From Ruminococcus sp. (lineage in GTDB: Bacteria > Bacillota > Clostridia > Oscillospirales > Ruminococcaceae), in assembly GCA_017397925.1 (NCBI GenBank), contig JAFQHO010000010.1, forward strand, positions 1-59,465: 59,465 nt of DNA, given 5' to 3'. Under the pieces are notes generated by a model. That model was not told the DNA's origin. It did no database searches and saw only the letters and a program-made list of their open reading frames with translations. The position numbers were made by a program, and so were the translations under genes. The first letter of the stretch is position 1. Each line of letters opens with the position of its first letter. This document shows, piece after piece, positions 1 to 59,465 of the stretch.

Positions 1-145
1 GTCGGCAAAGGGAGGGAAAAAGGGGAAAGGGAAAGGAGAGTCCAGAGAGGAAAACCGTAGGGGAAAAAGGGAGGGAAATGCCGACTTTTGTGCCAGTTTT
101 GTTTTTCCCTCCCTTTTGCCCCGTAGGTTGTCCTCTTTGGTGATA
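1..145. repeat. Purine-rich foldback repeat at window edge
   Basis: Two G/A-rich and C/T-rich arms face each other. The left arm (about 45-78) contains AGAGGAAAACC then GGGGAAAAAGGGAGGG. The right arm (about 103-138) is close to its reverse complement (CCCTCCCTTTTGCCCC then GGTTGTCCTCT). GTCGGC at 1-6 pairs with GCCGAC at 80-85. It resembles a small non-coding foldback or MITE-like element. The left edge is cut by the window, so its full extent is unknown. No coding capacity is seen. Confidence 0.55.
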
Positions 146-499
146 ACCCCCTTTTGAATTTATTATAAATAGAAAAGTAAAGGTTTAGATGTTACACCAC
201 ACTACGAATTCAACGCGCTCCTCCCCCATTTCTTAATTCTTAATTCTGAATTCTTAATTTGTTAACCCTGCACAAATCCGCTGCACACAAATTGTGCATT
301 CCTACAAATCCGATTTTTGCTGCAACAAACCAGCTCAGAAATGACACTATATTAATAGACAGTAAAAAAATACCAATACCCAAAACTATTCAATATGCAT
401 AAATTTAGCATACGCTAACAGGTTATTTCGCTGAAATTTCAAAAAACTTTGTCTTTTTTGGCCTTTAAAATCACTATGTTATAGAACGTTAAAAAACGT
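146..499. other. AT-rich intergenic stretch without a gene
   Basis: There is no credible reading frame here. It holds a run of TTAATTCTTAATTC-type short repeats (about 230-262), a motif seen again near 54856-54930 and 55905-55935. The rest is AT-rich and nothing else is recognisable. Confidence 0.5.
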
Positions 500-505
500 T
501 ATAAT
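484..505 (+). promoter_or_regulatory. Candidate -10 with paired AACGTT boxes upstream of the solute-binding lipoprotein
   Basis: TATAAT at 500-505 lies 26 bases before the start codon at 531. No good -35 sits at the right distance. Two palindromic AACGTT hexamers (486-491 and 496-501), four bases apart, overlap the -10, which would suit an operator. That role is inferred from position only. Confidence 0.35.
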
Positions 506-530
506 TTACCGCCAAAAAGGAGGAATTCAT

Positions 531-1943
531 ATGAAAAAGACATTATCATTTTTAACCGCCCTTATTGCCCTGTGTACCGCAGTTTCCTGCAACTCAGACA
601 GCAAAAAAGAGCCGTCACTGCCTATGAATGAAGCTGTATACAACGAGGAGGGCAAGCCTGTTATAACCGTAGGAACTATGGGGTATATCGACCCACTTTT
701 CAACGACCACCTCAACAAACCAAAGGATTTTGAAATAAAAATTGTTGACTATACAAGCGGAATTGAAGCGGATTATTCCTCACAGGAATCGGAAAATCAA
801 TATTATGCCGCAATCAACAACGCCCTGAACACAGCACTTCTTTCCGGAGAAGCACCTGATATTATCTGTACAAACGTGGCTGATATGCAGAATCTTGACA
901 GAAAGGGCGTACTTACCGACCTTTATCCCCTTATGGACAAGGGCAATGCACTTACCCGAGAGGAATTTCTCCCCTGCGTTTTAGAGGGACTTGAAGTTGA
1001 GGGGCGAATGCCTGCAATTATGGAGGGCTACCACATATATACCGCTATGGCAAAAACAAAGTTTATCCCCAAGGAATACGAAAACTGGACTGCCGCCGAT
1101 GCTATGAGCTTTTACGAAAAGTATGAAGGACAAATGGATTTTTACGAGAGTACAGCCAATACCGACCTTGCGGGTTTTATGCTTAAAATCGAGGGATTAA
1201 ACTCAATCGACCACAGAAATGCTGTCTGCGATTTCGGCACTTCATTCAGAGACTCTCTGCAATTCTGCCTTGATAATCCCGTTAAAGTTATACCGCCGCC
1301 GAATTTTGAATTTGCAGATGACCAGACAATGAATGACTATTCCAACGACCAGATGACAAGGGGACTTAATGACACTCAGCTTGTATTCGACCTTATAATA
1401 AATGGTCTTGATTCACAGCTTGGACAACATACATACGGTTTTTTCAACAAAGAAGATATAACCTTTGTAGGATACCCCTCTGAAAACGGCACAGGTACCT
1501 TTATACGCTCCGCTAATCCTCTTTATGCCATAACGGAACAATGCGGAAACAAAGAAGCTGCATGGGAGCTTTTATCCGCTGTAATAATCCACCAGAAAAA
1601 ACTTGAACCGCATATGAGCGACGGCACACGAGGAGTTCCTGTCTTAAAGGAGCAGTTACAGCGCGACTATGACCGCCCCTCAAATTATAACAACTCCATA
1701 AATAACGGTTTTATGTGGAACTGGAACAACATCGGAGACGAGGAATTCATAACACAGGAATACAAGGATATGCTTTACGAGTACATTTTAAGCGTACCTG
1801 CCAACCCCTATTTTTACAACTGGGATTTAAAGAATATAATCGACGAAGAAGTTGAATACGCCCTAAATGGCGACAGAAGCGCCGATGATACGGCATATAT
1901 CCTCAATGACCGCATAGGGACTTACCTCAGCGAGAAAAGTTAA
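531..1943 (+). CDS. Extracellular solute-binding lipoprotein (ABC-type, family 1-like)
   Basis: This 470-residue protein begins with a lipoprotein signal: Lys2-Lys3, a hydrophobic stretch, then AVSC with Cys20 as the lipidation site. The mature part has the look of family 1 sugar/oligosaccharide-binding proteins, with an N-terminal segment around VGTMGYIDPLFND, a middle segment with LLSGEAPDIICTNVADMQ, and aromatic-rich C-terminal helices (GFMWNWNNIG). It would bind a solute outside the membrane for an ABC importer, but no permease or ATPase gene lies nearby, so the partner is unknown. AGGAGG ends 8 bases before the ATG, which fixes the start. Proximity to the dockerin GH5 gene hints at glycan uptake, but there is no shared operon because a separate promoter precedes the GH5 gene. 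The family call is moderately sure; the substrate is unknown. Confidence 0.7.
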   Translation: MKKTLSFLTALIALCTAVSCNSDSKKEPSLPMNEAVYNEEGKPVITVGTMGYIDPLFNDHLNKPKDFEIKIVDYTSGIEADYSSQESENQYYAAINNALNTALLSGEAPDIICTNVADMQNLDRKGVLTDLYPLMDKGNALTREEFLPCVLEGLEVEGRMPAIMEGYHIYTAMAKTKFIPKEYENWTAADAMSFYEKYEGQMDFYESTANTDLAGFMLKIEGLNSIDHRNAVCDFGTSFRDSLQFCLDNPVKVIPPPNFEFADDQTMNDYSNDQMTRGLNDTQLVFDLIINGLDSQLGQHTYGFFNKEDITFVGYPSENGTGTFIRSANPLYAITEQCGNKEAAWELLSAVIIHQKKLEPHMSDGTRGVPVLKEQLQRDYDRPSNYNNSINNGFMWNWNNIGDEEFITQEYKDMLYEYILSVPANPYFYNWDLKNIIDEEVEYALNGDRSADDTAYILNDRIGTYLSEKS

Positions 1944-2028
1944 GCTCATTTGAATTAATTAAGTGATAAACTATGCAGTTTAACTAAAATATCAGCTTAA
2001 ATTTCTACAGCAACACTCACAAAATCTA

Positions 2029-2057
2029 TTGATTTTTTTATTGCAATATGCTAAAAT
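2029..2057 (+). promoter_or_regulatory. Promoter of the GH5 cellulase gene
   Basis: TTGATT (2029-2034) and TAAAAT (2052-2057) are 17 bases apart, with a TG one base upstream of the -10 (extended -10). Transcription would start near 2064 and leave a leader of about 68 bases. Confidence 0.6.
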
Positions 2058-2131
2058 TAAGGTAGCGAAACAGATTTCCTGCACTAAGTCTGTGCCGCTA
2101 TATGAAAAAATCATTTTGGGAGGAATTAAAA

Positions 2132-4378
2132 ATGGTTATTAAGAAAACCAGAATCACACGCTTTGTAAGCGGTGCTATTGCTGCAGCTTGCCTTACTGCA
2201 GGACTTAATATTGCTCCGTTTACAATGGAAATCGAAGCCGCCGACCAGCTTACAGCATTTGAGATTACAGAGGAAATGCAGATAGGCTGGAACTTAGGTA
2301 ACACACTTGACGCTTATATGTCAAATGCTAAACAAGAACCCCTTGACAGCTACGGTCTTGAAGCTGAAACCTGCTGGGGCAACCCCAAGACAACACAGGC
2401 TATGATTGACGCTGTAAAGGCTAAGGGCTTCAATACAGTCCGCGTTCCTGTAACGTGGTTCCAGCACGTTGATAAAAACAACGGCTATAAAATTGACGAT
2501 GCCTGGATGGCTCGTGTAAAGGAAATCGTAGATTACTGCTATAACAGCGATATGTACGTTATCCTCAACCTCCACCACGAGGAACCATATGTAAACCGTT
2601 CTACTCTCGGTGCTGACTATGAGGAGCTTACAGGCTACGTTTCCTCACTCTGGAAGCAGATCGCTGAAACTTTCAAGGACTATGACCAGCGTCTTGTATT
2701 CGAAACTATGAACGAACCTCGTGCTAAGGGTACAGACCACGAATGGTGGGGTCCTACAAAGGAAGAAACTGACACAATTAATAAAATCAACGCTGACGCT
2801 CTTGAAGTTATCAGAGGTACAGGCGATGACAACAACGACACACGTCTTGTTATGATGCCCGGCTACTGCGCTTCAAGCGATACTTCAATGATGTCCAAGA
2901 TTGTCGTTCCTGATGACGATTTCGTTGCTGTATCTGTACACGCATACTCACCCTACAACTTCACAATGAACGCAGAAGTTAAGGACCACAGCACATTTAC
3001 CGCTGCTTATGCTGCAGAGCTTACATCTATCCTCGACGGTATCAGAAAGACTTTCGGCGATAAGGATATTCCTGTAGTTCTCGGCGAATTCAGCGCTTCC
3101 AACTATGGAAACACAGAGGCTCGTGTAGAGTGGGCTAAGGCTTACATCTCACAGACTAAGGAAATGGGTATTCCCTGCGTTCTCTGGGATAACAACGTTG
3201 AAAAGAACAACGGCGGCGAGGCACACGGTTACCTCAACAGAGCTGCTCTTACCTGGTATGAAGGCTCTGAAACAGTTGTTGATACAATGATTAAGATTAT
3301 CAAGGATGATTCAATTGTATGGGGCAGCGAGAGAAAATCACCTGTTATTGAACACGAAGACATTACAACAGGCGTTCAGCTTATAGACAAGACTATTGAA
3401 ATCGACGCTGCACTTGCTCCCGACGGCAACTGCACACCCGGTCTTAACGCTACATGGGCTCAGCTTGAGGGCGGCGATGTAGCAATCAAGTATACAGGTG
3501 ACCAGCCTGTTATCGCTGTTGTTGACGATGCATGGGATAACTGGACTGAAATCAAGGCTTACGACGACAGAGACGGCATTGCATATTACTCTGCTGAGCA
3601 TATCAAAGCTGCCTGGGCAGGCGAGCCTTCCGATATTGCACATCTTTTTGCAAGAACAAACTCAGTAACAAGTATTGAGGCTATCGCAATCATCGGCGGT
3701 GCTGAAGTTGGAGAGCCACCTGAGGATACTGCAAAGATATTCAAGCTTGACCTCTCTGAGAGAGATGACAGCGACCAGATGCTTATGCTCGTATTCAAGG
3801 GCAAGGCTGGCTCAACAATCAACGGCTGCGTTGGTTATATGGGCGAAGAATGGACAAATATTGAATATGAAGGAAAAATCGGCAGCGACGGTACATTCTC
3901 TGTAGAGGTGCCTCTCTTCGGTAAGGATATAACATCCATAGAAGACATAGAAAGCGGAATCCCCTCAGGCATCAAGTCCGCAGAAGCACAGATTTGGTGG
4001 TGTGACGACGAAAACGGCACACTTGACAGCTATAGTATTCAGGGCTTAGGTGTTCCTCCTGTTGAAGATCCTACAGAAGCTCCTACAGAAGCTCCTTCAG
4101 ACAAACCCACAGAGGCTCCCACACAGGCACCTACAGCAGGTATTCCTGCATCTATGTACGGTGACGCTAACTGTGACAACGTTGTAACTATGGCTGACGC
4201 TGCTGCTATTTATCAGGCTCTCGGAAACGCTGACAAGTACGGACTCTCCGAGCAGGGTGCTGCAAATGCCGATGTAAACGGCGCTGCAGGCTTAACAGCT
4301 GACGATGCCATCACAATTCAGAAGGTTGTTGCAAATCTCATTGTTATAACAGACCTTCCCCTTAAATCAAACAAATAA
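2132..4378 (+). CDS. Secreted GH5 endoglucanase with accessory modules and C-terminal dockerin
   Basis: This predicted cellulosomal or surface-bound endo-beta-1,4-glucanase has 748 residues. An in-frame ATG exists at 2102, but GGGAGG at 2118-2123 sits correctly before the ATG at 2132, so the later start is used; it gives a clean Sec signal peptide. The GH5 catalytic domain carries IGWNLGNTLDAY, RVPVTW, NLHHE, the acid/base Glu195 in MNEP and the nucleophile Glu319 in LGEF. Two beta-rich modules follow (about residues 405-520 and 535-650), which look like carbohydrate-binding modules of no family I can name. Then comes a linker of repeated PTEAP units and a dockerin (about 676-745). The first dockerin loop is canonical (GDANCDN...MAD). 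In the second (ADVNGAAGLTADD) the usual Asp at loop position 5 is Ala. The catalytic assignment is secure; cellulose versus other beta-glucan is inferred. Confidence 0.9.
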   Translation: MVIKKTRITRFVSGAIAAACLTAGLNIAPFTMEIEAADQLTAFEITEEMQIGWNLGNTLDAYMSNAKQEPLDSYGLEAETCWGNPKTTQAMIDAVKAKGFNTVRVPVTWFQHVDKNNGYKIDDAWMARVKEIVDYCYNSDMYVILNLHHEEPYVNRSTLGADYEELTGYVSSLWKQIAETFKDYDQRLVFETMNEPRAKGTDHEWWGPTKEETDTINKINADALEVIRGTGDDNNDTRLVMMPGYCASSDTSMMSKIVVPDDDFVAVSVHAYSPYNFTMNAEVKDHSTFTAAYAAELTSILDGIRKTFGDKDIPVVLGEFSASNYGNTEARVEWAKAYISQTKEMGIPCVLWDNNVEKNNGGEAHGYLNRAALTWYEGSETVVDTMIKIIKDDSIVWGSERKSPVIEHEDITTGVQLIDKTIEIDAALAPDGNCTPGLNATWAQLEGGDVAIKYTGDQPVIAVVDDAWDNWTEIKAYDDRDGIAYYSAEHIKAAWAGEPSDIAHLFARTNSVTSIEAIAIIGGAEVGEPPEDTAKIFKLDLSERDDSDQMLMLVFKGKAGSTINGCVGYMGEEWTNIEYEGKIGSDGTFSVEVPLFGKDITSIEDIESGIPSGIKSAEAQIWWCDDENGTLDSYSIQGLGVPPVEDPTEAPTEAPSDKPTEAPTQAPTAGIPASMYGDANCDNVVTMADAAAIYQALGNADKYGLSEQGAANADVNGAAGLTADDAITIQKVVANLIVITDLPLKSNK

Positions 4379-4385
4379 TCATATT

Positions 4386-4416
4386 TCAGCCGAGGTTTTC
4401 CTCGGCTGATTTTTAT
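4386..4416 (+). terminator. Terminator of the GH5 gene
   Basis: TCAGCCGAGG (4386-4395) pairs perfectly with CCTCGGCTGA (4400-4409), followed by ATTTTTAT. It abuts the stop of the convergent feoB gene at 4413. Confidence 0.85.
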
Positions 4417-6266
4417 ACCAACCGACATATCAGATTTACCCCCATACAAAGCAGCATACCCACAGCTGTAGGAATAATCACAGCCAATGCCGTCCATTTA
4501 AGGCTGCCTGTTTCCTTTTTTATTGTAAGGCAGGTAGTAGCACAAGGAAAATGGCATACGGACATAATCAGCATACTCACCGCAGTTCCCACAGTCCAGC
4601 CGTTGGCTGTAAGAATTTCCCGAAGTGACGATATATCGCCCATATCCACAAGGCTGCCCTGTGAGAGATATGCCATAAGAATTATGGGTACAACTATTTC
4701 ATTGGCTGGAAATCCTAAAATAAATGCCATTAGTATTACACCGTCAAGCCCCATAAGCTGACCGAGGGGGTCAAGAAAATCGGAAATAATCGACAGAATT
4801 GAATTGCCGCCGATGTTTATGTTTGCTCCCAACCATATGAGAAGTCCGCAGGGTATAGCCGCTGTGCAGGCTCTGCCTAATACAAATATGGTTCTGTCAA
4901 GAAATGAACGGACAAGAACACGGCATATCTGAGGCTTTCTGTATGGCGGCAGTTCCAAGGTATAGGACGATGGAGTGCCTCTGAGAATGGTTTTCGACAG
5001 CAAAAATGACACTCCAAGGGTAACAGCCACACCAAAAAGTATCACACCTAAAAGCATCGCCGCCGACAGCAGCGAGCCGCCTATACCCTCAGCTGTGACG
5101 AAAAACAGGGTTATAATGGCAATTATGGTGGGAAATCGCCCGTTGCAGGGGGTAAATACATTGGTTAGAACAGCTATAAGCTTCTCCCGAGGGGAATCAA
5201 TAACGCTGCATCCCGTAACTCCGCAGGCATTGCAGCCAAGGCCCATAGCCATAGTAATTGCCTGTTTTCCGCAGGCTCCCGAGCATTTGAAGCAGCGGTC
5301 AAGATTAAAGGCAATACGCGGTAAATAGCCGAAATCCTCCAGCAAGGTAAAAAGAGGGAAGAATATCGCCATAGGGGGCAGCATAACCGACACAACCCAG
5401 GCAAGCACCTTGTAAATGCCCTGTATCAGCAGGCTTTCCACCCATTCAGGGGCGTTTATGGCGAATAATCCCTCTGACATTTTATCACCAAGAGAGAAAA
5501 GCAGACTGCTCAGCAGCTCAGAGGGATAATTCGCCCCTGCCGCTGTTATCCACAGAATAAGGGCGAAAAGCAGCAGCATAACGGGTATTCCTGTTGCAGG
5601 GCGGAGAAAAATCTTGTCCAAACGACGGTCTGTCCTGTCCGGCTCACCATTGGGACAGCTTACGGCAATTCCTGCTATTTCTGCGGCTTTTCGGGAAATA
5701 TCCTCAACAGTATCTTCCTCAGTTACGGTATATTCCGCAGTATTTTCGCAGTTTTCCTCCCCTGTCAGCATATCCTTTAAAGTGTGACACAGCTCATCAA
5801 GTCCGCGGTTGCTCCTTGCCGATGTAAAAACAACAGGAGCGCCTGTGAGTTCGCTTAATTTATCCTTGTCGATTATGTAGCCCTTTTTCTCCGCTTCATC
5901 AATGAGATTTACGCATATAATTGTTTTCGGGATAACGCTTATAATCTGCAATGCAAGGTAGAGATTTCTTTCAAGGCAAGTGGCATCGCACACCACAACA
6001 GCACAGTCTGCCCTCTCCGACAGGATAAACTGCCGTGCGGCTTCCTCCTCCGCTGAGGCTGCACGTAAAGAGTATGCCCCGGGGATATCGACAAGGGTTA
6101 TGGATAGCCCCTCATATTCAAAATGCCCCTCAGCGCAGGACACAGTTTTACCTGCCCAGTTGCCCGTATGCTGGTCAAGTCCCGTCAAAGCGTTAAAAAC
6201 CGTGGATTTTCCCACATTTGGATTGCCTGCAAGAACAACTGCAAATTCTTTCTTGTCAATATTCAT
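4413..6266 (-). CDS. feoB: Ferrous iron transporter FeoB
   Basis: FeoB imports Fe(II) across the cytoplasmic membrane, driven by an N-terminal GTPase domain. The 617-residue protein shows G1 GNPNVGKST (14-22), G3 DIPGAY and G4 NLID, followed by a helical cytoplasmic region and two gate/nucleoside-recognition membrane halves with about eight hydrophobic segments. The Cys-rich loop around GLGCNACGVTGC and CNGRFPT is the form I associate with clostridial FeoB. The reading frame extends upstream to 6329, but AGGAGG lies 7 bases before the ATG at 6266, so that start is used. No feoA or feoC lies nearby; the gene stands alone between convergent and tandem neighbours. A palindrome in the leader (6370-6384) could be an operator. 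Confidence in the family is high. Confidence 0.93.
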   Translation of the reverse strand: MNIDKKEFAVVLAGNPNVGKSTVFNALTGLDQHTGNWAGKTVSCAEGHFEYEGLSITLVDIPGAYSLRAASAEEEAARQFILSERADCAVVVCDATCLERNLYLALQIISVIPKTIICVNLIDEAEKKGYIIDKDKLSELTGAPVVFTSARSNRGLDELCHTLKDMLTGEENCENTAEYTVTEEDTVEDISRKAAEIAGIAVSCPNGEPDRTDRRLDKIFLRPATGIPVMLLLFALILWITAAGANYPSELLSSLLFSLGDKMSEGLFAINAPEWVESLLIQGIYKVLAWVVSVMLPPMAIFFPLFTLLEDFGYLPRIAFNLDRCFKCSGACGKQAITMAMGLGCNACGVTGCSVIDSPREKLIAVLTNVFTPCNGRFPTIIAIITLFFVTAEGIGGSLLSAAMLLGVILFGVAVTLGVSFLLSKTILRGTPSSYTLELPPYRKPQICRVLVRSFLDRTIFVLGRACTAAIPCGLLIWLGANINIGGNSILSIISDFLDPLGQLMGLDGVILMAFILGFPANEIVVPIILMAYLSQGSLVDMGDISSLREILTANGWTVGTAVSMLIMSVCHFPCATTCLTIKKETGSLKWTALAVIIPTAVGMLLCMGVNLICRLV

Positions 6267-6369
6267 ATAAAATCCTCCTGTTTTATCTCCTACTGTCATT
6301 ATATGCAGAGATTTGCAGAAATATGACAAAAAATGGAAAATATTATCAAGCAGGAGAAATGGCTGTAAT

Positions 6370-6384
6370 ACGTCGTTTCGACGT
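6370..6384. promoter_or_regulatory. Palindrome upstream of feoB (possible operator)
   Basis: ACGTCG-TTT-CGACGT is a perfect inverted repeat about 104 bases upstream of the feoB start. It does not match the Fur or DtxR consensus I know. A regulatory role is inferred from position alone. Confidence 0.3.
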
Positions 6385-6477
6385 TTTGAATATTGTTAAA
6401 TAATAAAAATATATCAGAAACCGCAAAAATCTTGTCCTTTTTTTCTCGCTTTACTCGAATGTATTATATAGAGGGGT

Positions 6478-6512
6478 AAAAAAATACCGCACAGGTATAT
6501 CCCATGCGGTAT
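6478..6512 (-). terminator. Terminator of the Na/phosphate symporter gene
   Basis: On the minus strand ATACCGCA pairs with TGCGGTAT (6484-6491 with 6505-6512), followed by a run of seven T. It lies just after the stop at 6521. Confidence 0.85.
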
Positions 6513-6520
6513 GAAAAATA

Positions 6521-8335
6521 TTACTTCTTTATTTTCTCAAGCTTAGCAAAGTAAAGCTCTGAATACTGCTTGAATTCACTGCGGAATTTCTCATCATTTG
6601 CCTTTACATCGCTGAAATATGCGTGGATATTTGTCTTTTCATCAGTTTCGATAAGACAGCCTGCAATATTTGAGCAGTGGTCTGAAATACGCTCCAAATT
6701 TGTAAGAACATCCTGGAAAATGTATCCCAGTTCAACAGTACATTCATCGTTCTGAAGTCTGCGGATATGGCGGTTTTTCAGCTCTGTGCTGAGGTTGTCC
6801 ACCACTTCTTCAAGAGGCTCAACCTTGTGTGCAGTTGCTAAATCTCCGGAAATATAGGACTCAAAGGCAGTTTTGATATTCTCTCTGATAGCATCCGAAA
6901 TAACAGTAATCTCGTTGATACATTCATCAGAGAACTTGATTCCTTTTTCCTTCATTTCAACTACTGACTCGATAAGATTTACAGCGTGGTCGGAAATTCT
7001 CTCGAAATTGCCCACACAGTGCATCATCTTGGACATTGTACGGCTGTCCTTGCCTGTAACACTGTATTTTGCAACTCTTACAAGGTAGCTGTTAATTTTA
7101 TCCTCGTACTTGTCAATTAAATCCTCGTCCTCAATAACATTCTGTACCGATTTTTCGTCATAGCCTGTAACAAGAAGCCCTATAGCCTCGTTTATGGACT
7201 TCTGTGTGCGCTCTGCCATATCTATTGCAACAGTACGGCAGGCTTCAATAGCGATACTGGGAGTTGACATAAATCTTCCGTCAAGAGCAGCAAATCTGTC
7301 GATTTCTTCCTTTGGCTCACCCTCTTTATCACGAATGACAACCTGTGAAAATTTAACAAGCTGTTTTGAGAAAGGCATAAGCACTATTGTTGCAAGAACG
7401 TTGAATACCGTATGCATTGCGGCAATTCCCATATAGCCTGTAGGCTGTGCCATAAATTCAGCAAATGAGGGGATTGTTTCTTTAAGTATAAGGGCAATTG
7501 GCAGGAAAATAAGAGTACCAAGGCAGTTGATTGCAACGTGGATAACCGATACTCTCTTAGCCTCTTTGTTTACGCCGATTGAGGAAATAAGAGCAGTTAC
7601 GCAAGTACCGATATTAAAGCCCATAATCAGCGGCAATGCCATTTCATAGCTTATAGCGTCGCCTGCTGTAAAGGTCATAAGTATACCGATTGAAGCGGCT
7701 GAACTCTGGATAATTCCTGTAAATACAGCACCTACAAGAACGCCTATAAGGGGATTTTTAAATGCAACAAGAACATCCTGGAATTCGGGAGAATTTGCAA
7801 TAGGGTCAATAGCGCCCTGCATAAGGTCCATACCTGTCATCAGTACAGCAAATCCTACGAAAATGCGTCCGATATCCTTTTTCTTAGCCTTCTTGCAGCC
7901 CATAATCATAAGTATACCGATAAGAGCAAGAATAGGAGAGAATGAATCTGGTTTCAGCAGCTTCATAAGAAATCCGCCCACACCGCCTATACCGTCACCC
8001 TCGCCTATATCGTTAAGGCAAAGAAGCCAAGCTGTAAAGGTTGTACCGATGTTTGCACCGAAGCTTACGGCAACCGTGTCGATAAGCGCCATAATTCCCG
8101 AATTTACGAAGCCTACAGTCATAACGGTCATAGCTGACGAGGACTGAATTGCAATAGTGATAACTGTACCGAGAATCAGAGCCATAAAGGGATTGGCTGT
8201 CATCTTTTTCAGCGCAGCTTCCATTTTACCGCCTGCCAGCTTTTCAAGACCTGTAGACATTACATTCATTCCGTAAAGGAAGAAAGCAAGTCCGCCCAAC
8301 ATTGTGAAAATGTTGAAAATTGAGAAATCGCTCAT
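6521..8335 (-). CDS. Na+/phosphate cotransporter with C-terminal PhoU-like domain
   Basis: This 604-residue NptA/PNaS family protein would take up inorganic phosphate with sodium. The membrane part has two inverted halves marked by Q-S-S motifs: IAIQSSSAMTVM in the first and GIIQSSAASIGIL in the second. From about residue 350 a cytoplasmic PhoU-like helical domain follows, with two repeated segments each containing E-R-I-S-D-H (FERISDHAVNL and LERISDHCSNI). This fusion is common in the family. The frame is open to 8374, but GAGGTG at 8343-8348 precedes the ATG at 8335, giving the usual short N-terminus before the first helix. It has its own promoter and terminator, so it is monocistronic. The PhoU tail suggests control by phosphate status. 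Confidence 0.9.
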   Translation of the reverse strand: MSDFSIFNIFTMLGGLAFFLYGMNVMSTGLEKLAGGKMEAALKKMTANPFMALILGTVITIAIQSSSAMTVMTVGFVNSGIMALIDTVAVSFGANIGTTFTAWLLCLNDIGEGDGIGGVGGFLMKLLKPDSFSPILALIGILMIMGCKKAKKKDIGRIFVGFAVLMTGMDLMQGAIDPIANSPEFQDVLVAFKNPLIGVLVGAVFTGIIQSSAASIGILMTFTAGDAISYEMALPLIMGFNIGTCVTALISSIGVNKEAKRVSVIHVAINCLGTLIFLPIALILKETIPSFAEFMAQPTGYMGIAAMHTVFNVLATIVLMPFSKQLVKFSQVVIRDKEGEPKEEIDRFAALDGRFMSTPSIAIEACRTVAIDMAERTQKSINEAIGLLVTGYDEKSVQNVIEDEDLIDKYEDKINSYLVRVAKYSVTGKDSRTMSKMMHCVGNFERISDHAVNLIESVVEMKEKGIKFSDECINEITVISDAIRENIKTAFESYISGDLATAHKVEPLEEVVDNLSTELKNRHIRRLQNDECTVELGYIFQDVLTNLERISDHCSNIAGCLIETDEKTNIHAYFSDVKANDEKFRSEFKQYSELYFAKLEKIKK

Positions 8336-8423
8336 ATTTTTACACCTCGAAAATAAAAGACTTCCGAAATCCATTTTTGTCTAAAAAAGTATTCCGAGAA
8401 GTCCCTTCAATATTTTACACCAA

Positions 8424-8453
8424 ATTATAACATATTTCCTCATTATCCGTCAA
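8424..8453 (-). promoter_or_regulatory. Promoter of the Na/phosphate symporter gene
   Basis: On the minus strand TTGACG (8453-8448) and TATAAT (8429-8424) are 18 bases apart, 90 bases upstream of the start codon. Confidence 0.65.
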
Positions 8454-8513
8454 GGATTTCAAGAAAATTTTACATAGATTTTACATTAGCGATTTCCATT
8501 AGGCATTTCATTG

Positions 8514-9266
8514 TCAATATGGCAGCTTAAACTCCGAAACTTTCCATTTTCCGTCGTCTTCTTTGACGATGACGAACTCCTGTTCCTCTGTGTAAGCTTC
8601 ACCGCCATATTCTGTTTCGTCATATTTATCGAGCACCTTAAAACGGATTTCGCCCTCATCTCTGCCTATAATTTCCACAACCTCTGAGTCTACATAGAGA
8701 ATATTAGTACCTCTGTTGCCGTTAAGACAGTAAACTCTGCCGTCTTTTTGCTTGAACAATTCATCAATACCGTCGTCGTAATCCTTACTGAAAACCTCAC
8801 GGAATTCCGCTTTTACATCTTCAATGGAATTAATCCCCTGTTCCGTAACAAGATAAAAACGCCAGTCGTATTCATTAGTGATATATACCGATGTATCGAG
8901 CAAATACGGTGAACCTACAGAAAACTTCTGTTCAACTTCACAAGCCTTATCAAAAAAAAGCTGTGCCGCCTCTAATACTTTTTCGTCAAGTTCTTCCTCA
9001 AAAGCAGGTATATCTTCCGGCATTGTAAATCCTTCTGTTTCTTCCTCTGTTTCCGCTTCTGTGAGAGCTTCTGTGACGCTTTCTGTAACTGCCTCTGTCT
9101 CCACGGCATTTTCAGGCTCTGTTGCCGTAACAACGTCGTTTCCCGCTGTAGTTGTCACAGCAGGAGCGTTTTCAGAGCTGCCATTTCCATTATCCTTTTT
9201 CTTCTCGCAGGATGCAGCAGTTGCCATAATTGCCATAGCCGCGATTAATGCATATATTCTTTTCAT
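8514..9266 (-). CDS. Putative lipoprotein, unknown function
   Basis: The protein of 250 residues has a lipoprotein signal ending ATAASC, followed by a low-complexity linker rich in Thr, Glu and Ala (repeats such as TEAVTESVTEALTEAE), then a folded domain of about 150 residues ending in VIVKEDDGKWKVSEFKLPY. That ending resembles small NTF2-like or DUF4878-like domains, but I cannot assign it. An ATG at 9275 overlaps the rnr stop codon as ATGA. GAGGA is too close to that ATG and about 9 bases before the ATG at 9266, so 9266 is preferred. The gene is translationally coupled to rnr and probably cotranscribed with it. It is expected on the outer face of the membrane. Confidence 0.7.
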   Translation of the reverse strand: MKRIYALIAAMAIMATAASCEKKKDNGNGSSENAPAVTTTAGNDVVTATEPENAVETEAVTESVTEALTEAETEEETEGFTMPEDIPAFEEELDEKVLEAAQLFFDKACEVEQKFSVGSPYLLDTSVYITNEYDWRFYLVTEQGINSIEDVKAEFREVFSKDYDDGIDELFKQKDGRVYCLNGNRGTNILYVDSEVVEIIGRDEGEIRFKVLDKYDETEYGGEAYTEEQEFVIVKEDDGKWKVSEFKLPY

Positions 9267-9271
9267 AATTA

Positions 9272-11431
9272 TCATTCCTCATTATCAAGTACAAAATCAA
9301 TTGTTCCTTCGCTTACGTTTACTGCTGCACAGAGTACCTGTACTGTATCGCCCAGCTCGTAGGAAACTCCGCTGAATTTTTCTGTAAGCGCTACAGGCTC
9401 GCTGTAATCGTATTCGCCCTCAGGGAGAGTGCGTATATGAACAAGTCCCTCTACAGAATTACTGAGCTGTGCATAGAAGCCAAATTCCGTTACGCTTGAA
9501 ATCTTTGCTGTAAAGCTTTCTCCGATGTGCTGCTTCATATACTCAGCCTTGTAGATATCCTCGCAGTCTCTTTCAACAGATACTGCGCGGACTTCTGTTG
9601 CAGATGCCCTTTCTGCGGCATTTACAGCAAATCCGCTGTATCGCTTGCTGAGCCATTTATCGTCATATCCTGCAAGTACGTCTGTTATTATACGATGTAT
9701 TGCAAGGTCGGAATAACGTCTTATAGGGGATGTAAAATGGGCGTAGTCAGCTAAAACAAGTCCGAAATGTCCTAATGGCTCCTCGGAATACTTAGCCTTC
9801 GCCATTGAACGGAGAACCATCATATTGACAGCCTCGTATTTATCAGTACCCCTTGCATTTTCCAGTATCGCCGCTGCGTGAGCAGGCTTGAACTCCTGAA
9901 AATGAGGATATTCCACATTCAGCTTTGTGAGCATTTCACACAGCGACGCTGTTTTCTCCTCCGGAGGAGCTTCGTGTATACGATACACAAAGGGTATCTT
10001 CTTATCACGGGCAAGTCTTGCCGCCGCTTCATTGGCACAGAGCATAAATTCTTCGATAATTCGCTCCGATTTGCCTCTTTCACGGGGTACGACATCACAG
10101 CAGACGCCGTTTTCATTGATTATCAGCTTACTTTCAACTGTTTCAAGCTCGGGTGTGTGGCGCTGTTTTTTACGCTCAATGAGTATATCCGCAAGCTGGT
10201 TCATAAGCGTAATTTCCTTTTCAACACAGGTATATTTTGCCTTTATATCGTCATTTGCTTTACCTGAAAGAATAGCGTTTATCTCGGAATATACGCCCTT
10301 TACCCTTGAACGTATAACAGACTTGCCGAAGCAGTATTTTATCATTTCACCGTCCTCGCCCAGCTCCATAAAAGCGGAGAGGGTAAGCCTGTCCTCGTCG
10401 GGATTAAGGGAACATATGCCGTTGGAAAGCTCCTTTGGAAGCATCGGAATTACCTTGTCAGCATAATATACGCTTGTACCGCGGCTCATAGCCTCTTTAT
10501 CAAGAGCGCTGTTGCCCTTGACATAATGGGAAACATCGGCAATATGAACACCTAAAAGCCAGCCCTTTTCCGTCTTTTCAACAGATATTGCGTCGTCAAG
10601 GTCTTTCGATTCGCTGCTGTCTATAGTAAAAATCGCCATATGGCGTAAATCCTCGCGGTTGTTGAAGCTGTACTCCTGCACACCGCCTTCGGATATCTTT
10701 CGTGCCTCTTTCAATGCATCCTGTGGAAATTCCGTATTCACACCGCTGGCGGCAACAACAGACTCCGCACAGGCAGCGGCAAGCTCGGAATTGCCGAATA
10801 CAGACACAATCTTCACCTTATGCTCAGCGTGTCGTCTGCCTCTGTAGACGATTTCAGCAAGAACTTTATCGCCCTCCGCAAAGGGTATGCTTTCGCCATT
10901 TGAAATAATCATATGATTTCTTGACGCTATATCGGGAACGAGATAAAGTCCCCCTTCAACATAAGCTATAACGCCTGTAAGAGTGCCGCTGCCGAAGCTG
11001 AGAATATCTATAACCTCGCCCTCAGGCTCCCCTGAACGGGAAGGAATATCCGTTATAAGCACGCGGTCACGGGGCATTGCACCCATCATACACTTGCCGG
11101 GGATGAAATACTCAGTACCATCATCAGTAACAGCAAAGCCGAATGTGCGGCTTAAACGTGTTACCTCCGCTGCTTTAAAGCCCATACGGGAGCAGAGTGC
11201 CACTTTCATACCTTTGCGGACGGTAACAACGCCCTCGTCACGAAGCTCCGTAAAAGCCTGTACAAAGTTTTCCCTGCCGGATTTCTTAGTGCGGCACTTG
11301 GTTTCCAGCTCATTGAGAGGAATAAGCTTTTTTCCCGTATTTAAATATGTTACTATTTTATTCTTGTAACTTTCAACAGTTACTTTATCCTTTGTATTCT
11401 TGAAATTCTTTGTATTCTTTTTATTTGCCAT
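9272..11431 (-). CDS. rnr: Ribonuclease R
   Basis: RNase R is a processive 3'-5' exoribonuclease that degrades structured RNA. The 719-residue protein has an N-terminal winged-helix region, OB-fold cold-shock domains, the catalytic RNB domain with DSSESKDLDDAISVEK (the conserved Asp cluster), HIADVSHYV, PMLPKELSNGICSLNP and HFTSPIRRYSDLAIHR, and a C-terminal S1 domain (FTAKISSVTEFGFYAQL). GGAGAT lies upstream of the ATG at 11431. It sits downstream of secG; the secG-rnr order is common in Firmicutes, often followed by smpB, which is absent here. A terminator lies between secG and rnr, so rnr may depend on read-through. The family call is secure. Confidence 0.95.
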   Translation of the reverse strand: MANKKNTKNFKNTKDKVTVESYKNKIVTYLNTGKKLIPLNELETKCRTKKSGRENFVQAFTELRDEGVVTVRKGMKVALCSRMGFKAAEVTRLSRTFGFAVTDDGTEYFIPGKCMMGAMPRDRVLITDIPSRSGEPEGEVIDILSFGSGTLTGVIAYVEGGLYLVPDIASRNHMIISNGESIPFAEGDKVLAEIVYRGRRHAEHKVKIVSVFGNSELAAACAESVVAASGVNTEFPQDALKEARKISEGGVQEYSFNNREDLRHMAIFTIDSSESKDLDDAISVEKTEKGWLLGVHIADVSHYVKGNSALDKEAMSRGTSVYYADKVIPMLPKELSNGICSLNPDEDRLTLSAFMELGEDGEMIKYCFGKSVIRSRVKGVYSEINAILSGKANDDIKAKYTCVEKEITLMNQLADILIERKKQRHTPELETVESKLIINENGVCCDVVPRERGKSERIIEEFMLCANEAAARLARDKKIPFVYRIHEAPPEEKTASLCEMLTKLNVEYPHFQEFKPAHAAAILENARGTDKYEAVNMMVLRSMAKAKYSEEPLGHFGLVLADYAHFTSPIRRYSDLAIHRIITDVLAGYDDKWLSKRYSGFAVNAAERASATEVRAVSVERDCEDIYKAEYMKQHIGESFTAKISSVTEFGFYAQLSNSVEGLVHIRTLPEGEYDYSEPVALTEKFSGVSYELGDTVQVLCAAVNVSEGTIDFVLDNEE

Positions 11432-11474
11432 TTATTTTATATCTCCTTTATATCCAAAACCATAAAAATGGATT

Positions 11475-11504
11475 AAAAAAGCCCTATGACAGGGTCACAG
11501 GGCT
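11475..11504 (-). terminator. Terminator or attenuator between secG and rnr
   Basis: On the minus strand AGCCCT pairs with AGGGCT (11499-11504 with 11480-11485), with inner pairing around GTGACCCTGTCAT, followed by six T. It would end secG transcripts or partly attenuate rnr. Confidence 0.75.
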
Positions 11505-11510
11505 GTTTCA

Positions 11511-11771
11511 TTACTTGTTTGTGAAAATCGGAATAATATTTACCGCGAGAGTTACAATAAAGAGAATAATTCCCATTGTTCTTGTAATTCTTCCAAGAAC
11601 CGCTTCACGGCTTCTGCTTTCATTCTTTCCGTAGAATGACTCAGAACTTGCGCCTGTGAGAGCGTTTGTCATACTATCTCCTGATTTATTCTCCTGCATA
11701 AGGCAGAGAACAATGATTGCGATACAAGCAACGAGAAGGACAGCTCCTCCGATAATTTCCAGTAATTCCAT
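11511..11771 (-). CDS. secG: Preprotein translocase subunit SecG
   Basis: SecG is the small membrane subunit of the SecYEG channel. The 86-residue protein has two membrane helices (about residues 3-23 and 64-82). The loop between them carries LMQENKSGDSMTNALTGASS, matching the conserved SecG loop (the usual form is VLLQ..K..GL..A), with a longer polar segment. AGGTCTATT precedes the ATG at 11771. secD and secF also occur in this window (29.4-31.8 kb) but in a different transcript. It is first in a minus-strand operon with rnr and the lipoprotein at 8514-9266. Confidence 0.88.
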   Translation of the reverse strand: MELLEIIGGAVLLVACIAIIVLCLMQENKSGDSMTNALTGASSESFYGKNESRSREAVLGRITRTMGIILFIVTLAVNIIPIFTNK

Positions 11772-11851
11772 AATAGACCTCCGTATAATTCATAAAATCA
11801 TATTCGTCAGCGATTTACAATAAACCGCACTGCATTCAATTAGCATATACC

Positions 11852-11880
11852 ATTATACCACAATTGAAATCGTTTTGCAA
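11852..11880 (-). promoter_or_regulatory. Promoter of secG-rnr
   Basis: On the minus strand TTGCAA (11880-11875) and TATAAT (11857-11852) are separated by 17 bases, about 80 bases before the secG start. Confidence 0.7.
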
Positions 11881-11985
11881 GAGTTTTCCCGAAAAATCCC
11901 CGAAAATTTTTTCTTTGTTTTTTGTGCATATTTTACAACATCTTTGAATATATATATTACAGATAAAATTCCAAGGAGGATACTT

Positions 11986-12276
11986 ATGAAGGACAAGAAC
12001 ATATCAAGCCAGCCCAAAACAAATCATTCTGTTATAATGGAAAACCGACGGACTATGACTATATCAGGCATTACCGACGTTGACAGCTTCGACGAAAAGA
12101 CTATTTCCCTCTATACTCAGCTCGGTGAGCTCACTATAAAGGGCAGAGAGCTTCACATTGACTCTATGAGCGTTGAAACCGGGGATATGGTCATTACGGG
12201 AGATATATGGTCGGCGGTATACGGCGACCGCGACAGGAAAAATCCTGTTTCTGCCCTGGGGAGAATTTTCAGATGA
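11986..12276 (+). CDS. yabP: Sporulation protein YabP
   Basis: YabP is a small protein of the YabP/YqfC family needed for spore coat or cortex formation in Bacillus. The 96-residue product contains the family pattern: HSVIMENRRTMTISGITDV, then FDEKTISLYTQLGELTIKGRELHI and a C-terminal GDMVITGDIWSAVYGD. AAGGAGGA lies 8 bases before the ATG at 11986, so the longer frame from 11875 is not used. The stop overlaps the yabQ start as ATGA. The order yabP-yabQ-divIC-yabR matches Bacillus subtilis, which supports the call. No clear vegetative promoter precedes it; a sporulation sigma promoter is possible but not proven. Confidence 0.88.
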   Translation: MKDKNISSQPKTNHSVIMENRRTMTISGITDVDSFDEKTISLYTQLGELTIKGRELHIDSMSVETGDMVITGDIWSAVYGDRDRKNPVSALGRIFR

Positions 12277-12728
12277 TAGTCCCCGAAACCTTTTTTACCG
12301 TAAGCGAAGAACTTTGGCTGTTTTTCATCTCATGTGCCGCAGGTGCCGTTTTCGGAATATACTACGACATTTTCAGGGTTTTACGCCTTACTGTACCACA
12401 TCACGGCTTCTTCGTCTTTTTAGAAGATGTGATTTTTCTTTCATCATACGCCCTTTTCCTGTCGGCATTTGCCTCAGCAGAGGCTCGGGGAGAACTGAGG
12501 GCATACTACGCATTTGGCGGTATACTGGGATTTATCCTTTACTACTTTACCATAGGAAGATTTGTTATGCGATTTATGAGCAAAATCATTGGCATAATAA
12601 AAATTTCTATCACTGCCATTGTCAAACCTGCTAAATTCATTATGGGTAAATTTGTGGGAATTACCAAAAAAGCTGTTAAATCAAATAAAAATACATCACA
12701 CCCCTTGCAAACCGACAGGGAAATATAG
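12273..12728 (+). CDS. yabQ: Sporulation protein YabQ
   Basis: YabQ is a membrane protein required for spore cortex formation in Bacillus. This 151-residue version has about four membrane segments, with the family-like start ELWLFFISCAAGAVFGIYYD, then FRVLRLTVPH and EDVIFLSSYALFLSAF. The C-terminus is basic. The start ATG overlaps the yabP stop, showing translational coupling; GGGGAG lies upstream within yabP. The function is assigned from sequence pattern and synteny. Whether this organism really forms spores cannot be told from the window. Confidence 0.85.
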   Translation: MIVPETFFTVSEELWLFFISCAAGAVFGIYYDIFRVLRLTVPHHGFFVFLEDVIFLSSYALFLSAFASAEARGELRAYYAFGGILGFILYYFTIGRFVMRFMSKIIGIIKISITAIVKPAKFIMGKFVGITKKAVKSNKNTSHPLQTDREI

Positions 12729-12734
12729 TATAAT
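12705..12734 (+). promoter_or_regulatory. Promoter of the divIC gene
   Basis: TTGCAA (12705-12710) and TATAAT (12729-12734), 18 bases apart, overlap the end of yabQ. It would let divIC and yabR be expressed in growing cells independently of the sporulation genes. Confidence 0.6.
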
Positions 12735-12784
12735 AAATAATGTATATTGAAATGTTATATCGTTATGGGAAAGAAGTGAAACAA

Positions 12785-13117
12785 GTGCCTGCTGAAAACA
12801 ATAATAATAAGAAGAAAAAAAAGCCGACTCCTGATAAAAAAGGGCTTTTTAACAGCTTGCTTTTCAAGCTTCTGGCTGCCTCTGTAATCGTAGGATGTGT
12901 GGCTTTATTCATCACAACAGAAGCCGATTGCAGCAGCAAGGAAGCCGAACTTGCCGCTATACAGGCACAGATTGACATTTATAAAATGGAAAATGCCGAG
13001 CTTCAGCGTACTCTCGACAGCGATGACCTCTCTGCTTATATGGAGCGTATCGCACTGGAGGAAAGAGGCTACGCTTACCCCGACGAACGCAGATTTTACG
13101 ACACATCAAGAGATTGA
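12785..13117 (+). CDS. divIC: Septum formation initiator, DivIC/FtsB family
   Basis: DivIC is a bitopic division protein that works with FtsL and DivIB at the septum. The sequence shows a Lys-rich cytoplasmic N-terminus, one membrane helix (LLFKLLAASVIVGCVALFIT), a coiled coil (SSKEAELAAIQAQIDIYKME) and the DivIC-like ending EERGYAYPDERRFYD. An ATG at 12740 is in frame, but it coincides with the predicted transcription start and has no ribosome site. The GTG at 12785 has AAGAAG about 8 bases upstream and is preferred, giving about 110 residues; the start remains uncertain. It lies between yabQ and yabR as in Bacillus. Confidence 0.82.
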   Translation: MPAENNNNKKKKKPTPDKKGLFNSLLFKLLAASVIVGCVALFITTEADCSSKEAELAAIQAQIDIYKMENAELQRTLDSDDLSAYMERIALEERGYAYPDERRFYDTSRD

Positions 13118-13168
13118 CATTCAAGAACAGAACAAAGGATATTATAATTTAAGGAGATAAAAATACAT

Positions 13169-13606
13169 ATGCAGCTCGAAATCGGAAAAATCTACACCGG
13201 AAAAGTTAAGGGAATTGCGCAGTACGGCGCTTTCGTCGATATCGACGGCGGCGGCACGGGTATGGTGCATATTTCCGAGGTTTCCAACACCTTTGTAAAC
13301 GCTATCCGCGACCACCTCACTGAGGGACAGGAAGTAAAGGTGAAGGTTATCGGCATCAACGAACAGGGTAAGGTAAGCCTTTCAATTAAAAAGGCTGAGG
13401 CTCCTGCAGAAGGCGAAAATGACGAAAAAAAGCCTTTCAAGAAGGAACGCAGACCTAAACCCAACATCTATGAGCCTAAAAAGTCAATCCCACAGTCGGA
13501 AATGACCTTTGATGATATGCTGGCACACTTCAAACAGTCCAGTGAAGAACGCATCGGCGACCTCAAGCGCAGTACTGACAGAAAAAACGGTACAAGAAGA
13601 AAGTAA
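13169..13606 (+). CDS. yabR: S1 domain RNA-binding protein (YabR-like)
   Basis: The 145-residue protein consists of one S1 RNA-binding domain in its first 75 residues (MQLEIGKIYTGKVKGI, YGAFVDI, GTGMVHISEVS, VKVKVIGI, GKVSLSIKKA) followed by a charged, Lys- and Pro-rich tail ending in MTFDDMLAHFKQSSEER and a basic end. This matches B. subtilis YabR and the related CvfD/YugI group, linked to ribosome or RNA regulation. TAAGGAGATA lies before the ATG. Its place directly after divIC is conserved in Firmicutes. Its exact target is unknown. Confidence 0.85.
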   Translation: MQLEIGKIYTGKVKGIAQYGAFVDIDGGGTGMVHISEVSNTFVNAIRDHLTEGQEVKVKVIGINEQGKVSLSIKKAEAPAEGENDEKKPFKKERRPKPNIYEPKKSIPQSEMTFDDMLAHFKQSSEERIGDLKRSTDRKNGTRRK

Positions 13607-13611
13607 TTCAC

Positions 13612-13641
13612 TCCCCTTAACTATCGGTTAAGGGGATTTTT
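13612..13641 (+). terminator. Terminator of divIC-yabR
   Basis: TCCCCTTAAC (13612-13621) pairs with GTTAAGGGGA (13627-13636), followed by TTTTTG. Confidence 0.88.
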
Positions 13642-13693
13642 GTGCATTTCGACGTATTTTGACAAGCAAATTTGTATTTTTCGCTATACTCTA

Positions 13694-13722
13694 TTGACAG
13701 AGTTTTACAGATTTGCTATAAT
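13694..13722 (+). promoter_or_regulatory. Promoter of the GDP-rhamnose/glycan operon
   Basis: TTGACA (13694-13699) and TATAAT (13717-13722) match the sigma-A consensus perfectly with a 17-base spacer. The start of transcription near 13729 lies downstream of the earliest in-frame ATG (13672), which excludes that ATG. Confidence 0.8.
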
Positions 13723-13785
13723 AAAATTATCTGTAAACGAAATCAATTTTCGGGGTTTCTCCCCTCTCAACGGAATATAAAAATT

Positions 13786-15168
13786 ATGAAAAGAGATAAA
13801 TTCAAAAGGCTAATATCCTTCGGGCTTGCGTTCCTTCTTGTCCTGATACTCACCGCAGGCTTCGGTATTGTGTGGTATATCTACTACAGCGATACTATTG
13901 TACTCCCCTACTACCGACGGGGAAACTGGGTTCTCATCGGCATATACTGTACGCTGGTGTGGATTTTCTTCAAGGCATACGGCGGCTTCAAGCTGGGCTA
14001 TCTCAAGAAAACGGATATGCTTTACTCACAGCTTATATCCATAGCCTGTGTGGATTTTGTGTCCTATTTTCTCATCAGCCTTATCGGCAGACACTTTCTT
14101 GACGCTTCACCTATGCTTATGCTGACTATGGCTGATTTCGGCTTCATTTCCCTATGGACGCTGCTGACCAACAAAATATACTTCCTCATATATCCGCCGA
14201 GAAAGCTTATTATACTCTACGGCAGCAATCAGGCGGCTTCTCTTGTGCTTAAAATGAGCCAGCGTGTGGATAAATATATGATATGCGAATCTATCAGCAT
14301 CAGCGAGGACGAAGATAAAATACGAGAACTCATTTTAAAGTACGAGGGCGTTATCATATGCGATATTCCTGCAGAACAGCGTAATAACTATGTCAAATTC
14401 TGCTACGAAAACTCAATCCGCTCGTATATTGCGCCAAAAATCTCCGATATTATTATAAGAGGCGCCGATGATATCCGCCTTTTCGATACCCCCCTGCTTC
14501 TGAGCAGAAATTATGGTCTTGACTTTGAACAGCGGCTTCTGAAACGTGTTTTCGATATTTTCTTCTCACTTATTGTACTGATACTCCTCTCCCCTGTTAT
14601 GATTATATCAGCAATCGCTGTAAAGGCATACGACGGCGGTCCCGTGTTCTATAAGCAGAAACGTCTTACTATTGACGGAAAAGTATTCGAGATATACAAA
14701 TTCAGAAGTATGATTACGGACGCTGAGAAAAAAGGCGGCTTTCAGCTTGCTGCCGATGATGACCCCCGTATCACTCCTGTGGGAAAAATCCTGCGTAAAA
14801 TCCGTATGGATGAGCTTCCGCAGCTTCTGAATATCCTTAAAGGTGAAATGTCCGTTGTGGGACCTCGTCCCGAACGTCCCGAATTTACGAATCTTTATAA
14901 AAGGGAAATGCCCGAATTCGAGTTCAGACTTAAAGTTAAAGCAGGTCTTACAGGATATGCACAGGTTACCGGAGTATACGACACCTCCCCCTATGATAAG
15001 CTGAAAATGGATATGATGTATATTGAGAATTATTCATTCAGACTTGATTTGCAGATAATTCTTATGACAATAAAAACTATGCTTTTTCCGCCTAAATCCA
15101 ATGCTCACGACAGCAACGGCATTCTGACGGAAAAGAAAGACAACTCGGGCAATTCAAACGACGCATAA
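13786..15168 (+). CDS. Polyprenyl-phosphate sugar-1-phosphate transferase (initiating, WcaJ-like)
   Basis: This enzyme moves a sugar-1-phosphate from a nucleotide sugar to undecaprenyl phosphate, the first step of a surface glycan. Of its 460 residues, the N-terminal half has four membrane helices and a CoA-binding-like soluble region. The C-terminal third is the bacterial sugar transferase domain: [17 protein letters not shown], then [40 protein letters not shown] and [15 protein letters not shown]. This two-part layout is that of the exopolysaccharide polyprenyl glycosylphosphotransferases. The start at 13786 is chosen because the consensus promoter lies at 13694-13722. It is the first gene of an operon of nine genes. 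The sugar transferred (glucose, galactose or other) cannot be told. Confidence 0.88.
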
Positions 15169-15186
15169 ACGAAAGGAAGAAGCATC

Positions 15187-16251
15187 ATGAAGATTACAGC
15201 AGTTATTATGGCAGGCGGAAAAGGCGAAAGATTCTGGCCTAAAAGCCGTATATCACGCCCAAAACAGTTTCTCTCCCTCACCTCAGACGGTGAAACGATG
15301 ATACAGAAAACAGTAAAAAGACTTCTCCCCATTGTTGAGGCTGAGGATATATATATTTCTACAAATGAAATGTACCGTCATCTTGCAGAAGAACAGCTTC
15401 CCAATATACCAAAAGAAAATATTCTCTGCGAGCCTGCTCCGAGAAATACAGCCCCCTGTATTGCTTTTTCCGCGGCTGTTATCGGCAGAAAATATGACGA
15501 CGCTGTTATGATGGTACTCCCCTCCGACCACCTCATCGGAATTGAAGATATATATATAAATACGCTGAAAAAGGCTGTTTCCGTGGCTGAAAGCGGAAAT
15601 AACCTTGTTACAGTTGGTATCACACCCACATACCCCGAAACAGGCTACGGCTATATTAATTTCGGCAAGGAGTGCGGCGACGCTTACGAGGTTGAACGCT
15701 TTGTCGAAAAGCCCGACCTTGAAACTGCTGAAAAATACCTTGCATCGGGAAAATATCTCTGGAACAGCGGTATGTTCATCTGGAAAATTTCCTCCATTAT
15801 GAGCAACATACAGAAGTTTATGCCCGAGGTTTACAGCGGTGCTGTTAAAATCGGAGAGGCTTTCGGCACAGCTGATTTCAATGAAGTCCTTGAAAGGGAA
15901 TTTACCGCTATGCCAAGCGAATCCGTTGACTTTGGAATTATGGAAAAAGCTGACAGCATATACACTATCCCCGGCAGCTTCGGCTGGGATGATGTGGGCA
16001 GCTGGCTGGCTGTTGAACGTATCAACGATACCGACGAAAACAATAATTGCATTGACGGCAATGTAAGTATTGCTGATATAAAAAATGTGACAATATGCGG
16101 CGGAAAAAGACTTATTGCCGCTGTAGGCGTTGAAGATCTGATTATAGTCGATACTGACGACGCTGTTCTTGTATGCTCCAAAAACAGCACACAGGACGTA
16201 AAGAAAATCATCGCTGACCTTAAAGACAGAGGTGAAAATAATCTTCTGTAG
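15187..16251 (+). CDS. manC: Mannose-1-phosphate guanylyltransferase
   Basis: The enzyme makes GDP-mannose from mannose-1-phosphate and GTP. The 354-residue protein has the nucleotidyltransferase signature VIMAGGKGERFWPKSR near its N-terminus, PSDHLI, the sugar-binding GYGYINFG and FVEKPD, and YLWNSGMFIW. It lacks the C-terminal phosphomannose isomerase domain of bifunctional ManC, so it is the short form. The following gmd and the rmd-like gene show where its product goes. Weak GGAAG lies before the ATG. The assignment is firm. Confidence 0.93.
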   Translation: MKITAVIMAGGKGERFWPKSRISRPKQFLSLTSDGETMIQKTVKRLLPIVEAEDIYISTNEMYRHLAEEQLPNIPKENILCEPAPRNTAPCIAFSAAVIGRKYDDAVMMVLPSDHLIGIEDIYINTLKKAVSVAESGNNLVTVGITPTYPETGYGYINFGKECGDAYEVERFVEKPDLETAEKYLASGKYLWNSGMFIWKISSIMSNIQKFMPEVYSGAVKIGEAFGTADFNEVLEREFTAMPSESVDFGIMEKADSIYTIPGSFGWDDVGSWLAVERINDTDENNNCIDGNVSIADIKNVTICGGKRLIAAVGVEDLIIVDTDDAVLVCSKNSTQDVKKIIADLKDRGENNLL

Positions 16252-16261
16252 GAGATAGTAT

Positions 16262-17281
16262 ATGAAAAACGCACTTATAACGGGGATAACGGGACAGGAC
16301 GGCTCTTATCTTGCGGAACTGCTCCTTGAAAAGGGGTATAATGTATACGGCATATGGCGGAGAAAGGCTACTGTAGATTACGGCAACATCGCCCACCTTA
16401 AAGATAGGGTAACTCTTATATACGGCGATATGACCGACCCTGTTTCACTTATTTCAGCTATGAAAATTTCACAGGCTGATGAAGTTTATAACCTTGCAGC
16501 ACAGTCATTTGTATCCACAAGCTGGGATACTCCTATTGCAACAGCTGATATAAACGCTGTAGGCGTTACAAATATGTTGGAGGCTATACGTATAGTCAAG
16601 CCTGAAGCAAAATTCTATCAGGCTTCAACCTCTGAAATGTTCGGTATGGTTCAGGAAATTCCGCAGAAAGAGACAACTCCGTTTTATCCAAGAAGTCCAT
16701 ACGGTATAGCAAAGCTGTATGGCCACTGGATTACAAAGAATTACCGTGAAAGCTATGGTATGTTTGCCTGCTCAGGTATACTTTTCAATCACGAAAGCGA
16801 ACGCAGAGGAATTGAATTCGTAACACGAAAAATAACCGACGCAGCCGCCCGTATAAGCCTTGGTATGCAGGAATATGTGGAACTTGGAAACCTTGATGCT
16901 AAGCGCGACTGGGGTCACTCTAAGGACTACGTAAAGGCTATGTGGCTTATGCTGCAGCAAGATACTCCCGATGATTACGTAATTGCCACAAATGAAACAA
17001 GAACTGTCCGCGAATTTGCGGAAACAGCTTTCCGCTGCGTGGGAATTGATATTAAATGGCAAGGCAGCGGAGTTGATGAAATCGGCATAAACAAGGCAAA
17101 CGGAAAGACTGTTATAAAAATCAACCCTGATTTCTTCCGCCCCGCGGAGGTGGATTTTCTTCTGGGAAGTCCCGAAAAGGCTGAAAAACAGCTGAAATGG
17201 AAGCGTGAAATAAGCTTTTCAGAGCTTGTGGAGCGTATGGCTAAAAATGACCTTGAGCTCGTCAAAGGCGAGTTAAAATAG
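16262..17281 (+). CDS. gmd: GDP-mannose 4,6-dehydratase
   Basis: This short-chain dehydrogenase/reductase turns GDP-D-mannose into GDP-4-dehydro-6-deoxy-D-mannose. The 339 residues show the NADP-binding GITGQDGSYLAELLLEKGY, the AAQSFV segment, the catalytic Ser/Thr region QASTSEMFG and YxxxK in SPYGIAKLYGHW, and the substrate-binding NHESERRG with RDWGHSKDYVKAMW. All residues expected for activity are present. GGAG precedes the ATG by a short spacer and the gene follows manC after 10 bases. The branch to rhamnose rather than fucose is inferred from the reductase at 20129. Confidence 0.95.
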   Translation: MKNALITGITGQDGSYLAELLLEKGYNVYGIWRRKATVDYGNIAHLKDRVTLIYGDMTDPVSLISAMKISQADEVYNLAAQSFVSTSWDTPIATADINAVGVTNMLEAIRIVKPEAKFYQASTSEMFGMVQEIPQKETTPFYPRSPYGIAKLYGHWITKNYRESYGMFACSGILFNHESERRGIEFVTRKITDAAARISLGMQEYVELGNLDAKRDWGHSKDYVKAMWLMLQQDTPDDYVIATNETRTVREFAETAFRCVGIDIKWQGSGVDEIGINKANGKTVIKINPDFFRPAEVDFLLGSPEKAEKQLKWKREISFSELVERMAKNDLELVKGELK

Positions 17282-17313
17282 AGAAAAATAAAAATTATAA
17301 GGAATGAAAAATT

Positions 17314-17574
17314 ATGAAAAACGGTATTTTAGGAACAGAAAAAGGCGGCTACAATAAGATTGAAGTGCTTGAAAAAATCGACGCATTTATGACACTCCTT
17401 ATGAAAATTCAGAATGGTATGTCCTCCGCAGATGCTAAAGATGCACTTATCAAAATAAAGTATATGCCGCTCAATACAGTATCCGCAGATGAGGAAGGCT
17501 TTGCTAAGGACGATACAAACGGCTATTTTTCACAAATGGAGTACAACATAGTAGCCTATTTCAAACAGCCTTAA
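17314..17574 (+). CDS. Small protein of unknown function, paralog of the next gene
   Basis: The product has 86 residues and no signal or membrane segment. It shares with the next gene the start L-x-TEKGGYNK and the ending pattern F-x-x-D/ED-T-N/D-x-Y-x-S-Q/E-x-E. Both motifs faintly recall the DivIVA-type sequence GYD..EVD.FL, but this is only a resemblance. AAGGAATG precedes the ATG. It lies inside the glycan operon between gmd and a glycosyltransferase, so a part in positioning or regulating the synthesis machinery is possible. I do not recognise the family. Confidence 0.65.
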   Translation: MKNGILGTEKGGYNKIEVLEKIDAFMTLLMKIQNGMSSADAKDALIKIKYMPLNTVSADEEGFAKDDTNGYFSQMEYNIVAYFKQP

Positions 17575-17586
17575 GGAGGATTTAAA

Positions 17587-17859
17587 ATGGCATCGGTATT
17601 AAGAACAGAAAAAGGCGGTTACAACAAAGCGGAAACTCTCAGAAAGATTACCGAATACAATATGCTTCTTGCTGAAATCAAAAATGGTTTCTCAAAGGAT
17701 GAAGCATTTGAAAAGATGAAAATGATAAAAGCAAAACCTATAAACAGGGTAAAAGTTGGCTTTTTCAGCCAATCGGGATTTTCCGTGGAGGATACGGATG
17801 ATTACATTTCTGAACTGGAAAATCAGATTATTGACGCTTTAAGCAATGGAGATAAGTAA
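17587..17859 (+). CDS. Small protein of unknown function, tandem paralog
   Basis: This 90-residue protein resembles the preceding gene: RTEKGGYNKAETLRKI at the N-terminus, a middle block with K-A-K-P-I-N-R-V, and SGFSVEDTDDYISELENQI at the C-terminus. AAGGAGGA sits well before the ATG, and the stop directly abuts the next start (TAAATG). The two copies lie 12 bases apart, so they come from a tandem duplication, but they are now quite different. Function unknown; see the previous gene for the DivIVA-like hint. Confidence 0.65.
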   Translation: MASVLRTEKGGYNKAETLRKITEYNMLLAEIKNGFSKDEAFEKMKMIKAKPINRVKVGFFSQSGFSVEDTDDYISELENQIIDALSNGDK

Positions 17860-19005
17860 ATGAAAATTTCTTTTGACGCAGTACCTATAATTAACGGAAA
17901 AATGACAGGTGTAGGCTGGTGTGAAGTTGGTCAGACTATGGCTATGGCAAGACTTCACCCCGAAGATAATTTCTACTACAGCTTCTTTTCACGTAAGGAC
18001 GACCATATAAAAATCAGCAAGCTTGCACCCTTTTCAAAGGATATAGGAGCCCATATCGGACATTTTTCGGGGCTTGCATATCGTACAACAAGCCTTGTCC
18101 TGCCTGTCCCCTATAAGTGGTTTTTCGGCAAGGATATGGATATAACCCACTTTTTCAACTATATCGCTCCTCCCAGAGTTCACGGAAAGACAGTAATCAC
18201 CGTTCACGATATGGTGTATAAGTCTATCCCCGAAACTGTCCGCGGACGTACAAGAAAAGTCCTTGAAACAGGCCTTGAAGCCTCAATGGAAAGGGCAGAT
18301 ATGATTGTCACCGTTTCAGAGTTCTCTAAATCGGAAATTATACGCTATTATCCCCAGCACGAACATAAAATCCGCGTTGTACCCTGCGGTGTTGACCTTG
18401 AAAAATTCAAACCCTGCGAGGATTTACAGCTTATAACCGAGGTAAAGGAAAAGCTTGGCATTGAGGGCGATTACTTCCTCTATCTCGGCACTATTGAACC
18501 AAGAAAAAATCTTGAAAGGCTTATTACAGCCTACGATATGTTCTGCAAGCGTGTGGAAAACGCTCCCAAGCTTGTACTTGCTGGAGGCAAGGGCTGGCTT
18601 TATGACGCTATTTTCCAGCGTGTCACAGACCTGAATTTATCAGACAAAGTACTTTTCACCCAGTACATTCCCTCAGAAGATATAAATCCCCTTATGTGCG
18701 GCTCTCTGGCATTCGTTTTCCCCTCTGTCTACGAGGGATTTGGTATGCCGCCCCTTGAAGCTATGGCGTGCGGAGTTCCCGTACTTACAGCAGATGCGGC
18801 ATCACTTCCCGAAGTTACGGGAGATTGTGCAGTATACTGCGACCCATACTCCGAGGAAACTATAGCTGAGGGACTTTATACCCTCTGGAGCAGCCCCGAA
18901 TTAAGAGCAGATTTAAGCCGCCGCGGTCTTGAAAGGGCAAAAACCCTTACCTGGGACCACTCCGCGGAGCTTCTCTATAACGTCTATAAGGAGCTTATGA
19001 AATGA
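17860..19005 (+). CDS. Glycosyltransferase, GT4 family
   Basis: This GT-B fold enzyme has 381 residues. The N-terminal acceptor domain has the glycine loop NGKMTGVGWCEVGQ. The C-terminal donor domain shows YLGTIEPRKNLERLI and the GT4 motif VFPSVYEGFGMPPLEAMACG, including the paired Glu residues (E-x7-E), then PVLTADAASLPEVTGDCA. The form is that of mannosyl- or rhamnosyltransferases using GDP-sugars, which fits the manC-gmd-rmd context; the linkage is unknown. It starts right after the previous stop and ends in an ATGA overlap with the next gene. Confidence 0.88.
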   Translation: MKISFDAVPIINGKMTGVGWCEVGQTMAMARLHPEDNFYYSFFSRKDDHIKISKLAPFSKDIGAHIGHFSGLAYRTTSLVLPVPYKWFFGKDMDITHFFNYIAPPRVHGKTVITVHDMVYKSIPETVRGRTRKVLETGLEASMERADMIVTVSEFSKSEIIRYYPQHEHKIRVVPCGVDLEKFKPCEDLQLITEVKEKLGIEGDYFLYLGTIEPRKNLERLITAYDMFCKRVENAPKLVLAGGKGWLYDAIFQRVTDLNLSDKVLFTQYIPSEDINPLMCGSLAFVFPSVYEGFGMPPLEAMACGVPVLTADAASLPEVTGDCAVYCDPYSEETIAEGLYTLWSSPELRADLSRRGLERAKTLTWDHSAELLYNVYKELMK

Positions 19006-20132
19006 GAAAACTTAAAGTACTTGAAGTCAACAAAGCGTATTTCCCCCACGTAGGCGGAATTGAAACCCTTGTGAAGCAGTATTCAGAAGAATTGGGACAA
19101 TTCAACGTACAGGTGCGCACCCTTGTCTGCTGCGAAAATCAAGGCGGCACAATAAGAGAACGCGTCAACGGAATTCCTGTAATAAGAGCAGCAAGTCTGG
19201 GAACATATTTTTCCTGTCCCCTGTCAGTACAGTTTATCAAACAATTTCGCAGAATGTCGCGTAAAGCAGATGTAATCCACATTCATATGCCTTTTCCCCT
19301 TGCTGATTTTGCTATGCTTTTATCGGGATACAAAGGAAAGGTCGCACTGTCATGGCACAGCGATATTGTAAAACAGAAAAAGCTGCTTACTCTCTATAAG
19401 CCGCTTTTGAAATATCTCCTCAACCGTGCCGATGTTATTTTCACTGCCACAGAGGGACATATTGACGGCTCTGATTTTCTCTATGAATACCGTGAGAAAT
19501 GCCGCATACTCCCCTACGGTATAACTGTCGAGGATTATCTCAATATCGACAGAAAGCCTATTCTTACAGAAAAACTCACGGATAAAGATAGCGTTAAGGT
19601 ATTTTTCACAGGCAGACTTGTATATTATAAGGGTGTAGATGTCCTTCTGAAAGCCTTTTCTAAGGTAAATAACTGCGAGCTTTTCATTGCAGGCACAGGT
19701 GAGCTTGAAAACTCCCTTAAAGCCTATGCGGAAAAGCACAACCTTGCAGATAAAGTCCATTTTCTGGGATTTCTCCCCGATGACGAGCTGAAACAGGCAT
19801 ATGCAGACTGCGATATATTCGTGCTGCCCTCTGTTGTAAAAAGCGAAGCATTCGGCATTGTACAGCTTGAAGCAATGGTCTATGGAAAGCCTGTAATAAA
19901 TACAGCACTTCCCTCAGGAGTACCTCACGTAAGCCTTGACGGTGAAACGGGACTTACAGTTCCGCCCTCCAATGCAAATGCACTTGCAAAGGCAATAAAC
20001 CGCCTTGCAGAGAATAAGGAACTCCGCGAAGAATTGGGCAAAAAAGCTGCACAGCGTGTTATGGATAACTTCAACGAAAAGGACGTTATCCGCAGACTTT
20101 ATGACTATCTTTCCGAGGGCATCAACCGATGA
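19002..20132 (+). CDS. Glycosyltransferase, GT4 family
   Basis: The protein has 376 residues. The N-terminal domain opens with VNKAYFPHVGGIETLV, typical of GT4 enzymes that bind a membrane glycolipid acceptor, and includes VIHIHMPFPLADFA. The donor domain has FFTGRLVYYKGVDVLLKAF and LPSVVKSEAFGIVQLEAMVYG with the E-x7-E motif. It overlaps both neighbours by four bases (ATGA), showing tight coupling. A GDP-mannose or GDP-rhamnose donor is inferred from the operon. Confidence 0.88.
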   Translation: MRKLKVLEVNKAYFPHVGGIETLVKQYSEELGQFNVQVRTLVCCENQGGTIRERVNGIPVIRAASLGTYFSCPLSVQFIKQFRRMSRKADVIHIHMPFPLADFAMLLSGYKGKVALSWHSDIVKQKKLLTLYKPLLKYLLNRADVIFTATEGHIDGSDFLYEYREKCRILPYGITVEDYLNIDRKPILTEKLTDKDSVKVFFTGRLVYYKGVDVLLKAFSKVNNCELFIAGTGELENSLKAYAEKHNLADKVHFLGFLPDDELKQAYADCDIFVLPSVVKSEAFGIVQLEAMVYGKPVINTALPSGVPHVSLDGETGLTVPPSNANALAKAINRLAENKELREELGKKAAQRVMDNFNEKDVIRRLYDYLSEGINR

Positions 20133-21061
20133 AAGCACTTATTATCGGCGGAGGCGGATTTGTAGGCGGATATCTCATTGACGAGCTGAAAAAAAACGGC
20201 TATGATGTTTACGCCACCTGCCTTGAAAGTGAAAATATCGGCGGCGACTGCGTCAGCTTTGTACTTGATATACTGAAAAAAGACGATATATCGGCAATTC
20301 TTGACAAAGTAAGACCTGATGTTATATTTCACCTTGCCGCACAAAGCTCTGTGGCACTTTCCTGGAAAAATCCACAGCTTACGGCAGAAATAAACGTAAT
20401 CGGCGCAATAAATCTCTTTGAAGCTGTCCGCGGATATGAGGAAAATCCCCGTATCATCGTTGTAGGCTCCGGGGAGGAATACGGCTATATTTCGGAAAAT
20501 TCCTGTCCCCTTAAAGAAACTGAGCCGCTTCATCCGGGCAATATATATGCCGCCACAAAGGCTTGTCAGGAGATGACAGCGGAAATATACGCCCGTGCAT
20601 ACAAGCTTGATATGGTTATGGTGCGAGCCTTTAACCACTCAGGACCCAAGCAGGACAGCATATTTGTAATATCCGATTTCTGCCGACAGATTGCAGAAAT
20701 TGAAAAGGGTGAAAGAACTCCTGTTATGTCCGTGGGAAATCTCTCAGCAATGCGTGATTTCACCGATGTCCGCGATATTGTCCGCTGCTATCGCCTTCTT
20801 GCAGAAAAGGGCGTAAGCGGACAGATTTACAACATCGGCAGAGGTAAAGCTGTGACTATACAGTATATTTTAGATACAGCGCTGAGCCTTTCAACTGCGA
20901 AAATAACGGTAGAAAGGGACGAAAAGCGTATGAGAGCCGCGGATATACCCATAATTGAACCCGATATAACGAAAATACAGACAGATACAGGCTGGAAAGC
21001 CGAAATAACTGTTGAACAGACAATAGAAGATACTCTTAACTACTGGCGGAAAAGGAGCTGA
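20129..21061 (+). CDS. rmd: GDP-4-dehydro-6-deoxy-D-mannose reductase (Rmd-like)
   Basis: This SDR enzyme would reduce the Gmd product to GDP-D-rhamnose. The 310-residue protein has the Rossmann motif IIGGGGFVGGYL, HLAAQSSVALSW, the catalytic VGSGEEYG and YxxxK in NIYAATKACQE, and the Rmd-like AFNHSGPKQ and AMRDFTDVRDIVRCY. The pattern fits Rmd better than the bifunctional epimerase/reductase Fcl (GDP-fucose). The nucleotide-binding glycine motif is GGGGFVGG, one residue off the usual GxxGxxG. It overlaps the preceding stop by four bases. The call rests on motifs plus gmd in the same operon. Confidence 0.85.
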   Translation: MKALIIGGGGFVGGYLIDELKKNGYDVYATCLESENIGGDCVSFVLDILKKDDISAILDKVRPDVIFHLAAQSSVALSWKNPQLTAEINVIGAINLFEAVRGYEENPRIIVVGSGEEYGYISENSCPLKETEPLHPGNIYAATKACQEMTAEIYARAYKLDMVMVRAFNHSGPKQDSIFVISDFCRQIAEIEKGERTPVMSVGNLSAMRDFTDVRDIVRCYRLLAEKGVSGQIYNIGRGKAVTIQYILDTALSLSTAKITVERDEKRMRAADIPIIEPDITKIQTDTGWKAEITVEQTIEDTLNYWRKRS

Positions 21062-21066
21062 ATGAT

Positions 21067-21396
21067 ATGGATATGAAGCTTACAAATGAAAAAATGCGTA
21101 CCTTTGGCGGTCACGAGCGTATAGGCGTACTCAACGCAGGCGAAAAGCTTACGGAATTCGGCGAAAAGCAGAATTCCGCCAATGAAGTCCTTGCCGCCAA
21201 TATAAACGACCTTATAAAGCGTGTGTGCGCCCTTGAGGACAAGGCGCTGAAGCACGAGGAAATTATGAAAACCCTTGCCAATGAGCTTAATGGCTTCAAA
21301 AGGGAGCTTGACCGTTTACGACTGTCGGAAAAGCTCAATTCAGGGGCAATTGAAAGGCTTGACAAGGCTATAGATTTGATTAACAACGGTGAATAA
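21067..21396 (+). CDS. Small coiled-coil protein, unknown function
   Basis: The product has 109 residues, with no membrane segment. After the start (TNEKMRTFGGHERIGVLNAG) it is almost all helix with heptad-like Leu spacing (NDLIKRVCALEDKALKHEE and LNGFKRELDRLRLSEKL), so a coiled coil is likely. It is the last gene of the glycan operon, five bases after rmd. Such small coiled-coil proteins could scaffold the glycosyltransferases, but I do not recognise it. GGAG lies before the start. Confidence 0.6.
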   Translation: MDMKLTNEKMRTFGGHERIGVLNAGEKLTEFGEKQNSANEVLAANINDLIKRVCALEDKALKHEEIMKTLANELNGFKRELDRLRLSEKLNSGAIERLDKAIDLINNGE

Positions 21397-21473
21397 TACG
21401 TAATATCTCTGTTTTTAACACTAAAAGCCAACAGATGAAACAGAAAGCTGACAGCTGAAACACAAAAAATATC

Positions 21474-21502
21474 TTGACATTTACAGTATTTTGATGTATT
21501 AT
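21474..21502 (+). promoter_or_regulatory. Promoter of the ATP synthase operon
   Basis: TTGACA (21474-21479) and TATTAT (21497-21502) are 17 bases apart. Transcription would start near 21509, giving a leader of about 86 bases that contains the hairpin at 21533-21575. Confidence 0.7.
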
Positions 21503-21532
21503 TATAGTATATCATTAAACAGCTAAAAAACC

Positions 21533-21575
21533 AACGGAAACGCTGATAAACGGCTGTTTCCGTTTTATTTTTTTC
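21533..21575 (+). terminator. Terminator-like hairpin in the atp leader (terminator or attenuator)
   Basis: AACGGAAAC (21533-21541) pairs with GTTTCCGTT (21556-21564), followed by a T-rich tract (TTTTATTTTTTT). It lies downstream of the predicted atp promoter and upstream of atpB. It could end read-through from the glycan operon, or attenuate the atp transcript itself. Confidence 0.65.
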
Positions 21576-21594
21576 ACGAAAGAAAGGTGATGTA

Positions 21595-22281
21595 ATGGAT
21601 AATCTTTCAGAAAAGCTTATGGAGGAGCTTGAAAACCATACTGCGTTTACCATACCAATTTTTGGCGGTATTCCCGTCCCCGATTCATGTGCTGTTTCGT
21701 GGATAATCATTGCGGTGGTGGTACTTCTTTCAATCATCCTGACCCACAATATGAAAAAAGTCCCCAAGGGGAAACAGTGCCTTATTGAAATCGGCGTTGA
21801 GTGGATGAATAATTTTTTCCTTGATACACTGGGGCATCACGGCAAAAAGTATCTGCCCATACTGGAAACGTTCCTTATATACATAGGATTTTCCAATCTT
21901 ATCGGCATATTCGGCTTTGTTCCGCCCACCAAGGATATCAACGTAACAGTTGCCCTTGCGGTTATGGCGTCAATTCTGATACAGATTGCAGGATTTAAGG
22001 AAAAGGGCTGTAAGAAATGGGCAAAGGGCTTTTTAGAGCCAATGCCTGCAATGCTACCGATGAATTTACTGGAGCTTATAACCCGCCCACTCTCAATGAG
22101 TATGCGACTTTTCGGTAATGTTCTTGGTGCATTTGTAGTAATGGAGCTTATAAAGATATGCATTCCAGGCGGTATTCCCGTACCATTCAGCCTATATTTT
22201 GATATTTTTGACGGTGCAATACAGGCTTATGTATTTGTATTCCTCACATCTCTCTTTATGGCAGAAGCTATAGAGGAATAA
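21595..22281 (+). CDS. atpB: ATP synthase Fo subunit a
   Basis: Subunit a forms the ion half-channels against the c-ring. The 228-residue protein has about six hydrophobic segments. The conserved Arg helix is recognisable in MNLLELITRPLSMSMRLFGN, where the Arg of SMRLFGN is the essential residue, and the last helix has AIQAYVFVFLTSLFMAEA. AAAGGTGAT precedes the ATG. It is the first gene of the atp operon; no atpI lies upstream. The next gene is not atpE but an unrelated lipoprotein gene 16 bases downstream. Confidence 0.95.
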   Translation: MDNLSEKLMEELENHTAFTIPIFGGIPVPDSCAVSWIIIAVVVLLSIILTHNMKKVPKGKQCLIEIGVEWMNNFFLDTLGHHGKKYLPILETFLIYIGFSNLIGIFGFVPPTKDINVTVALAVMASILIQIAGFKEKGCKKWAKGFLEPMPAMLPMNLLELITRPLSMSMRLFGNVLGAFVVMELIKICIPGGIPVPFSLYFDIFDGAIQAYVFVFLTSLFMAEAIEE

Positions 22282-22297
22282 GTGCAGGAGAATATAT

Positions 22298-23245
22298 ATG
22301 AAAAAACCACTATTAACGCTTATACTTGCATCATTACTGACGCTTACAGCCTGCACATCAGCGGCTGATACCGAAGATAAGCCAGTTGTAACACCAACTG
22401 AAACAGCTACAGAATCAGCTACAGAGTCTCACACAGTGGAAATGACGGAAGCTCCCACAGAAAAATTGACAGAAACTGAAATTACAGATGTAACTGATAC
22501 CCAAAAAAGGCTTACCTGTTATATTGAGGGTTCTAAAGTATCGGGAGCAATTTATCTTCCAGAAGGTGACGGAAAATTCCCTGCTGTTATAATGATATCA
22601 GGAATGGGAACAAGTTATATTTCTCTTGAAGAAGATGCGAAAAAAATTGCAGCAGAGGGAATAGCTGTTGTAACCTTTGATTGCCGCGGATATTGTATCG
22701 GACACAGTTCAAAAGAGGGAAAATACACAGAAATTTCGTTGAAAAGTTCTGCAAAGGATATTATTGAAATAACTGATATTATCTCTGAATATCCTGCAAT
22801 TGATAAGGAAAATATATTTGTCTGGGGACACAGCTACGGCGGTTTAGTTACATCAAATGCAGCGGCAGAAAATCCAGACAGATTCAAAGGACTTATCGGC
22901 GTAGACCCTTCATATCAGATGCCTGATGAATACAGATTAACGCATTTAGGTAATACTGATATGCCCGAAACAGACAATCTGGCTTCCACAATTCAAGCAT
23001 CAACGAAAGAATTAATATTCACGGATATTTTTGAAAAACTAAAATCGTTCAATAAAAAAGCGGTTATTATAACAGGAACCGAATATACCATAGATTCAGA
23101 TGACCCATCAGTTTTTGAAAGAGCCTTGGAATCTATGCCACAAGCTGAAAAAATAGTAGTTGACGGTGCAGACCACTTTTTTTCAAAACACAAAGATGAG
23201 CTTATAAATCTTACTGTTGACTTCATAAAAGAAAACAGCGATTAA
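22298..23245 (+). CDS. Alpha/beta hydrolase lipoprotein inside the atp operon
   Basis: The 315-residue protein has a lipoprotein signal (MKKPLLTLILASLLTLTAC, Cys19), a Thr/Glu-rich linker (about 25-65) and an alpha/beta hydrolase domain. Visible motifs are the nucleophile elbow WGHSYGG with its Ser, an upstream ISGMGTS oxyanion loop, FDCRGYC, and a late GADHFF with the catalytic His. The third acid is probably in the EYTIDSDDP segment. This is the pattern of a secreted dienelactone-hydrolase or acyl-peptidase type esterase; the substrate is unknown. GCAGGAG lies before the ATG. It sits between atpB and atpE, in the same direction, where no gene is normally found, and looks more AT-rich than the atp genes. 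That suggests late insertion. Confidence 0.82.
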   Translation: MKKPLLTLILASLLTLTACTSAADTEDKPVVTPTETATESATESHTVEMTEAPTEKLTETEITDVTDTQKRLTCYIEGSKVSGAIYLPEGDGKFPAVIMISGMGTSYISLEEDAKKIAAEGIAVVTFDCRGYCIGHSSKEGKYTEISLKSSAKDIIEITDIISEYPAIDKENIFVWGHSYGGLVTSNAAAENPDRFKGLIGVDPSYQMPDEYRLTHLGNTDMPETDNLASTIQASTKELIFTDIFEKLKSFNKKAVIITGTEYTIDSDDPSVFERALESMPQAEKIVVDGADHFFSKHKDELINLTVDFIKENSD

Positions 23246-23288
23246 AAGCCTGCGACTGCGAATATAATATAACACAGCTAAGAAAAAT

Positions 23289-23599
23289 ATATAACAATAA
23301 ATTCTGTGTATTATCAACAATTTTGCTTGTTGATAATTATCCAAAACAGAGAAAATAAAAATTATTTTTCGGTACAGCAACACACGAAGTTTGTGCGGAA
23401 GATGCGAAGCCAGATTTTCCGTCAGCTTGTTCAGAAATTCCGCAGGCATACTTGATGTATGACAAGGAAGTTCTGGGCAAGCTGACGGAAAATATGCAAG
23501 CAGATTTCGTGCAGGCTTTGCGTGTTGATGTACCAGACAATCAACCATTTTTGGTTGAAAAAAGGGCGATTTTTGCCCTATTATAGAGGGGTATGTATG
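23289..23599 (-). repeat. Dispersed intergenic repeat, copy 1 (interrupted)
   Basis: The outer parts match copies 2 (44060-44216) and 3 (58928-59100) in reverse orientation. Shared stretches include GAGAAAATAAAAATTATTTT, AATCAACCATTTTTGGTTGA and GATTTTTGCCCTAT. The left end also shares ATATAACAATAAATT with copy 3. TTATCAACAA/TTGTTGATAA (23310-23336 region) adds an extra hairpin. The palindromic insert splits the unit after TTATTTTTC. Confidence 0.75.
23371..23534. mobile_element. 164-bp palindromic element inserted into repeat copy 1
   Basis: The element begins GGTACAGCAACACACG and ends CGTGTTGATGTACC. Almost the whole length folds on itself around CATAC-TTGAT-GTATG at 23446-23460; for example ATTTTCCGTCAGCTTG (left) pairs with CAAGCTGACGGAAAAT (right). 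Comparison with copies 2 and 3 shows clean interruption of that repeat. It has no coding capacity and is best described as a MITE-like or foldback element. In RNA it would make a very long imperfect hairpin between the hydrolase gene and atpE. Confidence 0.7.
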
Positions 23600-23685
23600 A
23601 AACGGCATACAAAACCTCAAATTAATAAGCAATCTCAGACACAAGAACGTGTCAGAAAATTAAAAAAATCTTGGAGGTATTTATT

Positions 23686-23913
23686 ATGGGATTAGTTGCT
23701 ATTGGTGCTGCTATTGCAGTTCTCACAGGTGCAGGTGCAGGTGTTGGTATCGGTATAGCCACAGCAAAGGCTACAGAGGCTATCGCACGCCAGCCGGAGG
23801 CTAAAAAGGACATCAGAAGCGCAATGCTTCTGGGCTGCGTACTTGCAGAAGCTACAGCTATCTACGGCTTTGTTATCGCACTTCTCATCATCATTATGCT
23901 TGGCGGTAAGTAA
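23686..23913 (+). CDS. atpE: ATP synthase Fo subunit c
   Basis: Subunit c forms the rotating ring. The 75-residue protein has two helices joined by the conserved loop ARQPEA. The ion-binding Glu lies in the second helix (VLAEATAIYGF). Compared with Na+-binding rings such as that of Ilyobacter, the Gln of helix 1 is Ile (VGIGIGIATAK) and the Ser after the Glu is Ala, so sodium ligands are missing; proton coupling is inferred. GGAGG at 23673-23677 fixes the ATG at 23686. Confidence 0.95.
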   Translation: MGLVAIGAAIAVLTGAGAGVGIGIATAKATEAIARQPEAKKDIRSAMLLGCVLAEATAIYGFVIALLIIIMLGGK

Positions 23914-23937
23914 TACAGCCCTGACGGAGGTCTTTTA

Positions 23938-24429
23938 ATGCTTAAATTTGAATTCTGGAATATCTTCTGGACTGTATTCAACGTACTTCTGCTGTACGTG
24001 CTGCTCAGAATATTCCTGTTTAAACCAATCAATAAAATGCTGGACGACCGCACACAGGCTGTACAGAAGGATTACGACGACGCTGAACGTGCCAGAAAAG
24101 AAGCTGAGGAGCTGAAAGCTGAATATGAAGCTTCACTCAGCGAGGCTAAGGAGGAGGCTGCAAAGATACTCCGCACCGCCCACGACGAGGCAGAAAACGA
24201 GCGTACAGCCATTATCCGCAAATCCCACGAGGAAGCGGAAAACATCGTTTCAGCTGCAAGCGAAACCATCGAAAACGAGCGCAAACGCGTTATCCGACAG
24301 GCTCATTCTGAAATTGCCGACCTTGCCGTTGAAGCCGCCTCAAAAATTGTAGGCGCAAATCTGGACGACGAGAAAAACCGCCGCCTTGTTGATGAATTCC
24401 TTTCCGCAGAGGAGGCTGACGCAGAATGA
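23938..24429 (+). CDS. atpF: ATP synthase Fo subunit b
   Basis: Subunit b is the peripheral stalk. The 163-residue protein has one N-terminal membrane helix ([20 protein letters not shown]), then [11 protein letters not shown] and a long Ala/Glu/Arg-rich helix that forms the dimeric stalk ([20 protein letters not shown]). The C-terminal part would contact the delta domain. CGGAGG precedes the start. The stop overlaps the start of the delta-alpha fusion gene by four bases (ATGA). Confidence 0.95.
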
Positions 24430-26450
24430 AAGATACAGCAAAGGAATTCCTTAATGAACTTCTTCGCCTTAACATAAGCCGCGAGGATATTGAAACGGCA
24501 AAAGGCATATTTTCAGCCTGTCCCGATGTAAAGGATACATTGGCAAATCCCCTTATTACATATGACGAAAAGAGAATTGTAATAAAGCAGATTTTCCCCA
24601 AAGCCCTTGAACGATCCGTGGCAAATGCCGCAAAATCAGGACTTATGGACGAAATCGAGGATATTCTCGACGCTTACCTTGACGCACTTCTTGAAAAGCA
24701 GAAAAGCATAAAAGCAGTTGTCCGCTATGTAACTCCCCTGACTGAAACTCAGCAGGCAGAACTGCGCCGCTTTATAATGGAGAAGTTCACCAAGGAAGAT
24801 GTGGACATTGAGTATAAACACGACCCCGATATTATCGGCGGCTTTATCCTCAGTGCAGGAGATGTGGAATTTGACCGCAGCTACCGCACAAGTCTCCGTT
24901 CTATCCGTGACAACCTCAAAAAGAAAGCAAACGAGGGCGTTACAATAAGCGGCGGAGAATTCAAGTCAAAGGATATTATATCCGTCCTGAAAACGGGAAT
25001 AAAGGATTTTGAAGTCCGTTCAGGAGCTTCCGAAACAGGCTTTATTATCCGCCTTGGAGACGGTATCGCCCGCGTCCGCGGTATGAGCGGCGTTATGTAC
25101 GGCGAGCTTGTGGAATTCGAAACAGGTGTACGCGGTATCGTTCAGAATATCGAGGACGATTCCGTTGGCGTCGTTCTTTTGGGCGATGACTACGGTCTTA
25201 CCGAAGGTTCAACTGTTGTCCGCACCTGCAAGCGTGCAGGAATAGGCGTAAGCGACGAGCTTTTAGGCAGAGTTGTAGACGCTCTCGGCTCCCCCATTGA
25301 CGGACAGGGACAAATTCACGCAGAGGATTACTTCCCCATTGAACGTGAAGCCCCGGGCGTTATTGAGCGTAAGCCTGTAAACGTACCATTGCAGACAGGT
25401 ATACTTGCCATTGACTCAATGTTCCCTATCGGCAGAGGTCAGCGTGAGCTGATTATCGGCGACAGACAAACGGGAAAGACTTCAATTGCCATTGATACTA
25501 TCATAAATCAGAATGGACAGGACGTAATCTGCATTTATGCGGCTATCGGACAAAAAACCTCGACTGTTGCTCAGGTTGTAAATACGCTGAAAAAATACGG
25601 CGCTATGGATTATTCCGTAGTTGTAACAGCCTCAGCGTCAGAGCCTGCACCATTCCAGTATATATGCCCCTATTCTGCAACAGCAATCGCGGAATACTTT
25701 ATGTCAAAGGGCAAAGACGTACTTATTGTATACGATGACCTTTCTAAACACGCCGTTGCGTATCGAGCAATGTCCCTGCTGCTCCACCGTCCCCCCGGAC
25801 GCGAAGCATACCCCGGAGATGTATTCTACCTCCATTCGAGGCTGCTGGAGCGTTCAAGCCGTCTTGACGATGAACACGGCGGCGGCTCACTTACAGCGCT
25901 GCCTGTAATAGAAACCCTTGCAGGCGATATTTCAGCGTATATCCCCACAAATGTAATATCAATCACCGACGGTCAGATTTTCCTTGAAAGCGAGCTTTTC
26001 AATTCGGGACAAAGACCTGCGGTAAACTATGGATTGTCCGTATCCCGTGTAGGCGGTGCGGCACAGACAAAGGCTATGAAAAAGGCGGCAGGAAATCTCC
26101 GTATCGACCTTGCACAATTCAAGGAAATGGAGATATTCACTCAGTTTTCATCGGAACTTGACCCTGCAACGTCGGAACTTCTTGCTCACGGTCATATGCT
26201 TACGGAAATGCTGAAACAGCCCTTGTATAACCCACGTCCCCATTATGAGCAGGTAATACTTCTGTATGCGGCTCAGCACGGACTTTTCAAGCACGTTTCA
26301 CCAAAGGAGCTTAAAGAGTACATCTCCGAGCTTATGAGCTATATCAACAGCTACGGTCAGGATATTATTGCGGAAATCGAAGAAAACCGCGTACTCACCG
26401 ACGACCTTATGGAACGCATAGAGCGTATTGTAACGGCATTTGAGGAATAA
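24426..26450 (+). CDS. atpHA: Fused ATP synthase delta and alpha subunits (AtpH-AtpA)
   Basis: One uninterrupted frame of 674 residues encodes two F1 subunits that are normally separate. Residues about 1-170 match subunit delta: [15 protein letters not shown] at the start, a six-helix-like domain, and the typical ending [24 protein letters not shown] short linker (about 170-182, [19 protein letters not shown]) leads straight into subunit alpha: [16 protein letters not shown], Walker A GDRQTGKT (345-352), [41 protein letters not shown] and [15 protein letters not shown]. No ATG, GTG or TTG occurs in frame at the junction; GGAG at 24954-24957 has no usual start codon after it. F1 holds three alpha and one delta, so a stable fusion would put three delta domains in one enzyme. 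Processing, unusual internal initiation or altered assembly would be needed. Confidence 0.9.
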
Positions 26451-26459
26451 GGTGATTTT

Positions 26460-28792
<2,333 letters not shown>

Positions 28793-28794
28793 CT

Positions 28795-29205
28795 ATGGCT
28801 AAAACCTTTTATCTGGAGATTATCACCTCCAACAGGATATTTTTTCAGGGCAACTGCGAACACCTTGTAATAACAGCTATAGACGGTCATTTAGGCATAC
28901 TTCCGGGCCACGAACCCCTTGTAACCTGCCTGCCTACAGGTGAGCTGAAATATATGGTTGACGGCATATGGAAACACGCCGCCATATCCGAAGGATTTAT
29001 TGAAGTTCTCCCCGACAGGGCAGTAATTCTTGCGGATTCCTGCGAACTTCCCGAGGAAATCGATATAAAGCGGGCAGAGGAAGCAAGGGAGCGTGCCGAA
29101 GAAATGCTCCGACAGCAGCAGAGTATAAAGGAATATTACGAAACTCAGGCTGCACTCAATCGGGCAATGAACCGACTTAAAATTTCGCAAAAGCATTTCA
29201 ACTGA
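28795..29205 (+). CDS. atpC: ATP synthase F1 subunit epsilon
   Basis: Epsilon connects gamma to the c-ring and can inhibit ATP hydrolysis. The 136-residue protein has the N-terminal beta-sandwich (LEIITSNRIFFQGNCEHLVI, DGHLGILPGHEPLVT) and two C-terminal helices (EEIDIKRAEEARERAEE and AALNRAMNRLKI). There is no separate ribosome site; the ATG lies two bases after the beta stop, so translation is probably coupled. It is the last gene of the operon. Confidence 0.93.
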   Translation: MAKTFYLEIITSNRIFFQGNCEHLVITAIDGHLGILPGHEPLVTCLPTGELKYMVDGIWKHAAISEGFIEVLPDRAVILADSCELPEEIDIKRAEEARERAEEMLRQQQSIKEYYETQAALNRAMNRLKISQKHFN

Positions 29206-29292
29206 AGGGAACTTCTAAATGTTGATATAACCAAAAAACAGGTATTCAAATTGTGCAATATCTCAAAATATGTATATTTGCTTTTTATATAC

Positions 29293-29321
29293 TTGACTTT
29301 TTTCGTGAAATATTGTACAAT
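29293..29321 (+). promoter_or_regulatory. Promoter of secD-secF
   Basis: TTGACT (29293-29298) and TACAAT (29316-29321) are 17 bases apart, about 77 bases before the secD GTG start. Confidence 0.68.
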
Positions 29322-29397
29322 AATATTAATTGTCACAGACAAAAATCAATGGTAATATTCCCCAAAGAGGAGCATTACCGAATAGGAGGCATAAGAC

Positions 29398-30807
29398 GTG
29401 AAAAAGATTCACAAACTAACTTTCTTCATTGTCGTTGCTCTTATTGCGTTATTCACAGTATCCGCACTTACAGGATTTGACTACTATTACGGCGATAATA
29501 AGACTACCGTCGTAAAAGGTATCGATGACATTCGTCTTGGTATTGACATCCAGGGCGGTGTTGACGTTACTTTTGCTCCTGCAGACGGATTCGACGCAAG
29601 CGATAAGCAGCTCGACGCAGCTACAGAAACGCTGAAAACCAGACTTAGCACTCTGGGTATCAACGACAATGAAATCTACAGTGACTATAAGTCAGACCGT
29701 ATCATCGTTCGTTTCCCCTGGCAGGCAGGTGAAAGCGAATACGATGCAGAAGCAGCTGTTAAGGAGCTTGGCGAGATGGCAGAGCTTACTTTCCGCCGCG
29801 GAAGCGATTATGATACTGACGAAGAGGGAAATATCACTCCCACAGGCGAGGTTATCCTCAAGGGTGCCGATATTGCCAGCGCTGATTATATGCAGCAGCC
29901 TGATGATTACGGCAACTTCCAGTGGGTTGTAACACTTGCCCTCAACGATTCAGGAAAGCAGGCATTTGCTCAGGCTACAGCAGAGCTTGCAGGAACAGGC
30001 ACTCCAATTTCTATCTGGATGGACAGCACTATGATTTCCGCCCCCTCTGTAAACAATGCTATTACAGACGGAAACGCAGTTATCACAGGTAACTTTGACA
30101 ATGAATCATCAAAGAAGCTTGCTGACCAGATTAACTCCGGTGCACTTCCTTTCAAAATGGAAACAACAAGCTTCAAGACAATTTCATCAACAATGGGTGA
30201 AGGCTCACTTGACGCAATTGTACTTGCAGCAGGTATCGCATTTATATTCATTGCGATTTATATGATTATTCTTTACAAGGTACCCGGTGTAGTTGCTATC
30301 ATCGGTATCATCGGACAGATTGCCGCAACACTTGCAGCTGTAACAGGTTGGTTCGGCTTTATGCCCGGCTCAACTCTCACAATCCCCGGTATTGCAGGTA
30401 TCATCCTTTCCGTTGGTATGGGTGTTGACGCAAACATTATCACCGGTGAACGTATCAAGGAAGAAATCAACTCAGGAAAATCTCTTGAGGTTGCTATCCG
30501 CGTAGCTTACAGACGTGCGTTCTCCGCTATCCTTGACGGTAACATCACAAACGTACTCATCGCTATTATCCTTATGGGTGCTTTTGGTGTTCCAACAAGC
30601 TTCTTCTCAAAGATTCTCAACAGCACAGTATTCTTTATGTTCGGTGCTACAACCGAGGGTGTTGTATACTCCTTCGGCTTCACTCTCCTTGTCGGTGTTG
30701 TATGTAACTTCATATTCGGCGTATTTGCTTCAAGACTTATGGTTACATCACTTTCCAAGTTCAAGGGACTCCAGAACAGAAAACTTTATGGAGGTAACGC
30801 TAAATGA
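29398..30807 (+). CDS. secD: Protein translocase subunit SecD
   Basis: SecD works with SecF to use the proton gradient in late steps of protein export. The 469-residue protein has an N-terminal helix, RLGIDIQGGVDVTF (the D-x-x-G-G motif), a periplasmic-type domain and six membrane helices at the C-terminus with GIAGIILSVGMGVDANIITGERIKEE. The start is GTG at 29398, supported by AGGAGG nine bases upstream. The stop overlaps the secF ATG by four bases. Confidence 0.95.
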   Translation: MKKIHKLTFFIVVALIALFTVSALTGFDYYYGDNKTTVVKGIDDIRLGIDIQGGVDVTFAPADGFDASDKQLDAATETLKTRLSTLGINDNEIYSDYKSDRIIVRFPWQAGESEYDAEAAVKELGEMAELTFRRGSDYDTDEEGNITPTGEVILKGADIASADYMQQPDDYGNFQWVVTLALNDSGKQAFAQATAELAGTGTPISIWMDSTMISAPSVNNAITDGNAVITGNFDNESSKKLADQINSGALPFKMETTSFKTISSTMGEGSLDAIVLAAGIAFIFIAIYMIILYKVPGVVAIIGIIGQIAATLAAVTGWFGFMPGSTLTIPGIAGIILSVGMGVDANIITGERIKEEINSGKSLEVAIRVAYRRAFSAILDGNITNVLIAIILMGAFGVPTSFFSKILNSTVFFMFGATTEGVVYSFGFTLLVGVVCNFIFGVFASRLMVTSLSKFKGLQNRKLYGGNAK

Positions 30808-31805
30808 GTAATATAGACAGCAAAATCAAAAAGAAAGCTACCTCCTCCACTGCATCTGCACCTGCAGCTGCAATCAATCAGAAGGTATACAACTTCTGTA
30901 ATAAGAAACGTATGATTCTTGCAATCGTTATATGCGTTGCAGTTGCTCTTTTAGCAGGTATTCTTATCAGAGGAGTAAACCTTGCAATTGAATTCAAGGG
31001 CGGTACAATGCTTACCTACTCTTACGACGGCGAGCTTAACACAAACGATGTAAGCTCCGCAGTACAGGGTGTTGTAAACTCTCCTGTTACAATCCGTACA
31101 GGTGAAAGCCTTGACGGAAGCGGTCATCAGATTACAATTTCCTTCACATCAAATGAAGGACTTAACGCTGACAGACAGTTTGAACTTACAAATGCTCTTA
31201 ATGAGAAATTCCCTGACAACAAGCTTGAGCTTTTCGATTCCAACGACGTAAGCCCTGCTTCAGGACGTGAATTCCTGCTTAAATGCCTTTTAGCTGTAAT
31301 CCTTGCGGCTATCCTGATCATTATCTATATTGCAATCCGATTCAGAAAAATCGGTGGCTGGCTTGCTGGTTTGTGTTCAATTTTTGCACTGCTTCATGAC
31401 CTTATGGCAGCACTTGCAGCTTCAATCCTTTTTGGATTTGAGTTCAATGCAAATATTGTTGCGGTAATCCTGACAATTCTCGGTTATTCTATCAATAACA
31501 CAATCGTTATCTACGACAGAATCAGAGAAAACAAGTCACTTTACCCCAATCTTACACTTAATGAGCTTATCAATATGGGATGTACACAGTCACTTACTCG
31601 TTCTATCAGAACATCAATCACAACAATCGGCACAATGGTAGTTGTATCAATTGTTGTACTCATAAGCGGCTATACATCACTTCTCAGCTTCTCAATTCCC
31701 CTTATCTTCGGTCTTCTTTCAGGTACTTACTCTTCACTTTTCGTGGCACCTGTAACATGGTCCTGGCTGGTTGGAAGAAAGAAAGCAAAGTCTTCCAAGA
31801 AGTAA
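30804..31805 (+). CDS. secF: Protein translocase subunit SecF
   Basis: The 333-residue SecF has an N-terminal membrane helix, AIEFKGGTMLTYSY (the F-K-G-G motif that mirrors SecD), a short external domain, and helices containing ILGYSINNTIVIYDRIREN and TRSIRTSITTIGTMV. It forms the SecDF complex with the preceding gene. A long basic, Ala-rich N-terminal tail precedes the first helix. GGAGG precedes the ATG at 30804. Confidence 0.95.
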   Translation: MSNIDSKIKKKATSSTASAPAAAINQKVYNFCNKKRMILAIVICVAVALLAGILIRGVNLAIEFKGGTMLTYSYDGELNTNDVSSAVQGVVNSPVTIRTGESLDGSGHQITISFTSNEGLNADRQFELTNALNEKFPDNKLELFDSNDVSPASGREFLLKCLLAVILAAILIIIYIAIRFRKIGGWLAGLCSIFALLHDLMAALAASILFGFEFNANIVAVILTILGYSINNTIVIYDRIRENKSLYPNLTLNELINMGCTQSLTRSIRTSITTIGTMVVVSIVVLISGYTSLLSFSIPLIFGLLSGTYSSLFVAPVTWSWLVGRKKAKSSKK

Positions 31806-31816
31806 TACAAAAAATA

Positions 31817-31852
31817 AGAGTTAAGAATCCAAGCGATTCTTAACTCTTTTTT
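31817..31852 (+). terminator. Terminator of secD-secF
   Basis: AGAGTTAAGAATC (31817-31829) pairs perfectly with GATTCTTAACTCT (31835-31847), followed by TTTTT. Confidence 0.9.
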
Positions 31853-31907
31853 GTACTATAAAGATAAACCAAATTGGAATTTGACGGAATATCATTGAAA
31901 CTTGCTG

Positions 31908-32040
31908 GGGAAAACCTTTCTGAAGAAAGGTTCTTCCCCAGACCCCTTTCCAAAGACTTTCGATTTTAAATTTTCCCAACAGGGATAAATCCCTGTTGGG
32001 AAAATTAAGACGAAAGTTTTAGGGAGGGAGTTTGAGGGAT
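31908..32040. repeat. Two-hairpin intergenic repeat after secF
   Basis: Hairpin one: CTGGGGAAAACCTTTC (31915-31930) with GAAAGGTTCTTCCCCAG (up to 31941). Hairpin two: ATTTTCCCAACAGGG with CCCTGTTGGGAAAAT around 31970-32004, closed by an outer ACTTTCG/CGAAAGT pair. The layout looks like an intergenic repeat unit rather than a terminator, since a full terminator already follows secF. No second copy was seen in this window. Confidence 0.55.
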
Positions 32041-32054
32041 ATGTTCGTCAGATT

Positions 32055-33431
32055 TTAATTTATCTTACCAGCTGCTTTTTGTATTTTTTCCTTAACCTTA
32101 ATGGAGCTTTTCACCTTTTTGATAACAAGTCCTGAAATAAGGAGAATTGCACCGATACAAGCCGCATATAAAGCTGTAGGAAGAAGAAGCGTACTGCTCA
32201 GATAGCAAAGGAAATCACCTGTTACAGCATATCCGAGAGCCGCACCTGCTGATGCAGCTACAGCTGCAAGAAGCACAGCAAATCCACTCCAAGCGAATAT
32301 ATTGCCAAGAAATCCAAGAATATGTCTGCCGCTGCGGTTTACAATAACAGCAACCCATATCATAAGGACAATGGAAAGCGCCGCAAGGATACCTATTGTA
32401 ACATAAGAAAGTATATAGCCGATGCTTTCAAGGCGGAATTTCAGCTCCCAGCCAATTTTGCTTACAGAGAACTTTTCAGCCGTTTCGTGAGCTGCAAGGC
32501 TGCTGCGGATAGCATTATAATCAGCTGTCTGCATTTCATAGCCGAAAATCTCTGTGCCTCTGTCGTGATTTGCCTTAAAGAAATCAATGATTTCATTTTC
32601 CGTGAGAGTAGGCTCCTCCCCTACCCCGTCAATTATGTAATCCGCATACGCTTCAAGCTTATCGGCACAGAAGCCCGTGAAATCAGTACCTGCAAGATAA
32701 AGAGTAAATTCGGTTTTATCCGCAAAGCTGTGAGTAGCCTTGTCAAAATCCGTTTCGTAGTAAAGATTTTCCGCTAAAGTCATATCGTTGAAACGGGCAT
32801 TGATGACCGCCCATTTATCAAGTCCATCAGCAATATTGTGAAGATTTGTCCCCGTAAATCCAAGCTTTAAGCTGAAAAACAGGCTTACAGCAATGAGAAG
32901 TGCAGCAGCTATAAACGATACAATCGACGCTCCTAAAAGTCGTCCGAATCCAGTTTTAGCAGGCGTGACAGGAGGAGTTACAGGCTGCTCATCACTCTTA
33001 ACAGGGGCAGCTGTGCTATTTACCGCTGCATTTTCACGCTCTTTTTCTATGAAAGGCTCATTCTTCGGAGCTTCATTAATCGGCTCGCGGACAGGTTTAT
33101 TTTCAACCTCATCAGAAGAAAATACCACTTCTTTTTTATCACTGTGGACAGGCGGCGGCAGGATTTCTTCCTCGATTTCGGGAACAGGCTCCGCTGTCAT
33201 CTCAGGTTCAGGAAGTATTTCGGCCGTTTCATCAACAACAGGCTCCGGCAAAACAGATATATCTTCACTTACATCTGTTTCAACTGCCTCAGAAGCATAT
33301 TCAGGGAAATCGTCCACTCTGTTTTCTCTTACAATTCCTCCTGTAACGGGATTTTTCAGCATAGCACCGCAGCCGATGCAAAAATAAAGATTATCATCAT
33401 CGTAAGCTGCACCACATATTTTACATTTCAT
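32055..33431 (-). CDS. Zinc-ribbon membrane protein, unknown function
   Basis: The 458-residue protein opens with a zinc ribbon (Cys3, Cys6, Cys18, Cys21 in MKCKIC and YFCIGCG). Next is an acidic, Pro/Glu/Val-rich linker to about residue 145, a membrane helix (GASIVSFIAAALLIAVSLFF), an extracytoplasmic domain of about 140 residues, and three more C-terminal helices. I do not recognise the outer domain. GGAGGATG lies before the ATG. A perfect promoter precedes it. It neighbours mscL and a second zinc-ribbon protein (34079-35578), hinting at a membrane or envelope-stress theme, but that is inference. Confidence 0.7.
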   Translation of the reverse strand: MKCKICGAAYDDDNLYFCIGCGAMLKNPVTGGIVRENRVDDFPEYASEAVETDVSEDISVLPEPVVDETAEILPEPEMTAEPVPEIEEEILPPPVHSDKKEVVFSSDEVENKPVREPINEAPKNEPFIEKERENAAVNSTAAPVKSDEQPVTPPVTPAKTGFGRLLGASIVSFIAAALLIAVSLFFSLKLGFTGTNLHNIADGLDKWAVINARFNDMTLAENLYYETDFDKATHSFADKTEFTLYLAGTDFTGFCADKLEAYADYIIDGVGEEPTLTENEIIDFFKANHDRGTEIFGYEMQTADYNAIRSSLAAHETAEKFSVSKIGWELKFRLESIGYILSYVTIGILAALSIVLMIWVAVIVNRSGRHILGFLGNIFAWSGFAVLLAAVAASAGAALGYAVTGDFLCYLSSTLLLPTALYAACIGAILLISGLVIKKVKSSIKVKEKIQKAAGKIN

Positions 33432-33483
33432 TTTTTACATCCTCCATTCACAGGTATTTTCCTGTATTAATTATCCATTTTAT

Positions 33484-33512
33484 ATTATACAGGTTATTTA
33501 TGATGTTGTCAA
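33484..33512 (-). promoter_or_regulatory. Promoter of the zinc-ribbon membrane protein gene
   Basis: On the minus strand TTGACA (33512-33507) and TATAAT (33489-33484) are 17 bases apart, a full consensus match. Confidence 0.8.
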
Positions 33513-33532
33513 CAGAAAAAATGTCGAAAAAT

Positions 33533-33555
33533 AAAAAGGACAGCCGATGCTGCCC
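33533..33555 (-). terminator. Terminator of mscL
   Basis: On the minus strand GGGCAGC pairs with GCTGTCC (33555-33549 with 33544-33538, one G-U), followed by TTTTTAT. Confidence 0.8.
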
Positions 33556-33569
33556 TCTTTATATGTAGA

Positions 33570-33998
33570 CTATTCTGTTTTGCTGTTTGTTGATGCTGTA
33601 CCTGCAGCCTGTGCCTTAAGAAGGTCTCTGATTTCTGTGAGAAGCTCTTCTTCCTTAGTAGGCTTTGCAGGTGCAGGAGGTGCTGCTTCCTGCTGCTTCT
33701 TCATCTTGGCAATAAGTGATGTAACAGCCTTCATAATGAAGAATACAACAGCTGCCATAATGAGGAAGTTCACAACATCCATAAAGAATGCGCCGATTCT
33801 GAGCTCAGCCTTCCACAGTGTAATTGAGAATCCATTGATACCACCATAGCTGAAGAAACCGAGGATAGGTGAAATGATATTATCAAGCAGAGAGGTAACA
33901 AGACCTGAGAAAGCTCCGCCGATAATAACACCGATTGCCATATCAATGATGTTTCCCTTGGTGATAAACGCCTTGAATTCTTCCATTAACTTCTTCAT
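33570..33998 (-). CDS. mscL: Large-conductance mechanosensitive channel MscL
   Basis: MscL opens under membrane tension and releases solutes on osmotic downshock. The 142-residue protein has the N-terminal amphipathic helix (EEFKAFITKGNIIDMAIGVIIGGAF), the first pore helix with the GxxxG-like glycine pattern, a short periplasmic loop (SYGGINGFSITLWKAELRIG), the second helix and a C-terminal helix (TKEEELLTEIRDLLKAQ) after a Pro/Ala linker. AGGAG lies nine bases upstream of the ATG. The family is certain. Confidence 0.96.
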   Translation of the reverse strand: MKKLMEEFKAFITKGNIIDMAIGVIIGGAFSGLVTSLLDNIISPILGFFSYGGINGFSITLWKAELRIGAFFMDVVNFLIMAAVVFFIMKAVTSLIAKMKKQQEAAPPAPAKPTKEEELLTEIRDLLKAQAAGTASTNSKTE

Positions 33999-34025
33999 TT
34001 TTTCTTTTCTCCTTTTATTTACTCG

Positions 34026-34061
34026 GGGATATCCCTTTTATTTAAATGAGCTACCTCATTT
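34026..34061. repeat. Two short inverted repeats between mscL and the upstream gene
   Basis: GGGATATCCC (34026-34035) is a perfect palindrome and AAATGAG-CTAC-CTCATTT (34044-34061) a hairpin. The hairpin follows the minus-strand stop at 34079 without a good T-run, so it may be a weak terminator or part of the mscL leader. Confidence 0.4.
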
Positions 34062-34078
34062 ATTACTTTATATTTTCT

Positions 34079-35578
34079 TTACATTTCAGGCAACGACGGT
34101 ATTTCCACAGTCTTTTCACGTGATGTCTTTTTAGCCCGCATATATTCAGGAAGCTCGATTTTGTCAAGCTCGCTTTCATAGGGGTTTTTCTTCTTTGGCA
34201 TAGCCTCAACAGCTTGAATATCCTGAGACATTATCGCCTCGCGATGTTCGTGTACAGCTTCTTCAATATCATTAGCGTCAACGCTGTCTGTATATCCCAT
34301 AGATACCCTTGATTTCACATTGAGATTTTCCGAGAGAAGTGATGCATCAACCTCGCGTGTTTCTTCCATAGCACGATGTTTATGCTTTCCCGAACTCACA
34401 GTAAGGTCATCAGACGCACTTTCCTTGACTTGTCGCATATAAAGATTGTTTATTTTACTGGAATCGTTTTTCTCCAGCTTAGAACCGTCAACTACAGGCA
34501 TATCGCCCATAACGCCGTCAGATTTCATCTTCTCCTGCAAACGCTTTTTGCGTCTGTTGTCGATATCCGCAAAGGGATCCTCGGGAATTATCGGGTCAGG
34601 TTCAGCTTTGCCAAAGAAATCATTTTCCTTTTCGTGAGAAACTGCCTTCTTGCTGCCTTCATCAAAAAAGTCCCAGAACGCCTGTTTTTCGTCCTTTTCG
34701 GGTTCGACTTCCTTGACCGGTTCCGGCTGTGCCGCCTGAAGCTGAGGCTGCATCTGCTGCTGTGGAATGCCCTGCATTGGCATTCCGCCCATTGGCTGAA
34801 TCTGCGGCTGACCGTAAAGGGGCATACCATTCTGGTCATAACCGATTATCTGGGGCTGTGCATACATCATCGGCTGCATCTGTGGCTGACCGTAAAGGGG
34901 CATACCGTTCTGGTCATAGCCGATTATCTGCGGCTGTGCCTGCATTTGCGGCTGTCCATAAAGGGGCATACCGTTCTGGTCATAACCGATTATCTGTGGC
35001 TGAGCGTACATCATCGGCTGCGGCTGTCCGTAAAGTGGCATGCCATTCTGATCGTAACCTATTATCTGCGGTTGAACGTACATCATCGGCTGTGGCTGTC
35101 CGTAAAGGGGCATACCATTCTGGTCATAGCCGATTATCTGCGGCTGTGCATACATCATCGGCTGCTGCATTGGCTGCATCTGCTGCATATAAGGATTAGC
35201 AGGAGGCTGACCATATGCTGCACCCTGACTATACATCGGCTGCTGAGGCTGTACAGGCTGCGGCGGCTGAGGTACAGGCAATGGTGCCATAGCAGGATCA
35301 TCATACACACTGAAATCAAATTCCTCATCAGATTGGTTAAGCTCATCAGAGGTATACATTTTCTTTTTACTTTCAGCAGGCGCGGTATCTCTTATGACAA
35401 AGGTACCCTCTCCCATAGTAAATCCGCCGCTGTTTTCATTAAATTCTTCTTCGGCGTGATAATTTCCGCGGTCTACTGCCTCGTAGTTTACTTCTGATGG
35501 ATTTTCCATATTATTTCCACATTTTACGCAGAATTTAAAACCATTTTCATTTTCTGTTCCGCAAGCGCTGCATACCAC
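34079..35578 (-). CDS. Zinc-ribbon protein with five Gln/Pro-rich tandem repeats
   Basis: The 499-residue protein starts with a zinc ribbon (Cys3, Cys6, Cys17, Cys20; MVCSAC and FCVKCG). A disordered Pro/Gln region follows, with five near-identical units built on PQIIGYDQNGMPLYGQPQ (about residues 140-265). The C-terminal half is charged and probably disordered, with KKKNPYESELDKIELPEYMR near the end. There is no membrane segment. Repeat units also agree closely at DNA level, so copy number may vary between strains. The function is unknown. It shares its N-terminal fold with the protein at 32055-33431. Confidence 0.75.
   Translation of the reverse strand: MVCSACGTENENGFKFCVKCGNNMENPSEVNYEAVDRGNYHAEEEFNENSGGFTMGEGTFVIRDTAPAESKKKMYTSDELNQSDEEFDFSVYDDPAMAPLPVPQPPQPVQPQQPMYSQGAAYGQPPANPYMQQMQPMQQPMMYAQPQIIGYDQNGMPLYGQPQPMMYVQPQIIGYDQNGMPLYGQPQPMMYAQPQIIGYDQNGMPLYGQPQMQAQPQIIGYDQNGMPLYGQPQMQPMMYAQPQIIGYDQNGMPLYGQPQIQPMGGMPMQGIPQQQMQPQLQAAQPEPVKEVEPEKDEKQAFWDFFDEGSKKAVSHEKENDFFGKAEPDPIIPEDPFADIDNRRKKRLQEKMKSDGVMGDMPVVDGSKLEKNDSSKINNLYMRQVKESASDDLTVSSGKHKHRAMEETREVDASLLSENLNVKSRVSMGYTDSVDANDIEEAVHEHREAIMSQDIQAVEAMPKKKNPYESELDKIELPEYMRAKKTSREKTVEIPSLPEM
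34798..35165 (-). repeat. In-frame tandem repeat, five units of about 66-80 bp
   Basis: Five DNA units encode PQIIGYDQNGMPLYGQPQ with spacers such as PMMYA or MQAQ. The unit core GGCATACC(A/G)TTCTGGTCATA recurs near 34826, 34899, 34965, 35038 (diverged) and 35112. The unit length differs in the fourth copy, where the MMY element is missing. Confidence 0.85.
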
Positions 35579-35635
35579 GACAAATCACTCCTTCCATATT
35601 CTGTTCCGCATTTCTCATTTTCTTGTCTATAATCT

Positions 35636-35664
35636 ATTATAACATTTCCCGAGTTTTTTTGCAA
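35636..35664 (-). promoter_or_regulatory. Promoter of the repeat-bearing zinc-ribbon gene
   Basis: On the minus strand TTGCAA (35664-35659) and TATAAT (35641-35636) are 17 bases apart. The rest of the 309-base divergent gap (35579-35887) is AT-rich, with only a possible TATAAT at 35825-35830 for the plus-strand gene. Confidence 0.68.
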
Positions 35665-35887
35665 TACCCCTGAGACAAAATATCATATATTAATTAATTC
35701 TGACAGGTATATTTTTTATATCTCATATCCATATTTAGCATAATTTAAACATCCTTTTTTATTCATTTCGCCGATATATTAAGAAAACTGTATGAAAACA
35801 CTGTATTTTTTTCTCAATACGTGTTATAATAACAGTAATTGCAGAAAAATAAACCGTGTAGAAAAAATTTACAGGAGCTGAAAAAAT

Positions 35888-37036
35888 ATGCCTAAAGACA
35901 TCAGCAAAGAAAAAAGTATAAGAAAAGCTAAAACAACCGTTGAGCTTGTTATATGTGCTGTTATTCTCGGCACGTCAGTCTTTCTCGGCAAAAGCTGTTT
36001 TGACCGCGTAAAAGTTGTCCCATCAACAAATAAGGAAGCGACAAAAATAGAAGAAATTGAAATTCCTGACCCCTCTACAGCTGTTGACCCGAATAAAATC
36101 GTTTTCGCCCCCTCTCCTATCGAAACAAAGAAGAAATTCAGCGGAAATCTTATACTCGTCAACAACGATAACGAATATTTCAGCACAGGTACTGAAAATC
36201 TCGTCAGCATTATGACAAAAAATGACGAAGCAGGACGCTCAACCTTTACTGCTGTTGATTATGACTATACCATACTTGAACCAGCATATGAGCCACTTGC
36301 AAAAATGGTAGATGACTGGCACGAAATTTACAATAACGATACCCTCATTGTATACGGCTCACACCGTACCAAAGAGTTCCAGCAGCAGCTTTATGACCAA
36401 TTCACAGCAGACACCTCAGGCGACGGAGAAGCGCCTATTGTAGCACTTCCCGGATTCAGCGAACACGAAACAGGTCTTGCTTTTGATTTCAGCGAAACCA
36501 CAGAATACAACTATCAGGGCACAGGCGACTTCCAGTGGCTTAACAACAACTGCCATAAATACGGCTTTGTTATACGCTATACCGAGGAAAAGGAAGCTAT
36601 AACAGAATACCGCAGTGAACCGTGGCATTTCCGCTATGTGGGCATACCTCACGCTAAATATATGACAGAGAATAACCTCTGCCTTGAGGAGTACATCGAA
36701 CTGCTCCGCAATGCCTACAATTACAACGATGAGCATCTGAAAATCAACGACGAATACGGTGCAGCATATGAAATATACTTCTATCCCTCGGACGATGCCG
36801 CAGAAGTCACAAACGTACCTGTTCCCACAGGCGTAAAGTACGAGATATCGGGAAATAACGTAGACGGCTTTATTGTAACGGTTCACGTTGATGAAAAGAC
36901 GGAAATCGGAAGCGAAAACCTCTCTTTTACAACATCACCTTATTCATTCTCAGCCACAACAACTGCCGATTCATCGGCAGAAACAACAGCTGATACAACA
37001 ACGGACTCCACAACAGAAACAACCGTAGCATATTGA
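35888..37036 (+). CDS. Membrane-anchored M15 family D-alanyl-D-alanine carboxypeptidase (VanY/DacB-like)
   Basis: The 382-residue protein has an N-terminal membrane anchor (VELVICAVILGTSVFLG) and a zinc peptidase domain of the M15B type. Zinc ligands and catalytic residues are visible: YGSHRTKEFQQQLYD, PGFSEHETGLAFDF (His and Asp ligands) and EPWHFRYVG (catalytic Glu and His ligand). It would trim D-Ala from peptidoglycan stem peptides outside the membrane. A C-terminal domain of about 90 residues ends in a Thr/Ser/Ala-rich low-complexity tail. CAGGAGCT precedes the ATG. VanY-like activity is inferred from family; there is no vanA-type cluster here. Confidence 0.88.
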   Translation: MPKDISKEKSIRKAKTTVELVICAVILGTSVFLGKSCFDRVKVVPSTNKEATKIEEIEIPDPSTAVDPNKIVFAPSPIETKKKFSGNLILVNNDNEYFSTGTENLVSIMTKNDEAGRSTFTAVDYDYTILEPAYEPLAKMVDDWHEIYNNDTLIVYGSHRTKEFQQQLYDQFTADTSGDGEAPIVALPGFSEHETGLAFDFSETTEYNYQGTGDFQWLNNNCHKYGFVIRYTEEKEAITEYRSEPWHFRYVGIPHAKYMTENNLCLEEYIELLRNAYNYNDEHLKINDEYGAAYEIYFYPSDDAAEVTNVPVPTGVKYEISGNNVDGFIVTVHVDEKTEIGSENLSFTTSPYSFSATTTADSSAETTADTTTDSTTETTVAY

Positions 37037-37042
37037 TTTATT

Positions 37043-37067
37043 CGGCAGGATTTTTCCTGCCGTTTCT
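37043..37067 (+). terminator. Terminator of the M15 peptidase gene
   Basis: CGGCAGGA (37043-37050) pairs with TCCTGCCG (37055-37062), followed by TTTCTATT. It is short of T but lies between convergent genes. Confidence 0.7.
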
Positions 37068-37071
37068 ATTA

Positions 37072-37920
37072 TCAGAACAGCCCTCTTACATCTTCAAATG
37101 AGAATGACGGCTGCAAAGCAAGGTTTATACCGCAGGCTATAAGCTCTGCACCACGCTCAGAAAGGCGGTCAATATCACGGGGAGTCACCATCATATTCGG
37201 TATATCTTCGGGGATTTCACACTCTCCACAGCTGTGCAGTATGGTATGCATATCCACTACCGTAGGGATTCCCACCGCTATTACAGGTATACCCAGAGAT
37301 TTCGCGGAAAGCTCCTTTCGGGAGTTGGCAACGCCGCTTCCAGGGGATATTCCGCTGTCGCTGAGTTGTATTGTAGTGCCAAGCCGACTTATATCAGAAC
37401 AGGCAAGAGCGTCTACCGCAATAACCACAGAGGGCTTTATCTCACGGCATACTGACTTTATAAGCTCCGCCGTTTCAATGCCTGTCTGCCCAAGCACTCC
37501 CCCTGCAAGACAGCTGACAGGGCGCAGAGAGGCGAGAAAATCAGCCTCATTCTCTTTCAGCTCATTTCTGAGATGTCGCGTAGCAAGGACCTTTTCCGCC
37601 GTCCAGGGACCTATGGCGTCGGGAGTAATATCGCGGTTTCCCAGCCCTGCTACAAGAATTTCGCCATCGGGGAGCATACTTTTCAGCTCATCTGCAAGCT
37701 CCTGCGCCATATCCTCGTAATTGCCGCAATATCGGCTTAAGCTTCCGCTTTCAAGGGTGATATACCGTCCCTTTCCCTTTCCGATAGTATGACGGTGATT
37801 ATCATTTTCAATGACAATTTCCGTTATTTCAAAAGCACTTCCGCGGCGGTATTTCTTCACACCGTCGGGCAAATTATCCTCGTTTATCTGTTCAAGAGCA
37901 AGGTCTGTTCTGACATTCAT
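37072..37920 (-). CDS. gpr: Germination protease GPR
   Basis: GPR cleaves small acid-soluble spore proteins at germination. The 282-residue protein begins with the typical NVRTDLALE near the propeptide cleavage site, followed by KGKGRYITLE, VAGLGNRDITPDAIGPW, SVVIAVDALACSD, QLSDSGISPGSGVANSRKE and the ending MMVTPRDIDRL. It is shorter than the Bacillus protein (about 370) but the visible core motifs are complete. GAGGAG lies before the ATG. Its divergent position next to rpsT is the arrangement seen in Bacillus. With yabP and yabQ it argues for sporulation capacity or a recent sporulating ancestor. Confidence 0.92.
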   Translation of the reverse strand: MNVRTDLALEQINEDNLPDGVKKYRRGSAFEITEIVIENDNHRHTIGKGKGRYITLESGSLSRYCGNYEDMAQELADELKSMLPDGEILVAGLGNRDITPDAIGPWTAEKVLATRHLRNELKENEADFLASLRPVSCLAGGVLGQTGIETAELIKSVCREIKPSVVIAVDALACSDISRLGTTIQLSDSGISPGSGVANSRKELSAKSLGIPVIAVGIPTVVDMHTILHSCGECEIPEDIPNMMVTPRDIDRLSERGAELIACGINLALQPSFSFEDVRGLF

Positions 37921-37942
37921 ATGCTTCTCCTCTGCGATTTGT

Positions 37943-37973
37943 GAATATTGCTATATTTCAATAGCAAATATTC
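37943..37973. promoter_or_regulatory. Inverted repeat in the gpr upstream region
   Basis: GAATATTGCTAT (37943-37954) pairs with ATAGCAAATATTC (37961-37973) with one bulged base, 22 to 53 bases upstream of gpr. It may be an operator or an mRNA hairpin. No sigma-A promoter is obvious, which would suit a forespore sigma factor; that is inference. Confidence 0.35.
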
Positions 37974-37997
37974 GTCATATTCTTTCGTTTTTTACTA

Positions 37998-38026
37998 TTG
38001 ATTTTTTCAGCGAATAATGGTATAAT
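37998..38026 (+). promoter_or_regulatory. Promoter of rpsT
   Basis: TTGATT (37998-38003) and TATAAT (38021-38026) are 17 bases apart. The leader that follows is about 107 bases long. Confidence 0.7.
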
Positions 38027-38040
38027 TATTATTGTCTCAG

Positions 38041-38130
38041 TGGGTAGCTGTGCGTTGCAGCTGCCACATATCGTAACTGATATGTATAAAATATGTAATA
38101 TCCTGCGGTATATCCGCGGAAAAATTCGGG
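38041..38130 (+). promoter_or_regulatory. Structured rpsT leader (possible autoregulatory RNA)
   Basis: The leader contains GTGGGTAGCTG pairing with CAGCTGCCAC (38040-38068), CATATC-GTAACT-GATATG (about 38068-38085) and a third small hairpin with CCTGCGG/CCGCGG (38103-38119) just before GGGAGG. Ribosomal protein leaders are often bound by the encoded protein. A regulatory role here is inferred from structure only. Confidence 0.45.
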
Positions 38131-38140
38131 AGGTGCAATT

Positions 38141-38401
38141 ATGCCAAATATTAAATCTGCAAAGAAGAGAGTTAAGGTTAACGCAACTAAGGCTGCTGCT
38201 AACAAGTCCAGAAGAACAAACCTCAAGACAGTTCTCAAGAAGGCTGATATCGCTTGTTCTACAGGTGCTGCTGATAAGGCAGAGGCTATCAAGCTCGCTG
38301 TTAAGAAGGTTGACCAGGCTTGCGCTAAGGGTCTTATGCATAAGAACAAGGCTGCAAGAAAGAAGGCTCAGCTCGCTAAGAAGCTTAACGCTGCTCAGTA
38401 A
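38141..38401 (+). CDS. rpsT: 30S ribosomal protein S20
   Basis: S20 binds 16S rRNA early in assembly of the small subunit. The 86-residue protein is basic and helical, with the usual start MPNIKSAKKRVKVNATKAAANK, SRRTNLKTVLKKA, and the ending KGLMHKNKAARKKAQLAKKL. CGGGAGGTG precedes the ATG. Codon use is strongly biased (AAG, GCT), as expected of a highly expressed gene. Confidence 0.97.
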   Translation: MPNIKSAKKRVKVNATKAAANKSRRTNLKTVLKKADIACSTGAADKAEAIKLAVKKVDQACAKGLMHKNKAARKKAQLAKKLNAAQ

Positions 38402-38420
38402 TTATAATTTTTGATAATCA

Positions 38421-38450
38421 ACCCCGATATCTTGCGAATCGGGGTTTTTG
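38421..38450 (+). terminator. Terminator of rpsT
   Basis: ACCCCGAT (38421-38428) pairs with ATCGGGGT (38438-38445), followed by TTTTTG. Confidence 0.88.
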
Positions 38451-38461
38451 TTTTATACCGA

Positions 38462-39871
38462 TTATCTTTTACGCTTTACAATTTTAATCCGCTTCTTTTC
38501 GGGAGCTTTCGCAATCTCCGCAGTTTCGGGTTCAGCCGCAACTTCGGGGATTTTTTCATTTTCCTTAACGGGAAATTCCGCAGGCTCAGCCATTTGCCTG
38601 CCCACAAACGCAACAAATTCGTCGTCCTCAATTTCGCCGCAGCCCTCGTATTCGCTTATACCCTCATCTTCCTCGTCAACCTCGCAGATGAACTCCGCAA
38701 CCTCGCTGCCCTCGGAAAAATCGGCAAATTCAATGATTAAATTTACATTTCTGCCGAAATCAAAAGCAAGCTCCACATCGGGAATACTGCCGTAGGAAGG
38801 GTAAATCATAACCGCTGTATCGCTGCCTGTCATTTCAGCAGCAGCGTAAAGCTTGGCTATATCATCGGAATTTATCTCATTTACAGCGGAAATATGCTGC
38901 CATTTCGCGTTTCCTACGCAGTATATGCTGCCGTCGCTTTCATAAAGGGATATAGTTGGATTAAGTGGGAATAATCTCCGCTCGCAGCAAAGATATCCTG
39001 CCTTTGAAAGAGCCTTTACCACCTTGCCCTCACGGGCAGCCTTGGCAAGCTTTGACATATAGACCTCAAAAAGCTCCTGCAAGGGGAAAAATACAGCATT
39101 TGTAGTGTATTTTCCGAAATATCCGCTGCTGTTCTTCTGAAGAACCATACGGCATATATTGAGAACCGCAGTATATTTCTTGGCATTGCGCGTATTTACG
39201 CAGGCAGCAAAATCGCGCTCCACGCTGTCGCAGATTTCCACTTCGTCAAGCTGAATTATGATTTTTTTCAGCTCCTGCTGGTTTTTATGGCTGTCCACAA
39301 GCTTTAAAAGCACTGCTGCAGCCGTTTTTATCAGGCGATTTTCCGCCCTATTGGGAGTAAACACATCGTGGCGGACGTAAAGCCGTTCACGGTGGGCAAG
39401 ATTGCGCCGTATATTCTCTGAAAAGAGTATACTCCCCTGCATAGAGTTGGTATTCTCCTCAATGGAAGTATACCCCGAAAGCATACCGCTTTTCATAATT
39501 TTTGAAAATTCGCGGATAAAAACAGCGGCAAAATATTCCATAAAGGAGCTGTTTTCGCTGTCAAGCAGCTCCGCTGTGTTCTTTTCAAAGGGCAGGTCAA
39601 GATAAGCGGACACAATCCGCCCTAAAAGGCTTTTTGCACGGGTAAGATTGTCCCCTAAGCGGGGATAAATCTCCACGCGGGTGCCGTCGTTAAGGCGCAT
39701 TATGCCTGCATATTCCCGCGATTTAACCACTCTTTTGCCCTTTTCGAAGCATACCATCATAAGCTGAGTGTTACGCAGGGCAAAGTCCTCGATTTTCTCA
39801 AAAAGCTCCACGTTATCATCGTTCAGCTCTATTATGACATCGTTTTCAAAATTAGCAATAATTTCTTTCAT
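38462..39871 (-). CDS. mcrC: McrC-like protein with altered nuclease motif
   Basis: McrC partners McrB and supplies the endonuclease in modification-dependent restriction. The 469-residue protein has the McrC-like N-terminal part (LNDGTRVEIYPRLGD), a middle helical region (MQGSILFSENIRRNL, VFTPNRAENRLIKTA) and the nuclease region near 300-325. There the family motif PD-x(n)-D-x-K reads Pro305-Thr306 ... Asn321-Ala322-Lys323, so both acidic residues are replaced and only the Lys is kept. Asp313 or Glu311 lie nearby and might substitute. Another 70 residues form an acidic tail ending in the basic KKRIKIVKRKR. The gene follows mcrB after six bases. It may be a non-cutting effector. The family call is good; the activity is in doubt. 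Confidence 0.82.
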   Translation of the reverse strand: MKEIIANFENDVIIELNDDNVELFEKIEDFALRNTQLMMVCFEKGKRVVKSREYAGIMRLNDGTRVEIYPRLGDNLTRAKSLLGRIVSAYLDLPFEKNTAELLDSENSSFMEYFAAVFIREFSKIMKSGMLSGYTSIEENTNSMQGSILFSENIRRNLAHRERLYVRHDVFTPNRAENRLIKTAAAVLLKLVDSHKNQQELKKIIIQLDEVEICDSVERDFAACVNTRNAKKYTAVLNICRMVLQKNSSGYFGKYTTNAVFFPLQELFEVYMSKLAKAAREGKVVKALSKAGYLCCERRLFPLNPTISLYESDGSIYCVGNAKWQHISAVNEINSDDIAKLYAAAEMTGSDTAVMIYPSYGSIPDVELAFDFGRNVNLIIEFADFSEGSEVAEFICEVDEEDEGISEYEGCGEIEDDEFVAFVGRQMAEPAEFPVKENEKIPEVAAEPETAEIAKAPEKKRIKIVKRKR

Positions 39872-39877
39872 TTTATA

Positions 39878-41653
39878 TTACCTGTAGATATTGATAAAAT
39901 CCTGCTCCGTCCAGTTTTCGGGATTTCCTATGCGGTATATGTTCTGGTCAGAGTCGAATGTTCTGATATATTTTGGCTGAATTGTTTCAATAAATGTGTT
40001 TTCATCGTTGAGAACAAGTCGGATTTTTTCGTAGTCGTCAAAGAAATACTCCTGCAACAGGGGAATAATTCTGTTGTTGAAAATCTTTCTGAGTGTGCCT
40101 ATATCGTGGATTGAGCCGTTCTTGTTCATAAAATAAGCGTGTCCGATTGTATGCTCACGGTCGTAGTAGTACTCGATACGCTGATTTATAGCCGTAAGCA
40201 TCTCGCAGAGGTCGATTTCTCCGCAGCTTTTCAGCAATTCGGGTACAGGCATCATCTCTGTGAAGTCGAAACGTCTTCTTAAAGCCGTATCAAGCATTGC
40301 AATTGAACGGTCAGCTGTGTTCATCGTTCCTAAGATAAAGACATTTTCAGGTACTATGAACTCACGCTGTGAAAACGGCAAAGTAACCGCTGTACCGCGC
40401 TTTGTGTCCTCAATAAGGGTGATAAGCTCACCAAAAATTTTCGATATATTACCACGGTTGATTTCGTCAATTACCGCAACATAATTGACGAAGGGGTTTT
40501 TCGCCGCTCTGTCGCAGAAAGTCTTGAAAACACCGTCGTATACACGGTAGATTACATTTGTTTCAGCGTGGGCAGATGACGACTCCTTACCGTATTTATC
40601 AACGATAACAGGGCGGATACCCTCAACGAAGTCCTCATAGCTGAATGACTGGTGGAACGTAGTGAATTTTATACGTCCGTGTTCGCAGTATTCGTCAAAA
40701 CGGGCTTTTACATCGGCATATGGCTCATTATCTACGTTTTCCTTGTTCTCTACAAGAGCTACGGCGTGTTTTACCGTATTATAGGTCTTACCTGTACCCG
40801 GAGGGCCGTAGAGAATACGGTTAAGGGCGCGTACAACCTTAGGTTCATCGTCCATTTCCGGGGAATATGGCAGAATTTCCTCGTCATCGTCCGTCTCAAC
40901 ATATTTTTCAACGTCAAGATATTCGCCTGCAAGCTCGAAAATCTTATAGTTGCGGACTTTGAACTTGGAATCACGGTATTCCTTGATTTTACGGCAGTTA
41001 TCAACGTATTCCGATACGGACATAATATCTTCGATATCCAGTCCTGCAAAAGCAAAGATACTGGGTACATCCCCTGCACTTATGATAGGGAATGTAAAGG
41101 GCTTTAAACAGTGAAGAATTCTGGACACAACCACAACAGAAAGTCCCGATTCTTCAAAATCCTTGTTCAGCACGTCCTCTGCAAGCTCAAATATTTCCTC
41201 ATCAGTTTCACGGTTAAGCTGAACGATTTCCAGGCATAGCGAGATGAAATCCTGTATACATTTCCTGTTGTCGGCAATAGAACGCTCTCTGAAAGAATCA
41301 AAGGAAGTATCATAAATACCCACGGTAACAACATCATCATCCTGATTTCCCGTATATCTTCTCTTTGAAGCAAGAAGCCATATATCATCAATTGTCTTGG
41401 CGAGGGATTTCTTATCGGCGTGAAGCAAGTGGCTTTTCAGGACTTTTTCCTTCTGTGCGTCCATACCGTTCTGAGCTGTTCTGATACAGATAGAATAGAT
41501 AAGGTCAAGGTCGCTGTAATCAATGATTGATTTGTTGCGGAGATTTTCGTAGCGTCTGACCGCGTTACGCATAAGCTTATAGGCTCCGTCGTATTCATCG
41601 GGCAGAATTTCGGTTTCGTGTGTAAGTCGGGTGATTATTTCCTGTATATTCAT
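39878..41653 (-). CDS. mcrB: McrB-like AAA+ GTPase/ATPase
   Basis: McrB is the motor and specificity subunit of McrBC systems. The 591-residue protein has an N-terminal half (about 1-275) I cannot assign, including [20 protein letters not shown] and [19 protein letters not shown]. Its AAA+ domain has Walker A GPPGTGKT (283-290), [16 protein letters not shown], Walker [21 protein letters not shown] and the McrB hallmark [21 protein letters not shown] with the arginine finger. AGAGG precedes the ATG. A perfect promoter lies upstream and mcrC follows after six bases. The N-terminal part would recognise the target, by analogy with other McrB proteins. Confidence 0.9.
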
Positions 41654-41691
41654 AACAAAATCCTCTCAACTTGTTTTATTATTATGGTTTT

Positions 41692-41720
41692 ATTATACTA
41701 TATATCTCCATATTTGTCAA
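41692..41720 (-). promoter_or_regulatory. Promoter of mcrB-mcrC
   Basis: On the minus strand TTGACA (41720-41715) and TATAAT (41697-41692) are separated by 17 bases, a full consensus promoter 40 bases before mcrB. Confidence 0.82.
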
Positions 41721-41757
41721 CGATTTTCGTGTAATGTTTATTAAACGTTTACATTTT

Positions 41758-41773
41758 GCAGGGCAGCCCCTGC
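41758..41773. repeat. Short GC-rich palindrome
   Basis: GCAGGG-CAGC-CCCTGC is a perfect inverted repeat in the mcrB/recG divergent gap. It resembles other short GC-rich intergenic palindromes in the window (43992, 51902, 56547, 59242, 59288). Confidence 0.45.
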
Positions 41774-41855
41774 AGGCGATCAAAGGTTAATTATCTGCGA
41801 CAGCTTGCAAAAATAATTACACATTACAAATTAACAGTAAGGGTTCCCATTATAT

Positions 41856-41883
41856 TTGACTTTTCTCCCATTTATGGTATAAT
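41856..41883 (+). promoter_or_regulatory. Promoter of recG
   Basis: TTGACT (41856-41861) and TATAAT (41878-41883), 16 bases apart, lie 33 bases before the recG start. Confidence 0.68.
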
Positions 41884-41915
41884 AAATATACAACGGAATT
41901 GAAAGGGAGTTTATT

Positions 41916-43952
41916 ATGGCTGCAAATCTGTTTTCGGAAATTGAATTTTTAAAGGGAGTCGGAAAGGCTAAGGGGGAAAAATACCGCAAATTAGGCATTT
42001 CATCGCCTTATGAGCTGTTGTACCATATCCCACGCGATTATATGGACTTCCGCACACATATTCCAATTGTGCAGGCTGAAAATGAGGAATACTGCGTTTT
42101 AAAGCTGACAATCACAAGAAAGCTCCCACCTAAGGCTATCCGAAAAGGCCTTGTTATATGCCACGCTGCCGCCACTGACGGAATTGATGATATTATTGTT
42201 GTCGTTTACAATAACGTCTATGCCTTTCACGCGCTGAAAGAATTTCAGACTTACTATATGTACGGCAAGGTCACAGGTGGCTTTACACGGAAGGAAATCC
42301 ACTCCCCCGTATATATCCCTGCTGACTCCCCTGTGCTTATTCAGCCTGTCTACAAGCTGACGCAAGGGCTTCCAATAAACGCTGTACGCACCAATATGCA
42401 GCAGGCACTCTCACTTTTAGAGGACTCCCCTTTTGAAACTCTCCCCGAATATATACGGGAGAAATACGCCCTCCCTGACCTCGTGTGGTCGCTGAAGAAT
42501 GTACACTTCCCCGAAACAAATAATGCGGCTGAAATTGCAAGGCGCAGAATAGCCTTCGAGGAACTGCTGAAGCTGCAGCTGGGTATGCTTATGCTGAAAA
42601 TACGCAAGAAGAAAATCACCTCCTATGTTATGGATAAATCCATTTCTATGGCGGATTTTTACGGCGCTCTGCCATTTCAGCTTACAGAGGGGCAGGCTTC
42701 CGCTGTGGATGAAATCATAGCCGATATGTGCAGCGGCTCCCCTATGAATCGGCTTTTACAGGGAGATGTGGGAAGCGGAAAAACCGCTGTAGCTGCTGCT
42801 GCCTGCTGTTTTGCGGCGAAAAACGGGGTACAGTCCGCTGTTATGGCACCTACGGAAATACTTGCAGCACAGCATTACAAGACTTTCAGCTCGTTTCTTG
42901 AACCTCTCGGCATAAAAGTTGCACTTCTCACAGGCTCAACTCCTGCAAAGCAAAAGGCTGAAATCCGCGAAAAACTGGCGTCGGGAGAAATTGACCTTGT
43001 GGCAGGCACTCACGCAATTATTCAAAAGGATGTGGAGTATAAATCCCTGGGGCTTGTAATCACCGATGAACAGCATCGTTTCGGAGTTTCGCAGAGGGCT
43101 GCCCTTGCAGAAAAGGGCGATTCACCCCACAGGCTGATTATGTCCGCAACGCCCATACCGCGTACTCTCGCCCTTAATATCTTCGGTGATTTGGATGTTA
43201 CGAGTATACGTCAGCTGCCGAAGGGGAGAAGTCCAGTAAAAACCTACGCTGTTACGGGTAAAAAGCGTGAGGGAGCATTTTCTTTCCTCCGTGCAAGGCT
43301 TGACGAGGGGCGGCAGGCTTATGTTGTCTGCCCTATGATTGAGGAGTCCGAAAGCGAGCTTTTTGCCGTGAAATCCTATGCTGAAAATGCGGAGAAAACT
43401 ACGCTGAAAGGCTATACTACGGCACTCCTACACGGACGTATGAAAGCTGCCGAAAAAGAGGAAGTTATGGGAAAATTCAGCCGTGGCGAATTGCAGGCAC
43501 TCATATGCACTACTGTTGTTGAGGTCGGGGTTGATGTACCCAATGCGGCGGTTATGATTATCGAAAATGCCGAGAGATTCGGACTTTCGCAGCTTCACCA
43601 GCTCCGCGGACGAGTGGGACGAGGACAGTACGAGAGTACGTGCATACTCATTACCGACAACAAAAACGAGGACTGCATACAGCGAATGAAGATAATTTCA
43701 GCTACTACTGACGGCTTTAAAATAGCGCAGGAGGACTTGAATATGCGCGGCCCGGGAGATTTCTTCGGCAGCGCTCAGCACGGACTTCCGCCGCTGAAAA
43801 TAGCCTCGGCATACGATATATCTATGCTCTCCGAGGATGTCCGCCGCTGTGCAGAGGAGCTTCTCCGTGACGACCCAAATCTCGACAAACCTGAGCATAA
43901 GGCGATTAAAATGGATACGCTGAAATTTTTTAATAAAGAGGTTACGAGTTGA
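41916..43952 (+). CDS. recG: ATP-dependent DNA helicase RecG
   Basis: RecG remodels stalled replication forks and branched DNA. The 678-residue protein has the N-terminal wedge/OB domain (GVGKAKGEKYRKLGISSPYELLYHIPRDYMDF split over the first 45 residues), Walker A LLQGDVGSGKT, MAPTEILAAQH, the DEQH box (VITDEQHRFGV), MSATPIPRTL and the C-terminal helicase motifs VVEVGVDVPNA and QLHQLRGRVGRG. All helicase motifs are intact. GAAAGGGAG precedes the ATG. The length is usual. Confidence 0.97.
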   Translation: MAANLFSEIEFLKGVGKAKGEKYRKLGISSPYELLYHIPRDYMDFRTHIPIVQAENEEYCVLKLTITRKLPPKAIRKGLVICHAAATDGIDDIIVVVYNNVYAFHALKEFQTYYMYGKVTGGFTRKEIHSPVYIPADSPVLIQPVYKLTQGLPINAVRTNMQQALSLLEDSPFETLPEYIREKYALPDLVWSLKNVHFPETNNAAEIARRRIAFEELLKLQLGMLMLKIRKKKITSYVMDKSISMADFYGALPFQLTEGQASAVDEIIADMCSGSPMNRLLQGDVGSGKTAVAAAACCFAAKNGVQSAVMAPTEILAAQHYKTFSSFLEPLGIKVALLTGSTPAKQKAEIREKLASGEIDLVAGTHAIIQKDVEYKSLGLVITDEQHRFGVSQRAALAEKGDSPHRLIMSATPIPRTLALNIFGDLDVTSIRQLPKGRSPVKTYAVTGKKREGAFSFLRARLDEGRQAYVVCPMIEESESELFAVKSYAENAEKTTLKGYTTALLHGRMKAAEKEEVMGKFSRGELQALICTTVVEVGVDVPNAAVMIIENAERFGLSQLHQLRGRVGRGQYESTCILITDNKNEDCIQRMKIISATTDGFKIAQEDLNMRGPGDFFGSAQHGLPPLKIASAYDISMLSEDVRRCAEELLRDDPNLDKPEHKAIKMDTLKFFNKEVTS

Positions 43953-43991
43953 TGCGTAATGCGTAACTATCGTTGGCGATAATTATTTTTT

Positions 43992-44020
43992 GTAGGGGGC
44001 GGCGCCCTCGACGCCCCGTA
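43992..44020. repeat. GC-rich short repeat
   Basis: GTAGGGGGCGG-CGCC-CTCGACGCCCC contains overlapping inverted repeats (GGGGCG with CGCCCC; GGCGCC). GTAGGGG recurs at 59288 and, inverted, at 59258. It looks like a REP-like intergenic module. Confidence 0.45.
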
Positions 44021-44059
44021 ATCACTGATTATAATTCCGATTTGTTTTTTATGTATGAA

Positions 44060-44216
44060 TACCATTTTCAAACACACCCCTTCACTATAGGGCAAAAATC
44101 GGCCTTTTTTCAACCAAAAATGGTTGATTATTGAAAAATATTTTTTATTTTCTACTTTTTAACTAATTGCAAACAGCCATAATTATAAGAGTTGCACAGA
44201 ATTTACAGCTATATCT
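44060..44216 (+). repeat. Dispersed intergenic repeat, copy 2
   Basis: It shares AAACACACCCC, TCACTATAGGGCAAAAATC, TTTTTTCAACCAAAAATGG and TTGATTATTGAAAAATA with copy 3 (58928-59100), and the reverse complement of most of these with copy 1 (23289-23599). Inside, CAACCA-AAAA-TGGTTG and GGGC/GCCC-type stems give two hairpins with flanking T and A runs. Confidence 0.75.
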
Positions 44217-44367
44217 TATAATCATAAAATCAAATTCATTTTACAAATTCCATCCTTAAATCCTATTTTCCAGCAACCGAAACAAGCAAATCCACCATTT
44301 ACTAAGCTGTTTTTTTGTGCATAATGCCGTATTGTGATTTTTTACTATGAAATCGACGTGAAATCTA

Positions 44368-44396
44368 TTGTAAAATACGGCTTAATATGATATAAT
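44368..44396 (+). promoter_or_regulatory. Promoter of the YloU-like/FakA-like genes
   Basis: TTGTAA (44368-44373) and TATAAT (44391-44396) are 17 bases apart, with an extended TGA before the -10. Confidence 0.66.
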
Positions 44397-44455
44397 ATAT
44401 TAGTATAGCAATGCGCTTTAGTGCGATATTGCAAAAATGAAAAGGGGTGTGCTAA

Positions 44456-44812
44456 ATGGTCAGCATCGAAAATCATATCGGAAAAATTTCAGTTTCAGAA
44501 AGCTATATAACCGAGCTTGTACGCCATACGGTCTGTGATTGCTTCGGAGTTGCCGACGTATGCAACGTCAACACTTTCCGTTCCGCTGTATCATCTCTTA
44601 CAGGGGGCAGACTTTTCAAGCGTAAGGGAGTTGCCGTCCGTACCGATAAAAACGGCGGTCTTTCAATTGACCTCCACATAAAGGTCACTTACGGTACAAA
44701 TATCGCTGCTGCTGTAAACAGCATCACCCATAAGGTTGCATTTACCGTTGAGGAAGCAACTGATATGCAGGTTAACGCTGTAAACGTCTATGTTGACGAT
44801 ATGAACGCATAA
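44456..44812 (+). CDS. Asp23/Gls24 family protein (YloU-like)
   Basis: The 118-residue protein belongs to the Asp23/Gls24 family: GKISVSESYITELVRHTVCD, a central variable stretch, then LSIDLHIKVTYGTNIAAAVNS and a V-E-E-A-T-D segment ending in VNAVNVYVDDM. YloU-like members commonly precede the DAK-domain gene yloV/fakA, as here. The biochemical role is unclear; relatives are tied to the envelope and alkaline stress. AAGGGGTG precedes the ATG. Confidence 0.87.
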   Translation: MVSIENHIGKISVSESYITELVRHTVCDCFGVADVCNVNTFRSAVSSLTGGRLFKRKGVAVRTDKNGGLSIDLHIKVTYGTNIAAAVNSITHKVAFTVEEATDMQVNAVNVYVDDMNA

Positions 44813-44820
44813 ACAATACC

Positions 44821-44853
44821 ACAGTGCCGCTTCTGCGGTACTGTCTATTTTTC
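44821..44853 (+). terminator. Hairpin between the YloU-like and FakA-like genes
   Basis: ACAGTGCCGC (44821-44830) pairs with GCGGTACTGT (44835-44844) with a TTCT loop, followed by CTATTTTTC. It could be a weak terminator or a partial attenuator before the downstream gene, whose ribosome site starts at 44859. Confidence 0.55.
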
Positions 44854-44871
44854 ACTTTAGGAGGGTTTATT

Positions 44872-46518
44872 TTGATAAACGGTGCTTTATTCAGAGACGC
44901 TGTTATTTCCGCCGCTATTACTTTAACCAACAAAAAACGCGAGGTTGATGAGCTTAACGTGTATCCCGTTCCCGACGGCGATACAGGTACAAATATGTCA
45001 ATGACTATCGGCAAGGCTGTTGATGAACTCAAAAGACTGCCCGATAATACGCCTATTTCCGAGGTTGCTTCCGTTACCGCTTCCGCACTTCTCAGAGGTG
45101 CAAGAGGAAATTCGGGAGTTATTCTCTCCCTGCTTTTCCGCGGTATGTCTAAGGGCCTTTCAGGACTTACAGAGGCAGGCTGCGAGGATTTTGCAAACTC
45201 CCTCGATCTGGGCGTTAAAGCCGCATACAAGGCTGTTATGAAGCCTGTTGAGGGTACTATCCTCACAGTTTCACGTCTTGCCGCAGAAAAAGCTAAGTCA
45301 TCCGCTATTTCCACAAGCAGCGATACCCTTTTCTGGAAGGATGTTTGTGACGAGGCTGAGGCTGTTCTCGCAAAGACAACGGAAATGCTCCCACAGCTTA
45401 AAAAAGCAGGCGTTGTTGACGCAGGCGGTATGGGATTCCTTATCATTATCCGCGCTATGAGCGATATTTTCAACGGCGGTAAAATTGCCGAGCCTGTTGA
45501 GAAAATTGAACGCTCAGACGATTCATTCCGCACAGCTGTAAGCGAATACGATGACGATATTACATATACCTACTGCACAGAGTTTATGCTCCGCAAAAAC
45601 CCCGATTGTCCCGATGTATTTATGCTCCGCGCATATCTTGAAACTATCGGCGACTGCGTTGTTGTAGTTGATGACGAGAAAATTATCAAGGTACACGTGC
45701 ATACTGACAATCCCGGTAAGGCATTGCAGAAGGGCCTTGAATTCGGCGTATTTATGAATGACCCACGTCCGAAAATTGAGAATATGCGTATTCAGCACGA
45801 GGATAAGGTCAAGGAGGCTCAGGACGCACAGGCCGGTCTTACTCCTGCAGAGCCTGAAAAGGATTTCGGCTTTGTTGCTGTTGCCGCAGGTCACGGAATT
45901 TCCGCCCTCTTTGAGGATTTAGGTGTTGATGTTGTAGTAAAGGGCGGTCAGACAATGAATCCCTCTACAGATGACCTGCTCCGCGCTATTCTTGCAACTC
46001 CTGCAAGAACTGTATTCGTTCTTCCAAACAATAAAAATATAATTATGGCGGCTGAACAGGCTGTAAAGCTTACAGACCGCACTGTATGCGTTCTCCAGAC
46101 ACGTACAATTCCTCAGGGTATTGCCGCTATGATGGCATTTGACGAGTGTGCTGATTTGTCTGAAAACCGCATTAATATGACAAAGGCATTTGAAAAAATC
46201 TCCACAGGTCTTATTACTTTCGCTGCCCGTGATTCCGAATTTGAGGGACACGCTATCAAGGAGGGTGAAATCCTTGCTCTTGATAATGGTAAGCTTTCCT
46301 TTACAGAAAAGGACATCAATAAGGCAGCATATAAGCTCACAAAGAAGCTGGCAAAGAGCGGTGCAAGCTATGTAACTGTAATTTACGGCTCTGATGTAAC
46401 TGAGGAAAGTGCAGAGGCTCTCCAGCAGCTGCTCCAGTCCAAGCTCAGCGATAAGATTGAGGTTATGCTTGTAAACGGCGGTCAGCCTGTTTACTACTAT
46501 ATTATTTCCGTAGAATAA
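44872..46518 (+). CDS. fakA: DAK2/FakA-like fatty acid kinase catalytic protein
   Basis: FakA phosphorylates fatty acids held by a FakB/DegV carrier; its N-terminal DhaL-type domain binds ATP and two Mg ions. The 548-residue protein shows ELNVYPVPDGDTGTNM (the Asp triad), LRGARGNSGVILS, AGGMGF in the first part, a middle domain with KVHVHTDNPGKALQKG, and a C-terminal DAK/DegV-like half with VVKGGQTMNPSTDDLL, VLPNNKNI and NGGQPVYYYIISVE. The translation start is taken as TTG at 44872, because AGGAGGG is seven bases upstream; an ATG at 44824 lies inside the hairpin and has no ribosome site. No fakB gene is in the window. Confidence 0.9.
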   Translation: MINGALFRDAVISAAITLTNKKREVDELNVYPVPDGDTGTNMSMTIGKAVDELKRLPDNTPISEVASVTASALLRGARGNSGVILSLLFRGMSKGLSGLTEAGCEDFANSLDLGVKAAYKAVMKPVEGTILTVSRLAAEKAKSSAISTSSDTLFWKDVCDEAEAVLAKTTEMLPQLKKAGVVDAGGMGFLIIIRAMSDIFNGGKIAEPVEKIERSDDSFRTAVSEYDDDITYTYCTEFMLRKNPDCPDVFMLRAYLETIGDCVVVVDDEKIIKVHVHTDNPGKALQKGLEFGVFMNDPRPKIENMRIQHEDKVKEAQDAQAGLTPAEPEKDFGFVAVAAGHGISALFEDLGVDVVVKGGQTMNPSTDDLLRAILATPARTVFVLPNNKNIIMAAEQAVKLTDRTVCVLQTRTIPQGIAAMMAFDECADLSENRINMTKAFEKISTGLITFAARDSEFEGHAIKEGEILALDNGKLSFTEKDINKAAYKLTKKLAKSGASYVTVIYGSDVTEESAEALQQLLQSKLSDKIEVMLVNGGQPVYYYIISVE

Positions 46519-46533
46519 TCCATTGTCAATCAA

Positions 46534-46568
46534 TCCGCACAGAGTAAAAATCCTTTGTACGGATTTTT
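46534..46568 (+). terminator. Terminator after fakA
   Basis: TCCGCACA pairs imperfectly with TTGTACGGA (46534-46563), followed by TTTTT. Related hairpins end the first and third lipoprotein genes (48009, 50965), so the unit seems duplicated with them. Confidence 0.65.
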
Positions 46569-46580
46569 AAGAGGTAAATT

Positions 46581-48002
46581 ATGAAAAAAGTTTTAGCATT
46601 TTTAACAGCACTTACAGCAATTTTCTGTACAGCCTGTGATAACAAACAGGACAGCATAAGCGAAAATCCGCCTGCGGAGGATATTACAGCCACAACATCG
46701 TCGGCGGATATTTCCGAAAATACGGAAAATCCCGAAGTTTCAGACGGAAATACCGTAAATTCACAGCCTGATACAGAATTAAAGCATTATACAATTAATG
46801 ATTTCAAAGAAATCGAAGTAAAACTCAATGCACAGAAAACAGCTCCACCTGTTGATTTCAAGGAATATGATTTGTCGGGAATTGAATTTGAGGCGAAAAA
46901 ATCTCCCTGTACACTTCCCGAAAATGTAAAAATTGAAAATATATGCCCCGATGCAGAAATTAATGCAAATAGCTTTAAAACGGAATTTGATGAATACTGT
47001 CAGCAATTTTTGGAAAATTATGCACCTATTATTGAATCAGAGAACAAGCCGAAGATTCGCTTTACAGCTTTTGACGGTGAAAATCTCTATTATTTAGGCG
47101 ATTACGACATTGCCTGTCCCAAGATAAGCCACAACTTTGAAATATTCAGATACAACCCCGAAACAGGAGAAAATGTCAGTATTTATGAATATTCCGACGG
47201 CACAGAGGGTGTAGCAATTGCGGATATGGTTTATAATAACGGACTTTTTCTTTTTACATTGGAGTCGGACGGTTTAAAAACTCAAAAGTTTGACGATAAA
47301 ACAGGGGAGTTTGTATACGCAGCTGATTCATTTGCAGGTCAAGTCAGCGTAGGTTCAATAGACGACCCAATTTATAAAGCAAACAGCTATAAGAAGTATA
47401 TCAACCTTAATATGAAACTCAGCGACACCAATGATTATGAGGTTGAACTGGTAAGGGAAAACGGCAAAATAACGGCAAAATCTGACAGATATACTCTTGA
47501 AACGGGTATCTCCCTCTGCAAAAAAATATTGTCAGATGAAAACCGATTGATTCTTTTGCAGTCTGATAATTATTACTCTGTTCTGCACACTTTTGATTTT
47601 GAGAAAATGGAAAAATACACGACAGATTTGAGTTCGCCAATGGATAATATTAACGCATACCCGATTGGCAAAAATGTGCTTATATACTATGACTATAAAC
47701 AACGGTATATGTACTTTATTCCTGAACTGGGAGCAGGTTTTAATCTGTATGAGGAAAGTTCCCCGACAGATCCTTTAACATCTTCAACGCTGTATGTTGA
47801 TAACCATTTTTGTGTTGACCAATCGCTGCTTGGAATTTCTGACAACGAACTTGCTGTATTGAACTTTGAAACGCTTTTTCCTGATTTTTATCGTTTTTGG
47901 AATGCATTTTTTGATGGTATGCCATATGAGAGAATTGCAAGCGAGTATGCAGAAAGCAATACAAACCCGCTGAAAAAGCTTTACATATTTGAAACAGACT
48001 GA
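46581..48002 (+). CDS. Putative lipoprotein, first of three tandem paralogs
   Basis: The 473-residue protein has a lipoprotein signal (MKKVLAFLTALTAIFCTAC, Cys19) and a Ser/Thr/Glu-rich linker to about residue 65. The mature domain shares with its two neighbours FKEYDLSGIEFEAKKSPC, LPENVKIENI, FDGENLYYLGDYDI, SHNFEIFRYNPETGE, YEYSDGTEG, FDFEKMEKYTT and PELGAGF, and it ends NPLKKLYIFETD. Repeated strands with Asp/Gly turns suggest a beta-propeller, but the fold is not certain. AAGAGGTAAATT precedes the ATG, identical to the next copy. Function unknown; it should sit on the outer membrane face. Confidence 0.72.
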   Translation: MKKVLAFLTALTAIFCTACDNKQDSISENPPAEDITATTSSADISENTENPEVSDGNTVNSQPDTELKHYTINDFKEIEVKLNAQKTAPPVDFKEYDLSGIEFEAKKSPCTLPENVKIENICPDAEINANSFKTEFDEYCQQFLENYAPIIESENKPKIRFTAFDGENLYYLGDYDIACPKISHNFEIFRYNPETGENVSIYEYSDGTEGVAIADMVYNNGLFLFTLESDGLKTQKFDDKTGEFVYAADSFAGQVSVGSIDDPIYKANSYKKYINLNMKLSDTNDYEVELVRENGKITAKSDRYTLETGISLCKKILSDENRLILLQSDNYYSVLHTFDFEKMEKYTTDLSSPMDNINAYPIGKNVLIYYDYKQRYMYFIPELGAGFNLYEESSPTDPLTSSTLYVDNHFCVDQSLLGISDNELAVLNFETLFPDFYRFWNAFFDGMPYERIASEYAESNTNPLKKLYIFETD

Positions 48003-48008
48003 CAATCA

Positions 48009-48043
48009 CCGCACAGAGTAAAAATCCTTTGTGCGGATTTTTT
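48009..48043 (+). terminator. Terminator after the first tandem lipoprotein
   Basis: CCGCACA (48009-48015) pairs with TGTGCGG (48030-48036), followed by ATTTTTT. AAGAGGTAAATT follows, which is also the ribosome site of the next gene. Confidence 0.78.
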
Positions 48044-48055
48044 AAGAGGTAAATT

Positions 48056-49432
48056 ATGAAAAAAGTTTTAGCATTTATAACCGCGCTTACAGCCCTTTTT
48101 TGTACAGCCTGCGATAACAAACAGGACAACATAAGCGATAATCCGCCTGTGGGCGATGTTACTTCTGCTGTAGCTGAGGCTGATATTTCCGAAAATACAG
48201 GCGAAAATACGGAAAAATCCGAAGTTTCAGACGAAAATTCTGTAATTTCACAGCCAGCCGCAGAATTAAAGCATTATACCCTTGATGATTTCAAAGAAAT
48301 CAAGGTAAATCTCAATATGCAGGACTCTCCCCCACCTGTTACGTTCAAGGAATATGATTTGTCGGGGATTGAATTTGAGGCGAAAAAATCTCCTTGTAAA
48401 CTGCCCGAAAATGTAAAGATTGAAAATATATGTCCACGTTCAAAAGCTGCTGCCAACGAACAGGAGATGGAACATGAAGAATATTGTCAGAAGTTTATCG
48501 AATCTTACGCTGCTATCCTCGAAGGTGAGGACAGACCGCTTATTCTATACACAGCTTTCGACGGTAAAAATCTCTATTATCTGGCAGATTACGATATAGT
48601 CTGCCCTAACCAAAGCCATAACTTTGAAATATTCAAGTACAACCCCGAAACAGGAGAAAGTATCAGTATTTATGAGTATTCCGACGGTACAGAGGGTATT
48701 ACAATATCTAATATGACGTACTTTGACAATAGTATACGGCTTTTCGTTATGGACAATGCCGAAAAAAGTCCAATTATCAAAGTATATAATCTGGATGAAG
48801 TTTCAGGCAGCATAAATGAAATTCTCGAAGAAGAAATCACTTTAGACTATCCTTTTGATCTTCAATCAACAAGCTATAAAAGTTTTCAAGTCAACATCGA
48901 CTATAGTATAAGTGATATAAGACTGGAAAAAGAAAATCGTAAAATGACAGCTTATACTGATAAAATTAAACTTGAAACAGGTATTAACAATTGTACACCG
49001 GTATTTTCTACAGATAATAGAATGGTTTTTTTGCAGGCAGATGCAGAGGTATCCATACTTCATACTTTTGACTTCGAAAAAATGGAAAAATATACAACTG
49101 AATTTGAATCATCAGACGCTAACCGTGCTTATCAATTAGGAAATAATGTTCTTGTACATTACGTTTATAATCAGAAATGTATATACTTCATTCCCGAACT
49201 TGGTGCAGGATTTCCTTTGCAGGAAGTTGAACGTATGACTTCTCCACTGGGAATAACTTACTATCCCAACAATTCAAGCGTAGATGTATATGACGGCAAA
49301 CTTGCATTGACAAATTTCGATATAGGTATATACAGGGATTCCTATTATAGCAATACCTTCTTAAAGGATATAGAATACACTCCTGTTGATAAAAACCCGC
49401 TGAAAAAACTTTGTATATTCGATACACAATAA
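48056..49432 (+). CDS. Putative lipoprotein, second of three tandem paralogs
   Basis: The 458-residue protein has nearly the same signal peptide (MKKVLAFITALTALFCTAC). The first 140 residues are almost the same as in the third copy (DDFKEIKVNLNMQDSPPPVT in both). The middle (about 210-330) is divergent, with a different sequence between SIYEYSDGTEG and FDFEKMEKYTT. The end is NPLKKLCIFDTQ. The pattern suggests gene conversion at the N-terminus and diversification of a central, probably ligand-facing segment. No clear terminator separates it from the third copy, 17 bases away, so they are likely cotranscribed. Confidence 0.72.
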   Translation: MKKVLAFITALTALFCTACDNKQDNISDNPPVGDVTSAVAEADISENTGENTEKSEVSDENSVISQPAAELKHYTLDDFKEIKVNLNMQDSPPPVTFKEYDLSGIEFEAKKSPCKLPENVKIENICPRSKAAANEQEMEHEEYCQKFIESYAAILEGEDRPLILYTAFDGKNLYYLADYDIVCPNQSHNFEIFKYNPETGESISIYEYSDGTEGITISNMTYFDNSIRLFVMDNAEKSPIIKVYNLDEVSGSINEILEEEITLDYPFDLQSTSYKSFQVNIDYSISDIRLEKENRKMTAYTDKIKLETGINNCTPVFSTDNRMVFLQADAEVSILHTFDFEKMEKYTTEFESSDANRAYQLGNNVLVHYVYNQKCIYFIPELGAGFPLQEVERMTSPLGITYYPNNSSVDVYDGKLALTNFDIGIYRDSYYSNTFLKDIEYTPVDKNPLKKLCIFDTQ

Positions 49433-49449
49433 TACATTTGAGGTAAATT

Positions 49450-50958
49450 ATGAAAAAAGTTTTAGCATTTTTAACCGCACTTACAGCCCTTTTCTGCACA
49501 GCCTGTAATGAAAAGAATGATAATATAAGCGAGAACCCGCCTGTGGGAGATGTTACTTCTGCTGTATCTGAAACAAATATTTCCGAAAATAAAGGCGAAA
49601 ATACAGAAACTTCCGAAGTTTCAGAGGAAAATTCTGTAATTTCACAGCCAGTCGCAGGATTAAAGCATTATGCCCTTGATGATTTCAAAGAAATCAAGGT
49701 AAATCTCAATATGCAGGACTCTCCCCCACCCGTTACGTTCAAGGAATACGATTTATCGGGGATTGAATTTGAGGCGAAAAAATCCCCCTGTAAACTGCCC
49801 GAAAACGTGAAAATTGAAAATATATATCCCGAAAGTCATCTCTTTGCTGAACTGTTACTGCTTGATCACGAAGAATATAAGCAGAAATTCATATCAGAAG
49901 ATTATGCGCTTGTTCTTGAAGCCGAGGAAATGCCGCTTATCCCCTTTTCAGCATTTGACGGCGAAAATATATATTATCTCGGAGATTACGATACAGTCTG
50001 CTGCAATGTAAGCCATAACTTTGAAATATTCAAGTATAATCCCGAAACAGGAGAAAATATCAGTATTTACGAATATTCCGACGGCACAGAGGGTGTTGCA
50101 ATTGCCGACATGATATATTACGACGACAGCATCTGGGTTCTCACTCTCATTTCAGACGCTTTAACAACCACTGACAGAGTTTCATTCATTACTGATATGA
50201 AATCACAGGAAATAAAAACATATCGTCTTGATGAGACAAGCGGAGAACTGAAGGAAGATTTGCTCGAAAAAGAATTTAAAATTAACAGTATTTCCCTTGA
50301 CGGTTACTCAATAACCTGCAAACGCAACGTAGACCTTGAATATCCCGAAGAAAAAGGCATAAAATTTGTAAGAGAAAACAATCAATTAACTGCTGAAACT
50401 GCGGATTTCACCCTTGAAACAGGAATTCTTGACTGTTACCCTGTATTATTTACCGATAAAAGGCTTTGCTTATTAAAATCAGATGTCTATTCCGCCACTC
50501 TCTATACCTTTGATTTTGAAAAAATGGAGCTTTACACTACTGAACTGCAAGTCTATGATTTTGAAAATAAGAATGAATGCCCGATAGTCCATGCAGATAA
50601 TTGCGTTGAAGCCTTTGCTGTAGGCGAACATATTCTTGTACACTACACACATTCGCACCAGTATATGTACTTTATACCTGAACTTGGTGCAGGTTTTGGC
50701 ATAAAAAATACGGAACTTGCTTCAAAAGATATAAGACAATTTATATCACCTCACAACACCACTTACCGTACAGACCATTCACAGCACAGCATTTACAATA
50801 ACAGCTATGCAATACTAAATTACGATTCACTTGTACACAATTTCTATTTATCGTCAAATAAACATCACTTTTCCTACAACAATCATTATAATCTTGACGT
50901 ATATACCCCCAGCATTACCAACCCGCTGAAAAAACTTTACATATTTGAAACCGACTGA
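49450..50958 (+). CDS. Putative lipoprotein, third of three tandem paralogs
   Basis: The 502-residue protein is the longest copy. It has the signal MKKVLAFLTALTALFCTAC, the shared N-terminal block, FSAFDGENIYYLGDYDTVCC, the shared middle YEYSDGTEGVAIADMIYYDD, an extra segment around residues 235-270, and IPELGAGFGI near the end, closing with NPLKKLYIFETD. GAGGTAAATT precedes the ATG. As with its neighbours I do not recognise the family; an extracellular beta-propeller-like sensor or binding protein is one possibility. Confidence 0.72.
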   Translation: MKKVLAFLTALTALFCTACNEKNDNISENPPVGDVTSAVSETNISENKGENTETSEVSEENSVISQPVAGLKHYALDDFKEIKVNLNMQDSPPPVTFKEYDLSGIEFEAKKSPCKLPENVKIENIYPESHLFAELLLLDHEEYKQKFISEDYALVLEAEEMPLIPFSAFDGENIYYLGDYDTVCCNVSHNFEIFKYNPETGENISIYEYSDGTEGVAIADMIYYDDSIWVLTLISDALTTTDRVSFITDMKSQEIKTYRLDETSGELKEDLLEKEFKINSISLDGYSITCKRNVDLEYPEEKGIKFVRENNQLTAETADFTLETGILDCYPVLFTDKRLCLLKSDVYSATLYTFDFEKMELYTTELQVYDFENKNECPIVHADNCVEAFAVGEHILVHYTHSHQYMYFIPELGAGFGIKNTELASKDIRQFISPHNTTYRTDHSQHSIYNNSYAILNYDSLVHNFYLSSNKHHFSYNNHYNLDVYTPSITNPLKKLYIFETD

Positions 50959-50964
50959 CGTCCA

Positions 50965-51001
50965 CCGCACAAAGTAAATTATTACTTTGTGCGGATTTTT
51001 T
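50965..51001 (+). terminator. Terminator of the lipoprotein cluster
   Basis: CCGCACAAAGTAA (50965-50977) pairs perfectly with TTACTTTGTGCGG (50982-50994), followed by ATTTTTT. Confidence 0.9.
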
Positions 51002-51031
51002 GTATATATAGCGAAAAATCAGCCAAATTAA

Positions 51032-51060
51032 TTGACAATCATTACTGACCGTGATATAAT
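51032..51060 (+). promoter_or_regulatory. Promoter of the hydrolase gene (and probably murF-like/ddl)
   Basis: TTGACA (51032-51037) and TATAAT (51055-51060) are 17 bases apart with an extended TGA. Transcription near 51067 excludes the in-frame ATG at 51066 as the start. Confidence 0.8.
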
Positions 51061-51122
51061 ATATAATGTATACGTATAATTATATTATAGAAAATCCAAG
51101 TGTAGTAAATGGAGATATACAG

Positions 51123-51896
51123 ATGAACAGAACGATTAACGGTATAAATATAAATTATGAGGAAAAGGGCGAGGGCGAGCTTATTGTCCTCCTCCACGGC
51201 TGGGGCAGCAATATAAAGCTTTTCGCCAATCTCATTGATTTGCTTTCAAAAAAATATAAGGTTGTGGCTATGGATATGCCGGGATTCGGCGAAAGTCAGG
51301 AGCCGCCCTCTGCATGGTGCGTTGACGATTACGCCAACTTTGTAATTGAATTCCTCAAAGCATACAATACAGATAAGGTTATGCTTTTAGGTCACTCTTT
51401 CGGCGGCAGAGTTATAATTAAGCTTAACAGCCGCGAAAACCTGCCCTTTGAAATCACAAAGGTTATCCTTGTGGATAGTGCAGGCATTTTACCGCCTAAA
51501 ACTAACAAGAAAAGCTTCCGCACACGCTGGTATAAGTTTTGCAGAACAATTCTTGCAACAAAGCTTATGCAGAAAATCGCTCCAGAAGCCCTTGAAAAGC
51601 TCCGTGTGAAGTACGGCAGTGCGGACTATGTTGCAGCATCTCCGCTTATGCGACAGGTGCTTGTTAAGACGGTAAATGAGGATTTAGAGCCGTTGCTACC
51701 TAATATCAAATGCCCGACTTTGCTTGTATGGGGCGTAAATGATACGGCTACACCGCTTTCAGACGGTGAAAAAATGGAGAAGCTTATCCCCGATGCAGGT
51801 CTTGTAAAGCTTGAAAACGCAGGACATTACTCATTCCTCGAACAGCAGTACACTTTCAACCGTGTTATGTGTTCTTTTATGAAAATTGAGGAATAA
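51123..51896 (+). CDS. Alpha/beta hydrolase
   Basis: The 257-residue cytoplasmic protein has the hydrolase fold: INYEEKGEGELIVLLHGWGS (oxyanion loop HGWG), DMPGFGES, nucleophile MLLGHSFGGRV, LVWGVNDTATP with the catalytic Asp, and the late NAGHYSF with the His. It has no signal peptide. The start is set at 51123, where GGAG lies 8-11 bases upstream, because the promoter lies at 51032-51060. The substrate is unknown. It precedes a membrane Mur ligase and ddl; a link to cell-wall precursors is inferred from the neighbourhood. Confidence 0.88.
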   Translation: MNRTINGININYEEKGEGELIVLLHGWGSNIKLFANLIDLLSKKYKVVAMDMPGFGESQEPPSAWCVDDYANFVIEFLKAYNTDKVMLLGHSFGGRVIIKLNSRENLPFEITKVILVDSAGILPPKTNKKSFRTRWYKFCRTILATKLMQKIAPEALEKLRVKYGSADYVAASPLMRQVLVKTVNEDLEPLLPNIKCPTLLVWGVNDTATPLSDGEKMEKLIPDAGLVKLENAGHYSFLEQQYTFNRVMCSFMKIEE

Positions 51897-51901
51897 TAAT
51901 A

Positions 51902-51919
51902 AGGCGGATAATATCTGCC
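51902..51919. repeat. Short near-palindrome, copy a
   Basis: GGCGGATAATATCTGCC is near-palindromic and also occurs at 56548-56564 in another intergenic gap. Confidence 0.5.
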
Positions 51920-51981
51920 ACACAAAATGCTAAATGCTAATGGCTAAAAGCTTTTTAAAATTATAAATATAGGAGATACAG

Positions 51982-53628
51982 ATGAATATTGCTATTTACT
52001 GCATATATGCAGTTATTGCACTTATTGCAATAATTTTTATGGGACTTCGTGAGTTCCATATGTTACAGCTTAACGGCTATAAAACTCCCGAACATTCATG
52101 GTGGATGAAGAAGAATTATAAAAGATATATACTGCCAATAATCCTGTTTATCGGTCAGTTTGTACTTTTGTTTACAAACCCTGTTATATGGAGAACTGAG
52201 AAGCACGTATTTATTCGCCCTTTAAACACAGTCACAATCATAATAATTTCAGTTTTTGCTTTGTTTAATATCAGTATTGCAATAAATAACAAACCGGGAA
52301 AGAAATTCAAAAAGCCCTTTGTTTACACCGCAAGAGTAAAACGGATGTTGATTACTTTCTTCATACTCATTGCGTTGATTTTCACAGCTGCGTTTTTTTC
52401 AGCAGAAAGGGTTTATTTTGAAGAAAGCACAAGATTTACAAATAATCTGCCATTTATAATTATCGGCTCTGCCCTTTATCTCACACCAATCCTTGTACCA
52501 CTTTCAAATCTTATCAACAAGCCTGTTGAAAAGGCTGTGCAGAACTGGTACATCAATGACGCTAAGAAAATCCTTGCCTCCTGCCCCGATTTGCACAAAG
52601 TAGGTATCACAGGAAGCTACGGCAAGACTTCTATGAAATTCTACCTCAGCGAGCTTCTCAGTTCTCAGTATGAAACCCTGAAAACTCCCGAAAGCTTTAA
52701 TACTCCTATGGGTGTTACTATTACAATCCGCCGTGATTTAAAGCCTACACACCAGTATTTCATCTGCGAAATGGGTGCAAGACGAGTTCACGAAATCAAG
52801 GAACTTTGCGGAATTGCCAATCCCCACGACGGCATTATTACTTCTGTCGGCCCTCAGCACCTTGAAACTTTCGGCTCAATTGAAAATGTTGTAAATACCA
52901 AATTTGAGCTTGCAGACAGCATTTCTGCTCTCGGTAAAGTTTATCTCAACGGTGATAACGAGCTTATCCGCAAAAAGGCTCCCGATTATCCTAACGCTAT
53001 CACCTACGGTTTGCAGGAGGGCAATGATTGGCGTGCTACCGATGTTTCTGTTTCCGACAGAGGCACAGAATTTACTGTTACTGCTCCCGACGGAAAATCC
53101 TGCCGATACAGCACAAAGCTTCTCGGTGAGCATAATGTTCAGAATCTTCTCGGTGCTATTGCTTACGCCGCAGATACAGGCATACCAATGGAAAAGCTTG
53201 TACTTCCCGTTAAGCGTATTGCCGCAGTTCCCCACCGTTTACAGCTTCTTGACAAGGGCAACGGCGTGACATTCATTGATGACGCTTACAACTCAAACCC
53301 CAGCGGCTGCCGTGCGGCACTTGCTGTTCTCGGATTATTTGATGCCTGTCGAATTCTCGTAACTCCAGGTATGGTTGAGCTTGGCGCAAAGCAGGAGGAG
53401 CTTAACTACGAGTTCGGACAGGAGGCTTCAAAAGCCTGCGATTATATCGTCCTCGTAGGCAAAAAGCAGACAGAACCCATATACAACGGCATTAAGGACA
53501 GCGGCTATGATATGTCAAAGGTTTATGTAGCTGACTCCCTTAACGACGCCCTTGCAAAGGTAAATGCTTATACTACAGACAAGAAAAAAATCGTTCTTCT
53601 TGAAAACGACTTGCCTGATAACTATTGA
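51982..53628 (+). CDS. murF: Membrane-anchored Mur ligase (MurF-like)
   Basis: Canonical MurF adds D-Ala-D-Ala to UDP-MurNAc-tripeptide in the cytoplasm. This 548-residue protein keeps the central ATPase domain with VGITGSYGKTSMKFYL (the P-loop), KTPESFNTPMGVTITI, EMGARRVHEIKELC, TSVGPQHLETFGS and the C-terminal domain (FIDDAYNSNPSGCRAAL, VTPGMVELGAKQEELN). But the usual N-terminal UDP-sugar domain is replaced by about 190 residues with five membrane helices (for example YILPIILFIGQFVLLF and MLITFFILIALIFTAAFF). It may act on a lipid-linked or other peptide substrate. Because ddl follows after 31 bases, D-Ala-D-Ala as the added group is plausible. TAGGAGAT precedes the ATG. Confidence 0.82.
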   Translation: MNIAIYCIYAVIALIAIIFMGLREFHMLQLNGYKTPEHSWWMKKNYKRYILPIILFIGQFVLLFTNPVIWRTEKHVFIRPLNTVTIIIISVFALFNISIAINNKPGKKFKKPFVYTARVKRMLITFFILIALIFTAAFFSAERVYFEESTRFTNNLPFIIIGSALYLTPILVPLSNLINKPVEKAVQNWYINDAKKILASCPDLHKVGITGSYGKTSMKFYLSELLSSQYETLKTPESFNTPMGVTITIRRDLKPTHQYFICEMGARRVHEIKELCGIANPHDGIITSVGPQHLETFGSIENVVNTKFELADSISALGKVYLNGDNELIRKKAPDYPNAITYGLQEGNDWRATDVSVSDRGTEFTVTAPDGKSCRYSTKLLGEHNVQNLLGAIAYAADTGIPMEKLVLPVKRIAAVPHRLQLLDKGNGVTFIDDAYNSNPSGCRAALAVLGLFDACRILVTPGMVELGAKQEELNYEFGQEASKACDYIVLVGKKQTEPIYNGIKDSGYDMSKVYVADSLNDALAKVNAYTTDKKKIVLLENDLPDNY

Positions 53629-53659
53629 TAAATAATCACAGACAAAGGAGATAACACAT

Positions 53660-54850
53660 ATGAAAATTAATCTTGCAGTTCTTTTCGGAGGCAGAAGCGT
53701 AGAACACGAGGTTTCCGTAATTTCCGCAGTTCAGGCTATGGCAAGTATGAACAAGGAAAAGTATAACATCATTCCCGTTTATATGACGAAAAAAAGCGAA
53801 TTTTATACAGGCGAAAAGCTTATGGATATCAACAACTATAAGGATATCCCTGCACTTCTCAAAGAGTGTACAGAGTGCGTATTTGTACGCAGTGAGGGAA
53901 AAGTTCAGCTTATTCGCCAGAAGATGAAGAAATTCGGCTCAAATCTTATTTCAGATATTGACATTGCATTCCCTGTCGTTCACGGTACAAACGTGGAGGA
54001 CGGCGCATTACAGGGCTATTTGCAGACTCTTGACCTGCCCTATGTAGGCTGTGACGTTCTTGCGTCCGCTGTTGGTATGGATAAGTATGTTATGAAAATT
54101 TTACTCAAAGAGGCAGGATTCCCTGTTCTTGATTGCTGTCGTTTTGCAGCATTTGACCTTGACCGCATTGAGGAATGTGCTGACGAGGTTGAAAAGAAAT
54201 TCGGCTACCCCGTAATTGTTAAGCCTATCAACCTCGGTTCAAGCGTTGGTATTTCAAAGGCTAAGGACAGAAGCGGACTTATCAAGTCTATGGAGGACGC
54301 TTTTGCTTTCTCCGACAGAATTCTCGTTGAGCCTGCTGTTGTTCAGCTTAAGGAAATTAACTGCTCCGTTCTCGGCGACAGCGAATCCGCAGAAGCTTCT
54401 GTATGTGAAGAGCCTGTACAGGCAAGCGATGAGGATATCCTCAGCTTTGAACAGAAATATGTCGGCGGCGGCGGTAAATCAGGCGGCAGCAAGGGTATGG
54501 CTTCACTGAAAAGAAAGATTCCTGCTGATATTTCTCCCGAACAGGAGGAAACTATCCGCACACTTGCAGTTGACGCTTTCCGCAGCCTTGGCTGTAACGG
54601 CGTTACACGTATCGACTTTATGATTGATATGGCAACAGATAAGATATACATCAACGAAATCAACACAATTCCAGGCTCTCTTGCATTCTATCTCTGGGAG
54701 CCTAAGGGCGTTAAATATCCCGAACTCCTTGAAAGAATGATTCAGCTTGCATTAAAGCGTCACAGACAGGCTGCAAAGATAAACTACACCTTTGACAGCA
54801 ATATTCTCTCAATGGGCGGCAGCTTTGGTGCAAAGGGAAGCAAATGCTGA
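53660..54850 (+). CDS. ddl: D-alanine--D-alanine ligase
   Basis: This ATP-grasp enzyme joins two D-Ala for peptidoglycan. The 396-residue protein starts NLAVLFGGRSVEHEVSVISA, has FPVVHGTNVEDGALQGYL and GCDVLASAVGMDKYVMK, the ATP-grasp region PVIVKPINLGSSVGISKAK, the mobile loop (QKYVGGGGKSGGSKGMASL, longer and Gly-rich) and the Mg-binding end RIDFMIDM...YINEINTIPGS. Active-site residues look intact. AAAGGAGATA precedes the ATG. It follows the MurF-like gene. I see no basis for calling it a vancomycin-resistance-type ligase. Confidence 0.94.
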   Translation: MKINLAVLFGGRSVEHEVSVISAVQAMASMNKEKYNIIPVYMTKKSEFYTGEKLMDINNYKDIPALLKECTECVFVRSEGKVQLIRQKMKKFGSNLISDIDIAFPVVHGTNVEDGALQGYLQTLDLPYVGCDVLASAVGMDKYVMKILLKEAGFPVLDCCRFAAFDLDRIEECADEVEKKFGYPVIVKPINLGSSVGISKAKDRSGLIKSMEDAFAFSDRILVEPAVVQLKEINCSVLGDSESAEASVCEEPVQASDEDILSFEQKYVGGGGKSGGSKGMASLKRKIPADISPEQEETIRTLAVDAFRSLGCNGVTRIDFMIDMATDKIYINEINTIPGSLAFYLWEPKGVKYPELLERMIQLALKRHRQAAKINYTFDSNILSMGGSFGAKGSKC

Positions 54851-54855
54851 TTATC

Positions 54856-54932
54856 TAATTAAGAATGCAGAATTAAGAATTAAGAATTTTATATTGCAAT
54901 TCTGCATTCTTAATTCATAATTCTTAATTATT
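54856..54932. repeat. AT-rich inverted repeat after ddl
   Basis: AATTAAGAATGCAGAATT pairs with AATTCTGCATTCTTAATT across a short centre, and AAGAATT/AATTCTT units are reiterated. The same AATTCTTAATTC units occur near 230-262 and 55905-55935. This is a recurring intergenic motif; it could form a transcript-end hairpin. Confidence 0.6.
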
Positions 54933-54950
54933 ATGATAAAAGGGGTTAAA

Positions 54951-55856
54951 ATGGATAATGAAAGAGATTACAGAGCCGAATATGAGGCTTTGCTTAAACA
55001 ATATGAGGAAGATAAAAAACGAGAACAAGAAAAGCCATACGACTTTGCTGCGGAATACGAAAAAGAAAAAGCAGCAAAACAGGATAGATTTATTACGTCT
55101 GCAATTTTGATTTTGTTTTTAATTCCAACTTTATTGCTTTTCGGGAAATCATTTCTTGAGCCACAGACTATATTTGCAATAACAATGCTTTTTTTCGGAT
55201 TAGTTATTTTTCTTATGAGTCTGAAAAAAGAACCAATTTTTGCCGTTACATCCTTGATTCTCTTTACAGTTTCGGCTGTTTTAACCTTCCGTGGCAATCC
55301 GATGATGATATTTATTGTCATTCCCGGTGTATTTGCCCTTTATTTACTATCTACGACAATAAGAAATACAAAGCCGTTAATAAAGCTGCTCTGTAAAATG
55401 AAGCCGCTGAAAAAGTCCTGTACAGAAAAGGTAACTGCAATATGCATCAATCCCAATCAAAAGGACAGGGAGGAATTATTAAAAGAAAATATTGAAGTTA
55501 TTCCGTACTGTAACATAGTTGTAAGACGCAGAGGAAGTGGATTAAATTACAGAACAAGCTATAGAATAAGAATTGTTTATACGCTATTCAGCCCCATATA
55601 TGAGCTTGATTATTACGGCACAAAATATACACTTTGCGATAATTACTATGGCATAAGCAAAACCGAGGAGGGCGAAAGCCGCGAAATCCTCATAAATCCC
55701 GAAAATCCGCAGGAATTTTATGATGTGAAACGGTACAGAAAAGATTTATGGCAGATATTAAAAACAATACCTGCTATTGCTTTAATAATTATAATGGCTA
55801 TCTTTATAGGCATTACTGTCTTTATTGTCAGCAATTATCACTACTTATTAGGTTAA
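54951..55856 (+). CDS. Membrane protein of unknown function
   Basis: The 301-residue protein starts with a charged Glu/Lys-rich cytoplasmic helix (about 1-45), then has two or three pairs of membrane segments (ITSAILILFLIPTLLLFG, IFAITMLFFGLVIFLMSL, PMMIFIVIPGVFALYLLS), a soluble domain of about 120 residues with YCNIVVRRRGSGLNYRTSYR and LINPENPQEFYDVKRYR, and a last helix. The DNA reads on from an ATG at 54933, but AAAGGGG lies just before the ATG at 54951, so that start is used. The soluble part resembles small uncharacterised domains in other membrane proteins (DUF3592-like); I cannot name it. Confidence 0.68.
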   Translation: MDNERDYRAEYEALLKQYEEDKKREQEKPYDFAAEYEKEKAAKQDRFITSAILILFLIPTLLLFGKSFLEPQTIFAITMLFFGLVIFLMSLKKEPIFAVTSLILFTVSAVLTFRGNPMMIFIVIPGVFALYLLSTTIRNTKPLIKLLCKMKPLKKSCTEKVTAICINPNQKDREELLKENIEVIPYCNIVVRRRGSGLNYRTSYRIRIVYTLFSPIYELDYYGTKYTLCDNYYGISKTEEGESREILINPENPQEFYDVKRYRKDLWQILKTIPAIALIIIMAIFIGITVFIVSNYHYLLG

Positions 55857-55904
55857 TTTCTGACCGCACAATCAACGTAACAAATTAGGGATTAAGGCTG
55901 CAAA

Positions 55905-55935
55905 TCTTAATTCTTAATTCATAATTTATAATTAA
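55905..55935. repeat. AATTCTTAATTC-type AT-rich repeat
   Basis: CTTAATTCTTAATTCATAATT repeats the motif found at 54856-54932 and near 230-262, just before the acetyltransferase ribosome site. Confidence 0.5.
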
Positions 55936-55953
55936 AAACAAGGAGGGTTTAAA

Positions 55954-56523
55954 ATGACTGAAAAGGAAAAACAGCAGGCAGGTGAGCTGTACAACGGCAA
56001 CGACAGAGAGCTTATGACGGAAAGGGCAACCGCTAAAAAGCTCTGTATGGAGTACAATGCTATCACCTACAACGACTATCAGAAAAAAGAACGCATACTG
56101 GACAGACTTCTTGCATTAAGAGGCGAAAACACCTGGATTGAGGCAAATTTCTTCTGCGATTACGGCTATAATATCATTATCGGAGATAATTTCTACTCAA
56201 ACCACAACCTCGTTATCCTCGACTGTGCAGACGTTATCTTCGGTGACAATGTTTTCATCGGACCGAACTGCGGATTTTACACCGCAAGCCACCCCATTGA
56301 CGCTGAACAGCGCAACAGCGGTCTTGAATATTCCAAGCCTATAAAAATAGGCAGCAATGTATGGATCGGCGGAAATGTCTGCGTTATGCCTGGGGTTACT
56401 ATAGGCGATAATACTGTTATCGGCGGCGGTTCAGTCGTTGTTGATGATATACCCTCGGGAGTGGTTGCCGCAGGTAATCCCTGCAAGGTAATCCGCCCCA
56501 TAACTGAAGAAGACAAAATGTAA
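55954..56523 (+). CDS. Hexapeptide-repeat O-acetyltransferase (maltose/galactoside type)
   Basis: The 189-residue protein belongs to the left-handed beta-helix acetyltransferases, which use acetyl-CoA to acetylate a sugar hydroxyl. The N-terminal MAT domain (GELYNGNDRELMTERATAKK) is followed by hexapeptide repeats (IIIGDNFYSNHNLVILDCAD, VIFGDNVFIGPN), the catalytic His in YTASHPID, and VWIGGNVCVMPGVTIGDN and VIGGGSVVV, ending GNPCKVIRPI. CAAGGAGGG precedes the ATG. The in vivo sugar is unknown. Confidence 0.9.
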   Translation: MTEKEKQQAGELYNGNDRELMTERATAKKLCMEYNAITYNDYQKKERILDRLLALRGENTWIEANFFCDYGYNIIIGDNFYSNHNLVILDCADVIFGDNVFIGPNCGFYTASHPIDAEQRNSGLEYSKPIKIGSNVWIGGNVCVMPGVTIGDNTVIGGGSVVVDDIPSGVVAAGNPCKVIRPITEEDKM

Positions 56524-56546
56524 ATACATAGTATTGCATTTCTCAG

Positions 56547-56566
56547 GGCGGATAATATCTGCCCCT
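56547..56566. repeat. Short near-palindrome, copy b
   Basis: GGGCGGATAATATCTGCCCC contains the same 17 bases as 51903-51919 and adds GC pairs at both ends. It sits between the acetyltransferase and nfnA genes. Confidence 0.5.
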
Positions 56567-56627
56567 GCAATATCACATCAATGGCGATGTTGATATGATA
56601 CTACTTAAGCAATGGATGGTATGAGAT

Positions 56628-57467
56628 ATGTTTGAAATTCTCGAAAAGAAAAGTCTTAACCCCTTTGTCACTATGATGAAAATAAACGCTCCAAGAGTTG
56701 CTAAAAAAGCAGAGCCCGGACAGTTTATAATTCTCCGTACTGACAGCGAGGGTGAGCGTATTCCCCTTACTATAGCGGATTTTGACCGCGAAAAGGGTAC
56801 GGTTACAATAATGTTCCAGATTGTGGGCTCCACTACGGAAAAGCTCAATCATATGAACGCGGGCGACTGCCTCAGCGACTTTGTAGGCCCTCTCGGTAAG
56901 GCTACCGAAACAGCAGGTCTTAAAAAGGTTGCAGTGGTAGGCGGCGGCGTAGGCTGCGCTATCGCCTATCCTGTGGCTAAAAAGCTCCACGAAATGGGTG
57001 TTGAAGTCCACGTAATTGCAGGATTCCGCAATAAGGAGCTTGTTATCCTTGAAGATGAGTTCAAGGCGGCTTCCTCTAAGCTTGTAATTATGTCTGATGA
57101 CGGCTCAACAGGAGAAAAGGGACTTGTTACCGACGCGCTGAAAAAGCTTATCGAAAGCGGCGAGAAATACGATCGTGTTATTACTATCGGCCCTCTCATT
57201 ATGATGAAATTTGTTTGTCAGCTGACTAAGGAGTATAATATCCCTACAGTTGCTTCAATGAATCCCGTAATGATTGACGGCACGGGTATGTGCGGCGGCT
57301 GTCGTCTTACTGTGGGCGGTGAAACAAAGTTCGCCTGTGTTGACGGCCCCGAATTTGACGGTCATCTCATTGATTTCGATGAGGCTATGGCAAGAAGCGC
57401 AAGCTACAGGACTTTTGAGCGTAAGGCTCACGAGAATACCTGCAATCTTTTCAAGGGGGTAGAGTGA
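56628..57467 (+). CDS. nfnA: NfnA/SudB-like FAD and [2Fe-2S] subunit of ferredoxin-NADP reductase
   Basis: With the next gene it would form NfnAB, which couples NADH, NADPH and reduced ferredoxin by electron bifurcation. The 279-residue protein has the FAD domain (GQFIILRTDSEGERIPLTIA), the NAD-binding VVGGGVGCAIAYPVAKKL, and the C-terminal [2Fe-2S] cluster motif GTGMCGGCRLTVGGETKFAC. The NfnA/SudB group is also related to dihydroorotate dehydrogenase electron-transfer subunits; the partner NfnB fixes the call. It ends one base before the nfnB ATG. The ribosome site is weak. Confidence 0.9.
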   Translation: MFEILEKKSLNPFVTMMKINAPRVAKKAEPGQFIILRTDSEGERIPLTIADFDREKGTVTIMFQIVGSTTEKLNHMNAGDCLSDFVGPLGKATETAGLKKVAVVGGGVGCAIAYPVAKKLHEMGVEVHVIAGFRNKELVILEDEFKAASSKLVIMSDDGSTGEKGLVTDALKKLIESGEKYDRVITIGPLIMMKFVCQLTKEYNIPTVASMNPVMIDGTGMCGGCRLTVGGETKFACVDGPEFDGHLIDFDEAMARSASYRTFERKAHENTCNLFKGVE

Positions 57468-57468
57468 T

Positions 57469-58860
57469 ATGCCGAATATGTCTTTGGAAAAGAATAAAAT
57501 GGCTGAACAGGCTCCCGAAGTCCGTAACAAAAACTTCGATGAGGTTGCTCTCGGATATACCGAAGAACAGGCCATAGATGAGGCTAAACGCTGCCTTAAC
57601 TGCAAGAACAAGCCCTGTGTAACAGGCTGCCCTGTGCAGATTGATATTCCTGCTTTTATTGCGGAAGTTGCAGAAGGCAGATTTGAAGAAGCATATAAAA
57701 TTATTGCAAAATCCAGCTCACTTCCTGCGGTATGCGGCAGAGTATGCCCTCAGGAGCATCAGTGTGAAAGCAAGTGTGTACGCGGAATAAAGGGCGAACC
57801 TGTTGCTATCGGACGACTTGAAAGATATGTGGCTGACAGACACAATGCTGAGGCTCATACAGAGGTTGAAAAGCCTGTTTCAAACGGTCATAAGGCGGCA
57901 ATTATCGGCTCAGGCCCTTCAAGTCTTGCCTGTGCCGGCGACCTGGCTAAAATGGGGTACGATGTCACTATTTTTGAGGCGCTCCACCTTGCAGGAGGCG
58001 TTCTCTCCTATGGTATCCCCGAATTCAGACTGCCTAAGTCAATTGTACAGCAGGAAATTGAGGGTCTTAAAGCTCTCGGTGTGAAAATCGAGACAAATAC
58101 CGTTGTGGGCAGAACTGTTTCCATTGATGAATTAATGGAGGAAGAAGGCTTTGAATCCGTATTTATCGGAACAGGTGCAGGACTTCCGCGATTTATGAAT
58201 ATCAAGGGCGAAAACCTCAACGGCGTGTACTCCGCAAACGAATTTCTCACAAGAATTAATCTTATGAAGGCATATAAGTCCGATTCTGCTACTCCCATAA
58301 ACGCCGGAGCTAAGGCTGTTGTCGTAGGCGGCGGCAATGTTGCTATGGACGCGGCTCGCTGTGCTAAGCGTCTTGGGGCGGATGTTACTATCATATACCG
58401 CCGTACCGAAAAGGAGCTTCCTGCCCGTGCTGAGGAGCTTGAACACGCTAAGGAGGAAGGCATAAAATTTGCCTTTCTTACAAATCCTGTGGAGATTACA
58501 TCCACTGAAAACGGCTGGGTAAAGAGCGTTATCTGCGAGAAAATGCGCCTTACTGAACCTGACGAGCGCGGCAGGGCGAGAACTGTTCCTATCAAGGGCG
58601 AATTTACTGAAATTGAGGCTGACTGCGTTATTATGTCAATCGGCACATCTCCAAATCCCCTTATACGTTCAACTACAAAGGGACTTGATACCCAGAAATG
58701 GGGCGGTATTATCGCTGACGAGGACGGTCTTACCTCCCGTGAAGGCGTATACGCAGGCGGCGACGCTGTAACCGGCGCGGCTACCGTTATCCTTGCTATG
58801 GGCGCAGGCAAAAAGGCTGCTGCGGCTATGGATGAGTATATGAGAAATAAGAATAAATAA
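57469..58860 (+). CDS. nfnB: NfnB/SudA-like subunit (glutamate synthase small-subunit family)
   Basis: The 463-residue protein has two [4Fe-4S] Cys sets: CLNCKNKPCVTGCPV and CGRVCPQEHQCESKC. It has an FAD-binding site (IGSGPSSLACAGDLAKMG), GGVLSYGIPEFRLPK, an NADPH-binding site (VVVGGGNVAMDAARCAKRLG) and the ending GGDAVTGAATVILAMGAGKKAA. This is the layout of NfnB and of GltD/GltA-like oxidoreductases. It follows nfnA directly, so an NfnAB transhydrogenase is the best reading; without nfnA it would be called a GltD-like protein. It is usual in fermentative anaerobes. Confidence 0.92.
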   Translation: MPNMSLEKNKMAEQAPEVRNKNFDEVALGYTEEQAIDEAKRCLNCKNKPCVTGCPVQIDIPAFIAEVAEGRFEEAYKIIAKSSSLPAVCGRVCPQEHQCESKCVRGIKGEPVAIGRLERYVADRHNAEAHTEVEKPVSNGHKAAIIGSGPSSLACAGDLAKMGYDVTIFEALHLAGGVLSYGIPEFRLPKSIVQQEIEGLKALGVKIETNTVVGRTVSIDELMEEEGFESVFIGTGAGLPRFMNIKGENLNGVYSANEFLTRINLMKAYKSDSATPINAGAKAVVVGGGNVAMDAARCAKRLGADVTIIYRRTEKELPARAEELEHAKEEGIKFAFLTNPVEITSTENGWVKSVICEKMRLTEPDERGRARTVPIKGEFTEIEADCVIMSIGTSPNPLIRSTTKGLDTQKWGGIIADEDGLTSREGVYAGGDAVTGAATVILAMGAGKKAAAAMDEYMRNKNK

Positions 58861-58874
58861 AATAACATTTTCTG

Positions 58875-58921
58875 CAATACCCACGATGCCATTTTTTGGT
58901 TCTGTCGGGTATTGTTTTTTT
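58875..58921 (+). terminator. Terminator of nfnA-nfnB
   Basis: CAATACCC (58875-58882) pairs with GGGTATTG (58907-58914), followed by seven T. Confidence 0.85.
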
Positions 58922-58927
58922 CTCTCT

Positions 58928-59100
58928 TTGTGTGCATTGTAATTTTCATTTTGAAACACACCCCCTCACTATAGGGCAAAAATTGGCCTTTTTTCAACCA
59001 AAAATGGTTGATTATTGAAAAATAATTTTTATTTTCTCTTTTTTAACCAATCATCAACAGGAAAATTTGTAAGTAGTATACATAATTTATTGTTATATAT
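58928..59100 (+). repeat. Dispersed intergenic repeat, copy 3
   Basis: It matches copy 2 almost base for base over AAACACACCCC to TTTTATTTTCT. It also shares the far end (AATTTATTGTTATATAT) with copy 1 in reverse orientation. No gene lies inside. Confidence 0.75.
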
Positions 59101-59350
59101 ATTTACATTGTGCGTTAAAATTGTAATATCATTATATTGAAATCACCGTGGATTTTATGCTTTTATACAGGAATTTTAAAATAAAAATCACGGCAGAGTA
59201 AATCTGTCGCCTCAGTCTGTATAAAAAGGCATATTTTTTTAGGGCGAGCAATGCTCGCCCCTACAATTGGCTATATTGCGTTATTTTGTGTAGGGGCTGC
59301 CTTTGGCAGTCCACGGTTTTATTATTTAATACCAATCCCTAAAATGTTAG
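59101..59350. other. Intergenic stretch with two GC-rich palindromes, no gene
   Basis: GGGCGAGCA-A-TGCTCGCCC (59242-59260) is a perfect palindrome followed by CCTAC. GTAGGGGCTGCC-TTT-GGCAGTCCAC lies at 59290-59314. Both resemble the GC-rich modules at 41758 and 43992. The rest is AT-rich without recognisable features. Confidence 0.5.
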
Positions 59351-59465
59351 TAGACAAAGATGATGAGCAGAAATGATGTATATCAAGGCGGACGACGAAA
59401 GCATACTGCCGTATGGTGAGGAGGACAACGACGATATACAGCATTTATGCCATTAGATTTGTCTA
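59351..59465. mobile_element. 115-bp palindromic element at the window end
   Basis: The arms TAGACAAAGATGATGAGCAG... and, reversed, TAGACAAATCTAATGGCATA... match over GTATATC, with a central CATAC-TGCC-GTATG at 59402-59415. The two inner sides (GGCGGACGACGA and GGAGGACAACGACG) do not pair but resemble each other as direct repeats. The apex is like that of the element at 23371-23534. It may extend past the window. Best described as a foldback or MITE-like element. Confidence 0.55.

Follow-up and report, generated by a model that had tools for sequence, protein, structure and literature searches.

A clostridial delta-alpha fusion gene of F-type ATP synthase that retains the complete delta subunit, and its recurrence across Clostridia

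The F1 head of ATP synthase needs its alpha subunit three times. In the ordinary bacterial F-type operon the genes run a-c-b-delta-alpha-gamma-beta-epsilon, and delta and alpha are made as separate chains. The closest described departure is an engineered one. According to the passages of Ueno et al. 2025 (PMC12229609) examined here, F-type ATP synthases had one peripheral stalk and one a subunit each before their fusion was built; the axial N-terminal domain (NTD) of delta binds the N-termini of two alpha subunits, and the authors conclude that this NTD restricts the enzyme to one stalk. They deleted the NTD and fused the truncated delta to alpha, since it might otherwise not hold to the ring. 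The resulting FoF1 of Bacillus PS3 works as a fusion, carries up to three peripheral stalks and reaches an H+/ATP ratio of 5.8 versus 3.0; three-stalk particles were few, which the paper ascribes to stalk loss in sample preparation. The same passages name natural fusions without the NTD, from Acidaminococcus fermentans and two UniProt entries.

Delta/b fusions are described in the examined part of PMC5709465, and the examined passages of PMC5706428 contain no delta-alpha fusion. Our search of open-licence literature by title and abstract opening, with subscription papers outside its scope, returned no natural full-length delta-alpha or b-delta-alpha fusion. A preliminary description of the locus studied here, made from the sequence alone, had stated that no established delta-alpha fusion was known; this mostly holds, except that Ueno et al. 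built an NTD-deleted one and named natural NTD-less ones.

We analyzed a stretch of 59,465 nucleotides from Ruminococcus sp. (GCA_017397925.1, contig JAFQHO010000010.1), hereafter the window. The preliminary description had reported one 674-residue frame with a whole delta and a whole alpha, the P-loop motif GDRQTGKT, no ATG, GTG or TTG at the joint and a GGAG at 24954, and all of this was borne out by the ORF, Pfam and TIGR00962 analyses and by inspection of the sequence. The frame starts with ATG and has no internal stop (Table 1). Pfam recognizes OSCP/delta at residues 19-164 and three alpha domains between 202 and 672; PF00213 (delta/OSCP) scores 86.4 bits against a gathering cut-off of 22.3, and TIGR00962 (F1 alpha) covers 180-673 with 745.9 bits against a curated cut-off of 484.45. 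Both the helical NTD and the C-terminal domain (CTD) align with solved deltas, and all 40 Foldseek matches to residues 1-202 with E ≤0.001 are ATP synthase delta/OSCP or b-delta chains.

In the AF2 model, the last delta helix (153-174) is followed by the linker at about residues 175-180 and then by the N-terminal helix of alpha; the whole-chain model is poor in alpha, and delta and the linker alone were taken from it. In a model of residues 1-202 the two domains resemble those of known deltas, but their mutual arrangement differs, with a typical-match rmsd of 12-14 Å over both, and we make no claim about the NTD/CTD arrangement from it.

Table 1. Features of the fused ATP synthase operon, in positions of the window
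Feature	Position	Strand	Basis and remarks
a subunit	21595..22281	+	Pfam, profile search
c subunit	23686..23913	+	Pfam
b subunit	23938..24429	+	separate gene; 3' end overlaps the fusion start by four bases
delta-alpha fusion gene	24426..26450	+	674 aa; ORF and domain profiles
delta N-terminal domain	24426..24701	+	residues 1-92; predicted to form six helices
delta C-terminal domain and last helix	24705..24947	+	residues 94-174
linker	24948..24965	+	residues 175-180; short, low-confidence; without start codon; sequence unconserved
alpha subunit	24966..26447	+	own N-terminal helix at 181-198
P-loop GDRQTGKT	25458..25481	+	residues 345-352
gamma subunit	26460..27371	+	Pfam, profile search
beta subunit	27395..28792	+	Pfam, profile search
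epsilon subunit	28795..29205	+	Pfam, profile search

Compared with the ordinary bacterial operon, the window has the same subunits in the same order, the full ordinary F-type set standing beside the fusion, but delta and alpha form one gene instead of encoding separate chains. The chain engineered by Ueno et al. (PDB 9jc1) resembles it in that the delta CTD is joined to the alpha N-terminus by a short linker within one chain; in phmmer, 9jc1_I aligns with residues 96-668 of the window fusion. The NTD-less relative L039 is colinear with that chain throughout, residues 6-579 aligning with 8-575. The construct differs in being engineered, in lacking delta residues 2-104 and in having been shown with several stalks, whereas the window fusion is natural and keeps the whole NTD. 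The Acidaminococcus fermentans protein and the two UniProt entries, compared here by the description in the examined passages, are likewise natural delta-alpha fusions in one frame, but they miss the NTD and the window represents a full-length type. The mycobacterial b-delta protein (solved chains such as 7jg5_d) also fuses delta to a neighbor within the enzyme, but the partner there is b; in the window the partner is alpha, and b has its own reading frame.

Between the a and c genes of the window lies a gene for a lipoprotein-like alpha/beta hydrolase (22298-23245, Pfam Hydrolase_4). The a-to-c gap measures 1350 nt here, whereas it never exceeds 419 nt among the other loci in which our patterns detected both genes.

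The preliminary description had suggested a search for the same architecture among relatives, and the fusion proved to be widespread. Of 60 genomes in the same genus, 54 carry the fused frame without a stop across the joint, and in one more a contig end cuts it; two of the remaining genomes have an unfused gene only, and three (completeness 64-82%) have no match at all. The search model for the genus covers the delta CTD to the P-loop, so that we judged the presence of the NTD by frame length, with a check in four genomes (G000, G019, G135 and G877). All but one of the 54 frames reach at least 671 aa; the exception, G877, has a full-length delta part and its frame breaks later, inside alpha.

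We then classed 80 loci, consisting of the window copy and 79 of the best 80 relatives picked by likeness to the window (L042 was left out, having no P-loop pattern match): 27 are full fusions, 30 have only the delta CTD fused to alpha, and 23 have separate genes. A stop-free fused frame of at least 571 aa occurs in at least 59 of 298 genomes of the Pseudobutyrivibrio family (around G538, the genome of L026; Lachnospiraceae in NCBI terms), and such a frame occurs in at least 39 of 393 genomes of the class Clostridia, from at least 15 families, both being lower bounds since they were counted among the 150 matches listed in each search. Any match was found in 219 of the class genomes, and one more fused frame is cut by a contig end; a TIGR00962 search of the class (150 best matches listed) was left out of the fusion counts. 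A domain check on loci sampled from the class and related searches found both full and NTD-less kinds. Among the fused loci, L151 (G796) ends its alpha part in a charged tail of about 80 residues, and in L155 (G237) a stretch of about 21 residues occurs in three near-identical tandem copies ahead of the delta CTD.

On a tree of the alpha core plus beta with 81 rows, the distribution of fused and separate genes takes 6 changes and that of the three states takes 12, a count also obtained in another analysis, there against a shuffled mean of 38.7. AU tests, run on a quick tree with groups named after the tree was seen, reject monophyly of the fused rows, of the full rows and of the NTD-less rows, and on this basis we reject the view that all fusions go back to one origin. 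With full support, the nine Ruminococcus rows group together in a clade apart from the Lachnospiraceae rows. NTD-less L039 and L063 fall within a supported clade with seven full fusions, which suggests that the NTD was lost after fusion there. Since the tree alone cannot polarize the changes, we infer that the main direction was from separate genes to fusion, and the window locus may stand for a fused stage in which the NTD is still not lost. Loss of a stop codon alone was rejected as the origin, as delta and alpha share a frame in only 5 of the 23 separate loci. The delta-alpha fusions are thus real, conserved and recurrent across Clostridia.

How would such a protein fit into an enzyme with three alpha subunits? 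The reading that we favor, with modest confidence, is that the gene gives one uncut delta-alpha polypeptide, that three copies enter each F1 head, and that one NTD is seated on the axis with a single stalk. Every alpha would carry its own delta CTD, the part that holds the b dimer, on a short linker near the alpha N-terminal helix. One of the three NTDs would most likely be seated in the dimple at the center of the F1 top, one b2 stalk would be bound, and the other two delta domains would be spare. The preliminary description had listed three deltas with two idle among its options; for the full-length form this is the most economical one, but more than one stalk is a live alternative.

Part of the evidence concerns the state of the NTD. 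We could compute its dN/dS for three of four pairs, with values of 0.10 and 0.11 (both at dS above 2) and 0.18, so selection keeps the NTD in the window's clade. This upkeep is compatible with use of the NTD in at least one of the three copies. We also scored the NTD with a profile of unfused deltas, trained on 18 of 20 deltas (L104 and L106 left out). The median was 27.2 bits in 32 full fusions versus 37.2 in 24 separate deltas (p 5e-7, kinship ignored), and the CTD score was not weaker in full fusions (36.5 versus 33.0 bits in separate ones, kinship again ignored). The ratio of NTD to CTD divergence is highest in Ruminococcus (2.5), against 1.2-2.0 in other full clades and 1.2-1.5 in separate clades. 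The low profile score and the high Ruminococcus ratio are compatible with a weakening NTD. However, NTD/alpha divergence is not raised in fused clades (4.0-5.3 versus 5.4-7.8 in separate ones), and CTD/alpha divergence is lower there (2.0-3.7 versus 3.8-5.6). Relaxed selection on the NTD after fusion is hinted at by the profile scores and the NTD/CTD ratio but not by the NTD/alpha ratios, and we do not claim it. No alpha frame was found in L116, L122, L124 and L127 of 20 further stretches, and neither L123, which a contig end cuts, nor L125 and L126, in which the genes are separate, entered the profile, start-codon and divergence sets.

A serious alternative, above all for the NTD-less and b-delta-alpha relatives, is that the fusion stays uncut and two or all three of the delta CTDs are engaged, every one of them binding a separate b dimer that pairs with an a subunit of its own, giving several stalks and a higher ion-to-ATP ratio. 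The engineered NTD-less enzyme, with its additional stalks and raised H+/ATP in the examined passages of PMC12229609, and the colinearity of L039 with that chain speak for it. Moreover, G605, from the family around G538, has a 778-aa gene (L160 7156-9492, also L150) that joins b (Pfam 9-137), the C-terminal part of delta and alpha in an operon of the order a, c, b-delta-alpha, gamma, beta, epsilon. We found no separate b gene in this operon, and the b-delta part had a single match in the genome by a similarity search that a distant b could escape. If uncut, this product would force three b per F1, that is, three per three alpha. It should be weighed that b-delta-alpha is known from this one genome, the sole representative of its genus examined. 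For the window, the NTD kept under purifying selection counts against several stalks, given the restriction to one stalk that Ueno et al. conclude for an axial NTD, as does the scarcity of three-stalk particles in their preparations, and we regard several stalks as unlikely there.

A further gene with an added N-terminal part was found in G120, in the window's family (L161 8900-11149, also L115), where a separate b is followed by a 749-aa gene with the delta CTD and alpha. Its N-terminus has a membrane-helix-like and charged stretch that Pfam does not recognize as b, and the gene may be a second b fused to delta-alpha.

Another explanation is that the product is a polyprotein that is cut, or that alpha is also made from an internal start, which would restore the usual stoichiometry of delta1 alpha3. 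Both options had been raised in the preliminary description, and both are disfavored. All 23 loci with unfused alpha genes have a Shine-Dalgarno (SD)-like sequence and a start at a distance of 167-172 codons upstream of the P-loop. The window has a GGAG at 24954-24957, which would suit a restart, but GGC occupies the position at which alpha genes usually start (residue 176), and no ATG, GTG or TTG occurs in codons 156-200. Across the joints of 70 fused loci (32 full, 38 NTD-less), start codons are below the background of the rest of the gene (0.029 versus 0.047 per codon) and SD-preceded ones are at background (0.0063 versus 0.0070). Nevertheless, 14 of the 70 loci, including 9 of the 32 full ones, have at least one SD-preceded start at the joint, and the window has none. 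The most start-like is in the close relatives L009 and L010 (GTG with GAGGT, 171 codons before the P-loop, the usual place), where a separate alpha from an internal start is possible. At the linker, dS in the closest pair (0.44) is similar to that of the flanks (0.35-0.52). An internal start as a shared feature, sought through starts with SD-like sequences and a dip in synonymous change, is thus unsupported despite the 14 loci.

Cutting is disfavored because of the NTD-less fusions and the unconserved linker. The linker has the highest dN of five regions (mean 0.785, 45 pairs from 10 Ruminococcus loci), and no shared motif was found in it across these 10 loci. The NTD-less fusions, which make up 30 of the 80 classed loci, provide the strongest argument, one of logic: their chain should stay whole because a free NTD-less delta would miss the domain that seats delta on alpha. 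Three of the genomes with the eight confirmed NTD-less loci in the window's family (G061, G066 and G084) have no other delta match, and in five of the eight a separate delta lies elsewhere in the genome. That the natural NTD-less forms look like the solution of Ueno et al. argues, by analogy, that their chain stays whole, and this would extend to the full-length window form by kinship, not as proof. Taken together, we consider cutting or restarting quite unlikely, and we infer with good confidence that the fusion product is uncut.

One might also take the fused operon for a redundant copy, or for one in decay. On its contig C10, the source genome, a draft of 87 contigs, encodes a second, ordinary F-ATPase in the order a-c-b-delta-alpha-gamma-beta-epsilon (L085), in which delta (179 aa) and alpha (497 aa) are separate. 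Against this stands that, of the 55 fused genomes in the genus, only 4 show a second F1 alpha and 51 have none in a search with E up to 1e-20. Pfam matches span most of the length of each subunit of the fused operon, and dN/dS is low in both delta and alpha of fused genes. A spare or decaying copy is thus very unlikely.

In the c subunit of L085, helix 1 contains a Glu and helix 2 the motif ETTGLY; judged by its sequence, this subunit presumably resembles the two-carboxylate sodium type, and we take the window c subunit to have a proton-type look. In L008-L011 and L163 (Ruminococcus), two c-subunit frames adjoin in several loci, some of them broken or masked in drafts.

We also examined companion ATPases more broadly. 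A second F-type or a V/A-type ATPase was present in 16 of 17 fused genomes, none of which had both. In the family around G538, companions were found in 34 of 40 fused versus 35 of 40 unfused genomes (p = 1), and a fusion-specific companion was rejected. The kind of companion did differ, kinship ignored: V/A-type in 10 of 40 fused versus 30 of 40 unfused genomes, and two F-types in 24 versus 14, with V/A-type matches below that family's curated cut-off. V/A-type together with two F-types occurred in 0 of 40 fused versus 9 of 40 unfused. These sets were hand-picked (40 of 59 fused and 40 of 55 unfused, among the matches listed), and an "unfused" genome may hold an unlisted fusion.

An assembly or frameshift artefact, for which only the draft state of the source might speak, is refuted by the independent genus genomes with the same fused frame and by isolates such as Pseudobutyrivibrio xylanivorans DSM 14809, which carries a full-length fusion. 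Butyrivibrio hungatei DSM 14810 and Shuttleworthella satelles DSM 14600 are isolates with the NTD-less form.

The same delta-alpha joint has thus evolved several times, with the NTD kept or lost, also in culture-collection isolates. The full-length and NTD-less fusions provide natural pairs for asking whether the NTD sets the stalk number and whether these anaerobes differ in their ion-to-ATP ratio.
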